Translations under genes and position numbers: made by a program | Notes under the pieces: generated by a model | Databases searched by the model: none | What the model was told of the DNA's origin: nothing | Seen by the model: only the letters and a program-made list of their open reading frames with translations | In this document: positions 1 through 39,686 of the stretch, one piece after another | Layout of the letters: each line of letters opens with the position of its first letter | Numbering within the stretch: the stretch's first letter is position 1 | Assembly: GCA_028681575.1 (NCBI GenBank) | Contig: JAQUHX010000007.1 | Location: 1 to 39,686 of the forward strand | DNA length: 39,686 bases | Source: Patescibacteria group bacterium | GTDB taxonomy: Bacteria > Patescibacteriota > Patescibacteriia > Patescibacteriales > UBA12465 | Reading direction: 5' to 3'

Positions 1-2
1 GT

Positions 3-188
3 CCCTTAGATGGGTTTGAGATAGTAGGTTTAAATGAAGTTGATAAATACCTTAAGCTTCATGGAGTTTTATTGCCAGATGGTCGGTTTGTAAGCGATCC
101 AGAACTGCCAGACTGTGATCAAGAAAAGATATATCAAGGAATTTGTCCGACGACCCCTTTTATGAGTAATCGTACGATTATATATTAA
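3..188 (+). CDS. 3' end of an unidentified protein (cut by window edge)
   Basis: An open frame enters from the left edge and ends at TAA 186-188, giving the last 61 residues of a protein whose start is outside the window. The tail contains ...DGFEIVGLNEVDKYLKLHG... and ends ...MSNRTIIY. I do not recognise the family. It has no obvious membrane segment; two cysteines lie near the end (PDCDQ, GICPT). It is followed at once by a hairpin terminator, which supports it being the real end of a transcription unit rather than a chance frame. Confidence 0.6.
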   Translation, partial: PLDGFEIVGLNEVDKYLKLHGVLLPDGRFVSDPELPDCDQEKIYQGICPTTPFMSNRTIIY

Positions 189-197
189 GATTTAAAA

Positions 198-226
198 TAA
201 AAATCTCGCGATAGCGGGATTTTTTG
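198..226 (+). terminator. Rho-independent terminator
   Basis: A 9-bp stem AAATCTCGC / GCGGGATTT (with a G-T pair) and a GATA loop is followed by a T run. It closes the partial gene at the left edge and separates it from the superoxide dismutase gene. Confidence 0.8.
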
Positions 227-253
227 GGAGCATTTTTAAAGTGGTCTGATATC

Positions 254-262
254 TGTTATACT
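254..262 (+). promoter_or_regulatory. Extended -10 promoter for sodB
   Basis: TGT-TATACT is an extended -10 element (TGn plus a 5/6 match to TATAAT). No good -35 box lies 17 bases upstream. Transcription would start near 269, about 27 bases before the chosen ATG at 296. This argues against the longer TTG start of the ORF track at 224, which lies upstream of the predicted transcript. Confidence 0.5.
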
Positions 263-295
263 AAAAAGAACGTTAATAAATTAATATCAAATACT

Positions 296-892
296 ATGTT
301 TACTTTAAACGAATTACCATTTTCTTTGACTGATTTAGAGCCACATATTTCTGCTAAAACTCTTGAATTTCACCACGGGAAACACCATCAGGCTTATATC
401 GATAATCTAAATAAATTGGTAGCGGGAACGCCTTGGGAAAAAGATAGCTTAGTCGGTTTACTTCTTAAAAGTTACGCTCGTGAAGGAAAGGAAGGAATCT
501 TTAATAATGCCGCTCAGGTTTATAATCATGACTTTTTTTGGAATTGTTTACGGCCAGCCCGTCATGAAGCGGTAATTCCAGTAGAATTAAAGAATGCCGT
601 TATTCATTCTTTTGGTTCTTGGGAAAAAATGATTGAAGAATTAAAGGGGGCAGCGTTGTCTCAGTTTGGCAGTGGTTGGGCTTGGTTAGTTAAAGAGGAT
701 GATCAGGTTCGGGTGATAAAAACCAGTAATGCCGACACTCCTTTGGCTCATGGGCAAACACCTTTATTTACAATTGATATTTGGGAACATGCTTATTATT
801 TAGATTATCAAAACAAGCGCGCTGCTTATGTCGATGCGGTTATTGATAATTTAGCTAACTGGTCATTTGCTTTAGAGAATTTGAAGGACTAG
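296..892 (+). CDS. sodB: Superoxide dismutase, iron type
   Basis: Converts superoxide to oxygen and hydrogen peroxide in the cytoplasm. The 198-residue protein matches the usual Fe/Mn-SOD length from ATG 296 (MFTLNELPFSL); the ORF-track extension from 224 has no family similarity. Metal ligands are visible: His26 in EFHHGKHH, His78 in VYNHDFFW, and Asp plus His in DIWEHAYY. The NNAAQVYNH segment carries the Gln typical of iron SODs, and QFGSGWAWLV is the family signature, so Fe is more likely than Mn, although metal choice cannot be proven from sequence. The next gene starts 13 bases downstream with no terminator between, so the two are probably co-transcribed. It implies at least occasional oxygen exposure. 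Confidence 0.95.
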   Translation: MFTLNELPFSLTDLEPHISAKTLEFHHGKHHQAYIDNLNKLVAGTPWEKDSLVGLLLKSYAREGKEGIFNNAAQVYNHDFFWNCLRPARHEAVIPVELKNAVIHSFGSWEKMIEELKGAALSQFGSGWAWLVKEDDQVRVIKTSNADTPLAHGQTPLFTIDIWEHAYYLDYQNKRAAYVDAVIDNLANWSFALENLKD

Positions 893-905
893 GAATTTAT
901 TTTTT

Positions 906-2402
906 ATGAAGTTTTTTCGCTATCACTTTTTTATAATTGGACTTTTACTTTTAAGTGGTAGCTTATTATTTTCTACTCCAGTAAGAGCGGAAACTTTAGG
1001 ACAGCGTCTTTCGGGGCGGATTTTGTTGCAAGTGGAAAGCCATGGCGAGGCTTGGTATGTTAACCCAGATAATGTTAAGCGCTATTATCTGGGGCGCCCT
1101 AGTGATGCTCTAGAGTTGATGCGGCAGCTCAGTCTTGGTATCTCTGAAGCCGAGTTTGCTAGTTGGAATCGCGGTGCTCCTGCTTGGGCGCGCGGGGGTT
1201 TATTTTTAAGACCGGAAAGTCACGGCGAGGCTTATTATGTTGATCTAAGCCAACGTTGGCATTATCTTGGGCGCCCTGATGATGCTTGGCAGCTTCTGCG
1301 TAATCAAGGTTTGGGAATTACTAATGTTGATTTAGACAAAATTCCTTCGGCTAGTGTTTTAGCTGTCGCTCCGCCACTTGTTCAGACGCCAGCAGAGGTA
1401 GTGGTAAGTTCGGATTATTCTAGCACTTTAACTTGGAGATATCAGCAAGAAAACTATCAACGACAACTTAATTTATCCCGTCAATTAAATAAAGATTACG
1501 CCGAGAGTTTAAAAGTTTTCTACTATAATAACGAGGCTGATATTGCGTCTGTTAGAGAAAGCTTTTATAGTTTGTTTTTAAAACCTAAGGCTGGAGACAC
1601 TCTTGTTGCCGACTTGGTTTCTTATGGGCGTCAAATTGGCGCTGAGCAAGGTTGGGGTAGCGATCAAATAGCGGAATTCTTGTTAGCTTTAGTTCAATAC
1701 ATTCCTTACGATGAGAGCAAGTTGCTTCAGTCGCCAATTGTTCCAAATTACCCCTATGAAACGATTTATAAAAATTCTGGGGTTTGTTCGGATAAGACTT
1801 TTTTAGCAGTGAGTCTTTTAAGGGGTTTGGGTTATGGGGTTGCAATTTTAGATTTTCCAGAAGAAAATCACTCGGCTGTTGGTATTTCTTGCCCAATTTC
1901 TGATTCTCTCGCTGGTAGTGGTTATTGTTTTGTTGAAACAACTAATTATTTTCCTTTGGGAGTTGTTCCTATTGGCATCTCTTCTGGCCAAGCTGTCGGT
2001 GGGGATGAGGGAATTGGCGCTTTATTTACCGCTGACCACTTGGGAAGCTTAGAGATTTATCAAAAAACAGAAGGGGCTATTTATGAGGGGGTGGCGGCCA
2101 CTAAAGAAAAAGCCAGAGTTCTAAAAGAGCAGTATTCGCTTTTAATTGCCCAAAAAAAAGAATTAGAGGTGCTCGCTAATGCCTTAAGCGCTAAGCAAGA
2201 GTCTTTAAATGCTAGCCGGCTTCAGTTAGATGCTTATTTAACGGCAGGAGATCTTGACTCTTATAATGCGGCGGTTGTTGCTTATAATCAGGCGGCTACT
2301 AGTTATAACACCGAATTAGAAAGTTATCGTCAAGAACAAAAAGAATATAATGACTTGGCTCTTTTATATAATCAAGAAATTACTGATTTTTATCAGAAAT
2401 AA
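906..2402 (+). CDS. Exported protein: two GEAWYV-type repeats plus transglutaminase-like domain
   Basis: 498 residues. A signal peptide spans about 1-28 (hydrophobic core, then PVRA|E). Two copies of a ~45-residue repeat follow (about 37-82 and 97-142), each built as ...E-S-H-G-E-A-(W/Y)-Y-V...YYLGRP/HYLGRP.D(A)...GI. This repeat is common in CPR surface proteins; I infer cell-surface binding but its ligand is unknown. Residues about 225-350 look like a transglutaminase-like papain fold: Cys294 in SGVCSDKTF, His322 in EENHSAVG and an acidic residue in CFVETTN could form the Cys-His-Asp/Glu triad. The C-terminal ~100 residues (390-498) are a long charged coiled coil. It lies 13 bases after sodB. 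Function could be proteolytic or cross-linking at the envelope. Family assignment of the catalytic domain is moderate. Confidence 0.75.
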   Translation: MKFFRYHFFIIGLLLLSGSLLFSTPVRAETLGQRLSGRILLQVESHGEAWYVNPDNVKRYYLGRPSDALELMRQLSLGISEAEFASWNRGAPAWARGGLFLRPESHGEAYYVDLSQRWHYLGRPDDAWQLLRNQGLGITNVDLDKIPSASVLAVAPPLVQTPAEVVVSSDYSSTLTWRYQQENYQRQLNLSRQLNKDYAESLKVFYYNNEADIASVRESFYSLFLKPKAGDTLVADLVSYGRQIGAEQGWGSDQIAEFLLALVQYIPYDESKLLQSPIVPNYPYETIYKNSGVCSDKTFLAVSLLRGLGYGVAILDFPEENHSAVGISCPISDSLAGSGYCFVETTNYFPLGVVPIGISSGQAVGGDEGIGALFTADHLGSLEIYQKTEGAIYEGVAATKEKARVLKEQYSLLIAQKKELEVLANALSAKQESLNASRLQLDAYLTAGDLDSYNAAVVAYNQAATSYNTELESYRQEQKEYNDLALLYNQEITDFYQK

Positions 2403-2435
2403 TCATTTATTTTTGATTTTTAGGATAAAAAAACG

Positions 2436-2464
2436 TTGACAAGAGGGCCGTCTTAGGTTAAGAT
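2436..2464 (+). promoter_or_regulatory. Promoter for rpsB-tsf
   Basis: A perfect -35 TTGACA is followed after 17 bases by TAAGAT (4/6 to TATAAT). The transcript would start near 2471, giving a leader of about 110 bases before rpsB. Confidence 0.7.
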
Positions 2465-2511
2465 AAGCCAGTGATTTTCGCTCAGCGTTTAATCATTTTT
2501 ATTAAATAACA

Positions 2512-2565
2512 CATCGCCATTTTTTCTGGTCGGTCGACCAGGCGATGGACGCCCCGCTTTAGGGG
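2512..2565 (+). promoter_or_regulatory. Structured rpsB leader, candidate S2 autoregulatory element
   Basis: Two nested perfect stems are visible: CATCGC (2512-2517) with GCGATG (2542-2547), enclosing CTGGTC (2526-2531) / GACCAG (2536-2541) with a GGTC loop, and a T-rich bulge on one side. A second hairpin, CCCC-GCTTTA-GGGG (2552-2565), follows 16 bases before the ATG. Ribosomal protein S2 represses its own rpsB-tsf operon in other bacteria through leader RNA. The element here looks like a counterpart, but I cannot assign it to a known RNA family by eye. Confidence 0.55.
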
Positions 2566-2581
2566 ATAAAAGAAAAATAAT

Positions 2582-3301
2582 ATGGAAAACAAGAAACTAC
2601 CAAGTGTAGAAGAAATGATGATGGCCGGTATGCATTTTGGCCATCGAACTAATCGTTGGCATCCAAAAATGAAGCCTTTTATTTTTTCTGACAAAAAAGG
2701 GGTTTACATTATTGATTTAAGAAAAAGTCAGGAACAGTTAGCGGCTGCTTTGGATTTTATGGCCCAATTAATTAGCGAGGGGAAGTCAGTCTTATTTGTT
2801 GGCACTAAAAACCAAGTTAAGGGGCCCTTAAAAGCAATGGCTAAGGCAATTAATCAGCCTTATATTGTTGGTAAGTGGTTAGGCGGATTTTTAACTAATT
2901 TTTCAATGGTTAAAAAATCAGTTCAAAAATATAAAGAGTTAGTTTCTGATAAGGAAAGTGGCCGTTTAGATCGTTATACAAAGAAAGAACGTTCAGATTT
3001 TGATCGTGAGATTAAAAAATTAGAAGAACGAGTTGGCGGTCTAACCAATGTCTCTAAGCTCCCAGACGCTTTATTTGTTTGGGATATTAAAGAGGAGGAA
3101 ACAGCCGTGAAAGAAGCGCGAGTTAAGAATATCCCGGTTATCGCTATTTGTGATACTAACGTTGATCCGAGCTTGGTTAATTATCCGATTGCCGGTAATG
3201 ATGATTCAACGAAGACAATTGCTCTAGTTACTGAGACAATTCGCCAGAATCTAAGCCAAATTAAACCGGTCCCAAAAGAGGAGCCTAAAAAAGAGGCTTA
3301 A
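2582..3301 (+). CDS. rpsB: 30S ribosomal protein S2
   Basis: Structural protein of the small subunit. 239 residues, normal length. It begins with the family-typical EMMMAGMHFGHRTNRWHPKM (S2 signature) and contains the conserved FVGTKNQ, GKWLGGFLTNF and PDALFVWD segments, then VIAICDTNVDP and the NDD region near the end. The C-terminal tail is Lys/Glu-rich. It is the first gene of an operon with tsf (26-base gap), the standard bacterial order. No Shine-Dalgarno sequence lies at proper distance from the ATG; the only purine run (AGGGG) is 16 bases upstream inside a hairpin. Regulation is probably by the leader described separately. Confidence 0.98.
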   Translation: MENKKLPSVEEMMMAGMHFGHRTNRWHPKMKPFIFSDKKGVYIIDLRKSQEQLAAALDFMAQLISEGKSVLFVGTKNQVKGPLKAMAKAINQPYIVGKWLGGFLTNFSMVKKSVQKYKELVSDKESGRLDRYTKKERSDFDREIKKLEERVGGLTNVSKLPDALFVWDIKEEETAVKEARVKNIPVIAICDTNVDPSLVNYPIAGNDDSTKTIALVTETIRQNLSQIKPVPKEEPKKEA

Positions 3302-3327
3302 ATTATTAATAATTAATTTATAAGATT

Positions 3328-4122
3328 ATGGAAAATATTAAAAAATTAAGAGAAATTACTGGCGCTGGCATGGTTGATTGTAAAAAAGCTTTAGACGAAG
3401 CTGCTGGTGATTTGGAAAAAGCGGTTGAAATTTTACGCAAGAAAGGGATTGCTAAAGCCGCTAAAAGAATTGGCCGTGAAGCCAGTGAAGGCTTAATTGC
3501 CGTTAAAGTAAATGATCAAGCGAGTGAAGGTTATTTAGTTGAGGTTAACTCTGAAACTGATTTTGTGGCTCGCAATGAAAAATTTCAAGAATTCTCTCAG
3601 CAAGTTTTAGATTTAATTGCTAAAAAGCAACCAGAGAATTTAGAGACTTTGCTTGCTTTAGATTTAAATGGTTTGACCGTTGAAGATTCTTTAAGCCAGC
3701 TTTCCGGGGTAATCGGAGAAAAATTAGCGATTAATCGTTTGGCAATTTTAAAAGGAGCGAGTGTTGCTGCTTATTCTCACTTAGGTGGAAGAATTGGTGT
3801 TTTAGTATCCCTTGATCAACCAGGAAAGAGTGAGCTAGCTCTAGATATAGCAATGCAGGTGGCGGCCACTAATCCAAAATATATTAATTCTCAAGAGGTT
3901 AGTAGTGAAGAATTAGAAAAAGAGAGTGAGATTGCTCGTGAAATTTTAGTTAAAGAAGGAAAACCAACCGAGATGATTGATAAGATTTTAGAAGGAAAAA
4001 TGGGAAAATATTATACTGAAGTTTGCTTGGTTGAGCAGGAATACATTAAGGATGATAAAAAGAAAATTAAAGATATTCTTGGTGATTCTCAGGTGCTCGG
4101 TTTTGTTCGTTTCAGTCTTTAA
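3328..4122 (+). CDS. tsf: Translation elongation factor Ts
   Basis: Nucleotide exchange factor that recycles EF-Tu-GDP to EF-Tu-GTP. 264 residues. The N-terminal UBA-like domain (1-50) carries the TGAGMVDCKKAL signature, and the core has the conserved SETDFVARNE motif that contacts EF-Tu. The C-terminal domain ends in a short VEQEYIKDDKKKIKDIL helix region. It is slightly shorter than the E. coli protein, within the family range. It is the second gene of the rpsB operon and is closed by a strong terminator. Confidence 0.98.
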   Translation: MENIKKLREITGAGMVDCKKALDEAAGDLEKAVEILRKKGIAKAAKRIGREASEGLIAVKVNDQASEGYLVEVNSETDFVARNEKFQEFSQQVLDLIAKKQPENLETLLALDLNGLTVEDSLSQLSGVIGEKLAINRLAILKGASVAAYSHLGGRIGVLVSLDQPGKSELALDIAMQVAATNPKYINSQEVSSEELEKESEIAREILVKEGKPTEMIDKILEGKMGKYYTEVCLVEQEYIKDDKKKIKDILGDSQVLGFVRFSL

Positions 4123-4132
4123 ATTCTAGCCT

Positions 4133-4165
4133 AAACCGCGCCCTTAAAAGGCGCGGTTTTATTTT
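4133..4165 (+). terminator. Rho-independent terminator after tsf
   Basis: Perfect 10-bp stem AAACCGCGCC / GGCGCGGTTT with a CTTAAAA loop and a following TTATTTT. It ends only a few bases before the ricT start codon at 4170, so ricT must use a promoter inside tsf or depend on read-through. Confidence 0.9.
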
Positions 4166-4169
4166 CAAT

Positions 4170-5087
4170 ATGAAGTTAGTTCAGATTAAATTTGCCCCTT
4201 GGGATAAAAGTTATACTTTTGAAACTAGTGATTCGACTTTAGCGGTTGGTGATTATGTTGTTTTAGAAACCGAGCTTGGTGAAGATTTGGGTCGAGTTTT
4301 TAAAGTAAAAGAGACAAACGATTTAGATCCTGAGGCCCCTCCTTTGAAAATGGTCAAAAGACGGGCTAATAAAAATGATTTAGAGCGTCTTCCCAGCGCT
4401 GAAGAGAAAGCTTCCGCCCTGGGAGTTTGTCAGGAATTAGTGGATTTTTATCAATTGGATTTAAAGTTAATTGATGTCGCCTTCTCTTTGTCTGGCAATC
4501 GTCTTAATTTTGCTTTTACCGCTAATGGGCGAGTAGATTTTCGGGATTTGGTAAAAAATTTAACAACTAGGCTTAATAAGAATATTCGTTTAACGCAAAT
4601 TGGTGCTCGTGATGAGGCGCGTTTTTTGGGTGATTGTGGGGTGTGCGGTCAGGTTTTGTGTTGTCGGAGTTTTATTAAAGACTTCTTTTCTGTGACTTCA
4701 GAAATGGCGGAGGCACAACAGGTTGTTCATCGGGGAAGTGATCGGATTTCAGGAATGTGCGGCCGTTTAATGTGTTGTCTCTCTTTCGAGTATGAGGGTT
4801 ACCAAGAGTTAAATGGAAAATTGCCACCAATTGGAACTCGGGTAAACGTTGATGGTCAGCGTGGTGTTGTTATTGGTCACCACCCCCTTAAACAGGAGGT
4901 TGATGTTAAATTTTCAGCCAATAGAGAAGGGGAGCGTGATTCGATTGTCAGAGTTGATCTTAATCGTCATCAGAAAAAAGCGGCTATTAAAGACAAGTCT
5001 GAGCCTTCTGATTTTAAAGAGCCGAAAAAACGGGAAAAAAAAGACGCAATTTTTAAAAAGAGACGATCTTTTAAAAAGAAAAATTAG
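4170..5087 (+). CDS. ricT: PSP1/RicT (YaaT) family protein
   Basis: 305 residues of the PSP1 C-terminal domain family. In Bacillus, RicT (YaaT) works with RicA and RicF in an Fe-S-containing complex that influences RNase Y mRNA processing and phosphorelay; that role is known for Bacillus and only inferred here. The cysteine signature is complete: DCGVCGQVLCCRSF and SGMCGRLMCCLSFEYEGY, about residues 153-215. The N-terminus (VQIKFAPWDKSYTF) is typical. The last ~40 residues are Lys-rich and probably disordered. It starts just after the tsf terminator and has its own terminator. In many bacteria it sits near holB; here it is next to gap. Confidence 0.9.
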   Translation: MKLVQIKFAPWDKSYTFETSDSTLAVGDYVVLETELGEDLGRVFKVKETNDLDPEAPPLKMVKRRANKNDLERLPSAEEKASALGVCQELVDFYQLDLKLIDVAFSLSGNRLNFAFTANGRVDFRDLVKNLTTRLNKNIRLTQIGARDEARFLGDCGVCGQVLCCRSFIKDFFSVTSEMAEAQQVVHRGSDRISGMCGRLMCCLSFEYEGYQELNGKLPPIGTRVNVDGQRGVVIGHHPLKQEVDVKFSANREGERDSIVRVDLNRHQKKAAIKDKSEPSDFKEPKKREKKDAIFKKRRSFKKKN

Positions 5088-5093
5088 TAGACC

Positions 5094-5119
5094 AAACCCT
5101 CTGAGGAGGGTTTTTTCTT
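5094..5119 (+). terminator. Rho-independent terminator after ricT
   Basis: Stem AAACCCTC / GAGGGTTT with a TGAG loop followed by TTTTCTTTT. Confidence 0.85.
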
Positions 5120-5140
5120 TTGGGGGTTTGTTGTTTTTTA

Positions 5141-5149
5141 TGTTATTAT
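5141..5149 (+). promoter_or_regulatory. Extended -10 promoter for gap
   Basis: TGT-TATTAT, an extended -10 (5/6), lies between the ricT terminator and gap. There is no clear -35. Start would be near 5156, about 26 bases before the ATG. Confidence 0.45.
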
Positions 5150-5181
5150 TAAAAAGTAAATAATTTTATTAAGAATAATTT

Positions 5182-6198
5182 ATGGCACAGAAAAAAATAA
5201 AAGTGGCAATTAATGGTTTTGGCCGAATTGGCCGAGCTGCCTTTCGGATTATTTTAAATGAGCATCCCGAAATCCAGGTGGTTGCGATTAATGATTTAGT
5301 GGGAGCTGAGGATTTAGCTCAGCTGCTACAGTTTGATACCTGTTATGGTCGTTTTGATAAAAAAATTAGCGTGAAGGGGAAAAACTTGCTTATTAAAGGG
5401 CAGCGCTATTTAGTTTTTGCCGAAAAAGATCCAGCCAATTTGCCTTGGAAAAAATTAGAAGTGGATGTGGTTTTAGAATGCACCGGTCGTTTTAGGGGGG
5501 CAGAGGATGCTGCTATTCATTTAAAAAGTGGTGCCAAAAAAGTAATTATTTCTGCTCCAGGTAAGGGTTGTAAGACTATTGTTTTAGGTGTTAATGAAAA
5601 AAGTATTAAAAAGAATGACCAGGTCATTTCTTGTGCCTCTTGTACTACCAACTGCCTGGCCCCGCTTACTTCTGTTATCGTTAAAGAGTTTGGTGTTAAA
5701 AAAGCTTTAATGTCCACTATTCATGCTTATACTGGGGATCAAAATTTAGTCGATGGACCTCATCCTAAAGATCGGCGCCGGGCTCGGGCGGCGGCTGCTA
5801 ATATTGTGCCAACTACCACCGGTGCGGCCGTAGCGGTGACTGAAACAATTCCTTCCTTGGCCGGAAAATTTGATGGCATGGCTCTTAGGGTCCCGGTTCC
5901 GGTTGGTTCTTTATGTGACGTAACTTTTCTTCTGAATAAAAAAACTAGTGTTGCGGTAGTTAATAAAAAATTTCAGCAGGCAGCTTCCGGGCGCTTAAAA
6001 AATATTCTTGAGGCTAGTAATTATGAATTAGTGTCTTCAGATATTATTGGCAATCCTCATAGTGCGATTGTTGATTTACCTTCAACAACAATAGTTGGCG
6101 GGGATTTACTAAAAGTAGTAGCGTGGTATGATAATGAGTGGGGCTATTCCCAGCGTTTAGTTGAATTAGCAACTTATTTAAAAAAATATCTTAATTAA
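5182..6198 (+). CDS. gap: Glyceraldehyde-3-phosphate dehydrogenase
   Basis: Oxidative phosphorylation step of glycolysis: glyceraldehyde 3-phosphate + NAD + phosphate to 1,3-bisphosphoglycerate. 338 residues, full length. The Rossmann motif INGFGRIGR is at 10-18; Asp38 in INDL suggests NAD rather than NADP preference. The catalytic segment SCASCTTNCLAP has the active Cys154. HAYTGDQNLVDGPH and RRARAAAANIVPTTTGAA are the usual phosphate-binding and S-loop regions, and WYDNEWGYSQR is near the end. It is followed 6 bases later by an SDR gene, probably in one transcript. With the class I aldolase at 25.3 kb it marks a working lower glycolysis. Confidence 0.98.
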   Translation: MAQKKIKVAINGFGRIGRAAFRIILNEHPEIQVVAINDLVGAEDLAQLLQFDTCYGRFDKKISVKGKNLLIKGQRYLVFAEKDPANLPWKKLEVDVVLECTGRFRGAEDAAIHLKSGAKKVIISAPGKGCKTIVLGVNEKSIKKNDQVISCASCTTNCLAPLTSVIVKEFGVKKALMSTIHAYTGDQNLVDGPHPKDRRRARAAAANIVPTTTGAAVAVTETIPSLAGKFDGMALRVPVPVGSLCDVTFLLNKKTSVAVVNKKFQQAASGRLKNILEASNYELVSSDIIGNPHSAIVDLPSTTIVGGDLLKVVAWYDNEWGYSQRLVELATYLKKYLN

Positions 6199-6204
6199 AA
6201 AATT

Positions 6205-6933
6205 ATGAGAATGAAGGGAAAAGTGGCGATTGTTACCGGGGCGACTTCAGGCATTGGCCGGGCAATAGCCGAGCACTTCCTCAAAGAGGGGGCGCAAGTA
6301 GTTTTTTCTAGTTTATCAGAAACAATGGAATTAGCTGACCCGAATGCTTTTTATGTAAAATGTGATGTTTCTAAAAGCGCTGAGGTTGATAACTTAGTTC
6401 AGGCGGCAGTTGATAAATTTGGCCGCTTAGATGTTATGGTTAATAACGCTGGCGTTGGCGATTCCCATACTTTAGTAGAGACGACTGATGAAGAATGGCG
6501 AAAAATTATTGATATTAATCTTACTGGAGTTTTCTATGGTGCTCGAGCTGCTGCTCGCAAAATGAAAGAGTTAAAAATTGCTGGCAATATTATCAATATG
6601 AGTTCCGTTTTGGGTAAGGTTGGTTTTTTTGGGGCAATTAGTTATTGCAGTGCTAAAGGTGGTGTTGTTCAGTTGACTCGAACTGCCGCTTTAGAGTTAG
6701 CTCCTCTAGGAATTAGAGTTAATGCTATTGCGCCCGGTTTTATCGCTACCAAAATGACTGAAAACATTCTGGAAAATAAAGAATTTAACAAAATAATTAT
6801 TGATAGTACGCCAATGGGGCATGTTGGTGATGTCGATGACATCGCTAAGGCAGCTGTCTTTTTAGCCAGCGATGAGGCTAAATATATCACCGGAGAAATG
6901 CTTTATGTTGATGGTGGCTGGACATCAAGATAA
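6205..6933 (+). CDS. Short-chain dehydrogenase/reductase (FabG-like fold)
   Basis: 242 residues, classical SDR. The cofactor motif TGATSGIG is at 11-18, NNAG at 80-83, and the catalytic tetrad Asn105, Ser134, Tyr147 and Lys151 (YCSAK) is intact. The C-terminus has the IRVNAIAPGFIATKMT and YVDGGW signatures. The substrate cannot be read from the sequence; 3-oxoacyl-ACP reductase, glucose dehydrogenase or a sugar-modifying reductase are all possible. CPR genomes usually lack fatty acid synthesis, so a FabG role should not be assumed. It follows gap by 6 bases. A second ATG two codons in (6211) is an equally possible start. Confidence 0.9.
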   Translation: MRMKGKVAIVTGATSGIGRAIAEHFLKEGAQVVFSSLSETMELADPNAFYVKCDVSKSAEVDNLVQAAVDKFGRLDVMVNNAGVGDSHTLVETTDEEWRKIIDINLTGVFYGARAAARKMKELKIAGNIINMSSVLGKVGFFGAISYCSAKGGVVQLTRTAALELAPLGIRVNAIAPGFIATKMTENILENKEFNKIIIDSTPMGHVGDVDDIAKAAVFLASDEAKYITGEMLYVDGGWTSR

Positions 6934-6946
6934 TATTATTAATCTT

Positions 6947-7705
6947 ATGAAAAAATTAAAAGATTTATTCATTAAAAAAGAAAAAAAATTAATTCCTAGT
7001 GCTGAATTATTAAAGGGTACTTGGCAAGAATATAAAAAATACGCTTTTAAGTTTATTGAGTTACTAATCTACGGTTTGATTGGTTCTTTGCCGTTTTTAA
7101 TTTTAATTTTTGTCTTTTTTAATGCTTTAGTTAAGTTTGAGGAAGGTTTGATTGGTTTTGGCGTTTTAGGAATTTTAAGCATTTTTTTGGTAGCTGCCTT
7201 TGTCTTAATGATTATCTGGAATTTACGGGCGCAAATAGGTAGTATTATTCTCCTAAAAGAAGATTATCAGCCCTCACCTCGGGAAAGCTTTAAAAAGGCG
7301 AATAAATATTTAGTTCCATTCCTTGGTGTGACTGCTTTGCTCACTGTTTTAATTTTCGCCTGGGGGATGCTTTTTCTTTTGCCGGCCTTAATCTTCGGAA
7401 TTTATTATGGCTTTGCTCAGTATGTTCAGATTGCTGAAGATAAAAGACCTTTTAGTTCAATCGAGCGCAGCTATGACCTTGTACTTAATTATTGGTGGCC
7501 AGTTTTTGGACGCTTTTGTCTTTTGATTTTGATTGGCTTTTTGGTTTATGGTTTGCTAAGTGTTCCTTTTTTCTGGATTGGCGATAGCGGCTGGCTGTTT
7601 GAGTCTTATAATCTTTTGATAAATCTAATTTGGGTTTTGTTGTCACCTTTTTTCACAATTTATCCTTATAAGGTTTATAAGAACTTAGTTAAAATAAAAG
7701 ATTAA
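6947..7705 (+). CDS. Multi-pass membrane protein, unknown function
   Basis: From ATG 6947 (MKKLKDLFIKKEKK) the protein has 252 residues; the ORF-track start at 6872 overlaps the SDR gene and adds no plausible sequence. A Lys-rich cytoplasmic N-terminus precedes about six hydrophobic segments (roughly 35-60, 65-95, 115-150 as two, 185-210, 220-245). Between them is a short amphipathic loop, YQPSPRESFKKANKYLVP. The layout resembles the DUF975/GPDPase-membrane-domain type of small integral membrane proteins often found in CPR and Firmicutes, but I cannot name a function. It is last in the gap operon, 13 bases after the SDR gene, and followed by a terminator. Confidence 0.75.
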   Translation: MKKLKDLFIKKEKKLIPSAELLKGTWQEYKKYAFKFIELLIYGLIGSLPFLILIFVFFNALVKFEEGLIGFGVLGILSIFLVAAFVLMIIWNLRAQIGSIILLKEDYQPSPRESFKKANKYLVPFLGVTALLTVLIFAWGMLFLLPALIFGIYYGFAQYVQIAEDKRPFSSIERSYDLVLNYWWPVFGRFCLLILIGFLVYGLLSVPFFWIGDSGWLFESYNLLINLIWVLLSPFFTIYPYKVYKNLVKIKD

Positions 7706-7730
7706 GAAATTGTTGAAAAATAAAATTTTT

Positions 7731-7764
7731 AAAAGAAAACGGTTCAGCCGTTTTCTTTTTTTTT
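7731..7764 (+). terminator. Rho-independent terminator
   Basis: Stem AAAAGAAAACGG / CCGTTTTCTTTT with a TTCAG loop and a long T run ends the gap operon. Confidence 0.9.
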
Positions 7765-7772
7765 AGGTTTTT

Positions 7773-7802
7773 TTGAAAAAGTGGGGGGAAATAATTTATA
7801 AA
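7773..7802 (+). promoter_or_regulatory. Promoter for the surface-protein operon
   Basis: TTGAAA (5/6 to the -35 consensus), 18 bases, then TATAAA (5/6). The start would be near 7808, leaving a ~58-base leader that contains a terminator-like hairpin. Confidence 0.6.
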
Positions 7803-7838
7803 AAATTCAGTCTTTCTGGATTCGTCCTCTGTTAGGCT

Positions 7839-7865
7839 AAAAGCATATTTTAAAAATGCTTTTTT
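7839..7865 (+). promoter_or_regulatory. Terminator-like hairpin abutting a start codon (possible attenuator)
   Basis: AAAAGCAT / ATGCTTTT with an A/T-rich loop, then an unbroken T run that ends directly at the ATG of the next gene (7866). The stem is AT-rich, so moderate in strength. Its position between a promoter and the first codon suggests conditional termination or translation control. Confidence 0.5.
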
Positions 7866-8786
7866 ATGTCTAGAAAAAAATGGCGGACCCTGTCTTTAAA
7901 AATAAAGATAATTAAGTTCTGGCACCTTTATCGCTGGTATTTAATTGGCGCTTTAGTCTTTTTAAGTGTATTTCTATTATTATTTCCAATCATGAAGAAG
8001 GATTGGCTTATTTACCCAGCTTCTTTACGAGCCCAGATTGCTCTTAGCTATCTTTTAAATGACCAGGCTTTGGGAGGCTCGTGTCGAGAAAGTTGTCAAA
8101 AAGAGCGTCAGCAATATGCTGCTTTGGTTTTTGCAGGTGGTCAGGACTTACGCCTTAAAATGGAAAAAGCTTTAATCGCTTCAAGCACTAATCCGGAAAT
8201 TAGGCGATTATTAATTAATAGTTGGCAGGAAGCTGATTGGGGCGCTCCTAATTTAGAGCTATTAGCGTCCGCTCCATATCTGGAGCAACAGATTGCCCTG
8301 GTTCAAGCCTGGCCTGAGCTTGCTCCCGCTGATTGGTTGGCAGAGTTAATAAATCGTTTTTATGAAAGTAAAGATGATAGTGAGCGAGTCTTAATTTTAA
8401 GAAATTTATTAGGAAATCAAGAGCCAATAGTTGAAGAACTAATTAAGGAAATTATTCAGAATAAAAATTACGCAAATTCAATAAAAGAAGAGGCTTATCT
8501 GCTTTGGGCTAATTTGCCTAATAAGGAGAGAGCTCAGGCTCTAATAGACTTATCTTTGTGGCAAGAAGTTTTATTAAGCGAGTCTAGTTCGTCTTCGCTT
8601 AAAGAATCAATTATTTGGGGCTTGGCACCAAAAACTCACTTAATTTATCAGGCAGAGGAGCTGAAACAATTATTAAAAGCATTTTTAGAACAGATTGATG
8701 ACCTTAATCCTCATTTGCGCTTAGCAACGGAAACGATTTTATTTGATTGGCTAAAATTAAAACCAGACCTTATTAAAAATATATGA
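7866..8786 (+). CDS. Membrane-anchored helical protein, unknown function
   Basis: 306 residues. A basic N-terminus is followed by one membrane segment at about 26-46 (WYLIGALVFLSVFLLLFP), then an extracytoplasmic region of about 260 residues. That region is almost entirely predicted helices with a repetitive Leu/Ala pattern like HEAT or other alpha-solenoid repeats. One CRESCQ motif near residue 73 could form a disulfide or bind metal. I do not recognise a named family. The last codons overlap the next gene as ATGA (8783-8786), so the two are translationally coupled and probably act together at the cell surface. No Shine-Dalgarno sequence precedes the ATG, which is joined to a terminator-like T run. 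Confidence 0.7.
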   Translation: MSRKKWRTLSLKIKIIKFWHLYRWYLIGALVFLSVFLLLFPIMKKDWLIYPASLRAQIALSYLLNDQALGGSCRESCQKERQQYAALVFAGGQDLRLKMEKALIASSTNPEIRRLLINSWQEADWGAPNLELLASAPYLEQQIALVQAWPELAPADWLAELINRFYESKDDSERVLILRNLLGNQEPIVEELIKEIIQNKNYANSIKEEAYLLWANLPNKERAQALIDLSLWQEVLLSESSSSSLKESIIWGLAPKTHLIYQAEELKQLLKAFLEQIDDLNPHLRLATETILFDWLKLKPDLIKNI

Positions 8787-11700
8787 GCTATTTAAAAAAT
8801 AAAATTTTAATTTTTTTCTTAAGTCTTGGGTTTATTTTATTTGCCTTACCAGCCCAGGCGCTTCCGATTGGTACACTTTTATTTAGAACTTCTTCTGATG
8901 GCTTAGCTTATGGATATAATACTAATATTTTAGTAATTATTGAGGATGGGCTTCCTAAGCATTTTTATTCTGGTCATACTGGAATTTATGTTGGTCAGGA
9001 AGAGGGGGTTCACTATGTCGTGGAAATGCAACCTCAAGGAGCGATTAAAATTCCGGCTAATCAATTTGTAAATACCGCTTTAGGTGAAAAATTAATTAGT
9101 GCGAAAATTCCTAAAGACTCTACTCCGGCCCAAAGGGCGCGGGCGGCTCTTTTGGCAAAAAATATTGCTCGTGCTGAAATGGCTTATGATTTTGATTTTA
9201 AAAATCAGAAAGGGCCCGGCCCTTCAGAATGGACTTGTGTGGGTTTGGCAGAAAAAATTTATGAAAGTGCCAATAGCAGTAATCCCGCTGATTTAGAAAC
9301 CCTTGTCTATGAGATTGGTGATTATGCGGTTGATATTACTCCCGATGGGTTTGATAATCACAGTCTTTATAACCAGGATGGTGATTGTTTTTCAAAAACC
9401 AAAGAGTTTTCTAAAATTGCTAAAAAATCTGAATTAATCTTACCCCTACCAGAGAAAATTGGTTATGATTTTGGGATTGAAAAGGGTGGCGATCGTTTCA
9501 TTTTTTTTCCCCAAACTCAAGAGGCTCAGATCTCTCTTTTAGAAGTGCCGGTGGATATTGATTTAGAATCGGCTTTTAAGGCTGACCCTGTTCGCGGGCG
9601 CATCCCGGTGCTTAAGGTCGCTTTAAAATGGAGCTTAGTTAATAATCCAATCTCTACTGTTAAACAAATTGCTCATAAAGCCACAACCGCTTTTAATTTT
9701 GTCAAAAATCTTATCTTTCCCGATGATGACGGTTTGGTTTATTTAGAGGAAGAGCCGCCAGTTTCAAATTCGGACGAAGAGGTCACTTCTTATCAAGAAC
9801 CTGTTTTGATAGCACCTAAAACTAGTTCAAGCTCTGCAGTCCTGGATAAAAAAGAAATCTTAGGTACAAAAGTTGTTTCAAGTTCTATCTCTATTTCTGA
9901 TCCAAGCCCGACTACCACAACGACGCCAATAGTGGCCCAACCTCAAAACAAGCCAAAGTCGCTAGCTCTTTCTTTTAATCCAGAGCCGCAAACAAAAGTT
10001 TCACAAAGTCCTGTTAAAACAGCGCCAAAGAATAATTATGTTCCACTTAAAGTTGCTAGTCCTAAGGAGTCGGTTACCAATCAATTAAAAAAATTGGTGC
10101 CGGAAAAAGAAGAGCCTAAGAACACTTCAGTAAGTGAAAGTTCTCAACCGGAAACTGATTTGCCAATCCCGAAAGCTTTAATTTCTAAGGTTTATAGTAA
10201 TGGGACGGATGATTGGCTAGAAATTGTTAACGCTTCTAATGAAGATTTAGATTTGGCGATGCATGATTATCGTCTAGTAAAAGCTAAGGGTTCGAGCCCG
10301 ATTTTAATTATGAATTTTGGTAATGAAAATCACGGCTTTTATCCGGGCGGAACAGTTATTGCTCCTGGTGGCAGTTATTTAGTGGTTCGTTCTTCGGCCT
10401 CAGAAAAAGTTAAGGCTTTAGCCGATGCTATTTCAACGCGAGATAACTTTTCCTGGACTGAAGAGGGTTATACTCTTTATTTAGGAACAGGGGCTATTTC
10501 TAGCGACGATGATAATGATATAGTTGATCGCTTAGGTTATGGCTCAGCCCTATATTATTCAAGTGCTCCAGCGCCAGCCCTAATTCCTGGTTATGCCTTA
10601 GAGCGCAGAGCGAATGCCCAATCGACAATTGAATCTTTATCAAGCGGTGGTTTAGAGGAATTGTGGCCGCGTTTATATGACAGTGGGGATAATAGTTATG
10701 ATTTTTTGTTAATTCCTTATGACTACGAATTAATAAAAGCCGCCGAAGAAGAGAATGACCCGCCTGCTCCTGAAGAAGAAAATAATGATGAGGAAGAAGA
10801 AGCTGGCTCAAGTCCCGAGGAATTAGTTGATGATGGTGAGGGTTTGTTTGTTAATCTGGCCGGTCTAGATTCTGATAATTTAACACAATTATGGCATTTT
10901 GATGAATGTTTTGGTGCTAAACAGAGCAATGCTTTAGCAACCCTGAGTGCCCACCCAGAAACTTTGACGGCAGCTGATTTATGGGGGATAGGTAAATGGG
11001 GTTGTGCCTTAAAGTTAAATGCAGATAATCGTAGCTTAAAAAGTGATTTACCCTCAGATTTTGACAGCAATAATTTTACTATCGCTTTCTATTACAAAAA
11101 TGATGTTTCTGGTAACTTTTTTATTGATTGGCGCTTAAACAATCGTAATCCGGAAACACAACAATTTGCCCTTAATTTAAATGAATATCGTACTGAAATA
11201 AATGGTTTCCCCGGCCCCAATGGTGTCTTTTTTGACATTGTTTGGCCGGCCGATAACCAGTGGCACCAAGTGGCCCTGGTGGTTAACCAGATAGCTGGAT
11301 ATTGGGCTTTGTATCTTGACGGTCAGGAGCAGCATTATTACGAAAATACTTGGATAATCCCGGATTTTACTGATTGGGAAATTGAGTTAAGACCAAATAC
11401 GCCCGCCGTCTTAATTGATGAGTTGGCAATGTGGTTAAGACCTTTATCGGAAGCCGAACTTAAGGAAATTTTTGATTATAATTTACCTTTTAATCCCTAC
11501 ACTTGGCCCAGCCCCCAGCTGGCACCAGAGCTTGAACATTATTGGCGTTTTGACGAGAATAACCAGGAAGTCGCTCGCGATGAAATTGGTGGCGACGATT
11601 TAGCGATTAAGGTTCAGGATTGGAATATGGAGGGTTTTATTAGTAGCAGTTTGAAGGTGGAAGGTGATTTTTCTTGGGATTTAACAGAAATGCCCTTAAA

Positions 11701-12133
11701 AGATATCTCGTTTGCCTTTTGGTGGCGAAATACTTCTCATCCTGACGAAGGGCGCTTTAATTTTAAATTAGGAGGCGGCGATAAAGATATTTTAACCTTA
11801 ATGCCAACTATTTATAATCCCAGTTATTCTTTTAATGGCGAGGGTGGTTTTTTGGGCGAATATGGCAAAGATTATTTTCCTCATGATAACAATTGGCATC
11901 ACTTAGCGGTAACTTATGATTCCTATCGTTATCGTTGGCGCTTGTTTTTTGATGGAGAGTTATGGAAAGAAGTTCCTTTTATGAAATTAAGACCAGAAAC
12001 AGTGCTAAATCGTTTGATTATTGATAGTGAAAATTGGTCTTCTGATATTGATGAGCTTAAGATTTGGAAGGGGGTTTTAAATAGCGAGGCAGTTTTAGCA
12101 GAGTATGAGAGCTATTGTGAGTACTTGGATTAA
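8783..12133 (+). CDS. Large exported modular protein: permuted NlpC/P60-like (YiiX-type) domain, lamin-tail domain, two LamG-like domains
   Basis: 1116 residues, exported. Signal peptide 1-26 (FALPAQA|L). Residues ~28-200 resemble the YiiX/C92 permuted papain fold: His65 in SGHTGIYVG precedes Cys152 in EWTCVGLAEKIY, with Glu81 in VVEMQP as a possible partner. Such domains cleave peptide or amide/ester bonds, often in cell walls. About 320-460 is a Pro/Ser/Thr linker. About 461-605 is a lamin-tail-like beta domain (SNGTDDWLEIVNASNEDLDL ... YTLYLG ... ERR). An acidic Glu/Asp linker follows (650-690). Two concanavalin/LamG-like domains lie at ~699-905 and ~917-1110, each with LWHFDE/YWRFDE starts, WH(Q/H)(V/L)A, a (L/F)(Y/F)(L/F)DG strand and an IDEL strand. 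Probably a wall- or host-surface-acting enzyme with glycan-binding modules. Coupled to the previous gene. Confidence 0.8.
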   Translation: MSYLKNKILIFFLSLGFILFALPAQALPIGTLLFRTSSDGLAYGYNTNILVIIEDGLPKHFYSGHTGIYVGQEEGVHYVVEMQPQGAIKIPANQFVNTALGEKLISAKIPKDSTPAQRARAALLAKNIARAEMAYDFDFKNQKGPGPSEWTCVGLAEKIYESANSSNPADLETLVYEIGDYAVDITPDGFDNHSLYNQDGDCFSKTKEFSKIAKKSELILPLPEKIGYDFGIEKGGDRFIFFPQTQEAQISLLEVPVDIDLESAFKADPVRGRIPVLKVALKWSLVNNPISTVKQIAHKATTAFNFVKNLIFPDDDGLVYLEEEPPVSNSDEEVTSYQEPVLIAPKTSSSSAVLDKKEILGTKVVSSSISISDPSPTTTTTPIVAQPQNKPKSLALSFNPEPQTKVSQSPVKTAPKNNYVPLKVASPKESVTNQLKKLVPEKEEPKNTSVSESSQPETDLPIPKALISKVYSNGTDDWLEIVNASNEDLDLAMHDYRLVKAKGSSPILIMNFGNENHGFYPGGTVIAPGGSYLVVRSSASEKVKALADAISTRDNFSWTEEGYTLYLGTGAISSDDDNDIVDRLGYGSALYYSSAPAPALIPGYALERRANAQSTIESLSSGGLEELWPRLYDSGDNSYDFLLIPYDYELIKAAEEENDPPAPEEENNDEEEEAGSSPEELVDDGEGLFVNLAGLDSDNLTQLWHFDECFGAKQSNALATLSAHPETLTAADLWGIGKWGCALKLNADNRSLKSDLPSDFDSNNFTIAFYYKNDVSGNFFIDWRLNNRNPETQQFALNLNEYRTEINGFPGPNGVFFDIVWPADNQWHQVALVVNQIAGYWALYLDGQEQHYYENTWIIPDFTDWEIELRPNTPAVLIDELAMWLRPLSEAELKEIFDYNLPFNPYTWPSPQLAPELEHYWRFDENNQEVARDEIGGDDLAIKVQDWNMEGFISSSLKVEGDFSWDLTEMPLKDISFAFWWRNTSHPDEGRFNFKLGGGDKDILTLMPTIYNPSYSFNGEGGFLGEYGKDYFPHDNNWHHLAVTYDSYRYRWRLFFDGELWKEVPFMKLRPETVLNRLIIDSENWSSDIDELKIWKGVLNSEAVLAEYESYCEYLD

Positions 12134-12210
12134 AATGGTTTTGCTTTTTTCTGGTAAGCGCTTATCTAAATAATGTTAGCTAACGCCAAGTCGAGAGACG
12201 GTGGTGGCTC
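12134..12210 (+). other. Non-coding stretch with palindromes and a GAGA-loop hairpin
   Basis: Between the large surface-protein gene and the terminator at 12211 there is no plausible ORF. I see two 10-base perfect palindromes (TAAGCGCTTA 12155-12164 and GTTAGCTAAC 12175-12184) and a compact hairpin GTC-GAGA-GAC inside a GCCA...TGGC pairing. A weak promoter, TTGCTT-N16-TATCTA (12141-12168), could start a short RNA that ends at the following terminator. It may equally be the 3' untranslated region of the gene before it. I cannot match it to a known riboswitch or sRNA. Confidence 0.35.
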
Positions 12211-12248
12211 ACTCCGGCTATTTTTAAATAGCCGGAGTTGTTATTTTA
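12211..12248 (+). terminator. Strong hairpin terminator
   Basis: Perfect 13-bp stem ACTCCGGCTATTT / AAATAGCCGGAGT with a 2-base loop, followed by TGTTATTTT. It separates the surface-protein operon from rnpB. Confidence 0.8.
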
Positions 12249-12250
12249 GC

Positions 12251-12279
12251 TTGATTTTTGCGCTATTTTTTTGTAATCT
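12251..12279 (+). promoter_or_regulatory. Probable rnpB promoter
   Basis: TTGATT, 17 bases, TAATCT. The start would be near 12286, about 10 bases before the P1 helix of RNase P RNA. Confidence 0.4.
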
Positions 12280-12295
12280 GTAAGTGTTATCTAGT

Positions 12296-12636
12296 GGGGG
12301 TAAGTAGGTGGTTGCTCGGTTCGCCGAGAGGAAAGTCCGGACTCCTTAAAAAGGGCAGTGGATAACGTCCACCGGGGGTAACCCTAGGGAAAGTGCCACA
12401 GAGACAATACTAATTTTAGCTTGCTAAAATGAAAGGTGAAAAGAAAAGGGGTGTCGTAAGGCTACCTTTTTCGCTTAGCGGTGACGCTAAAATCGCGGTA
12501 AACCCTGCCTGGAGCAAGGACAAACTCCGTCACTTTAGGGTGTTGGAGGAAAAGTAGTCCGCTTGATCGGTTTGGCAACAAATCGGCTTAGATAAATAAT
12601 CATCCAAAGACAGAATCCGGCTTATCGCTTACCCCC
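12296..12636 (+). ncRNA. rnpB: RNase P RNA, bacterial type A-like
   Basis: Catalytic RNA that trims the 5' leader of tRNA precursors. The universal P4/CR-I block GAGGAAAGTCCGGACTCC is at 12328-12345 and the CR-V block ACAGAATCCGGCTTAT at 12610-12625. The ends pair as P1: GGGGGTAAG with CTTACCCCC. The CR-IV-like GTAAACCC..CCTGGAGCAAGG is also present. Length about 341 bases. The P15-P17 region looks short (CTCC...GGAG enclosing a small loop); a GGGTG in it could supply the GGU contact with the tRNA 3' CCA, but this is uncertain. No separate terminator is seen between its 3' end and the ATG at 12663. Confidence 0.95.
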
Positions 12637-12662
12637 AAAAGATAATTTTTTAAATTTTTTTT

Positions 12663-14084
12663 ATGAAACACAAGCGCGCAGAACTATTTTTTACAACCGT
12701 TTTAGTGCCTCTAGATTTTATTTTGATTTTTTTAGCAGGAATTTCTGCTTACTACCTTCGTTTTTCTGAGCACTATCGTGAATTAAGGCCAGTTATTTTT
12801 GATTTGCCAATTAGTGAGTATTGGTCCAGCCTTCTTTTAATTAGCGCTCTAATGATTCCAATTATGTTTCTTTCTGGCGCTTACAGCCCAAAAAGGGACA
12901 AGCAGCCCGCTAAGGAGGTAACGCGGGTTATTACTGGTATTTCTGTTGGTTTGGCCTTAGTAACTTTAATTATCTTCTTACAGCGAGATTTATTTGATTC
13001 TCGGTTTATTGTTTTGGCAACCTGGGCTTTCGCGATTTTATATTTAAGTATTAGTCATCCTTTTGTGAATTGGTTGCAAAAAAAAGTCTATGCTCGAGGC
13101 ATTGGTCTTAGTCAGGTGGTCTTAATTGGTAATAGCAAGACAGTTGATAATTTAATTGCTGAATTTTCCACTAATAAGTATTCGGGTTATGAAGTGGTTC
13201 GTCGTTTACGTGATTTTTCTCTAGAGACGGCTCAAGAGTTAAGGGAATTAATCAAAACGCGTCGAGTCGATGAGGTTATTCAAGCTGATCCTAATTTAAG
13301 TAAAACTGAAACGTTGCGTCTTTATGATTTTGCTAATGAGAATCAGCTTACTTTTAAATACGTTGCCGATTTATTAGAGATTAAAGTTTTACGTCATGAA
13401 GTCGAAGAAATTATTGGTATTCCTGTGGTAGAGGTAAAGCGAACAACTTTAGAGGGGTGGGGCAGGGTTGCTAAGCGAATCATGGATTTTATTTTCTCTA
13501 CGCTTTTAATTGCGCTTTTATCGCCCGTTTTTTTATTAACTGCCTTAGCAATAAAATTAGATTCCCGGGGGCCAGTTTTCTTTTCTCGTCGCGATGACGG
13601 GACTCCAGTAACCAGAGTTGGGGAGAGTGGCCGTCCTTTCCGTTATTTTAAATTCCGTTCAATGCGCGATAAAGTTGACAGTATGCGTTACAATGAACTG
13701 GCTGACCGTAATATTAGAGGGGATGGGCCAATGGTTAAAATTAAAGATGACCCGCGTGTTACTCGGGTTGGTAAATTTATTCGTCGTTTTTCAATTGATG
13801 AGTTGCCAGAGTTATTTCTAGTTTTTGCTGGTAAAATGAGCTTGGTTGGTCCGCGACCACACTTGCCAGAAGAGGTTGCTAAGTATGAGCATCACCACAA
13901 AAAGACATTAACAATCAAGCCTGGTATTACCGGTTTAGCTCAGGTTTCAGGTCGCAGCGACCTCTTGTTTGAGGAAGAAGTTAAATTGGATGTTTACTAT
14001 ATTGAAAATTGGAGTTTATTATTAGATTTTTCTATTTTATTAAAAACTCCAGCAGCGGTTTTAAAAAAACGAGAAGCTAACTAA
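12663..14084 (+). CDS. Polyprenyl-phosphate sugar-1-phosphate transferase (WcaJ/WbaP type)
   Basis: Starts polysaccharide repeat-unit synthesis by moving a sugar-1-phosphate from a nucleotide sugar to undecaprenyl phosphate in the inner membrane. 473 residues: about four N-terminal TM segments (8-135), a Rossmann-like CoA-binding domain (~145-260), one more hydrophobic segment (270-296), and the C-terminal catalytic domain. Visible catalytic signatures are YFKFRSMR, DPRVTRVGKFIRRFSIDELPEL, GKMSLVGPRP and KPGITGLAQVSGR, with a Tyr/Asp-rich end (DVYYIENWSLLLD). Sugar specificity cannot be read. It is followed 6 bases later by a glycosyltransferase and lies 26 bases after rnpB, with no promoter that I can place confidently. 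Confidence 0.93.
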   Translation: MKHKRAELFFTTVLVPLDFILIFLAGISAYYLRFSEHYRELRPVIFDLPISEYWSSLLLISALMIPIMFLSGAYSPKRDKQPAKEVTRVITGISVGLALVTLIIFLQRDLFDSRFIVLATWAFAILYLSISHPFVNWLQKKVYARGIGLSQVVLIGNSKTVDNLIAEFSTNKYSGYEVVRRLRDFSLETAQELRELIKTRRVDEVIQADPNLSKTETLRLYDFANENQLTFKYVADLLEIKVLRHEVEEIIGIPVVEVKRTTLEGWGRVAKRIMDFIFSTLLIALLSPVFLLTALAIKLDSRGPVFFSRRDDGTPVTRVGESGRPFRYFKFRSMRDKVDSMRYNELADRNIRGDGPMVKIKDDPRVTRVGKFIRRFSIDELPELFLVFAGKMSLVGPRPHLPEEVAKYEHHHKKTLTIKPGITGLAQVSGRSDLLFEEEVKLDVYYIENWSLLLDFSILLKTPAAVLKKREAN

Positions 14085-14090
14085 TTATTT

Positions 14091-15224
14091 ATGAAAGTCG
14101 CTTTAGTTCACGATCACTTAGCTCAAACAGGTGGAGCCGAGAAGGTTCTTAAGGTTTTGGCTGATATATTTCCCGAAGCAGCAATCTACACCTTGTTAGC
14201 TGATAAGGTTAAAACGGATACCTATCTTAAGGGGCGCCGTTTAGACACTTCAATTATTCAAAAACTGCCCGGCGGGATAAGTCATTACAAATGGTATCTT
14301 CCTTTAATGCCAATGGCTGTTGAGTTTTTTGATTTAAGTGAGTATGATCTCGTAATTTCTGACACTAGTTCTTTCGCTAAGGGGGTTATAACTTTGCCGG
14401 ATGTTCCGCATATTTGTTATTGTCATACTCCAACCAGGTATTTATGGAGTGATACTCATAGTTATTTAAATGAGCTTAAGTATAATAAATGGTTGAAAAA
14501 AATCATTGGCCGAATTTTGGTAAGAATGAGGCAGTGGGATTTTTTGGCAGCCAGTCGAGTTGATTATTTTATTGCCAATTCTAAAACAGTCGCGCGAAGA
14601 ATTAGTAAATATTATCGTCGTGAATCACAAGTTATTTATCCGCCAGTTGAAGTAGATAGTTTTTTTATTAGTGATTTAAGCGCCCAGGCTCCTTCCGAGC
14701 GCTATTTTTTAGCTGGTTGTCGTCTTGTTCCCTATAAGCGCATCGATTTAGTGGTTGAGGCTTTTAAAGATTTAGGCCCAGAATATCGTCTTAAAATTTT
14801 TGGTACAGGAATTGATTTAGCGCGACTTCAGAAAATTGCTGCCGGGTCAGAAAATATTGAATTTTTAGGACAGGTGACTGAAGATCAAAAAGCGGTTTAC
14901 TATAGTCGCGCTCAAGCTTTTATCAATCCTCAGGAAGAAGATTTCGGTATCACTCCTTTAGAATCAATGTCTTCGGGGCGGCCGGTAATTGCTTATCGCA
15001 AGGGCGGGGCAACTGAAACTGTGAAAGAAGGGGAAACAGGCTTATTTTTTGATGAACAAACACCCGCTTCTTTGAAGGAAGTGCTTAAGTCTTTTAAAGC
15101 AGAAAATTTTAATCCAGAAGAAATTCGCGCCTACGCTGAGAGTTTTTCAGTCGCCAGGTTTACTTCAGAAATTAAAGCGCTAGTTGATTCTGTAATGTCC
15201 AAAAATCATGAAAATAGCCGTTGA
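14091..15224 (+). CDS. Glycosyltransferase family 4 (GT-B)
   Basis: 377 residues, GT-B fold, cytoplasmic or peripheral membrane. N-terminal acceptor domain starts MKVALVHDHLAQTGGAEKVL. The C-terminal donor domain has RLVPYKRIDLVVEAF and the retaining EX7E motif in EEDFGITPLESMSSGRPV, followed by GGATETV. Similar proteins add mannose or another hexose during exopolysaccharide or O-antigen assembly; the exact sugar is not predictable. It overlaps the next GT4 gene by 17 bases, so they are translationally coupled. Confidence 0.9.
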   Translation: MKVALVHDHLAQTGGAEKVLKVLADIFPEAAIYTLLADKVKTDTYLKGRRLDTSIIQKLPGGISHYKWYLPLMPMAVEFFDLSEYDLVISDTSSFAKGVITLPDVPHICYCHTPTRYLWSDTHSYLNELKYNKWLKKIIGRILVRMRQWDFLAASRVDYFIANSKTVARRISKYYRRESQVIYPPVEVDSFFISDLSAQAPSERYFLAGCRLVPYKRIDLVVEAFKDLGPEYRLKIFGTGIDLARLQKIAAGSENIEFLGQVTEDQKAVYYSRAQAFINPQEEDFGITPLESMSSGRPVIAYRKGGATETVKEGETGLFFDEQTPASLKEVLKSFKAENFNPEEIRAYAESFSVARFTSEIKALVDSVMSKNHENSR

Positions 15225-16377
15225 TATTAGAGTTTTAATGGACAAGCAGTATAGCGGAATTTCCGAGTATGCTTATTATTTGCTGCGTTTTTGGTTAGAC
15301 AATTATCCCGAGCATGAATATATTTTTTATTATAATTCTTGGCGACCGCTGCCTCAAGAAATTTTTTCTTGGGTGAATGGGCGGGCGGTTTTTAAGAAAA
15401 CTTTCTGGCCGAATAAAATTTTTAATTATTTTTTTCAAGCTCTTTTTGGACGACCGAAGCTTGATAAAATTGTTGGTCCGGTAGATATTTTTTGGTCGCC
15501 ACATCTTAATTTTTCGAACTTTGGCAGTAGCGCTACTTGTAAAATCTTAACTGTTCATGATTTGTCTTTTCTTCGTTATCCGGAATTTTTTACTCGTCGT
15601 AAAAATTTTTGGCACCGTTTTTTAAGATTAAAAAAATTAATTGCTCAGTATGATTTGATTGTGGCAATTTCTGAAAACACCAAACAAGATTTAATTGATC
15701 TTTTAGGTGTTCCCGCTAAAAAAATAAGAGTTATTTATTCTGGGTTAAATCAAGACTCACTTGTTCTCAGTTCTGAAGAAGCGCGAGATTTTCGAGTTAA
15801 AAATGATTTAGGTGGTCATTTTATTCTTTATTTGGGGGCAATTGAGCCGCGAAAAAATGTCCAAGGTCTAATTGAGGCTTACGAGCGTCTTCGGGATAAA
15901 CGTTTAGATTTAGCTAACTATCATTTGGTTTTAGCAGGGGCAAGAGGTTGGAAAAATAAGTCTATTTATCGTCAGGCAGCCACTTCTCTATATCGGGATG
16001 ATATAAAATTTTTAGGTTATGTGAGTCGAGCAGAGCGGAATTGGCTTTATCAACAAGCAACAATTTTTGTTTACCCTTCATATTATGAAGGTTTTGGTTT
16101 TCCGCCACTTGAAGCAATGGGGCAGGGCCGACCGACAATCACCTCAGATGCTTCGTCAATTCCTGAGGTTGTTGGTGATGCGGCTTTAACGGTTAATCCT
16201 TATTCAGTTATTGATTTATCTCAGGCGATGGAAATATTATTAGAAGATGAGTCTTTGCGTGCTTATTTTTCTAAACGGGGGCAAGCGCGTGTCAGTTTTT
16301 TTTCTTGGTCTCAAACTTCTAGAAATTATTTTTCATTATTTAAAAAAATTTATGAGAGCAGTGATTCAAGTTGTTAG
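15208..16377 (+). CDS. Glycosyltransferase family 4 (GT-B)
   Basis: 389 residues. N-terminus [21 protein letters not shown] is typical of a GT4 subgroup with WbaZ/RfaB-like members. [12 protein letters not shown] and ISENTKQDL belong to the acceptor domain. The donor domain has [10 protein letters not shown] and the EX7E motif in [17 protein letters not shown], then [14 protein letters not shown]. It works in the same cytoplasmic repeat-unit assembly as its upstream neighbours. It overlaps the preceding gene by 17 bases and the following dtd start by 26 bases, an unusually deep coupling of a surface-glycan gene to a translation quality-control gene. Confidence 0.9.
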
Positions 16378-16798
16378 TCAGGCTCGGGTTGAGGTCGGGA
16401 ATCAGGTCGTCGGCCAGATTAAGCGTGGGGTTTTAATTTTTTTAGCTATTTGTAAAAATGATGATAGTTCTCAGGCTGTTTGGCTAGCTAAAAAAATTAG
16501 TCAGTTAAGAATTTTTCCCGATCAAGATGGCAAGATAAATTTCGATTTAGCAGCGGTTGCTGGTGAGGCTCTAGTAATATCACAATTTACTTTATACGGA
16601 AAAACCAATCGTGGTCAGCGGCCTAACTTTTCCGAGGCTGCTCCAGCTTCGCAAGCGGTTCCGCTTTATGAAAAATTTATTAGCACTTTAAGGGAATTAG
16701 GATTTAAGGTGGCGACTGGTCATTTTGGGGCTTTAATGAAAGTATCTTTGGTAAATGAAGGCCCTTTGACTTTAATCATTGATAGTAATAATGAATAA
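16352..16798 (+). CDS. dtd: D-aminoacyl-tRNA deacylase
   Basis: Removes D-amino acids (and glycine from tRNA-Ala) mischarged onto tRNA. From ATG 16352 ([15 protein letters not shown]) it is 148 residues, the usual size; the ORF-track start at 16247 lies inside the glycosyltransferase in another frame. Both active-site signatures are present: SQFTLYG at about residue 76 and NEGPLT (the Gly-cisPro motif region) near 137. FPDQDGKINFDL is also typical. It overlaps the GT4 gene before it and is followed 5 bases later by mnmA, so translation-related and glycan genes share one transcript. Confidence 0.95.
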   Translation: MRAVIQVVSQARVEVGNQVVGQIKRGVLIFLAICKNDDSSQAVWLAKKISQLRIFPDQDGKINFDLAAVAGEALVISQFTLYGKTNRGQRPNFSEAAPASQAVPLYEKFISTLRELGFKVATGHFGALMKVSLVNEGPLTLIIDSNNE

Positions 16799-16803
16799 TT
16801 TTT

Positions 16804-17859
16804 GTGAGCAGAAAAAATAAAAATAAAAAAGTTTTAGTTGCGCTCTCAGGAGGGGTTGATTCGGCAGTGACGGCTAGAATTTTATTAGAAAAAGGTTATC
16901 AGGTAAGTGCCGTTTATTGTCTTTTTTGGAAAGAAGGTGCTGAAGATTTAAGTGAAGCTTTAGCCGCTCGGGTGGCTGATCAATTAGGTATTCCTTTTCA
17001 CTCCTTAGATTTACGCCAGACTTTTAAGAAAAAGGTGGTTGATTATTTTTTGAGCGAATATAAATCTGGGCGGACCCCTAATCCTTGCGTCCGTTGCAAT
17101 AAACAAGTAAAACTAGGTGAATTATTAAATTATGCAGCTGCTCAAGGTTTTGATTATTTGGCGACGGGTCATTATTTAGAAATTAAAGGTCGTCCTGGGC
17201 GTCGTTATTTACGAAAGGGCCGCGACATTTTAAAAGATCAGAGTTATTTTTTATATTCTCTTAGCCCCGAAGAATTAGATCAGCTTCTTTTTCCTTTAGG
17301 AAAGTATAAAAAAACCAAAACTCGGCGAGAGGCAAAAAGAGAGAGACTGATCAATGCTGAAAGTCCAGAAAGTCAAGATATTTGTTTTTTATCTGGGCCG
17401 CATAATAATTTTCTTAAACGACATTTAAAACTTGAATCAGGGCCGATTATTTTAGAAGAAAGCGGTCAGAAGATTGGGGAGCATCAAGGCTTACCTTTAT
17501 ACACCATTGGTCAGCGCCGAGGTTTAGAAATAGGGGGGACCGGTCCTTACTATGTTGTTGGGCTGGATTATAAGAGTAATATTTTAAAGGTGGCTTCAAC
17601 TTGGAACGACCAGCGGCTTTATCGCCAAGAGTTATTAGCCAGAGAGGTTAATTGGAATTATCCTCGTTTGCCTCATAAAAAATTTAGTTGTCAGGCGGTA
17701 ATTCGCTATGGTCATCCAGCTCAACCCTGTTTTTTAACTCTCAACCCAGACGGTGATATAAAAGTTGTTTTTAAAAAAGCGCAACGAGCAATTACGCCAG
17801 GGCAAAGTGTTGTTTTTTATCGTGGGCGCCGTCTCTTGGGTGGTGGAATTATTGTTTAA
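16804..17859 (+). CDS. mnmA: tRNA-specific 2-thiouridylase
   Basis: Thiolates U34 of tRNA-Lys, -Glu and -Gln. 351 residues from a GTG start at 16804 (no in-frame ATG before the PP-loop). The ATP-binding PP-loop SGGVDSAVT is at about 14-22. The catalytic cysteines lie in PNPCVRCNK and ESQDICFLSG, the standard CxxC-and-Cys arrangement. The C-terminal beta-barrel has GQRRGLEIGGTGPYYVVGLD and ends GGGIIV. tRNA-Gln at the window end is CTG, so it is not itself a clear substrate of the s2U pathway, which acts on UUG. It is followed by a bidirectional terminator. Confidence 0.97.
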   Translation: MSRKNKNKKVLVALSGGVDSAVTARILLEKGYQVSAVYCLFWKEGAEDLSEALAARVADQLGIPFHSLDLRQTFKKKVVDYFLSEYKSGRTPNPCVRCNKQVKLGELLNYAAAQGFDYLATGHYLEIKGRPGRRYLRKGRDILKDQSYFLYSLSPEELDQLLFPLGKYKKTKTRREAKRERLINAESPESQDICFLSGPHNNFLKRHLKLESGPIILEESGQKIGEHQGLPLYTIGQRRGLEIGGTGPYYVVGLDYKSNILKVASTWNDQRLYRQELLAREVNWNYPRLPHKKFSCQAVIRYGHPAQPCFLTLNPDGDIKVVFKKAQRAITPGQSVVFYRGRRLLGGGIIV

Positions 17860-17870
17860 CAAATAAAACA

Positions 17871-17897
17871 AAAAAGAAGCTAAAAAAGCTTCTTTTT
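17871..17897. terminator. Bidirectional terminator between mnmA and tRNA-Leu
   Basis: Perfect 11-bp stem AAAAAGAAGCT / AGCTTCTTTTT with an A5 loop; T runs exist on both strands. It ends mnmA (+) and the tRNA-Leu transcript (-), which converge here. Confidence 0.9.
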
Positions 17898-17902
17898 TTA
17901 AG

Positions 17903-17986
17903 TGCCGCGAGAGGGGGTCGAACCCTCACGGGATTGCTCCCACACGAGTTTGAGTCGTGCGCGTCTACCAGTTCCGCCATCACGGC
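17903..17986 (-). tRNA. tRNA-Leu(CAA)
   Basis: On the minus strand the acceptor GCCGTGA pairs with TCGCGGC (one G-T), followed by discriminator A. The anticodon arm CACGA-CTCAAAC-TCGTG gives anticodon CAA. There is a long variable arm (class II, 84 bases), an AACTGGTAGACG D-loop typical of Leu, and TTCGACC in the T-arm. The 3' CCA is not encoded (CTT follows), so CCA must be added by the nucleotidyltransferase. Confidence 0.97.
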
Positions 17987-17997
17987 TTAACTTTTAA

Positions 17998-18025
17998 ATT
18001 ATAGTATAAAATGTCTAATTGTCAA
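17998..18025 (-). promoter_or_regulatory. Consensus promoter for tRNA-Leu
   Basis: On the minus strand TTGACA, 16 bases, TATAAT: both boxes perfect. Start would fall about 6 bases before the mature tRNA 5' end. Confidence 0.85.
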
Positions 18026-18037
18026 ACTAAAGGCAAC

Positions 18038-18066
18038 TTGTTTAAGAGAGTTATTTTCGCTATAAT
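18038..18066 (+). promoter_or_regulatory. Promoter for parA-parB
   Basis: TTGTTT, 17 bases, TATAAT. Divergent from the tRNA-Leu promoter with the two -35 boxes 12 bases apart. Start near 18072, leaving a leader of only ~15 bases. Confidence 0.65.
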
Positions 18067-18086
18067 TAAATTATAAAAAACTATTT

Positions 18087-18854
18087 ATGGGAAAAGTTCT
18101 TGCTGTTGTCAACCAAAAAGGAGGAGTGGGTAAAACTACTACCGCTGTTAACTTGGGGGCCTATTTGGCGGCGGCCGGTAAGCGGGTTCTGCTGGTGGAT
18201 TTAGATCCTCAGGCTAATGCTAGCTCCGGTTTAGGCTTAGATATTAGTAAATTAGAAGCCGGAATTTATGAAGCCTTAATTGGCGAGCAGCCAATTTTTC
18301 AAGTAATTAAAAGAAGCAAGCAAGATAATTTTTTAGTGGCTCCGGCAACAGTCTCTTTGGCTGGAGCGGGGATAGAGTTAGTGTCTTTGGACAATCGTGA
18401 ATTTCGTTTGCAGGAGATTCTTAATTCAGTTCGCTTAGAATATGATTATATTATTATTGATGGCCCACCCTCTTTAGGTTTGCTAACAATTAATAGTTTG
18501 GTGGCCGCTGATGAGATCTTAATTCCAATTCAAAGCGAGTATTATGCTTTAGAAGGCTTAGGTCAATTACTCCAGACGATTAATTTAATACAAGAAAATC
18601 TTAAGCCGGAGTTAAAAATTATGGGCGCGGTTGTGACAATGTTTGATCGTCGCAATAAATTATCAGCTTTAGTTTTAGAAGATTTAAAGAAAAATTTCCC
18701 GGGTCGAATTTTTGAAACAATTATTCCTCGCAGTGTTCGTTTAGCGGAAGCTCCTAGTTTTGGGCGTAGTATCTTGCAGTATGAACCTCGTGGTCGCGGA
18801 GGGCAGGCTTATCAAGATTTGGCGGCAGAAGTTATTTCTTTAGAGACTAAATAA
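18087..18854 (+). CDS. parA: Chromosome partition ATPase ParA (Soj)
   Basis: Deviant-Walker ATPase that binds nucleoid DNA and segregates ParB-parS complexes. 255 residues. Walker A KGGVGKTT at 11-18 has both lysines; VDLDPQANAS is the A' motif; Walker B is YDYIIIDGPPSLG. SEYYALEGLGQL and MFDRRNKLS are typical of the Soj/chromosomal group, not plasmid ParA with an N-terminal HTH. It is followed 12 bases later by parB. I found no obvious parS palindrome (TGTTTCACGTGAAACA-like) in the window by eye. Confidence 0.97.
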   Translation: MGKVLAVVNQKGGVGKTTTAVNLGAYLAAAGKRVLLVDLDPQANASSGLGLDISKLEAGIYEALIGEQPIFQVIKRSKQDNFLVAPATVSLAGAGIELVSLDNREFRLQEILNSVRLEYDYIIIDGPPSLGLLTINSLVAADEILIPIQSEYYALEGLGQLLQTINLIQENLKPELKIMGAVVTMFDRRNKLSALVLEDLKKNFPGRIFETIIPRSVRLAEAPSFGRSILQYEPRGRGGQAYQDLAAEVISLETK

Positions 18855-18866
18855 TTTAGACAGTAT

Positions 18867-19745
18867 ATGCCAAGTAATTTAGGACGGGGTTTAGAATCTT
18901 TAATCCCCAAAAAAACAACGCAACATTTACCAGCTAGTGCTTTAAGTGAAGCAGGTGCGCCTCTTTTGGCGGCTGACGGTGAGCGTGTTTTAGAGTTAGA
19001 CCCGAAGTTAATTTCTATTAATCCTTGGCAGCCCCGTCAAGAATTTGCCCCAGGGGCTTTAAATGATTTAATGGATTCTATTAAGGCGCATGGTATTATT
19101 CAGCCTTTAATTGTTACTAAAAAGGGTCGGGCTTATGAGTTGATTGCTGGTGAACGGCGTTTGCGGAGTGCGAAAAATCTTGGCTTAAAAACTGTACCGG
19201 CATTGATTCGGGAGGCTGATGCCCAAAAGAAATTAGAAATAGCTTTGATTGAAAATTTACAACGAGAAAATCTTAATCCTGTAGAAACTTCTTGGGCCTA
19301 CGATAAGTTAATGACTGAATTTAATCTATCTCAAGAAGCGGTCGCTAAAAGGGTGGGTAAGGCTCGTTCAACCGTGGCTAATTCTTTACGTCTTCTAAGT
19401 TTGCCAGAAGAAATCAAGACAGCTTTAGCCAAGCGTCTTTTAAGTGAGGCTCACGCTAAATATTTACTAGGCTTAAATAGCGAGGCTCAGCAGCTGAATG
19501 TCTTTCGTAAAATTTTACGTCAAAACTTAACAGTCGCTGATACTAATCGTCTAATTCGTCGCCTCGGTGGAACAAAAGAAGCCCGTGTCAAAGATAATAC
19601 GCTTTTAGATAAAGAGCATCGCCTAGCTAAAGCTTTAGGGACTAGGGTTACGATTGAGCGAAAATTGAGTGGCGGTCGGATAATTATTGATTTTTATAGC
19701 GACGAAGAGTTGGGCGAGCTGACTAAACGCTTAATCAAAGAATAA
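18867..19745 (+). CDS. parB: Chromosome partition protein ParB (Spo0J)
   Basis: CTP-dependent DNA clamp that loads at parS. 292 residues. MPSNLGRGLESLIPKK is the ParA-stimulating N-terminus. The ParB/Srx domain has INPWQPRQ (box I), GIIQPLIV and AGERRLRSAK (the GERRxR CTP-binding motif); ENLQRENLNPVETSWAY follows. The HTH is at about 150-170 (LSQEAVAKRVGKARSTVANS). The C-terminal dimer domain ends GGRIIIDFYSDEELGEL. Second gene of the parAB operon, closed by a terminator before dnaE. In many bacteria this pair lies near the origin, but that cannot be shown from this window. Confidence 0.97.
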   Translation: MPSNLGRGLESLIPKKTTQHLPASALSEAGAPLLAADGERVLELDPKLISINPWQPRQEFAPGALNDLMDSIKAHGIIQPLIVTKKGRAYELIAGERRLRSAKNLGLKTVPALIREADAQKKLEIALIENLQRENLNPVETSWAYDKLMTEFNLSQEAVAKRVGKARSTVANSLRLLSLPEEIKTALAKRLLSEAHAKYLLGLNSEAQQLNVFRKILRQNLTVADTNRLIRRLGGTKEARVKDNTLLDKEHRLAKALGTRVTIERKLSGGRIIIDFYSDEELGELTKRLIKE

Positions 19746-19760
19746 TTTTTTTTCTCTAAA

Positions 19761-19785
19761 AAGCCTGCTCGAAGCGGGTTTTTTT
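19761..19785 (+). terminator. Rho-independent terminator after parB
   Basis: Stem AAGCCTGCT / AGCGGGTTT (two G-T pairs), loop CGA, then a T run. Confidence 0.85.
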
Positions 19786-19801
19786 AAAAATTGATAAAGA
19801 T

Positions 19802-19830
19802 TTGAAAAGCAACTCTTAACTTGGTATATT
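19802..19830 (+). promoter_or_regulatory. Promoter for dnaE
   Basis: TTGAAA, 17 bases, TATATT (5/6 each). Start near 19837, which places the ORF-track TTG at 19839 almost at the transcript end and supports the ATG at 19866. Confidence 0.75.
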
Positions 19831-19865
19831 AAGAGGGGTTGTTTTTTATTTTTTATTTTAAAATC

Positions 19866-22800
19866 ATGTCTTTTGTTCACCTTCACAATCATACTCACTA
19901 TTCCTTGTTAGATGGATTAACTAAGATTGATGAATTAATTGAGTGTGCAAAAAATGATGGCGCCCCCGCAGTCGCAATTACTGACCACGGGGTTCTTTAT
20001 GGCGTAATTGAGTTTTATCAAAAATGTAAAAAGGCTGGAATTAAACCGATTATTGGTGTGGAAACTTATTTAGCCCCCCAGAGTCGTTTTGATAAGTTAG
20101 GAAGAGCTGATGCTAAGAATTACCATTTGCTTTTATGGGCTGAGAATAATGTCGGTTATCAGAACCTTATTAAATTAATCTCCGCTGCTCACCTGGAAGG
20201 TTATTATTATAAGCCGCGGATTGATTGGGATTTATTAGTTCAGTATCATGAGGGGATAATCGCTTCTTCTGCTTGCTTGGGCGGAGAATTGGCGCAAATG
20301 ATTTTGGCCGGGGATGAGATTGGGGCTAAAAAAAGAGCTTTAGAATACAACAATCTTTTTGGTCAGGGGAATTATTACCTAGAAATTATGGACCATCCCG
20401 AGCTTGATGGCCAAGAAAAGGTCAATGAAGCCCTAATTCGTTTTTCTCAAGAGTTAAACATCCCTTTGGTAGCAACAAATGATGTTCATTATCTAAAAAA
20501 AGAGGATGCCGAAGCTCAGGATATCTTATTGTGCTTGCAAAACAAAAAAAAGCTAACGGATAAGGATAGAATGTCAATGTTGGGAATGGGTGATTATTCT
20601 TTTCGTTCAATTGCTTCAATGAAGGAAGCTTTTAAGGATACTCCTGAGGCTCTTTCAAACACGCTAAAGATTGCTGAACGCTGTAATGTCGAGATCGAGC
20701 TCGGTCATACTCAATTGCCGCATTTTGAAGTGCCGGAGGGTTTTGACGGTAACTCTTACTTGCGCCGCTTGGCTGAGGCAGGGATTAGCGAGCGTTATCC
20801 GGGGGTGAGCTTGACTGCTCCCGAGGCGCAGCCTATTTTAGAGCGAATGAATTATGAGTTGTCGGTTATAGAAAAAATGGGTTGGCCTGATTATTTTTTG
20901 ATTGTGGCTGATTTTGTTAATTGGGCCAAAGATAACGGCATCGTTGTTGGCCCTGGGCGCGGCAGCGCCGCTGGCTCTTTGGTTTGTTTTTTAACTGGCA
21001 TTACTAACTTAGATCCGCTTAAGTATGATTTGCTTTTTGAACGCTTTTTAAATCCTGATCGAATTTCAATGCCGGATATTGATATGGATTTTTCTGATAT
21101 TCGCCGTAATGATGTTTTGTCTTATGTTTCAGAAAAATATGGAGCCGATCATGTTGCTCAAATTATTACTTTTGGAACCATGGCTGCCCGAGCGGCGGTG
21201 CGCGACGTGGGTCGAGTTTTAGATTATCCTTACGATTTTTGCGATGGTCTCTCTAAGGCAATCCCCATGTTTACTAAATTACCGGCCGCTATTAAGAATG
21301 TGCCCGAATTAAGAGAACGTTATAACACTGAACCTGATGTGCGTAAAGTTTTAGATTATGCTTTACGTCTTGAAGGTGTTTCTCGTCATTCTTCAACTCA
21401 CGCTTGCGGCGTGGTTATTACCCGCAATGAACTAACAAATTACACTCCGATTCAGTATGTTTCTGCTAGTGATAAGACGATAGTTTCTCAATATTCAGCT
21501 AACCCCTTAGAGGATTTGGGTTTGCTAAAGATGGATTTCTTAGGTTTAAAAAATTTAACGATTATTGAAGCTGCTTTAAAGATTATTAAAAATACCCGTG
21601 GCTTAAAGATTGATATCGAAACTATTCCTTTAGACGATGAGGCTACTTATAAGCTTTTTCAAAGAGGGGAAACGACTGGTGTTTTTCAATTTGAATCTTC
21701 GGGGATGAAGCGTTATTTAAAAGATTTGAAGCCAACAGAATTTGAGGATATTATTGCGATGGTTGCTCTTTATCGTCCAGGGCCAATGGAGTGGATTCCT
21801 GATTTTATTAAGAGTAAACACGGAGAAAAGAAAGTAAGTTACCTTCATCCCAGGTTAGAACCAATTTTAAAGAATACTTACGGAGTAGCGATTTATCAGG
21901 AGCAAGTGATGCAAATCGCCAGAGATTTAGCCGGCTTTTCGATGGGGCAGGCCGATGTTCTTAGAAAGGCCATGGGTAAGAAAATTCCGGCCTTGTTAGC
22001 TGAACAAAAAGAGAAATTCATTGATGGTTGTATTAAAAATGGTGTTTATCAGGAGTTAGCTGAAACTGTCTTTTCTTTTATTGAGCCTTTTGCTGGTTAT
22101 GGTTTTAATCGTTCCCATGCAGCTTGTTATGCTTTAATCGGCTATCAAACCGCTTACCTTAAGGCTCATTGGCCGGTGGAGTTTATGGCTGCTCTGTTAA
22201 CTTCTGACCAGCATGATACTGATCGAATTGCAATTGAAATTGAAGAATGTCGTAATATGGATATTAAAATCATGCCGCCTGATGTTAATCAGTCTTTTGC
22301 CTCTTTTACGGTTGTTACTCCAAATACAGCCGCGAATGCTATAATTGGAGAATCGGTGCCTCTTGATACAATTCGCTTTGGTTTAAATGCCATTAAAAAC
22401 GTGGGTGAGCATATTGTCGAGGTTATTATCTCTGAACGGAAAAATAAGGGCCCTTATCGAGACCTTTTTGATTTTTTAGAACGGATTACCGACAAAGACT
22501 TAAATAAAAAATCTTTAGAAAGTCTAATTAAATGTGGGGCCCTGGAGAGTTGGGGTGAACGTGGTTTTCTTTTGTCTAACATCGATAAACTCTTAAGTTT
22601 TAATAAAGAAATTGTTAAAGAAAAAGCGAGCAAGCAAGATAGTCTTTTTGCTTCTTTGGGGGCGGAAAATTTTAATTCTCGAATTACTTTAGATAATTAT
22701 CCTCCAGCTGGTCAAGAAGAAAAATTAGCCTGGGAAAAAGAATTATTGGGCTTGTATGTAAGCGAACATCCCTTTAATTTATATAAAAATCGTTTATTAG

Positions 22801-23492
22801 GTTATGCTGTGCCTTTAGCAAATTTAAAGAGTCATCGTGGTGATCCTTCGGTTGTTACAGCGGGAGTTATTAGTACAATAAAAAAAATCATCACCAAGAA
22901 TAATGAGTCCATGCTTTTTGTTAAAATTGAAGACGCGGTCGCTTCGGTTGAACTTTTAATTTTTCCTCGTCTTCTAAAAGAAACAGAAACGATTTGGGTT
23001 TCTGGTCGACCACTTATTTGCGAGGCGACAGTTTCTGAAAAAGACCAAGATATAAAATTATTAGTTAACGCGGTGGCTATTTTAGAAGCTGATAATTTAG
23101 ATGCAGGGATTGATAATTTTAAGCGCAGTGTTTTACAGCGTCGGGAAAACAATGGTAATGGGGCTTGGCGGCGGCGGAATTATAATAAAATTCAAGATAA
23201 AACTGCAACCACGGATGAAGCTGTCCCCGTTTCTCCAGCCCCAACTTCAACCGCCAGTGCAGCAGCGGCCACAGAAGTATTAAAAATATTTTTTGAGAAA
23301 ATGCCAGCCGCCGCCGATTTGGAGGCTTTGAGAAATTTATTAGCTGAGCATCCTGGTTCTTGCGAAACTTTATTTAAAATTAAGAGGCCGGAAAAAGACA
23401 CAGTTTTCAAAGCCGGGTTGAGGGTTAAAATTTCTTCTTCTCTTGAGAAAGCAATTAAGGAAAAATTTAATGGTAGTTTAAGAATTGTTTAA
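19866..23492 (+). CDS. dnaE: DNA polymerase III alpha subunit
   Basis: Replicative polymerase. 1208 residues from ATG 19866 (MSFVHLHNHTHYSLLDGL); the nine-residue ORF-track extension is not conserved. The N-terminal PHP domain keeps its metal ligands: HLHNH, ITDHG, the Glu/His of the YQ.CKKAGIKPIIGVE block, and NDVHYL. So it may be an active exonuclease or phosphatase. The palm has PDIDMDFSD at ~402-410 with GPGRGSAAGSLVCF before it; HHH-type thumb/finger segments follow (GFNRSHAACYALIGYQTAYLK). ELLGLYVSEHPF precedes an OB fold (VTAGVISTIKKI). An Ala/Thr linker (~1110-1140) leads to a small C-terminal domain that could bind tau. Stands alone after parB's terminator. Confidence 0.97.
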   Translation: MSFVHLHNHTHYSLLDGLTKIDELIECAKNDGAPAVAITDHGVLYGVIEFYQKCKKAGIKPIIGVETYLAPQSRFDKLGRADAKNYHLLLWAENNVGYQNLIKLISAAHLEGYYYKPRIDWDLLVQYHEGIIASSACLGGELAQMILAGDEIGAKKRALEYNNLFGQGNYYLEIMDHPELDGQEKVNEALIRFSQELNIPLVATNDVHYLKKEDAEAQDILLCLQNKKKLTDKDRMSMLGMGDYSFRSIASMKEAFKDTPEALSNTLKIAERCNVEIELGHTQLPHFEVPEGFDGNSYLRRLAEAGISERYPGVSLTAPEAQPILERMNYELSVIEKMGWPDYFLIVADFVNWAKDNGIVVGPGRGSAAGSLVCFLTGITNLDPLKYDLLFERFLNPDRISMPDIDMDFSDIRRNDVLSYVSEKYGADHVAQIITFGTMAARAAVRDVGRVLDYPYDFCDGLSKAIPMFTKLPAAIKNVPELRERYNTEPDVRKVLDYALRLEGVSRHSSTHACGVVITRNELTNYTPIQYVSASDKTIVSQYSANPLEDLGLLKMDFLGLKNLTIIEAALKIIKNTRGLKIDIETIPLDDEATYKLFQRGETTGVFQFESSGMKRYLKDLKPTEFEDIIAMVALYRPGPMEWIPDFIKSKHGEKKVSYLHPRLEPILKNTYGVAIYQEQVMQIARDLAGFSMGQADVLRKAMGKKIPALLAEQKEKFIDGCIKNGVYQELAETVFSFIEPFAGYGFNRSHAACYALIGYQTAYLKAHWPVEFMAALLTSDQHDTDRIAIEIEECRNMDIKIMPPDVNQSFASFTVVTPNTAANAIIGESVPLDTIRFGLNAIKNVGEHIVEVIISERKNKGPYRDLFDFLERITDKDLNKKSLESLIKCGALESWGERGFLLSNIDKLLSFNKEIVKEKASKQDSLFASLGAENFNSRITLDNYPPAGQEEKLAWEKELLGLYVSEHPFNLYKNRLLGYAVPLANLKSHRGDPSVVTAGVISTIKKIITKNNESMLFVKIEDAVASVELLIFPRLLKETETIWVSGRPLICEATVSEKDQDIKLLVNAVAILEADNLDAGIDNFKRSVLQRRENNGNGAWRRRNYNKIQDKTATTDEAVPVSPAPTSTASAAAATEVLKIFFEKMPAAADLEALRNLLAEHPGSCETLFKIKRPEKDTVFKAGLRVKISSSLEKAIKEKFNGSLRIV

Positions 23493-23513
23493 GCTTTAGC
23501 TTTTTGTTATAAT
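23485..23513 (+). promoter_or_regulatory. Promoter for the Lys-rich membrane protein gene
   Basis: TTGTTT at the very end of dnaE, 17 bases, then a perfect TATAAT. Start near 23519 gives a ~74-base AT-rich leader containing a weak TCAAGA...TCTTGA hairpin over a T8 loop (23559-23578). Confidence 0.65.
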
Positions 23514-23592
23514 CTAGGAACAGTAATATTTTTTAAATTTATTTTTTCAGACAATAATTCAAGATTTTTTTTCTTGAGTAAGAGTTAATTTT

Positions 23593-25227
23593 ATGCCTAA
23601 AGAAAGTTTAAGTGCTAAAAAAAAGGTTAACGCCAAGACTTCAAAAGCAACTGCAAAAAAAGCTCCTACTTCTAAAAAGACGCTTACTAAAAAGACTGCT
23701 GCTCCTAAAAAAAAGGCGCCAAAGAAAACGACTACTTCTAAAAAAACGGCTACTAAAAGAACGAATTTGACGAAGAAGAGTCCGACTAAAAAAACAAGCG
23801 TTAAAAAATCGCTTGAAAAAAAAGTTTCTAAGGTGAAGCCAGTTTTTGTTGATGTTATTTCTGACCAAGAGACAGAAGCAACATTTAGACGACCAGTTTA
23901 TCAACCTGACTATCAGGAGGAGAATGAGGAAGAAGAAGGTGTTGAAAATATTTATAATAAGCAAGCGGATATTCCGGATTTTGAGCTAACCGATAATGAA
24001 GTTTTTGATAAGCAGAAAAACTTTTTTTCCGAGCTTATTGAGGAAAGTGATGATTTTTCTTCAAATGAAGAGATGGCCGAGCAACCAATTTTAAGAAAGA
24101 AACCTTTAAAACTTTATCGTCGGCAAGCTTGGGTTTATTTGGCGGCAACACTAATTCTAATGCTAACTGTTTTTTATTTTTTTGCAGTTAAGCTAACAGT
24201 TACCATTCATCCTCGGGGAGAAGAGTTAATTAATGATGAGGTGAATTTTACCGTTACTTCTGCAACCGAAGTGGATTCCGATTATCCCTTGGTCCGTGGT
24301 GAAGCAAAAATAGTCGAGGAAGAAGCTGAGAAAGTTTATCAAGTTGAAAAGGGAAATGAGGTTGATGATTTAAGTGGCCGAGTCCGCGGCAGTGTTACTT
24401 TAATTAATAAGTTAGCCCGTAATCAACGTCTCGTGGCAACTACCCGATTACTAACAGCGGATGGGCGTCTTTATCGCCTTGATGAGGCGGTTAATATCCC
24501 CGCCGGCGGTCAGATTGAGACAAGTGTTTATGCTGATGAATTAGGGAGGGATAAACTATTAACTAGTTCGGAAAAATTAACTATTCCTGGCTTGTGGGAG
24601 GGTTTGCAAAATAGTGTTTACGCAGAAAGCAGTGGACCTTTTTCTTATCAGGCCGACATCAAGACTATTGTTACCGAAGAAGATTTAGAGAAAGCTGAGG
24701 CAGATATTCAGGCAGTTTTAGATGCTAAAGCTAAAAATGATTTTCGTCCAGCCGCCGGTCAAGCAACGACTTATAAAGAAGTTCCTGAGTCTTTTGTGGT
24801 TGAATTTAGTGTTAAGGCGGGTGATAATGCTTCAGAATTTACTGCCACTGCTAAAAAAGGTTATGTTTTAGCCCGTTTTTCTAAGGAGGATGCGATTAAT
24901 CTTGCTAAAAATCGTTTAGCGATGGTGATTCCTGATGACAAGCGTTTAACCGGGTTTAACCCAGATTCAATTGTTTTTACTTTAGAAAAATATCAAAGTA
25001 ATCCAGCTCAAGCGACAGTTACAGCTAATTTTAGTGGTCAGATGCTTGCAAACGGTGACAGTCTTTTTCTGGATTCTAATAAATTGGTCAGCTTGAAAGA
25101 AGCGCAAATAAGAGATCACCTTAGTCAGCTTCCTGAAATTGATAGTTATGAGCTTGATTTTTGGCCCTCTTTTATTAAAAGAGCGCCACACTTGCCAGAT
25201 CGAATTAAAATAAAAACTGCTGATTAA
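23593..25227 (+). CDS. Membrane protein with Lys-rich N-terminus and baseplate-J-like extracytoplasmic domain
   Basis: 544 residues. Residues 1-85 are a low-complexity Lys/Thr/Ala tract (repeats like KKTATKK, KKSPTKK) resembling histone H1 or bacterial HctB-type tails. Residues 95-165 are strongly acidic. One TM lies at ~178-198 (VYLAATLILMLTVFYFFAV). The outer part (~200-544) has a segment like the baseplate protein J domain: GSVTLINKLARNQRLV, LLTADGRLYRLDEAVNIPAGG and VYADELGRD. This domain is common in CPR membrane proteins of unknown role and does not imply a phage. The opposite charges of the two cytoplasmic segments could interact, or the Lys tail could touch nucleic acid (inference). 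The gene ends at a bidirectional terminator shared with fba. Confidence 0.7.
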   Translation: MPKESLSAKKKVNAKTSKATAKKAPTSKKTLTKKTAAPKKKAPKKTTTSKKTATKRTNLTKKSPTKKTSVKKSLEKKVSKVKPVFVDVISDQETEATFRRPVYQPDYQEENEEEEGVENIYNKQADIPDFELTDNEVFDKQKNFFSELIEESDDFSSNEEMAEQPILRKKPLKLYRRQAWVYLAATLILMLTVFYFFAVKLTVTIHPRGEELINDEVNFTVTSATEVDSDYPLVRGEAKIVEEEAEKVYQVEKGNEVDDLSGRVRGSVTLINKLARNQRLVATTRLLTADGRLYRLDEAVNIPAGGQIETSVYADELGRDKLLTSSEKLTIPGLWEGLQNSVYAESSGPFSYQADIKTIVTEEDLEKAEADIQAVLDAKAKNDFRPAAGQATTYKEVPESFVVEFSVKAGDNASEFTATAKKGYVLARFSKEDAINLAKNRLAMVIPDDKRLTGFNPDSIVFTLEKYQSNPAQATVTANFSGQMLANGDSLFLDSNKLVSLKEAQIRDHLSQLPEIDSYELDFWPSFIKRAPHLPDRIKIKTAD

Positions 25228-25234
25228 TTATAAA

Positions 25235-25265
25235 AAAAGCGCCTCTTTTAAGAGGCGCTTTTCTT
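25235..25265. terminator. Bidirectional terminator between convergent genes
   Basis: Perfect 13-bp stem AAAAGCGCCTCTT / AAGAGGCGCTTTT with a TT loop and T runs on both strands. It ends the gene at 23593 (+) and the aldolase (-). Confidence 0.93.
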
Positions 25266-25279
25266 TTGAGTCCTTTAAG

Positions 25280-26236
25280 TTAAAAGAGGCCAAGGAATTT
25301 ACTTTTAGTCTTTCTTAGGGGGCTGATTTTTTTTCGACCATGATAAACCGCTAAAGCTTCAGCTAGGCTGGCGTCGTGGTTAATAATTAAAGATAAAGCG
25401 GTTGCTAATCTAATTGCTTCTTCTAGGGGGCGTTGGTGTAAATTTCGACCAATCGCCATCCCATTTGCCTTGGCGGTATTAATTTGCTCCCAGGCGTGCT
25501 TTAACAGGTCTTCGGCTTTTTGTTGTCCGCCGCCAACGCAAATTACTTTAGTTTGGCCGGCTGCCAAAATTGCTTCTTGAAATTTTTTTGCACTGGTTGT
25601 TGGAGTTTTAGTATAAGGATATTTTGTTTTGACAAAATCGGCTCCAAGTGCAGCCGCAATCCCCGCTCCGCCGGCAATTGTTTTAATTGCAGCTTCATTT
25701 ATTTTTTCCCCGCGCGGATACATCCAAATTACTGCCAATAAACCTTCGTTGTGAGCCTCTTTAATTACTTGAGCCGCTTCTTTTAACATTTGTGTTTCAT
25801 TTTTACCACCCAAATAAACAGTGTAGCCAATTCCTAAAATATTTAAGCCACTTTTTTCTTTAAAACTCAGAACATCAGCCACTGACCACCAGGCTTCGTT
25901 TTTAACCTCAGAATAATCCTTATACAGATTGGAGCGACCATTAATCTTTACCAAGTAAGGAACTTTTTGATACTTAGTTCCATAACGACTAATTAAGCCT
26001 AATTGAGTAGCAAAAACACCAACTGGAGCCGCGGCGGCAATTTGAAATAAATGTTCTGGCGAAGCGTCAGCGGGGCTAACATTTGGACCAACAAAATCAG
26101 CATTTAAGTGTTCCACTTTTTGGTCTCCGGCAAAAAGTAATAAGCGTCCGCTATTAGCAGTCGCCTGGCGTAAGTTTTTTTGGTATTCAGCTCGTTTTTT
26201 TAGGGGAACTGATAAAGGAACGGTTAATTGATTCAT
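25280..26236 (-). CDS. Fructose-bisphosphate aldolase class I, archaeal/DhnA type
   Basis: Cleaves fructose 1,6-bisphosphate to the two triose phosphates by a Schiff-base mechanism. 318 residues, TIM barrel of the DhnA/FbaB-type (COG1830-like) family. LLLFAGDQKVEHL is the N-terminal strand-1 region; WMYPRGEKI and ALGADFVKTKYPY contain the expected active-site residues, the Lys in FVKTKYP being the likely Schiff-base lysine; VICVGGGQQK and GMAIGRNLHQRP are the phosphate-binding glycine loops. Single gene on the minus strand with its own promoter and shared terminator. With gap it covers adjacent glycolytic steps; no phosphofructokinase is in the window. Confidence 0.9.
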   Translation of the reverse strand: MNQLTVPLSVPLKKRAEYQKNLRQATANSGRLLLFAGDQKVEHLNADFVGPNVSPADASPEHLFQIAAAAPVGVFATQLGLISRYGTKYQKVPYLVKINGRSNLYKDYSEVKNEAWWSVADVLSFKEKSGLNILGIGYTVYLGGKNETQMLKEAAQVIKEAHNEGLLAVIWMYPRGEKINEAAIKTIAGGAGIAAALGADFVKTKYPYTKTPTTSAKKFQEAILAAGQTKVICVGGGQQKAEDLLKHAWEQINTAKANGMAIGRNLHQRPLEEAIRLATALSLIINHDASLAEALAVYHGRKKISPLRKTKSKFLGLF

Positions 26237-26268
26237 AAAAAATAAAATATTGATAATTTAAAAAATAG

Positions 26269-26300
26269 TTTATAATATTAACTTAATGTGGTATTATTAA
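26269..26300. promoter_or_regulatory. Interlocked divergent promoters for fba (-) and the gene at 26331 (+)
   Basis: Plus strand: TTTATA, 17 bases, TATTAT with an upstream TGG (extended -10), 26269-26297. Minus strand: TTAATA (26295-26300), 17 bases, TATTAT (26272-26277). Each -10 overlaps the other's -35, so the two would compete for polymerase. The region is AT-rich, so chance matches are possible. Confidence 0.45.
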
Positions 26301-26330
26301 ACTAATTAAGCGCTCTAATTATATCATTTT

Positions 26331-27221
26331 ATGAGTAAAGGGAAAAGAAAAATTTCTGATGATCAGATTCACGATTATGATGATCCAATTAATATGACCC
26401 CCAAAAATTTAAAATTAGGTTTTTGGGTTGCCCGCAATAAGCGCCGACTCTATCGTGCTTTGGTTATTTTTTTGGGGTTAATTGCTTTTGGGACTGTGGC
26501 TTATGCAGTTTATGGTGTAATTGAATACAATACGATTGGTCGAGAAAGGGAAAAGATTACCCTTTATTCTAGTGGCGGGGTTGATATCTCTGATTATCGG
26601 GAGCAAAATCGTCCGGAGGATTTAAGGATTAGCACTCCGCGATCATTGGCTGGTGGCAGTGAGACTGATTTAACTGTTAGAATTAGTAATCCTAATGAGA
26701 AGCAATATGCTTATTTTGATTTTTGTTTTATAAATTCTGAAAATGAAGCTTGTGGGAGTGATTTTATTTTGCCGCAAGATCAGAAAGATTTAGCTTTATT
26801 AAACTCAACTTTAGGAACCGGAGGTGAAATTCGCTTTGTAATCAAAAGAATTTTGTGGCAGAAATTAAAGGCTTATGAAGTCCCTGATTGGACTGTTTTT
26901 AAAGAACAGCGTCTTAATTTTGAGGTTGATGACGCGCAATTTTCTACTTATACCAACGAAGTTGCTTATTTAGAATTTTCTGTTAGTAATAATACGTCTT
27001 TTTCCTATTTTTCAGTTCCTTTTGATATCTTTATTCGCCAAGGTGATAAAGTAATGGCAATTAATCGTTATGTGGTTTATGATTTTTTAAGTCGAAGTAC
27101 GCGTTCAGTTCGACTTCTTTGGCCGGAAGGGGAAGCGCGTGGTGGCAATATTGAAATTATTCCAAATTTAAATATTCTCGACGATAGCATCTATAGACCG
27201 TATTCGGCCCCTGAAAATTGA
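26331..27221 (+). CDS. Single-pass membrane protein, unknown function
   Basis: 296 residues. A charged N-terminus (1-38, SKGKRKISDDQ start) is followed by one TM at ~41-63 and then ~230 residues outside the membrane. The outer part has beta-rich character with LTVRISNPNEKQYAYFDF resembling an immunoglobulin-like or DUF11-type strand pattern, and two Cys (DFCFIN, EACGSD) that may form a disulfide. No enzyme motif is seen. Its stop is 1 base before the rodA start, so it is the first gene of a rodA operon and may take part in envelope growth (inference from position). Confidence 0.65.
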   Translation: MSKGKRKISDDQIHDYDDPINMTPKNLKLGFWVARNKRRLYRALVIFLGLIAFGTVAYAVYGVIEYNTIGREREKITLYSSGGVDISDYREQNRPEDLRISTPRSLAGGSETDLTVRISNPNEKQYAYFDFCFINSENEACGSDFILPQDQKDLALLNSTLGTGGEIRFVIKRILWQKLKAYEVPDWTVFKEQRLNFEVDDAQFSTYTNEVAYLEFSVSNNTSFSYFSVPFDIFIRQGDKVMAINRYVVYDFLSRSTRSVRLLWPEGEARGGNIEIIPNLNILDDSIYRPYSAPEN

Positions 27222-27222
27222 T

Positions 27223-28332
27223 ATGAAAAATAGTTTTCGAACTTATTTTAAAAATTTTGATTGGATTTTATTTTTTTCCGTTTTGTTATTGGCAATTTTT
27301 GGCGTTCTTGAAGTTTACAGTGTGGCTCTGGGTGTTGGTGGTGATGCACTTAATAATTTCTATAAGCAATTTCTTTTTATCGGCTTAGGTTTGATTGGGA
27401 TGTTTGTGCTTACTTTTTTTGATCATCGTTTTTTAAAAAGTTTGAAAACTTATCTTTATTTTTTAGCCGTTGTTCTTTTGATCTTAGTATTAATTTTTGG
27501 AAAAACGGTAAATAATACGACTGGTTGGTTTGAAGTTTTTAGCTTTAGAATTCAGCCGGTAGAATTTGTTAAAATTATCTTGATTATTTATTTGGCTGGC
27601 TATTTTTCCAGCTTAGCCACTCGTGTTAAAAATTCTCGCCATTTTATTGGTTCTTTAATTGCGGCCGGCATTCTTTTTTTTCTCGTCTGGTTACAGCCTG
27701 ATTTTGGTTCTTCCTTGGTTTTACTGGCAGTTTGGCTGCTTATTTCTCTAGTGGCCGGTTTTCATAAAAAATATTGGCTGACCACTTTAATCCTTGCTCT
27801 AGTTGCTTTAATTCCTCTTTGGTTTAATCTAAGTCCTTATCAACAACAGAGAATCACAACGGTTTTTAGTAGTGCTCAAGAGGTTTGTCGTGAAGAAGAG
27901 TGTTATAATAAGCAGCAAGCTTTAATTGCTATTGGAGCTGGCGGTTTAGCTGGTCGGGGCTTAGGTTTTGGCTCGCAGTCACAATTAAAATTTTTGCCGG
28001 CCGCTCAAACAGACTTTATTTTTTCAGTTATTGCCGAAGAGTTAGGCTTTTTGGGAATTCTAATTGTTATTAGCCTCTTTAGTGTTTTTTTCTATCGCAG
28101 TTTGGCGGCGGTTCGGCGCGTAAAGGATGATTTTGGCATTTATTTCATTCTTGGCTTCGTGGGGCTTGTTTTTACTCACATGTTTGTTAATATCGGTATG
28201 AACCTTGGCATTCTTCCAATTGTTGGCATCCCGCTACCTTTTGTTAGTTATGGAGGCAGTGCGATGATTGCGATGTTTATTGGGCTCGGAATTATGCAAA
28301 ATATTATTATCAAATCTAAGATAAATTATTAA
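27223..28332 (+). CDS. rodA: SEDS-family peptidoglycan polymerase RodA
   Basis: Membrane glycosyltransferase that polymerises lipid II with a class B PBP during elongation. 369 residues, about ten TM segments. SEDS signatures: FSFRIQPVEFVKI, the AAQTDFIFSVIAEELGFLG loop (which holds the conserved Asp/Glu), and GIPLPFVSYGGSAMI near the C-terminus. The family also includes FtsW; the short N-terminus and FRIQPVEFVK favour RodA, but this is not certain. One base after the upstream membrane gene; L25 follows 16 bases later. Its presence means this cell has a peptidoglycan wall. Confidence 0.92.
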   Translation: MKNSFRTYFKNFDWILFFSVLLLAIFGVLEVYSVALGVGGDALNNFYKQFLFIGLGLIGMFVLTFFDHRFLKSLKTYLYFLAVVLLILVLIFGKTVNNTTGWFEVFSFRIQPVEFVKIILIIYLAGYFSSLATRVKNSRHFIGSLIAAGILFFLVWLQPDFGSSLVLLAVWLLISLVAGFHKKYWLTTLILALVALIPLWFNLSPYQQQRITTVFSSAQEVCREEECYNKQQALIAIGAGGLAGRGLGFGSQSQLKFLPAAQTDFIFSVIAEELGFLGILIVISLFSVFFYRSLAAVRRVKDDFGIYFILGFVGLVFTHMFVNIGMNLGILPIVGIPLPFVSYGGSAMIAMFIGLGIMQNIIIKSKINY

Positions 28333-28348
28333 ATAATAGATAAAAACT

Positions 28349-28972
28349 ATGGAAATGAAATTGAGTGGGGATGTTCGTGCCCCCAAAGAAAGGCTAGAGG
28401 GCGACTTTGTTCCGGCCATTTTATATGGTAGAAATGTGGACAATGTCAGCCTGAAGATTAAAAGAGCAGATTTAGAGCGCTTGACAAAAGAGGCGGGTGA
28501 ATCCAATTTAATTGACTTGAGCTACGGCAACGAGAAGGTTAAAGTTTTAATTAAGGAGGTTCAGCGCCATCCGGTGAGTGCTCTTTTGCAACATGTTGAT
28601 TTTTTCCAAGTTAACATGAAAGAAAAAATTAACACTGAAATTCCTTTGGAGTTTGTTGGTGAATCTAAGGCCGTTCGAGAGTTCTCTGGTTCTTTAATTA
28701 GAAATGTGAACGCTTTAGAGATTGAATGCTTGCCTCAAGACTTAACTGATCATATAGATGTTGATATTTCTGTTTTAGATACCTTTGAAGACGAAATTAA
28801 AATTTCTGATATCAAAATTCCAGCTGCCTGGGAACTTTTAAGTGACCCGGATGTAATTGTTGCCTCTGTTATCCCTCCTCGCGTAGAAGAAGTTGTTGCT
28901 CAAGAACCCGAAGCTGAGCCTGAGACTGCTGAAGCTAAAAAAGAAGATAAAGATGAAAAAAAAGAGGCTTAA
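28349..28972 (+). CDS. rplY: 50S ribosomal protein L25, long (Ctc) form
   Basis: Binds 5S rRNA. 207 residues, the long two-domain Ctc form. The N-terminal L25 domain (1-95) has the FVPAILYG and VQRHPVSALLQHVDF motifs; the C-terminal TL5 domain follows (NTEIPLEFVGESKAV, LPQDLTDHIDVDIS). The last ~25 residues are acidic-then-Lys-rich. The gene overlaps the next start by 20 bases. Its usual neighbour pth is not here; it lies with rodA. Confidence 0.95.
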   Translation: MEMKLSGDVRAPKERLEGDFVPAILYGRNVDNVSLKIKRADLERLTKEAGESNLIDLSYGNEKVKVLIKEVQRHPVSALLQHVDFFQVNMKEKINTEIPLEFVGESKAVREFSGSLIRNVNALEIECLPQDLTDHIDVDISVLDTFEDEIKISDIKIPAAWELLSDPDVIVASVIPPRVEEVVAQEPEAEPETAEAKKEDKDEKKEA

Positions 28973-30086
28973 TAAAATAGAAAAAAAGGAAACGGTCGCC
29001 TCTTCGGCGACCGTTAACTTAAATCGAGCGATAATTATTGCCGCTCTGTTTTTGCTTACTTCTTTAACTGCTTTAAGTTTGTATTTGTGGCAACCGGTTT
29101 GGCTGTTTCCAATTGAAGAATTAACAACGCCTGAGCCACTAGCAATTATCACGCCGCCGCTAGTAGAAGAAATCTGCCTCGATTGTAAAGTTCACCCTCT
29201 TAGCGGTCAGTTGATGGAAGAATCCGAGACTCATGGTCGCCCTTGGGCGCTGATGATTGATAATTATGTTGGTGCTAGACCATCGGTGGGGTTAAGTGCG
29301 GCGACTTTAGTTTATGAGGCGCCGGTTGAAGGTGGCGTGACTAGACTAATGGCAATTTTCAAGGCTCAAGATTTGCCTGCTGAGATTGGTCCGATACGTT
29401 CGGCGCGTCCCTATTTTTTAAAGTGGGCTCAGGAATTGGGAGCAACTTATGTTCATGTTGGTGGCAGTGAAGAGGCTTTAGTTTTGGCAAAAAATTTAGG
29501 GCTCAATGATGTTAATGAATTTTATCAAGGCGCTTATTTTTGGCGCTCTAAAAATCGTCCGGCGCCACACAACATTTTAACTTCTAAAGAAAAGTTAGAT
29601 TCTTATCGTCAAGATTTAAAGCTTGATGAAGAGGATTTTTCTCTTTTAAAGCAAAATTATTTTACTCCTTATCAATTTGAAGATCTGCCTGCAACTGAAA
29701 TTAGCTCGTCTTCTTTGGTTAAGGTTAAGTATAGTGAGGGGTATAATGTTTCTTGGCATTATTCACCAGAAACTAATACTTATCAGCGTTATTTAGAAAA
29801 TTCCCCCCATCAAGAAGCTGATGGAAGTTTAATTGTTGTTGATAATTTGGTTTTTCCAGTGCGTGCTTTTAAAGTGATTGATGACGATTTGCGTTTAGCG
29901 TTGATACCTCAAAATAGCGGCACTGCCTTACTTTGTCAAAATGGTGTTTGTAATTGGGGCAACTGGAAGCAAAATAATAGTTCTGAGCGTTGGCGTTTCT
30001 ATAAAAAAGACGAAAGTGAATTCGTCTTTAAGCCAGGAAAAACTTGGATTTCAATTATTAGTCGTCTTGAAGATGTGCAGTATTAG
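28953..30086 (+). CDS. DUF3048 (YerB-like) membrane-anchored protein
   Basis: From ATG 28953 (MKKKRLNKIEKKETV) the protein has 377 residues; the ORF-track start at 28893 lies inside rplY in a Lys/Leu-rich false frame. A basic N-terminus and one TM at ~25-46 anchor it. The outer part carries DUF3048 signatures: HGRPWALMIDNYVGARPSVGLS, VYEAPVEGGVTRLMAIF, IGPIRSARPYFLKWA and HVGGSEEAL; the YFWRSKNRPAPHNIL segment is also typical. The family is widespread in Firmicutes (YerB) and CPR; biochemical role unknown. Its 5' end overlaps rplY by 20 bases, and its last 29 bases overlap the convergent prmC. Confidence 0.88.
   Translation: MKKKRLNKIEKKETVASSATVNLNRAIIIAALFLLTSLTALSLYLWQPVWLFPIEELTTPEPLAIITPPLVEEICLDCKVHPLSGQLMEESETHGRPWALMIDNYVGARPSVGLSAATLVYEAPVEGGVTRLMAIFKAQDLPAEIGPIRSARPYFLKWAQELGATYVHVGGSEEALVLAKNLGLNDVNEFYQGAYFWRSKNRPAPHNILTSKEKLDSYRQDLKLDEEDFSLLKQNYFTPYQFEDLPATEISSSSLVKVKYSEGYNVSWHYSPETNTYQRYLENSPHQEADGSLIVVDNLVFPVRAFKVIDDDLRLALIPQNSGTALLCQNGVCNWGNWKQNNSSERWRFYKKDESEFVFKPGKTWISIISRLEDVQY
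28991..29015 (+). promoter_or_regulatory. Perfect 10-bp hairpin inside the start of the DUF3048 gene
   Basis: AACGGTCGCC-TCTTC-GGCGACCGTT lies 18 bases after the rplY stop and inside codons 13-21 of the DUF3048 gene. There is no T run, so it is not a good terminator. It may stabilise the rplY mRNA end, slow translation of the next gene, or be left from a former terminator. Confidence 0.6.
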
Positions 30087-30942
30087 TTAGTTTAAAGAAG
30101 CGGTTTTTACCGGAGTAATCCTTAAAAAAAGTTAAAGATAATCTTTCTAAACTGGCGTGAGCCAGTTTTTTGATAAGCTCAGTTTGATTGGGGTCTATTT
30201 CTGCTAGAAGGGTAAAGCTCTGTGGAAGTTGATTGCTGCTTGCTATTTGCAGGAATAGTTGGCGGTAATGATTTAGCCCATCTTTTCCTGAGACTAGAGC
30301 TAGAAGTGGCTCGCGTTTAATTGAGGGCTCGGCTAGTTGTTCGGGTTTAAGATAAGGGAGGTTGGCGACAATAATTAAGTGTTTAGCGCTTTTTAAAATT
30401 TCTTGATGCGGAGTCAGGAGTTTGCCTTTTTTCCAATTAATTTTCAGACCAAAGCGTCGACCATTGTTTTTAGCAACTGTTAAGGCGGCGCGAGAAATGT
30501 CAGAAGCATAGTAATTAGCGGCTGATTTTAGTTCCAAGGCGAGACTGATAATAATTGCACCGCTTCCAGTCCCAAGATCAATTATTTCTGTTTTTGAGTT
30601 TAATTTTCGGGCAGTTTTTAGAGCGAGGTCAACTAATAACTCTGTTTCTGGGCGGGGAATTAAGACTTTAGAGTTAACCGCGAATTGGCGGCCGTAAAAT
30701 TCTTTTTTATGAGTTAAAGCAGCGAGCGACCAACCTTTTAGGCGTTTTTTTAAAAAATAATTAGATTTCCAAAAAACTAACTTTGATATTTTTGCTTCGG
30801 GGTGAGTTAAGATTTTCTCTAGCGATTCTTTTTTTACGGCTGAGAGCAGGGCTAAAGCTTCTTTTTCTGGTTCAGAAAAGCCAGCGCTTTTAAAGCGCTG
30901 GCAGGAATAATCCAGATATTGTTTAACTGTTTTTAAGGCCAT
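30058..30942 (-). CDS. prmC: Peptide chain release factor N5-glutamine methyltransferase
   Basis: Methylates the Gln of the GGQ motif in release factors using SAM. 294 residues. An N-terminal helical substrate domain (1-85) precedes a Rossmann methyltransferase: motif [16 protein letters not shown], then IIVANLPYL. Standard PrmC/HemK proteins have NPPY at this point; here it is NLPY, so the second residue differs. [12 protein letters not shown] and [12 protein letters not shown] are family-typical. It lies downstream of prfA with a 20-base overlap, so enzyme and substrate are made together. Its 3' end overlaps the convergent DUF3048 gene by 29 bases. Confidence 0.93.
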
Positions 30943-31987
30943 GATGACGCTCTGCTTTAGCTTTTGCTTTTAAAGCTTCAATAATTGGTTCAAGATTGCC
31001 GTCCATAATTAAGTTAATGCTGTGCCAAGATTCGCCGGCACGGTGGTCGGTAATTCGGTCTTGAGGAAAATTGTAAGTACGGATTTTGTCGCTTCTGTCG
31101 CCACTGCCAACCTGGTCTTTACGGGTACTAGAATTTTTAGCTTGACGTTCTTCTTCCTCTTTAGCAAGCAGTCGCGAGCGTAGAATTTGTAAAGCTTTTT
31201 CTTTGTTTTGATGTTGTGATTTTTGGTCTTGACAACTAACAGTGAGCCCGCTTGGAATATGGACAATTCGGATTGCTGAGTAAGTAGTATTAACGCTTTG
31301 ACCGCCCGGTCCACTAGAGCAGAAAGTGTCAATTCGTAAATCACTCATTTTGATTTCAATGTCGACCTCTTCGGCCTCAGGTAGGGCAACGACGGTCGCT
31401 GTTGAGGTGTGGACTCGACCCTGCTTTTCGGTTTCCGGCACCCTTTGAACACGATGAGTCCCCGCTTCATATTTAAATAAACCATAGGCACCGCGACCGC
31501 TGATTGAAAAAATAACTTCTTTGTAGCCACCAACTCCAATAACGTGAGAATCAAGAAGTTCAATTTTTAGATTATTTTTTTCTGCAAATTTACTGTAAGT
31601 GCGAAAGAGATCGCCGGCAAAAAGAGCGGCTTCATCACCACCCGCCCCAGCTCTAATTTCAATAATCGCATTTTTGATATCATGAGGGTCAGCTGGAAAG
31701 AGCGCTTCGTCAATCTCTTCTTTGAGTTTGTTTAAATTTTTTTCAAGTTCTGGTAATTCGTTTATCGCTAAATCCTTTAAATCAGTATCACTATCTTTTT
31801 CAATAATTTCTTGGTAATCACTTATTTCAAGCTTGATTTTTTCTGCCTGTTTGATTTTTTCAATAATATTTTTTAAAGCTGAGTGTTCTTGGGAAATTTT
31901 GATAAACTCTTTTTGGTTAGCTAAAATATCAGGATTGCTCAATCCCGCTTCAATATCTTTAAATTTGTCTTTGATTTCTTGGTACAT
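30923..31987 (-). CDS. prfA: Peptide chain release factor 1
   Basis: Recognises UAA and UAG stop codons and releases the peptide. 354 residues, full length. The GGQ loop is [12 protein letters not shown]; the stop-reading tripeptide is PET in [18 protein letters not shown], a common RF1 variant. The N-terminal helical domain and the [15 protein letters not shown]-terminal block are intact. TGA is used as a stop in several genes here (for example 8784-8786, 34994-34996), so an RF2 is expected elsewhere. It sits between rpmE and prmC, a conserved bacterial order. Confidence 0.97.
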
Positions 31988-31999
31988 ATATTTTTTAGA

Positions 32000-32069
32000 A
32001 AAAAGATTAAAAAAATGACCGCTGAGAAGAGAAGTGCAACAAAAGTTGACGCTCTTTAAGCGATCATTT
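32000..32069 (-). terminator. Long-stem terminator between rpmE and prfA
   Basis: On the minus strand an 11-bp outer stem AAATGATCGCT / AGCGGTCATTT (one G-U) encloses a 35-base loop. The loop itself can pair as AAGAG/CTCTT and CAAC-TTTT-GTTG. A T7 run follows the stem directly, then a second T6. The wobble pair is valid only for minus-strand RNA, which supports use in the rpmE direction. It ends about 20 bases before the prfA start. Confidence 0.7.
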
Positions 32070-32085
32070 AAAAAGTTTAAACTAG

Positions 32086-32424
32086 CTATTTCTTTTTTCC
32101 TAAAGTAACTTGAGCAATCTTTTTAATATCTTTAGTTTTAACGACAATTTCTTTTTTGGCCCGTTCTTTAGAGCGAGCTTCATTTTTTACTTTTTTGCCG
32201 CGACGAACAGTTGCCACCTTTTTGCTCGCTTCTTTCTTGGCAGAGAATTTCTCAACCCGGCGGGCGGTGTCAACTAATTTTTGCTTGCCGGTATAGAAAG
32301 GATGACAAGCAGAGCAAAGCTCGATTTTGATTTCTGGAACAGTTGCTCCAGTAACAAAAGAATTGCCACAGACGCAAGTGACCTGGCAATCAGGATAGTA
32401 TTGAGGGTGAATTCCGTTTTTCAT
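32086..32424 (-). CDS. rpmE: 50S ribosomal protein L31 with long Lys-rich tail
   Basis: From ATG 32424 ([15 protein letters not shown]) 112 residues; the ORF-track start seven codons earlier lacks family similarity. Residues 1-68 are a normal zinc-type L31: Cys in [12 protein letters not shown] and [15 protein letters not shown] form the metal site. Residues ~69-112 are an added tail rich in Lys, Arg and Ala, about 45 residues beyond the usual ~70. Tails of this type may reach rRNA or nascent-subunit surfaces (inference). First gene of rpmE-prfA-prmC, with its own promoter. Confidence 0.92.
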
Positions 32425-32463
32425 ACTAAAAAAAGTGTTAGGCAATAAATAATTGCTGCAGTA

Positions 32464-32492
32464 ATGCTAACATAACTTCAAAAAAGGTGCAA
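32464..32492 (-). promoter_or_regulatory. Promoter for rpmE-prfA-prmC
   Basis: On the minus strand TTGCAC, 17 bases, TAGCAT preceded by TGT (extended -10). Start near 32457, leader about 33 bases. Confidence 0.65.
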
Positions 32493-32496
32493 GAGT

Positions 32497-32505
32497 TGCT
32501 ATAAT
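32497..32505 (+). promoter_or_regulatory. Extended -10 promoter giving a nearly leaderless flippase mRNA
   Basis: TGC-TATAAT is a perfect extended -10. Transcription would begin at about 32511-32512, right at the ATG (32513). No convincing -35 box. It is back-to-back with the rpmE promoter. Confidence 0.7.
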
Positions 32506-32512
32506 TTGGCTA

Positions 32513-33943
32513 ATGACAAAAATTCCAAACATTGCTCGAAGCACTTCATATTTAACTTTAGCTTTGATTATCCAAAAGGTAATTTCTTTTTCGTATTTTA
32601 TAATTCTTACTAGGGCTTTAGGTTTAGAGGTGATGGGGCAGTATTATACAGCTATTTCTTTTACGACCATCTTTGGTATTTTTATTGATTTAGGCTTGGC
32701 TAATGTTTTAACTCGTGAGGTAGCAAAATCTCCAGAAGGGGCTAGTCGCTGGCTAGGAAACGTGATTGGTATTAAAATCCCTTTAGCAGTTGCTACTTTT
32801 TTGGTGGCGCTTTTAATGGCTCAGCTCTTAGGCTATGAGCCCTTAGTTTGGCTTTTAATTTTGATTTCCGCCTTTAGTATGGTGCTGGATTCTTTTACGG
32901 CTACTTTCTTTGCCACTTTACGCGGCTTGCATACTTTAAAATATGAAAGTCTGGCTTCAATTATTTTTCAAGCCTTAGTCTTTGTTTTTGGTGGGGTGGC
33001 TCTATATTTTAATCAAGGTGTTTTAGTTGTTATTTTTGCTTTAGTATTAGCGAGCACTTTTAATTTTATCTTTAGTTTTAGGGCGCTTAGACGGGAGTTG
33101 AAAACCCCCTGGTATCCTGTGTTTAACCGGGAGTCTTGGCGTAAGATTTGGCTTCTTAGTTGGCCTTTTGGGATGTTCGCAATTGCGCAAAGGCTTTATC
33201 TTTATCTAGACTCAGTGCTTTTAAGTAATTTGGCCGACTTTCATGAAGTTGGCGTTTATCAAATTGCTTTTAAAATTATTAATGCCCTCCAATTTCTACC
33301 CCTTGCCTTTGTTGCTTCACTTTATCCAGCAATGAGTGCTTATTGGCTTAATAGTCGAAATCAGTTAGCCGTTTCTTTAGAAAGAGCTCTTAGTTATTTG
33401 ACGATTATTTCTTTACCAATTATTGCCGGCGTTTTTGCTTTAGACCAAGCAATTTTGGATATTTTTAAAGCCGGCCCGGAGGCGCTCTGGCCGCTCAGGG
33501 TCTCAATTCTGGCACTTTTCTTTATTTTTGTTAATTATCCAATTGGCTCTTTGTTGAATGCTTGCGATCGCCAGAAGAAAAATTTATTATTTATTTCTAC
33601 TGTTGCTTTCAGTAGTTTTGTTCTTAATCTTTTCTTGATTCCGCGTTGGGGGGCTTTAGGGGCGAGTATTACCGTTTTATTAACTAATGGCTTGATGTTT
33701 ATTTTAGGAATTTTTGAAGTTAACAAGATTATTAAATACAATTTTAAGAAAAATTTAATTGTTGTGATTAAGTCACTTTTAGCAGCACTGGTAATGGCCT
33801 TAATTGTCTATTTAGGTAAAAATTATCTGTCTTTGCCGGGGGCGGTTATTTTAGGCGGATTTACTTATTTTTTTAGTCTTTATTTGCTGGGTGGTTTTTC
33901 TCGTGCCGACATTTTAAGCGTTAAACAATCTTTTAAACGTTAG
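32513..33943 (+). CDS. Oligosaccharide flippase (Wzx/MurJ-type MOP superfamily)
   Basis: Moves lipid-linked oligosaccharide across the inner membrane. 476 residues, about 12-14 TM segments. N-terminus IARSTSYLTLALIIQKVISF and FGIFIDLGLANVLTREVAK are typical of the polysaccharide-export Wzx/RfbX family; the C-terminal half has the usual GSLLNACDRQKKNLLF loop region. Lipid II flippase MurJ is an alternative, but the following glycosyltransferases and polymerase favour an exopolysaccharide role. Gap to the next gene is 3 bases. The start appears leaderless. Confidence 0.88.
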   Translation: MTKIPNIARSTSYLTLALIIQKVISFSYFIILTRALGLEVMGQYYTAISFTTIFGIFIDLGLANVLTREVAKSPEGASRWLGNVIGIKIPLAVATFLVALLMAQLLGYEPLVWLLILISAFSMVLDSFTATFFATLRGLHTLKYESLASIIFQALVFVFGGVALYFNQGVLVVIFALVLASTFNFIFSFRALRRELKTPWYPVFNRESWRKIWLLSWPFGMFAIAQRLYLYLDSVLLSNLADFHEVGVYQIAFKIINALQFLPLAFVASLYPAMSAYWLNSRNQLAVSLERALSYLTIISLPIIAGVFALDQAILDIFKAGPEALWPLRVSILALFFIFVNYPIGSLLNACDRQKKNLLFISTVAFSSFVLNLFLIPRWGALGASITVLLTNGLMFILGIFEVNKIIKYNFKKNLIVVIKSLLAALVMALIVYLGKNYLSLPGAVILGGFTYFFSLYLLGGFSRADILSVKQSFKR

Positions 33944-33946
33944 TCT

Positions 33947-34996
33947 ATGAAAACCTTACTGATAACTTGCGAATACCCCCCCTTTAAGGGTGGAGTAGCT
34001 AATTACTACGGACAGTTAATTAAACATTGGCCTGTTTCAAAAAAGCCTGAAGTCTGGCAGATTAAAGGTGCTTGGTGGTTTTTGGGTTTTCGCCTTTTTA
34101 AATATTGGCGCCAAAACCCAGAAGCTTCAATAATTATTGGTCATATCTTGCCTCTCGGAACTCCTGTTTGGTTTGTTTCAAAGTTTTTTAAGCAGCGAAA
34201 ATATGTAATTGTTTTACACGGAATGGATTTTACTTTTGCTCACCGCCGTTCTCGTAAGGCTTTTTTGGCTAAGATGATTTTAGGGGGAGCTAAAAAAATT
34301 ATAGCGGCCAATTCGCATGTCGCTGCTTTGGTGTCGGCTCGTTATCCCAAACTATCTTCAAAAATTGTTGTTGTTAATCCTGGTGTTAGCCAGTTAAGCG
34401 CTTCTAATCAGGAAAATCTAGCCCCCTTCTTGCGAGAAAAATATCAGCTTAGTAATCAAGTAGTCTTATTATCTTTAGGCCGTTTAGTTAGTCGTAAGGG
34501 GGTTGATTATACGATTAAGGCTTTAGCTAGCTTGAGCCCAGCTGAAAGATTGGGCTTGGCTTATGTGGTTGTCGGGGAGGGGCCTGAAAAAACTAATTTG
34601 CGACGCCTGGCGCAAGAATTAGGAGTGGCGGTTATTTTTACTGGTAGCGTTAGTGAGGCAGAAAAATGGTCTTGGTTAAATTTATGTGATATCTTAGTGA
34701 TGCCATCTCGAGAAATTAACGACGATTTTGAGGGCTTCGGGATTGTTTATTTAGAGGCAAATTTAAGTGGCAAGCCAGTAATTGCTGGGCGCTCGGGGGG
34801 TATTAGTGATGCTGTTAATCATGGAGTCAGCGGTTTATTGGTTGACCCCGAAGATTTAAAGGCGATTGCAACAGCAATTAAATCTTTAAGTACCGACTTA
34901 GCTTATCGAGAAAAATTAGGTAAGCAGGGTAGAATTCGTGCTTTAGAAAATTTTTCTTGGGAAAGAAAAGCTCAAGAATTTTATCAGAATTTATGA
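33947..34996 (+). CDS. Glycosyltransferase family 4
   Basis: 349 residues, GT-B. MKTLLITCEYPPFKGGVANYY is the acceptor-domain start seen in GT4 mannosyl/glucosyl transferases of surface polysaccharide loci. VLHGMDFTFA lies in the acceptor domain. SLGRLVSRKGVDYTIKAL and the EX7E-containing EGFGIVYLEANLSGKPVIAG belong to the donor site. Its stop overlaps the GT2 start as ATGA. The sugar is unknown. Confidence 0.9.
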   Translation: MKTLLITCEYPPFKGGVANYYGQLIKHWPVSKKPEVWQIKGAWWFLGFRLFKYWRQNPEASIIIGHILPLGTPVWFVSKFFKQRKYVIVLHGMDFTFAHRRSRKAFLAKMILGGAKKIIAANSHVAALVSARYPKLSSKIVVVNPGVSQLSASNQENLAPFLREKYQLSNQVVLLSLGRLVSRKGVDYTIKALASLSPAERLGLAYVVVGEGPEKTNLRRLAQELGVAVIFTGSVSEAEKWSWLNLCDILVMPSREINDDFEGFGIVYLEANLSGKPVIAGRSGGISDAVNHGVSGLLVDPEDLKAIATAIKSLSTDLAYREKLGKQGRIRALENFSWERKAQEFYQNL

Positions 34997-35694
34997 TTTC
35001 AATTATTATTCCTGTTTATAATCAGGCAAAAAAAATTAAGGCCACCCTTCAAAGTATTGCTAACCAGACTTTAATGGATTGGGAGTTGATAGTGGTTAAT
35101 GATGGCTCAACTGATAATCTTGAAGCAGAGTTTAATTCCTTTATCAGTGAGTTTTCTGGAGCAAATTCTTTTTTCTTTTTAAATCAGAAAAATCAAGGGG
35201 CGCCAGCGGCCCGTAATACCGGCTTAAGTCAAGCTCACGGTGAATATTTATTTTTTTGTGACGCTGATGCTGTTTTAGAGGTAAATGCTCTAGAATCTTT
35301 ACAGTCGGCCTTACTTTTTGATCAAAACGCTGCTTTCGCTTATTCTTCCTTTAAGTGGGGGAAACACCTCTTTAAGGCCGGCCCTTTTGATTTTAATCGT
35401 TTATGTCGTGAGCCTTATATTCATACAATGTCTTTAATTAGGCGTAGTTCTTTCCCGGCTACTGGTTGGGATGAAAGTTTAAAACGTTTTCAGGATTGGG
35501 ATTTGTGGCTAACTATTTCTAAATCTGGTGCTTATGGAGTTTTTGTTGATCAGATTTTATTTGCCGTTAGTCCAGGTGGGCATATTAGTTCTTGGCTACC
35601 ATCTTTTTCTTATCGTTGGTTGCCATTTTTACCAGCCGTAAAAAAATATCACGCGGCTAAAAAAATTATTTATACTAAGCATCAAATCGCATGA
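34993..35694 (+). CDS. Glycosyltransferase family 2
   Basis: From ATG 34993 (MISIIIPVYNQAKKI) 233 residues; the ORF-track start at 34957 lies in the preceding gene. GT-A fold: IIPVYN, VVNDGSTD (nucleotide binding), NQGAPAARNTGLSQAHGEYLFF and the DXD-like CDADAVL are all visible. WDESLKRFQDWDLWLT contains the ED-like catalytic region. Inverting transfer to a lipid-linked acceptor is expected. Coupled to both neighbours by ATGA overlaps (34993 and 35691). Confidence 0.92.
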   Translation: MISIIIPVYNQAKKIKATLQSIANQTLMDWELIVVNDGSTDNLEAEFNSFISEFSGANSFFFLNQKNQGAPAARNTGLSQAHGEYLFFCDADAVLEVNALESLQSALLFDQNAAFAYSSFKWGKHLFKAGPFDFNRLCREPYIHTMSLIRRSSFPATGWDESLKRFQDWDLWLTISKSGAYGVFVDQILFAVSPGGHISSWLPSFSYRWLPFLPAVKKYHAAKKIIYTKHQIA

Positions 35695-37154
35695 AGTTAA
35701 TTGGGAAGAGTACTTGGCTCACCTTCATTGGGCTGGCTTTAGTTAGCGGCTTATCAGTTGTTAACTATTTTTTTCCAGCTTATAGCTTAATTATTTTAGT
35801 ATTCATTGGTCTATTGGTTTTTGCTCTCGCTTTTTATCGTTTGGAGTACGGTGTTTTAATTGCTATTGCCGAATTAATTATTGGCTCTAAAGGGCGCTTG
35901 TTTGATCAAGGCTTAGTTTCTTTAAGGATGGTTATTTTTACTGCTGTTCTGGCTGCTTGTCTGCTAAAAATTATTAAAGAACGGTCATTAGGACCATTGT
36001 CAGACTTTGTTACTAAAAATTGGATCTGGCCTTGGTTTTTAGCCCTTTTAGTTTTTTTAGGTTTAGGTTTTCTTAGCGGTCTTATTCGATCCTATCCTCT
36101 TGAGATAATTTTTGCTGATGCTAATAGTTGGCTCTTTTTAGGGCTCTTGATCCCTTTAATTATTGTTTATTACCAAGCCCCGTTAAGTACTTTTGAGCGC
36201 TTAATTCAGGTTTTAAGCGGGGCCTTGTTGTGGTTGATTGGGGAAACATTTTTTATTTTATTTGCTTTTACTCATAGTTTGCCTTTTATTTCCGATCTTT
36301 ATTGGTGGCTTCGTAAAACTGGTTTAGCGGAAGTTACGGCAACCGCTGGTTCTTGGTCAAGAATTTTCTTTCAGTCTCATCTTTATCCAGCTTTAGCGGT
36401 TGTGATTTTGCCATTTGTTAAAATTAAACAGCGCAGTGCCTTAATTGTTTTAAATAGTTTTTCTTGGGGCGTCTTAATTCTTTCAATGTCTCGCAGTTTT
36501 TGGCTGGCGGTTGCCTTTGCTTTGGGGAGCGGTATTTTAATGCTTTTAATCTGGCGGCGTTGGCGTTTTCTTATACAAGTTTTACTTAAAGTTTTGGTCC
36601 CAGCTATTTTAGGCTTTGTTCTAATTTTTGCTACAGCCGCCTTTCCTTTTCCTGATCCTGGAAAAATTTCCACCGAAGCTTTCTCAAATCGCTTAGAGAT
36701 AGATAGTGAAGAACCAGCAGTAGCTTCGCGTTGGTCTTTACTTGGTCCTTTATGGGGCGCAATTAAGGAGCACTGGTTTTTAGGCAGTGGTTTTGGCCGA
36801 GAAATTGTTTATGAAACTTCTGATCCTCGTTTTTTGGATATGCAAGAAACGAGCACTTATAGGACTTATGCATTTGAGTGGGGTTATTTTGGAATTTGGT
36901 TAAAAATCGGCATCTTAGGGCTTTTAAGTTATTTAATAATTCTTGCTTACTTGTTTATAAAAAATTTGCAGCGTTGGCGAGCGGGAGATAATTTGGCTGG
37001 TAGTTTAGCTTTAGCCTTGTTGGCTCTTTTGGTAATTCATTTTTTTACTCCTTATCTAGATCATCCACTTGGATTTTTAGTTTGGTTCTTAATTTGGATA
37101 ATCAGCCAGAATCAAGCTCGTTTGCTAAATAACTTGCCAGAAATAACAAAATAG
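35691..37154 (+). CDS. O-antigen polymerase/ligase-like membrane protein (Wzy/WaaL)
   Basis: 487 residues with about ten to twelve TM segments and one large outer loop (~315-395), the layout of Wzy polymerases and O-antigen ligases. The loop contains RWSLLGPLWGAIKEHWFLGSG, close to the Wzy_C W(x)LGxG region, and FEWGYFGIWLKIG after it. These two functions cannot be separated by sequence alone. Given a Wzx flippase and GTs in the same operon, polymerisation of exported units is likely. The N-terminus overlaps the GT2 stop (ATGA). A promoter for greA lies in its last codons. Confidence 0.85.
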   Translation: MKLIGKSTWLTFIGLALVSGLSVVNYFFPAYSLIILVFIGLLVFALAFYRLEYGVLIAIAELIIGSKGRLFDQGLVSLRMVIFTAVLAACLLKIIKERSLGPLSDFVTKNWIWPWFLALLVFLGLGFLSGLIRSYPLEIIFADANSWLFLGLLIPLIIVYYQAPLSTFERLIQVLSGALLWLIGETFFILFAFTHSLPFISDLYWWLRKTGLAEVTATAGSWSRIFFQSHLYPALAVVILPFVKIKQRSALIVLNSFSWGVLILSMSRSFWLAVAFALGSGILMLLIWRRWRFLIQVLLKVLVPAILGFVLIFATAAFPFPDPGKISTEAFSNRLEIDSEEPAVASRWSLLGPLWGAIKEHWFLGSGFGREIVYETSDPRFLDMQETSTYRTYAFEWGYFGIWLKIGILGLLSYLIILAYLFIKNLQRWRAGDNLAGSLALALLALLVIHFFTPYLDHPLGFLVWFLIWIISQNQARLLNNLPEITK

Positions 37155-37162
37155 CGTATATT
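37134..37162 (+). promoter_or_regulatory. Promoter for greA-lysS operon
   Basis: TTGCCA, 17 bases, TATATT. It overlaps the 3' end of the polymerase gene; start near 37168. Confidence 0.65.
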
Positions 37163-37180
37163 AAATGGCGTTAAATTTAA

Positions 37181-37208
37181 AGTCGCCTTTTAGGCGATTA
37201 TTAGTTTT
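37181..37208 (+). promoter_or_regulatory. Leader hairpin before greA (terminator or attenuator)
   Basis: AGTCGCC / GGCGATT with a TTTTA loop (one G-T), then ATTAGTTTTT. It is downstream of the proposed greA promoter, so it may terminate read-through from the glycan operon or act within the greA leader. Confidence 0.5.
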
Positions 37209-37222
37209 TAAGCCTTTAAACT

Positions 37223-37681
37223 ATGTCTTTAGATCAAATTATTACTCAAGCTGGTTATGACAAATTAAAAGAAGAATACGATTTTTTAACCACTGTTAAA
37301 CGTCGCGAAATTGCTGATCGAATTGAGCGCGCCAAAGATTTAGGCGATTTGTCAGAAAACGCAGAATACAGTGAGGCGAAAGATGCTCAAGCCTTAAACG
37401 AAGGGCGTATTTTGGAATTGTTGGCGATTTTAAAAAATGTCACGGTTGTTAATCATAAATCTAATGGTGAGGTGGTTTTAGGTTCAGTGGTTACCGCCAA
37501 AGTCAACGGTAAGGAAAAAGAATTTACGATTGTAAGTTTTAACGAAGCCGACCCAACAAATGGTCTAATTTCTAACGAATCTCCTTTAGGGGTGGCCTTT
37601 TTAGGGCAGAAGAAAGGTGCTATAGTAGAAGTAGAAGCTCCACGGGGGACAGTCGTTTATAAAATTATAAAAGTTGCCTAA
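37223..37681 (+). CDS. greA: Transcription elongation factor GreA
   Basis: Rescues backtracked RNA polymerase by stimulating transcript cleavage. 152 residues. The N-terminal coiled coil (1-75) has the acidic tip in GDLSENAEYSEAKDAQ. The C-terminal FKBP-like domain ends PRGTVVYKIIKV. Followed 3 bases later by lysS. Confidence 0.96.
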   Translation: MSLDQIITQAGYDKLKEEYDFLTTVKRREIADRIERAKDLGDLSENAEYSEAKDAQALNEGRILELLAILKNVTVVNHKSNGEVVLGSVVTAKVNGKEKEFTIVSFNEADPTNGLISNESPLGVAFLGQKKGAIVEVEAPRGTVVYKIIKVA

Positions 37682-37684
37682 AAT

Positions 37685-39163
37685 ATGACCAACGAGTTGG
37701 CGGCTAATTCTGGAAGTGAACGGGACGACCGTTTAAAAAAATTAGCCTCCCTAAAAGAATTAAATATCGATGCTTATCCGGCCCAAGTTCAGCGCGATCA
37801 ATCAATTGCTAGTTTTTTAGAAGATTTTGATAATTTAATAAAATCAGAAAATAAGGTTTTTTTAGCTGGTCGCTTGCGGGCTAAGCGGGAACATGGAAAT
37901 TTAGCTTTTGCAGATTTAGAGGATGCTAGTGGTCGTTTGCAATTAGTATTTTCTAAAAAAGAATTAGGTCCAGAAAAATACAAAACTTTTTTGAAGTTAA
38001 TCGATGTCGCCGATTTTATTCAAGTAAATGGGAGCGCCTTTTTAACGCATAAAGAAGAAAAAAGTTTATTTGTAAGTGATTGGGCTTTGCTGACTAAAGC
38101 TTTGCGGCCGATTCCTGATGCTTGGTATGGTTTAAAAGACGAAGAAGAGCGTTTACGTAAACGCTATTTAGATTTACTGCTTAACAAGGAAAAGCGGGAC
38201 TTATTTGAAAAAAAGGCTCATTTTTGGGATGTGGTCAGGAGTTTTATGAAGCGCCACGGATTTTTTGAAGTAGAGACGCCCACTTTAGAATTAACTACCG
38301 GCGGAGCAGAAGCTAATCCTTTTAAAACCCACCATGATGATTTTGATTTAGACGTTTATTTGCGTATTTCGGTTGGTGAATTATGGCAGAAGCGTTTAAT
38401 TGCTGCCGGTTTTGAAAAAGTTTTTGAAATCGGTCGAGTTTATCGGAATGAGGGTTCCAGTGCCGATCATTTACAGGAGTTTACCAATTTGGAATTTTAT
38501 TGGGCTTACGCCGACTATCGCTTAGGCATGAAATTATCTCAAGCGCTGTATCAAGAAATTGCTCAGCAAGTTTTTGGCCGAACAGAATTTGAGGCCCGAG
38601 GAATGAAATTTGATTTAGCTGGTAATTGGCCAGAACTGGATTATTCTACGGTCATCAAAGAAAAAACAGGTCTTGATATTTTGACAGCAACCGAAGAAGA
38701 AATGAAGGCTAAGTTAGATGAGCTTGAGGTGAAGTATGATGGTAATAATCGTGAACGTTTAATTGATACTCTTTGGAAATATTGTCGTCGTCAAATTGCT
38801 GGTCCGGTTTTTTTAGTTAATCATCCAAAATTAGTCTCTCCTTTAGCGAAAGCGAAAACGGATAATCCCGAGCTTACAGAAAGATTTCAAATTATTATTG
38901 CTGGCTCTGAAGTGGGTAATGGTTTTTCAGAATTAAATGATCCTCTTGATCAGGCGGAGCGTTTTCGCCTTCAGCAGGAGCTTATTGATCGGGGTGATAA
39001 TGAAGCGATGATGCCGGATTGGGAGTTTGTAGAAATGTTAGAACATGGCCTGCCACCAACTTGTGGCTTTGGTTTCGGTGAAAGGTTATTTGCTTTTATG
39101 TGTGACAAACCAGTGCGCGAGATTACTTTATTTCCGCTTTTAAAACCTAAACAAGAAGAATAA
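37685..39163 (+). CDS. lysS: Lysyl-tRNA synthetase, class II
   Basis: Charges tRNA-Lys. 492 residues: N-terminal OB anticodon-binding domain (~55-145, FLAGRLRAKREHGNLAF), then the class II catalytic core. Motif 1 is in FFEVETPTLELTTGGAEANPF; motif 2 is YRNEGSSADHLQEFTNLEFY; motif 3 is PPTCGFGFGERLFAF, in which Glu replaces the Asp usual in LysRS (G-x-G-I-D-R). The Lys-site segment ISVGELWQKRL departs from the common SPELYLKRL. I still favour LysRS because of the overall match and the G.LPPT block, but the divergence is noted. Between greA and a DNA repair gene. Confidence 0.9.
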   Translation: MTNELAANSGSERDDRLKKLASLKELNIDAYPAQVQRDQSIASFLEDFDNLIKSENKVFLAGRLRAKREHGNLAFADLEDASGRLQLVFSKKELGPEKYKTFLKLIDVADFIQVNGSAFLTHKEEKSLFVSDWALLTKALRPIPDAWYGLKDEEERLRKRYLDLLLNKEKRDLFEKKAHFWDVVRSFMKRHGFFEVETPTLELTTGGAEANPFKTHHDDFDLDVYLRISVGELWQKRLIAAGFEKVFEIGRVYRNEGSSADHLQEFTNLEFYWAYADYRLGMKLSQALYQEIAQQVFGRTEFEARGMKFDLAGNWPELDYSTVIKEKTGLDILTATEEEMKAKLDELEVKYDGNNRERLIDTLWKYCRRQIAGPVFLVNHPKLVSPLAKAKTDNPELTERFQIIIAGSEVGNGFSELNDPLDQAERFRLQQELIDRGDNEAMMPDWEFVEMLEHGLPPTCGFGFGERLFAFMCDKPVREITLFPLLKPKQEE

Positions 39164-39166
39164 TTT

Positions 39167-39613
39167 ATGCGACTTTGGAGTCTGAGCCCTAAGTATTTAG
39201 ATAGTAAGGGTTTAGTTGCTTTGTGGCGAGAAGGGCTTTTAGCAAAAAAAGTTTTAGAAGGGAAGACTAAGGGGTATAAAAATCATCCTCAATTGGAACG
39301 CTTCAAAAATAGAAGTGATTCTCTACAATTAATTAATCTCTATCTTAAGGAAGTTTATCAGGAGGCAGAGAGTAGGGGTTATAATTTTTCCAATAAAAAA
39401 CTTGAAAAAGTAGCGACTTTAGGCGTTAGGGTTAAAATAAGTCAAGGCCAGTTAGAATATGAGTTTGCTCACTTATTAACTAAATTAAGGATAAGGGATA
39501 AGCAAAAATATCAAGAGTTAAGCTCTGTAAATTTAATAGAAACAAATAGTATTTTTGAGAGAGCAGCAGGAGGGGTTGAAAAATGGGAAAAAATAGATAA
39601 TAATAAAAAATAA
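39167..39613 (+). CDS. Pyrimidine dimer DNA glycosylase (T4 endonuclease V-like)
   Basis: 148 residues of the Pyr_excise-type family, a bifunctional glycosylase/AP lyase acting on cyclobutane pyrimidine dimers. The signature MRLWSLSPKYLDSKGLVALWREGLLAKKVL and KGYKNHPQLERFKN are well kept; the central YLKEVYQEAESRGYNF follows. The bacterial members of this family are annotated from T4 DenV similarity; activity here is inferred. Last 25 residues are polar and variable. It starts 3 bases after lysS and ends 1 base before tRNA-Gln. Confidence 0.85.
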   Translation: MRLWSLSPKYLDSKGLVALWREGLLAKKVLEGKTKGYKNHPQLERFKNRSDSLQLINLYLKEVYQEAESRGYNFSNKKLEKVATLGVRVKISQGQLEYEFAHLLTKLRIRDKQKYQELSSVNLIETNSIFERAAGGVEKWEKIDNNKK

Positions 39614-39614
39614 T

Positions 39615-39685
39615 TCGGGGATCGTCTAATGGTAGGACATCAGGTTCTGGTCCTGAGTATCGGGGTTCGAATCCCTGTCCCCGAG
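39615..39685 (+). tRNA. tRNA-Gln(CTG), cut near window end
   Basis: Acceptor TCGGGGA pairs with TCCCCGA; the U1-A72 pair and discriminator G are typical of Gln. D-arm GTC-TAATGGTA-GGAC. Anticodon arm TCAGG-TTCTGGT-CCTGA gives CTG. T-arm CGGGG-TTCGAAT-CCCTG. The mature body is complete; only one further base (C) is in the window, so whether CCA is encoded is unknown. The tRNA begins one base after the stop of the preceding gene, with no promoter between, so it is likely cut from the mRNA. Confidence 0.95.
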
Positions 39686-39686
39686 C

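Follow-up and report, generated by a model that had tools for sequence, protein, structure and literature searches.

The window, that is, the whole analysed stretch of 39,686 nucleotides, contains two overlapping genes on the + strand, on which their parts and the RNase P RNA gene given below are also located. The first of them (7866..8786) encodes a partner protein of 306 aa, and the second (8783..12133) encodes an exported Peptidase_C92-LTD-LamG-LamG protein of 1116 aa, which is present in the frame that an earlier note on this DNA had assigned to it. The two genes share 4 bases (ATGA) and, judged from sequence, are a two-gene unit. The 530-base gap on the 3′ side of the enzyme gene was considered as the site of an overlooked small gene, and this was rejected, since the gap is taken up by the RNase P RNA (12296..12640; RF00010, 218.9 bits), which is a conserved downstream neighbour and not part of the unit. 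It is followed by a sugar transferase gene and two GT4 genes, and this order is the same in most relatives. The closed genome G028 retains both rpS2-EF-Ts-PSP1-GAPDH and RNase P RNA-sugar transferase-GT4-GT4; the enzyme and partner genes are both absent, with other genes in their place, and the flanks are otherwise syntenic. Because housekeeping genes flank both sides, the position is chromosomal and old, not mobile. The absences of the enzyme gene in G031 and G010 were rejected as losses, as the flanking sugar-transferase gene is missing there too. Elsewhere in the window, a multi-helix membrane protein of 277 aa without a Pfam match is encoded at 6872-7705, and a homologue of it is located in the same region of G028. 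ORFs without a Pfam match are also found at 23593-25227 (544 aa) and 26331-27221 (296 aa), the latter directly preceding an FtsW/RodA gene.

The 1116-aa protein begins with a predicted Sec-type signal peptide (residues 1–26, 8783..8860) without a lipobox Cys, and its prediction is based on hydropathy and on the conserved Ala26. The only hydrophobic segment of the protein lies near residues 3–34, the signal peptide end reads AQA followed by LP, and Ala26 is found in 32/32 aligned members, so that the signal peptide proposed earlier stands. It is followed by the C92 (YaeF/YiiX-like) catalytic domain with a conserved extension (residues 27–296, 8861..9670; PF05708, AF2, Foldseek), a variable linker (residues 297–461, 9671..10165), the lamin-tail domain (LTD; residues 462–605, 10166..10597; PF00932, AF2), an acidic linker with a net charge of −23 (residues 606–696, 10598..10870), LamG/ConA-like domain 1 (residues 697–905, 10871..11497; PF13385, AF2, Foldseek) and LamG/ConA-like domain 2 (residues 917–1116, 11531..12130; PF13385 at 969–1104, AF2, Foldseek). 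The mature protein is strongly acidic, with a net charge of −80. The window protein shows neither a lipobox nor a sorting signal, and nothing that would anchor its C-terminus; its display, rather than release, is for this reason something that we infer, and this counts against the acyl-enzyme explanation set out below. The enzyme domain evolves slowly, with a mean column identity of 67% versus 33% for the C-terminal part, and its identity to a same-genus relative is 84%, versus 39% for the linker 297–461.

When the full-length protein was compared with Pfam, Peptidase_C92 was not reported, and a plain annotation run would therefore miss the enzyme too; the NCBIfam scan gave no match. The isolated residues 24–296 scored 32.3 bits with Peptidase_C92 (PF05708), for which the cut-off is 27, and each of the 32 aligned members matched it at a relaxed threshold (best E 4.9e-11). 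In addition, the family-model search of whole genomes scored only part of the C92 copies of the Falkowbacteria family. Taken with the missed full-length match, this makes the window enzyme a divergent member of Peptidase_C92. The AlphaFold2 model of the enzyme domain has a pLDDT of 91 and a pTM of 0.90, and the only PDB matches that Foldseek returned for it at E ≤ 0.001 were the two YiiX chains of 2if6 (E 7.4e-5, TM 0.67 of YiiX). At the level of the predicted model, the N-terminal domain is thus confirmed as a YaeF/YiiX-type permuted papain fold. The earlier note had proposed this fold and had named its absence as a result that would speak against the proposal; AlphaFold2 and Foldseek instead gave the YiiX fold.

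His65, Glu81, Tyr135 and Cys152 of the window protein match the catalytic quartet that has been described for permuted NlpC/P60 enzymes (PMC3142127). Among them, His65 (8975..8977) is the catalytic His position and is aligned to the YiiX His, Glu81 (9023..9025) is the third residue of the triad, Tyr135 (9185..9187) is the fourth catalytic residue and corresponds to the conserved Tyr of NlpC/P60, and Cys152 (9236..9238) is the position of the nucleophile. The permuted order His65-Glu81-Tyr135-Cys152 is present and all four residues are invariant in 32/32 aligned members; that is to say, the His and Cys first noticed are where they had been placed, and the suggested look for a Cys-His-Glu site found all three residues together with Tyr135. 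The profile of the 32 members was aligned to YiiX at the His, Glu, Tyr and Cys positions, with an E-value that by itself is only 0.05. The GD motif near the first strand is not found, as G30-T31 stands here, and the relatives have G followed by T, A or S. This motif is typical of the superfamily, structural and highly conserved, but it is neither catalytic nor by itself defining. Its departure to GT counts against the acyl-enzyme explanation set out below.

The lamin-tail and LamG-like domains of the earlier description also have profile matches. PF00932 matched residues 466–587 of the window protein with 32.0 bits, slightly less than its cut-off of 34.3 (E 1.7e-7), relatives with two LTD copies reached 50.9 and 60.6 bits, and the pLDDT of the AF2 model is above 80 over most of the domain; it is below 50 across model residues 187–230, which belong to the acidic linker. 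Laminin_G_3 (PF13385) matched two stretches with 68.8 bits, above its cut-off of 27.6, and Foldseek matched the C-terminal part to jelly rolls of the ConA-like type, galectin-8 among them. Kinship with galectins or with the binding domains of clostridial neurotoxins was rejected, since the identity is about 10%, the TM is 0.15–0.26 of the query and the rmsd of the same matches is 16–28 Å; what they have in common is the ordinary ConA-like jelly roll. Glycan binding is not universal among LamG/ConA-like folds.

The partner has one N-terminal membrane helix, about residues 20–45, followed by an alpha-helical HEAT/Armadillo-like domain, and the charges ahead of the helix suggest that its larger part would be located outside the cell. 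HEAT_2 was matched in 5/32 partner members and the PDB hits were of the Armadillo type, which suggests an alpha-solenoid. The motif Cys73-Arg-Glu-Ser-Cys77 (8082..8096) is a CxxxC that is found in 32/32 members, and only M1, C73 and C77 are invariant in the partner alignment (A5). In 31 of 35 loci, the gene directly upstream of the enzyme gene is a partner homologue in the same orientation. Two of the remaining four loci lie at contig edges, another has a gap of 371 bases and the last retains only a degraded remnant. As the partner profile was built from the upstream ORFs, its E-values on those ORFs are circular; support independent of these values comes from pairwise matches to the window protein, the Cys73/Cys77 pair in 32/32 and the genome-wide profile search, which found the partner in 35/39 genomes of the family. 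In the class sample, it was found only in genomes that also hold a C92 gene.

Of the 39 genomes in the Candidatus Falkowbacteria family to which the window belongs, 36 have the N-domain, with one copy each (one genome's is split), and this frequency excludes chance. Elsewhere in the order it is found in 1 further genome of 111. The class sample of 381 genomes gave only six matching genomes outside the family, all in one order, and the 380 genomes drawn from the phylum gave no N-domain match outside the family. No relative was found on viral contigs or on plasmids, and the matched records are mostly named Candidatus Falkowbacteria or Patescibacteria. The same domain order, which the earlier note had advised looking for in other CPR genomes, occurs across the Falkowbacteria clade, so that its "new domain mix" holds for the fusion itself but not as an oddity of a single genome, since the fusion is a fixed trait of the whole family. 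Several single loci are worth recording. The sole relative elsewhere in the order (L059/L099, G104) has an intact catalytic set and a partner, and its enzyme frame is cut at a contig edge. The enzyme gene at L061/L096 (G005) is apparently split into two overlapping frames near the contig start. L128, L129 and L130, in a few genomes of the family (G007, G005 and G026), are additional, separate short C92 genes whose open frames of 238–302 aa leave no room for LTD and LamG domains. The record of L079 (JALOQQ010000043.1) is titled Planctomycetota, and it holds a Falkowbacteria-type enzyme positioned inside the Falkowbacteria clade; the title is probably wrong.

The partner gene, the nuclease-bearing variants and a sister clade without the His and Cys all go beyond the earlier note. 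The complete relatives tested in the Falkowbacteria family each contain one to four LTD copies, and a staphylococcal-nuclease domain lies between C92 and LTD in L037, L046 and L086, with a divergent one in L057, whose nuclease site, read by eye, looks partly lost. The sister clade, in another order, comprises five N-domains (L098, L100, L102 and L103 complete, L101 cut off) that form one clade in the tree with a support of 100/100. In them His65 is replaced by Gly or Ala and Cys152 by Ser or Ala, and Glu81 and many non-catalytic residues are retained, the ITPDG motif and other non-catalytic columns being nearly invariant across both clades. All five keep the export signal and the C92-like domain, and the four complete proteins carry two to three LTDs and, instead of LamG, DUF2341 and in some cases Ig/fn3-like modules. 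At three sister-clade loci, the upstream gene likewise encodes a HEAT protein that has a helix at its N-terminus and two nearby cysteines. The His/Cys change has no firm root, as the branches of the outgroup are very long, and it is read as a loss because other C92 proteins have both residues. That precisely these two residues changed together is good evidence that they form the catalytic pair.

As regards function, we consider it about an even call that Falkowbacteria export the gene product through Sec and display it on the cell or around it, and that it is a cysteine enzyme of the permuted YaeF/YiiX (C92) type which hydrolyses or transfers acyl groups. With His65 and Glu81 to activate it, Cys152 would attack an acyl ester or acyl amide, with phospholipid, lipoprotein or lipo-amino acid as candidate substrates; the LTD and LamG domains may hold the enzyme to an envelope glycan or another surface, and the partner, through its membrane helix and extracytoplasmic HEAT-like domain, may dock or regulate it at the membrane. 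The acyl chemistry is an argument from analogy, because the site of YiiX contains a bound fatty acid and the S1 pocket of permuted members is hydrophobic (PMC3142127), the permuted NlpC/P60 protein Tox-Act1 is a phospholipase (PMC12994826) and LnsA, inferred to be YiiX-like, is required for lipoprotein N-acylation (PMC7387801). Most likely, a cell without ketoacyl-ACP synthase would use it to remodel or harvest acyl chains. The synthase was found in 0/39 family genomes versus 14/14 controls; this absence supports, and does not prove, fatty-acid auxotrophy of the family.

The earlier note had the anatomy right and was suitably cautious on function. It had spoken of an action on "wall or lipids", and wall appears to be the weaker half of this pair, since the permuted members studied so far point to acyl or lipid chemistry and not to peptidoglycan (PMC3142127, PMC12994826, PMC7387801). 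A cell-wall amidase or endopeptidase that remodels its own or a host envelope, with LTD and LamG as wall or glycan anchors, is rated unlikely. Canonical NlpC/P60 relatives do cleave peptidoglycan, the gene lies in a conserved neighbourhood just upstream of the sugar-transferase/glycosyltransferase run, and the FtsW/RodA gene and a polysaccharide-export gene occur elsewhere in the window; however, the domain is of the permuted kind, whose hydrophobic site was judged unsuited to peptides (PMC3142127), and the RNase P RNA between the enzyme gene and the glycosyltransferases makes one operon unlikely.

The sister clade bears on another reading, namely that the domain belongs to a surface adhesion protein and serves it mainly as a structural or ligand-binding module, with catalysis secondary, and to this we give a similarly low probability. 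Its five N-domains without the His65/Cys152 equivalents keep export and domain as a well-supported clade, four of its proteins keep LTDs while replacing LamG, and columns such as ITPDG are nearly invariant in both clades; the domain thus has a role that survives without catalysis, and selection may act mainly on something other than catalysis. Against this, the full catalytic set in 32/32 members of the enzyme alignment (A1) would hardly be expected unless catalysis is under selection. Least probable, and indeed improbable, is an extracellular scaffold for scavenging nucleic acid or mixed debris, in which C92 is one of several exchangeable hydrolases: the four loci with a nuclease domain would suit it, as would the company of LTDs with extracellular nucleases such as ExeM (PMC6085458, PMC8289736), but a nuclease domain is missing from the window protein and from most relatives, the constant part is C92 rather than the nuclease, and the nuclease site of L057 looks partly lost.

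Returning to the acyl hydrolase or acyltransferase, a more far-reaching version, which we put forward as speculation and consider unlikely, is that the enzyme and its HEAT-like CxxxC partner would be a dedicated acyl-acquisition device, consisting of a surface-held acyl hydrolase/transferase and a membrane receiver, by which fatty-acid-auxotrophic Falkowbacteria would take acyl chains from neighbours or debris, the catalytically dead sister version in another order keeping only the binding half. A review states that the mechanisms of lipid uptake and breakdown are unidentified in Patescibacteria (PMC11665869), and a family-wide exported YiiX-type enzyme in cells without ketoacyl-ACP synthase is a cheaply testable candidate for lipid acquisition there. 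Moreover, the intact and the His/Cys-less versions offer a natural comparison by which binding can be separated from catalysis in this enzyme family.

Among known systems, ExeM and other LTD-bearing extracellular hydrolases are likewise secreted and multi-domain (PMC6085458), but their catalytic domains are nucleases and not C92, and only a few relatives of the window protein add a nuclease domain. Tox-Act1, a Salmonella type VI effector, and related permuted NlpC/P60 phospholipases share the permuted core and are lipid-directed (PMC12994826); however, Tox-Act1 is an injected antibacterial effector with an immunity protein, whereas the window gene is family-wide and its product Sec-exported. 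LnsA of Staphylococcus aureus, with inferred YiiX-like permuted residues, works with a second gene product, LnsB (PMC7387801), and in this resembles the window pair, although lnsA and lnsB are noncontiguous while the window genes overlap, and no LTD or LamG is reported for LnsA. The closest likeness in fold is YiiX of E. coli (2if6; PF05708/MEROPS C92), which has the same permuted His-Glu-Tyr-Cys order at a sequence identity of about 16%. The YiiX chain has about 186 residues, and the window domain adds the conserved extension to residue 296; the LTD, the two LamG-like domains and the dedicated membrane partner gene are the window enzyme's, unlike YiiX. In summary, the kind of enzyme itself is not new, and what is new is the domain architecture and the two-gene unit around a known enzyme fold.

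Follow-up and report, generated by a model that had tools for sequence, protein, structure and literature searches.

A membrane protein gene next to dnaE

The window is a 39,686-nucleotide stretch of a Patescibacteria group bacterium (GTDB lineage Bacteria; Patescibacteriota; Patescibacteriia; Patescibacteriales; UBA12465), namely positions 1 to 39,686 of contig JAQUHX010000007.1, assembly GCA_028681575.1, read on the forward strand. An open reading frame with an ATG start at 23593..25227 (+) encodes a bitopic membrane protein of 544 aa, and 101 of the 111 order genomes contain an orthologue. The gene adjoins dnaE, not division genes, and a parA-parB pair (18087-19745, +) stands directly upstream of dnaE. 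Farther along the window, a second single-TM protein, of 296 aa, is encoded at 26331-27221 (+), directly before rodA, and matches no Pfam or NCBIfam family above cut-off. Among the 68 order loci examined, 9 carry a member of its family, frequently arranged as DeoC-aldolase, 296-aa gene, rodA, L25.

The 544-aa protein begins with a basic tract (aa 1-84; 23593..23844, +) that is rich in Lys (36%), Thr (18%), and Ala (11%) and carries a net charge of +29, followed by an acidic stretch (aa 85-165; 23845..24087, +) with 32% Asp plus Glu and a net charge of −21. A basic patch (aa 166-182, net +6) lies between the acidic stretch and a single transmembrane helix at ~aa 180-199 (24130..24189, +), which was located by hydropathy and corresponds to helix 2-28 of the structural model, in which residue 1 is aa 171. 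The remaining 345 residues (aa 200-544; 24190..25224, +) form the outer region. Because of the positive-inside rule, the N terminus is placed inside; composition and the one N-in helix thus agree with the sequence-only reading, which had put a Lys-rich tract and then an acidic tract on the cytoplasmic side. At the Lys frequency of neighboring genes (6.7%), the probability of at least 30 Lys in 84 residues is ~1e-14, for a stretch that was picked post hoc. The same layout is seen in a same-genus relative, with 58% identity in the tail and 72% in the outer region. The inner tail is presumably disordered, and a search of the bacterium's own genome with the tail gave no other match at E ≤ 1.

That reading had also called the tail histone-like. 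The description fits the Lys/Ala/Thr-rich composition, which the tail shares with the histone H1-like HC2 family (PF07382), but the protein is not a member: it scores 19 bits against a curated Pfam cut-off of 40 bits, and histone homology was rejected.

A predicted baseplate-J-like barrel outside the membrane

Structure prediction, which had been proposed together with the sequence-only reading, was run with AF2 on the TM helix and outer part, using an alignment of 89 relatives. The resulting model has a mean pLDDT of 93.2, and the outer region is conserved across the order. Foldseek matched a barrel at ~aa 256-360 (24358..24672, +) to gp47-type phage baseplate proteins with a probability of ~1.0 and E values of 1e-6 to 1e-3, the matches including those of phages Mu, phi812, Pa193, and XM1 over a core of ~100 residues. 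The PHROG search pointed to the same kind of domain, with phrog_6 at aa 279-343 of the 544-aa protein (E 0.002-0.005) and phrog_1369 in 27 of the 89 relatives (best 1.3e-6), so that both methods bear out the baseplate-J-like outer domain suggested earlier. Pfam Baseplate_J (PF04865) gave no match for the whole protein at E ≤ 10 or for the outer part at E ≤ 0.1, and two relatives, L145 and L140, reached 16.7 and 16.1 bits, below the cut-off of 21.1. As modeled, the outer region contains a baseplate-J barrel fold that does not reach the curated Pfam score.

The C-terminal half of the outer region (24652..25224, +) is of mixed alpha/beta structure. Modeled alone, it has a pLDDT of 90.8, and Foldseek found no PDB match for it (best E 1.1). 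An FtsQ-type POTRA domain was considered for the outer region and rejected, with Pfam POTRA_1 weak in 5 of the 89 relatives and Foldseek matchless for the C-terminal half. No phage genes were seen near the window gene, and a phage origin was rejected given the lack of any tblastn match to the 544-aa protein in phage records together with the conserved housekeeping neighbors.

Distribution and gene neighborhood

The TM helix and outer part are present in the 101 order genomes mentioned above, nearly always in single copy, and across the phylum in 344 of the 380 genomes searched; by these counts, the outer part is a core protein of both order and phylum. The phylum genomes were assigned to Patescibacteria by their size (0.4-2 Mb) and gene content. 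The orthologue's frame is broken by a stop codon in two order genomes, L066 (TAG) and L071 (TAA). Although near-universal in the searched genomes of the phylum, the 544-aa protein has no curated family name. A general genome contig search with the full-length protein returned no relative, and a prior description of the protein was not found in the literature. A set of 106 CPR-enriched protein families, most of them poorly annotated, has been reported (PMC6744442).

Within the order, the gene usually lies 3′ of dnaE, often with thrS behind it, and parA/parB are near it in 11 of 37 informative loci. The argument from the dnaE and parAB neighbors for a nucleoid link, which had been called worth testing, is weak: dnaE is a conserved neighbor, with thrS usually on the other side, and parAB is absent near most loci.

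A basic tail kept within one order

Among the order's tails of at least 40 aa (n = 85), 84 are net positive over the first 60 aa. The median Lys content of those 60 residues is 23%, compared with 8% in 306 neighboring ORFs (99th percentile, 22%). Tail length within the order ranges from 12 to 253 aa. Five intact members have tails of only 12 to 26 aa, namely L061 and, from the basal family f20, L083, L085, L087, and L090; the short tails of L010, L018, L057, L073, and L079 are contig-edge cuts and were excluded from this count. Elsewhere in the class, most tails are 10 to 50 aa long; outside the class, the tail is replaced by a small folded domain. This folded cytoplasmic domain is present in 231 of the 380 phylum genomes; it is absent from the window's genome and was not found in the listed class members. 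A search for it with a GC-rich codon pattern found nothing. In a tree built by a quick method with SH-aLRT support only, the folded-domain and tail forms are set apart and the order forms one clade.

Because only the outer domain is kept outside the order, where N termini are unrelated, the basic tail is, on this comparison, a clade-specific addition, and the long Lys tail is likely to have originated in the order or close to its base. Whether relatives keep the tail had been raised with the sequence-only reading as a check on it, and relatives sharing just the outer domain, with unrelated N termini, had been named as counting against it; the outcome is divided, the basic tail being kept inside the order and the N termini being unrelated beyond it.

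These data bear on the possibility that the protein is a membrane-nucleoid tether, in which the Lys tract would bind DNA without sequence preference and pin the chromosome to the membrane, with the acidic stretch competing with DNA and tuning the binding. Charge-based binding would predict tails that stay basic despite sequence drift, as the long tails of the order do, and the parA/parB genes at some of its loci fit as well. There is also a precedent in mycobacterial Rv3852 (PMC8233713), a nucleoid protein that is anchored in the membrane and contains KAAK/PAAK repeats. Both proteins have a basic Lys-repeat tract and a single TM helix that keeps it at the membrane, but the helix of Rv3852 is C-terminal, and in the 544-aa protein 345 residues of outer region follow it. 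Against a tether stand the loci at which parAB is missing, the lack of histone H1/HC2 homology over cut-off, and the short tails of L061, family f20, and class relatives; the core role therefore needs no tail. We regard a nucleoid tether as unlikely.

Conserved motifs and a repeat in the tail

In 34 aligned tails of family f1, the GTDB-level family of the window's genome, the Lys tract aligns by composition only, and the best-conserved parts are three short segments. Motif 1 (aa 80-93, KVKPVFVDVISDQE; 23830..23871, +) has the family form KxKPVxIDVIxDD, a pattern present in 24 of the 34 tails. Motif 2 (aa 139-152, DKQKNFFSELIEES; 24007..24048, +), with the family form DxQKKFFsxLxxEIK, is recognizable in all 34, was seen in family f1 only, and is likely to be a short amphipathic helix. 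The juxtamembrane motif KKPLKLYRRQ (aa 169-178; 24097..24126, +) has the consensus.lYRr in family f1 and the general form xSxxLYRK, and forms such as INLYRK and ISIYRK occur throughout the order and class.

Inside the Lys tract lies a degenerate direct repeat of 33 bp × 3 (23666..23764, +; TRF score 100, 68% matches), which suggests that the tract has partly grown by repeat expansion. The tract could then be a low-complexity spacer enlarged at the DNA level, in which case function would lie in the outer domain and the short motifs alone. The repeat, the wide range of tail lengths, and a tract that can be aligned by composition only are all consistent with such a spacer. Neutral drift, however, should not keep the charge as steadily positive as it is in the long tails of the order, nor does the Lys content, which at its median exceeds the 99th percentile of neighboring ORFs, speak for it. 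A mere spacer is thus doubtful, if somewhat less so than the nucleoid tether.

Polybasic tails are also known to bind anionic membrane lipid or ribosomes and RNA. A role in membrane anchoring or cotranslational insertion, instead of partner docking, would fit this behavior and the strong positive charge beside the membrane. It leaves the conservation of motif 2 and of VDVIxD unexplained, and we consider it the least probable of the alternatives.

The folded-domain form and its FtsA-like neighbor

In 94 of 103 genomes, the gene for the folded-domain form comes immediately after an FtsA-like gene, with a median gap of 49 bp; this neighbor matches Pfam FtsA at up to 8.9e-18. Two of the folded-domain loci run on into ruvX-mltG-mreB-mreC-mreD-PBP2, the names being read by eye from translations. 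In L138, L141 to L145, and L149, a phylum-wide gene pair was seen, in which an FtsA-like ATPase that differs from canonical FtsA is paired with a bitopic baseplate-J-like protein whose cytoplasmic domain of ~84 residues is unnamed and has no PDB match by sequence. In L140 (852-3113, +), a fusion protein combines PilM, a TM helix, and a baseplate-J-like outer domain, and two pilin-like ORFs follow; the PilM match is 8.6e-49, in a single case that forms a long branch in the tree. The window's genome contains FtsA, PilM, and two MreB-like genes, while a dedicated FtsA-like gene was found neither there nor in the listed class members at E ≤ 1e-60.

A possible docking role for the tail

What was observed comprises the anatomy, the distribution, the conserved motifs, and the FtsA-like gene next to the related form. 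From this, we tentatively favor, with a little less than even confidence, a bitopic envelope protein whose tail docks a cytoplasmic partner, actin-fold or other, and whose Lys tract would serve as an electrostatic tether. The window gene would be the form in which the order carries a bitopic envelope protein nearly universal in Patescibacteria, with the baseplate-J-like barrel and the unmatched C-terminal domain on the outer side, where they probably form an oligomer. Its presumably disordered inner tail would present VDVIxD, DxQKKFFsxLxxEIK, and the juxtamembrane LYRR as docking motifs, and the cytoplasmic partner would most likely have an actin fold, as FtsA, PilM, and MreB do. Docking may tie the outer part to machinery for division, growth, or pili, and the Lys tract and acidic stretch may tether or tune the docking electrostatically at the membrane. 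Several points count against docking of this kind: neither the dedicated FtsA-like gene nor the folded domain was found in the window's genome or the listed class members, the gene lies beside dnaE, motif 2 was seen in family f1 only, and the PilM fusion occurs once. The sequence-only reading had the anatomy and topology right and missed the tail motifs and the actin-fold link of the wider family.

The tight pairing of the relatives with an FtsA-like ATPase offers a testable way into a core part of the apparatus by which the reduced cells of this phylum divide, grow, or make pili. A natural domain swap is provided by the window's order: a folded docking domain versus a disordered charged tail. 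It is tempting to assume a phylum-wide envelope module of Patescibacteria, in which actin-fold ATPases run a baseplate-J-like outer protein and, in one order, a long Lys-rich disordered tail replacing the folded docking domain ties the machine to both the nucleoid and a protein partner; as a whole, we hold this picture to be quite unlikely, although less so than lipid or ribosome binding.

Comparison with known systems

The outer barrel resembles phage baseplate J/gp47 proteins, but ~100 residues align only, and the 544-aa protein is membrane anchored and encoded by a chromosomal core gene. In PilN-PilM of type IV pili, a bitopic protein has an actin-fold partner, and one relative of the 544-aa protein, L140, is fused to PilM; the outer fold of the 544-aa protein matches baseplate J proteins and not PilN, and no pilus genes were seen beside its gene. 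In cell division, bitopic FtsN binds the IC domain of FtsA through its basic cytoplasmic tail, much as PilN binds PilM (PMC7613929). Like FtsN, the 544-aa protein is bitopic and N-in and has a basic cytoplasmic tail, and its folded-domain relatives have an FtsA-like gene as their neighbor; no sequence link to FtsN was found, and the outer part is baseplate-J-like.
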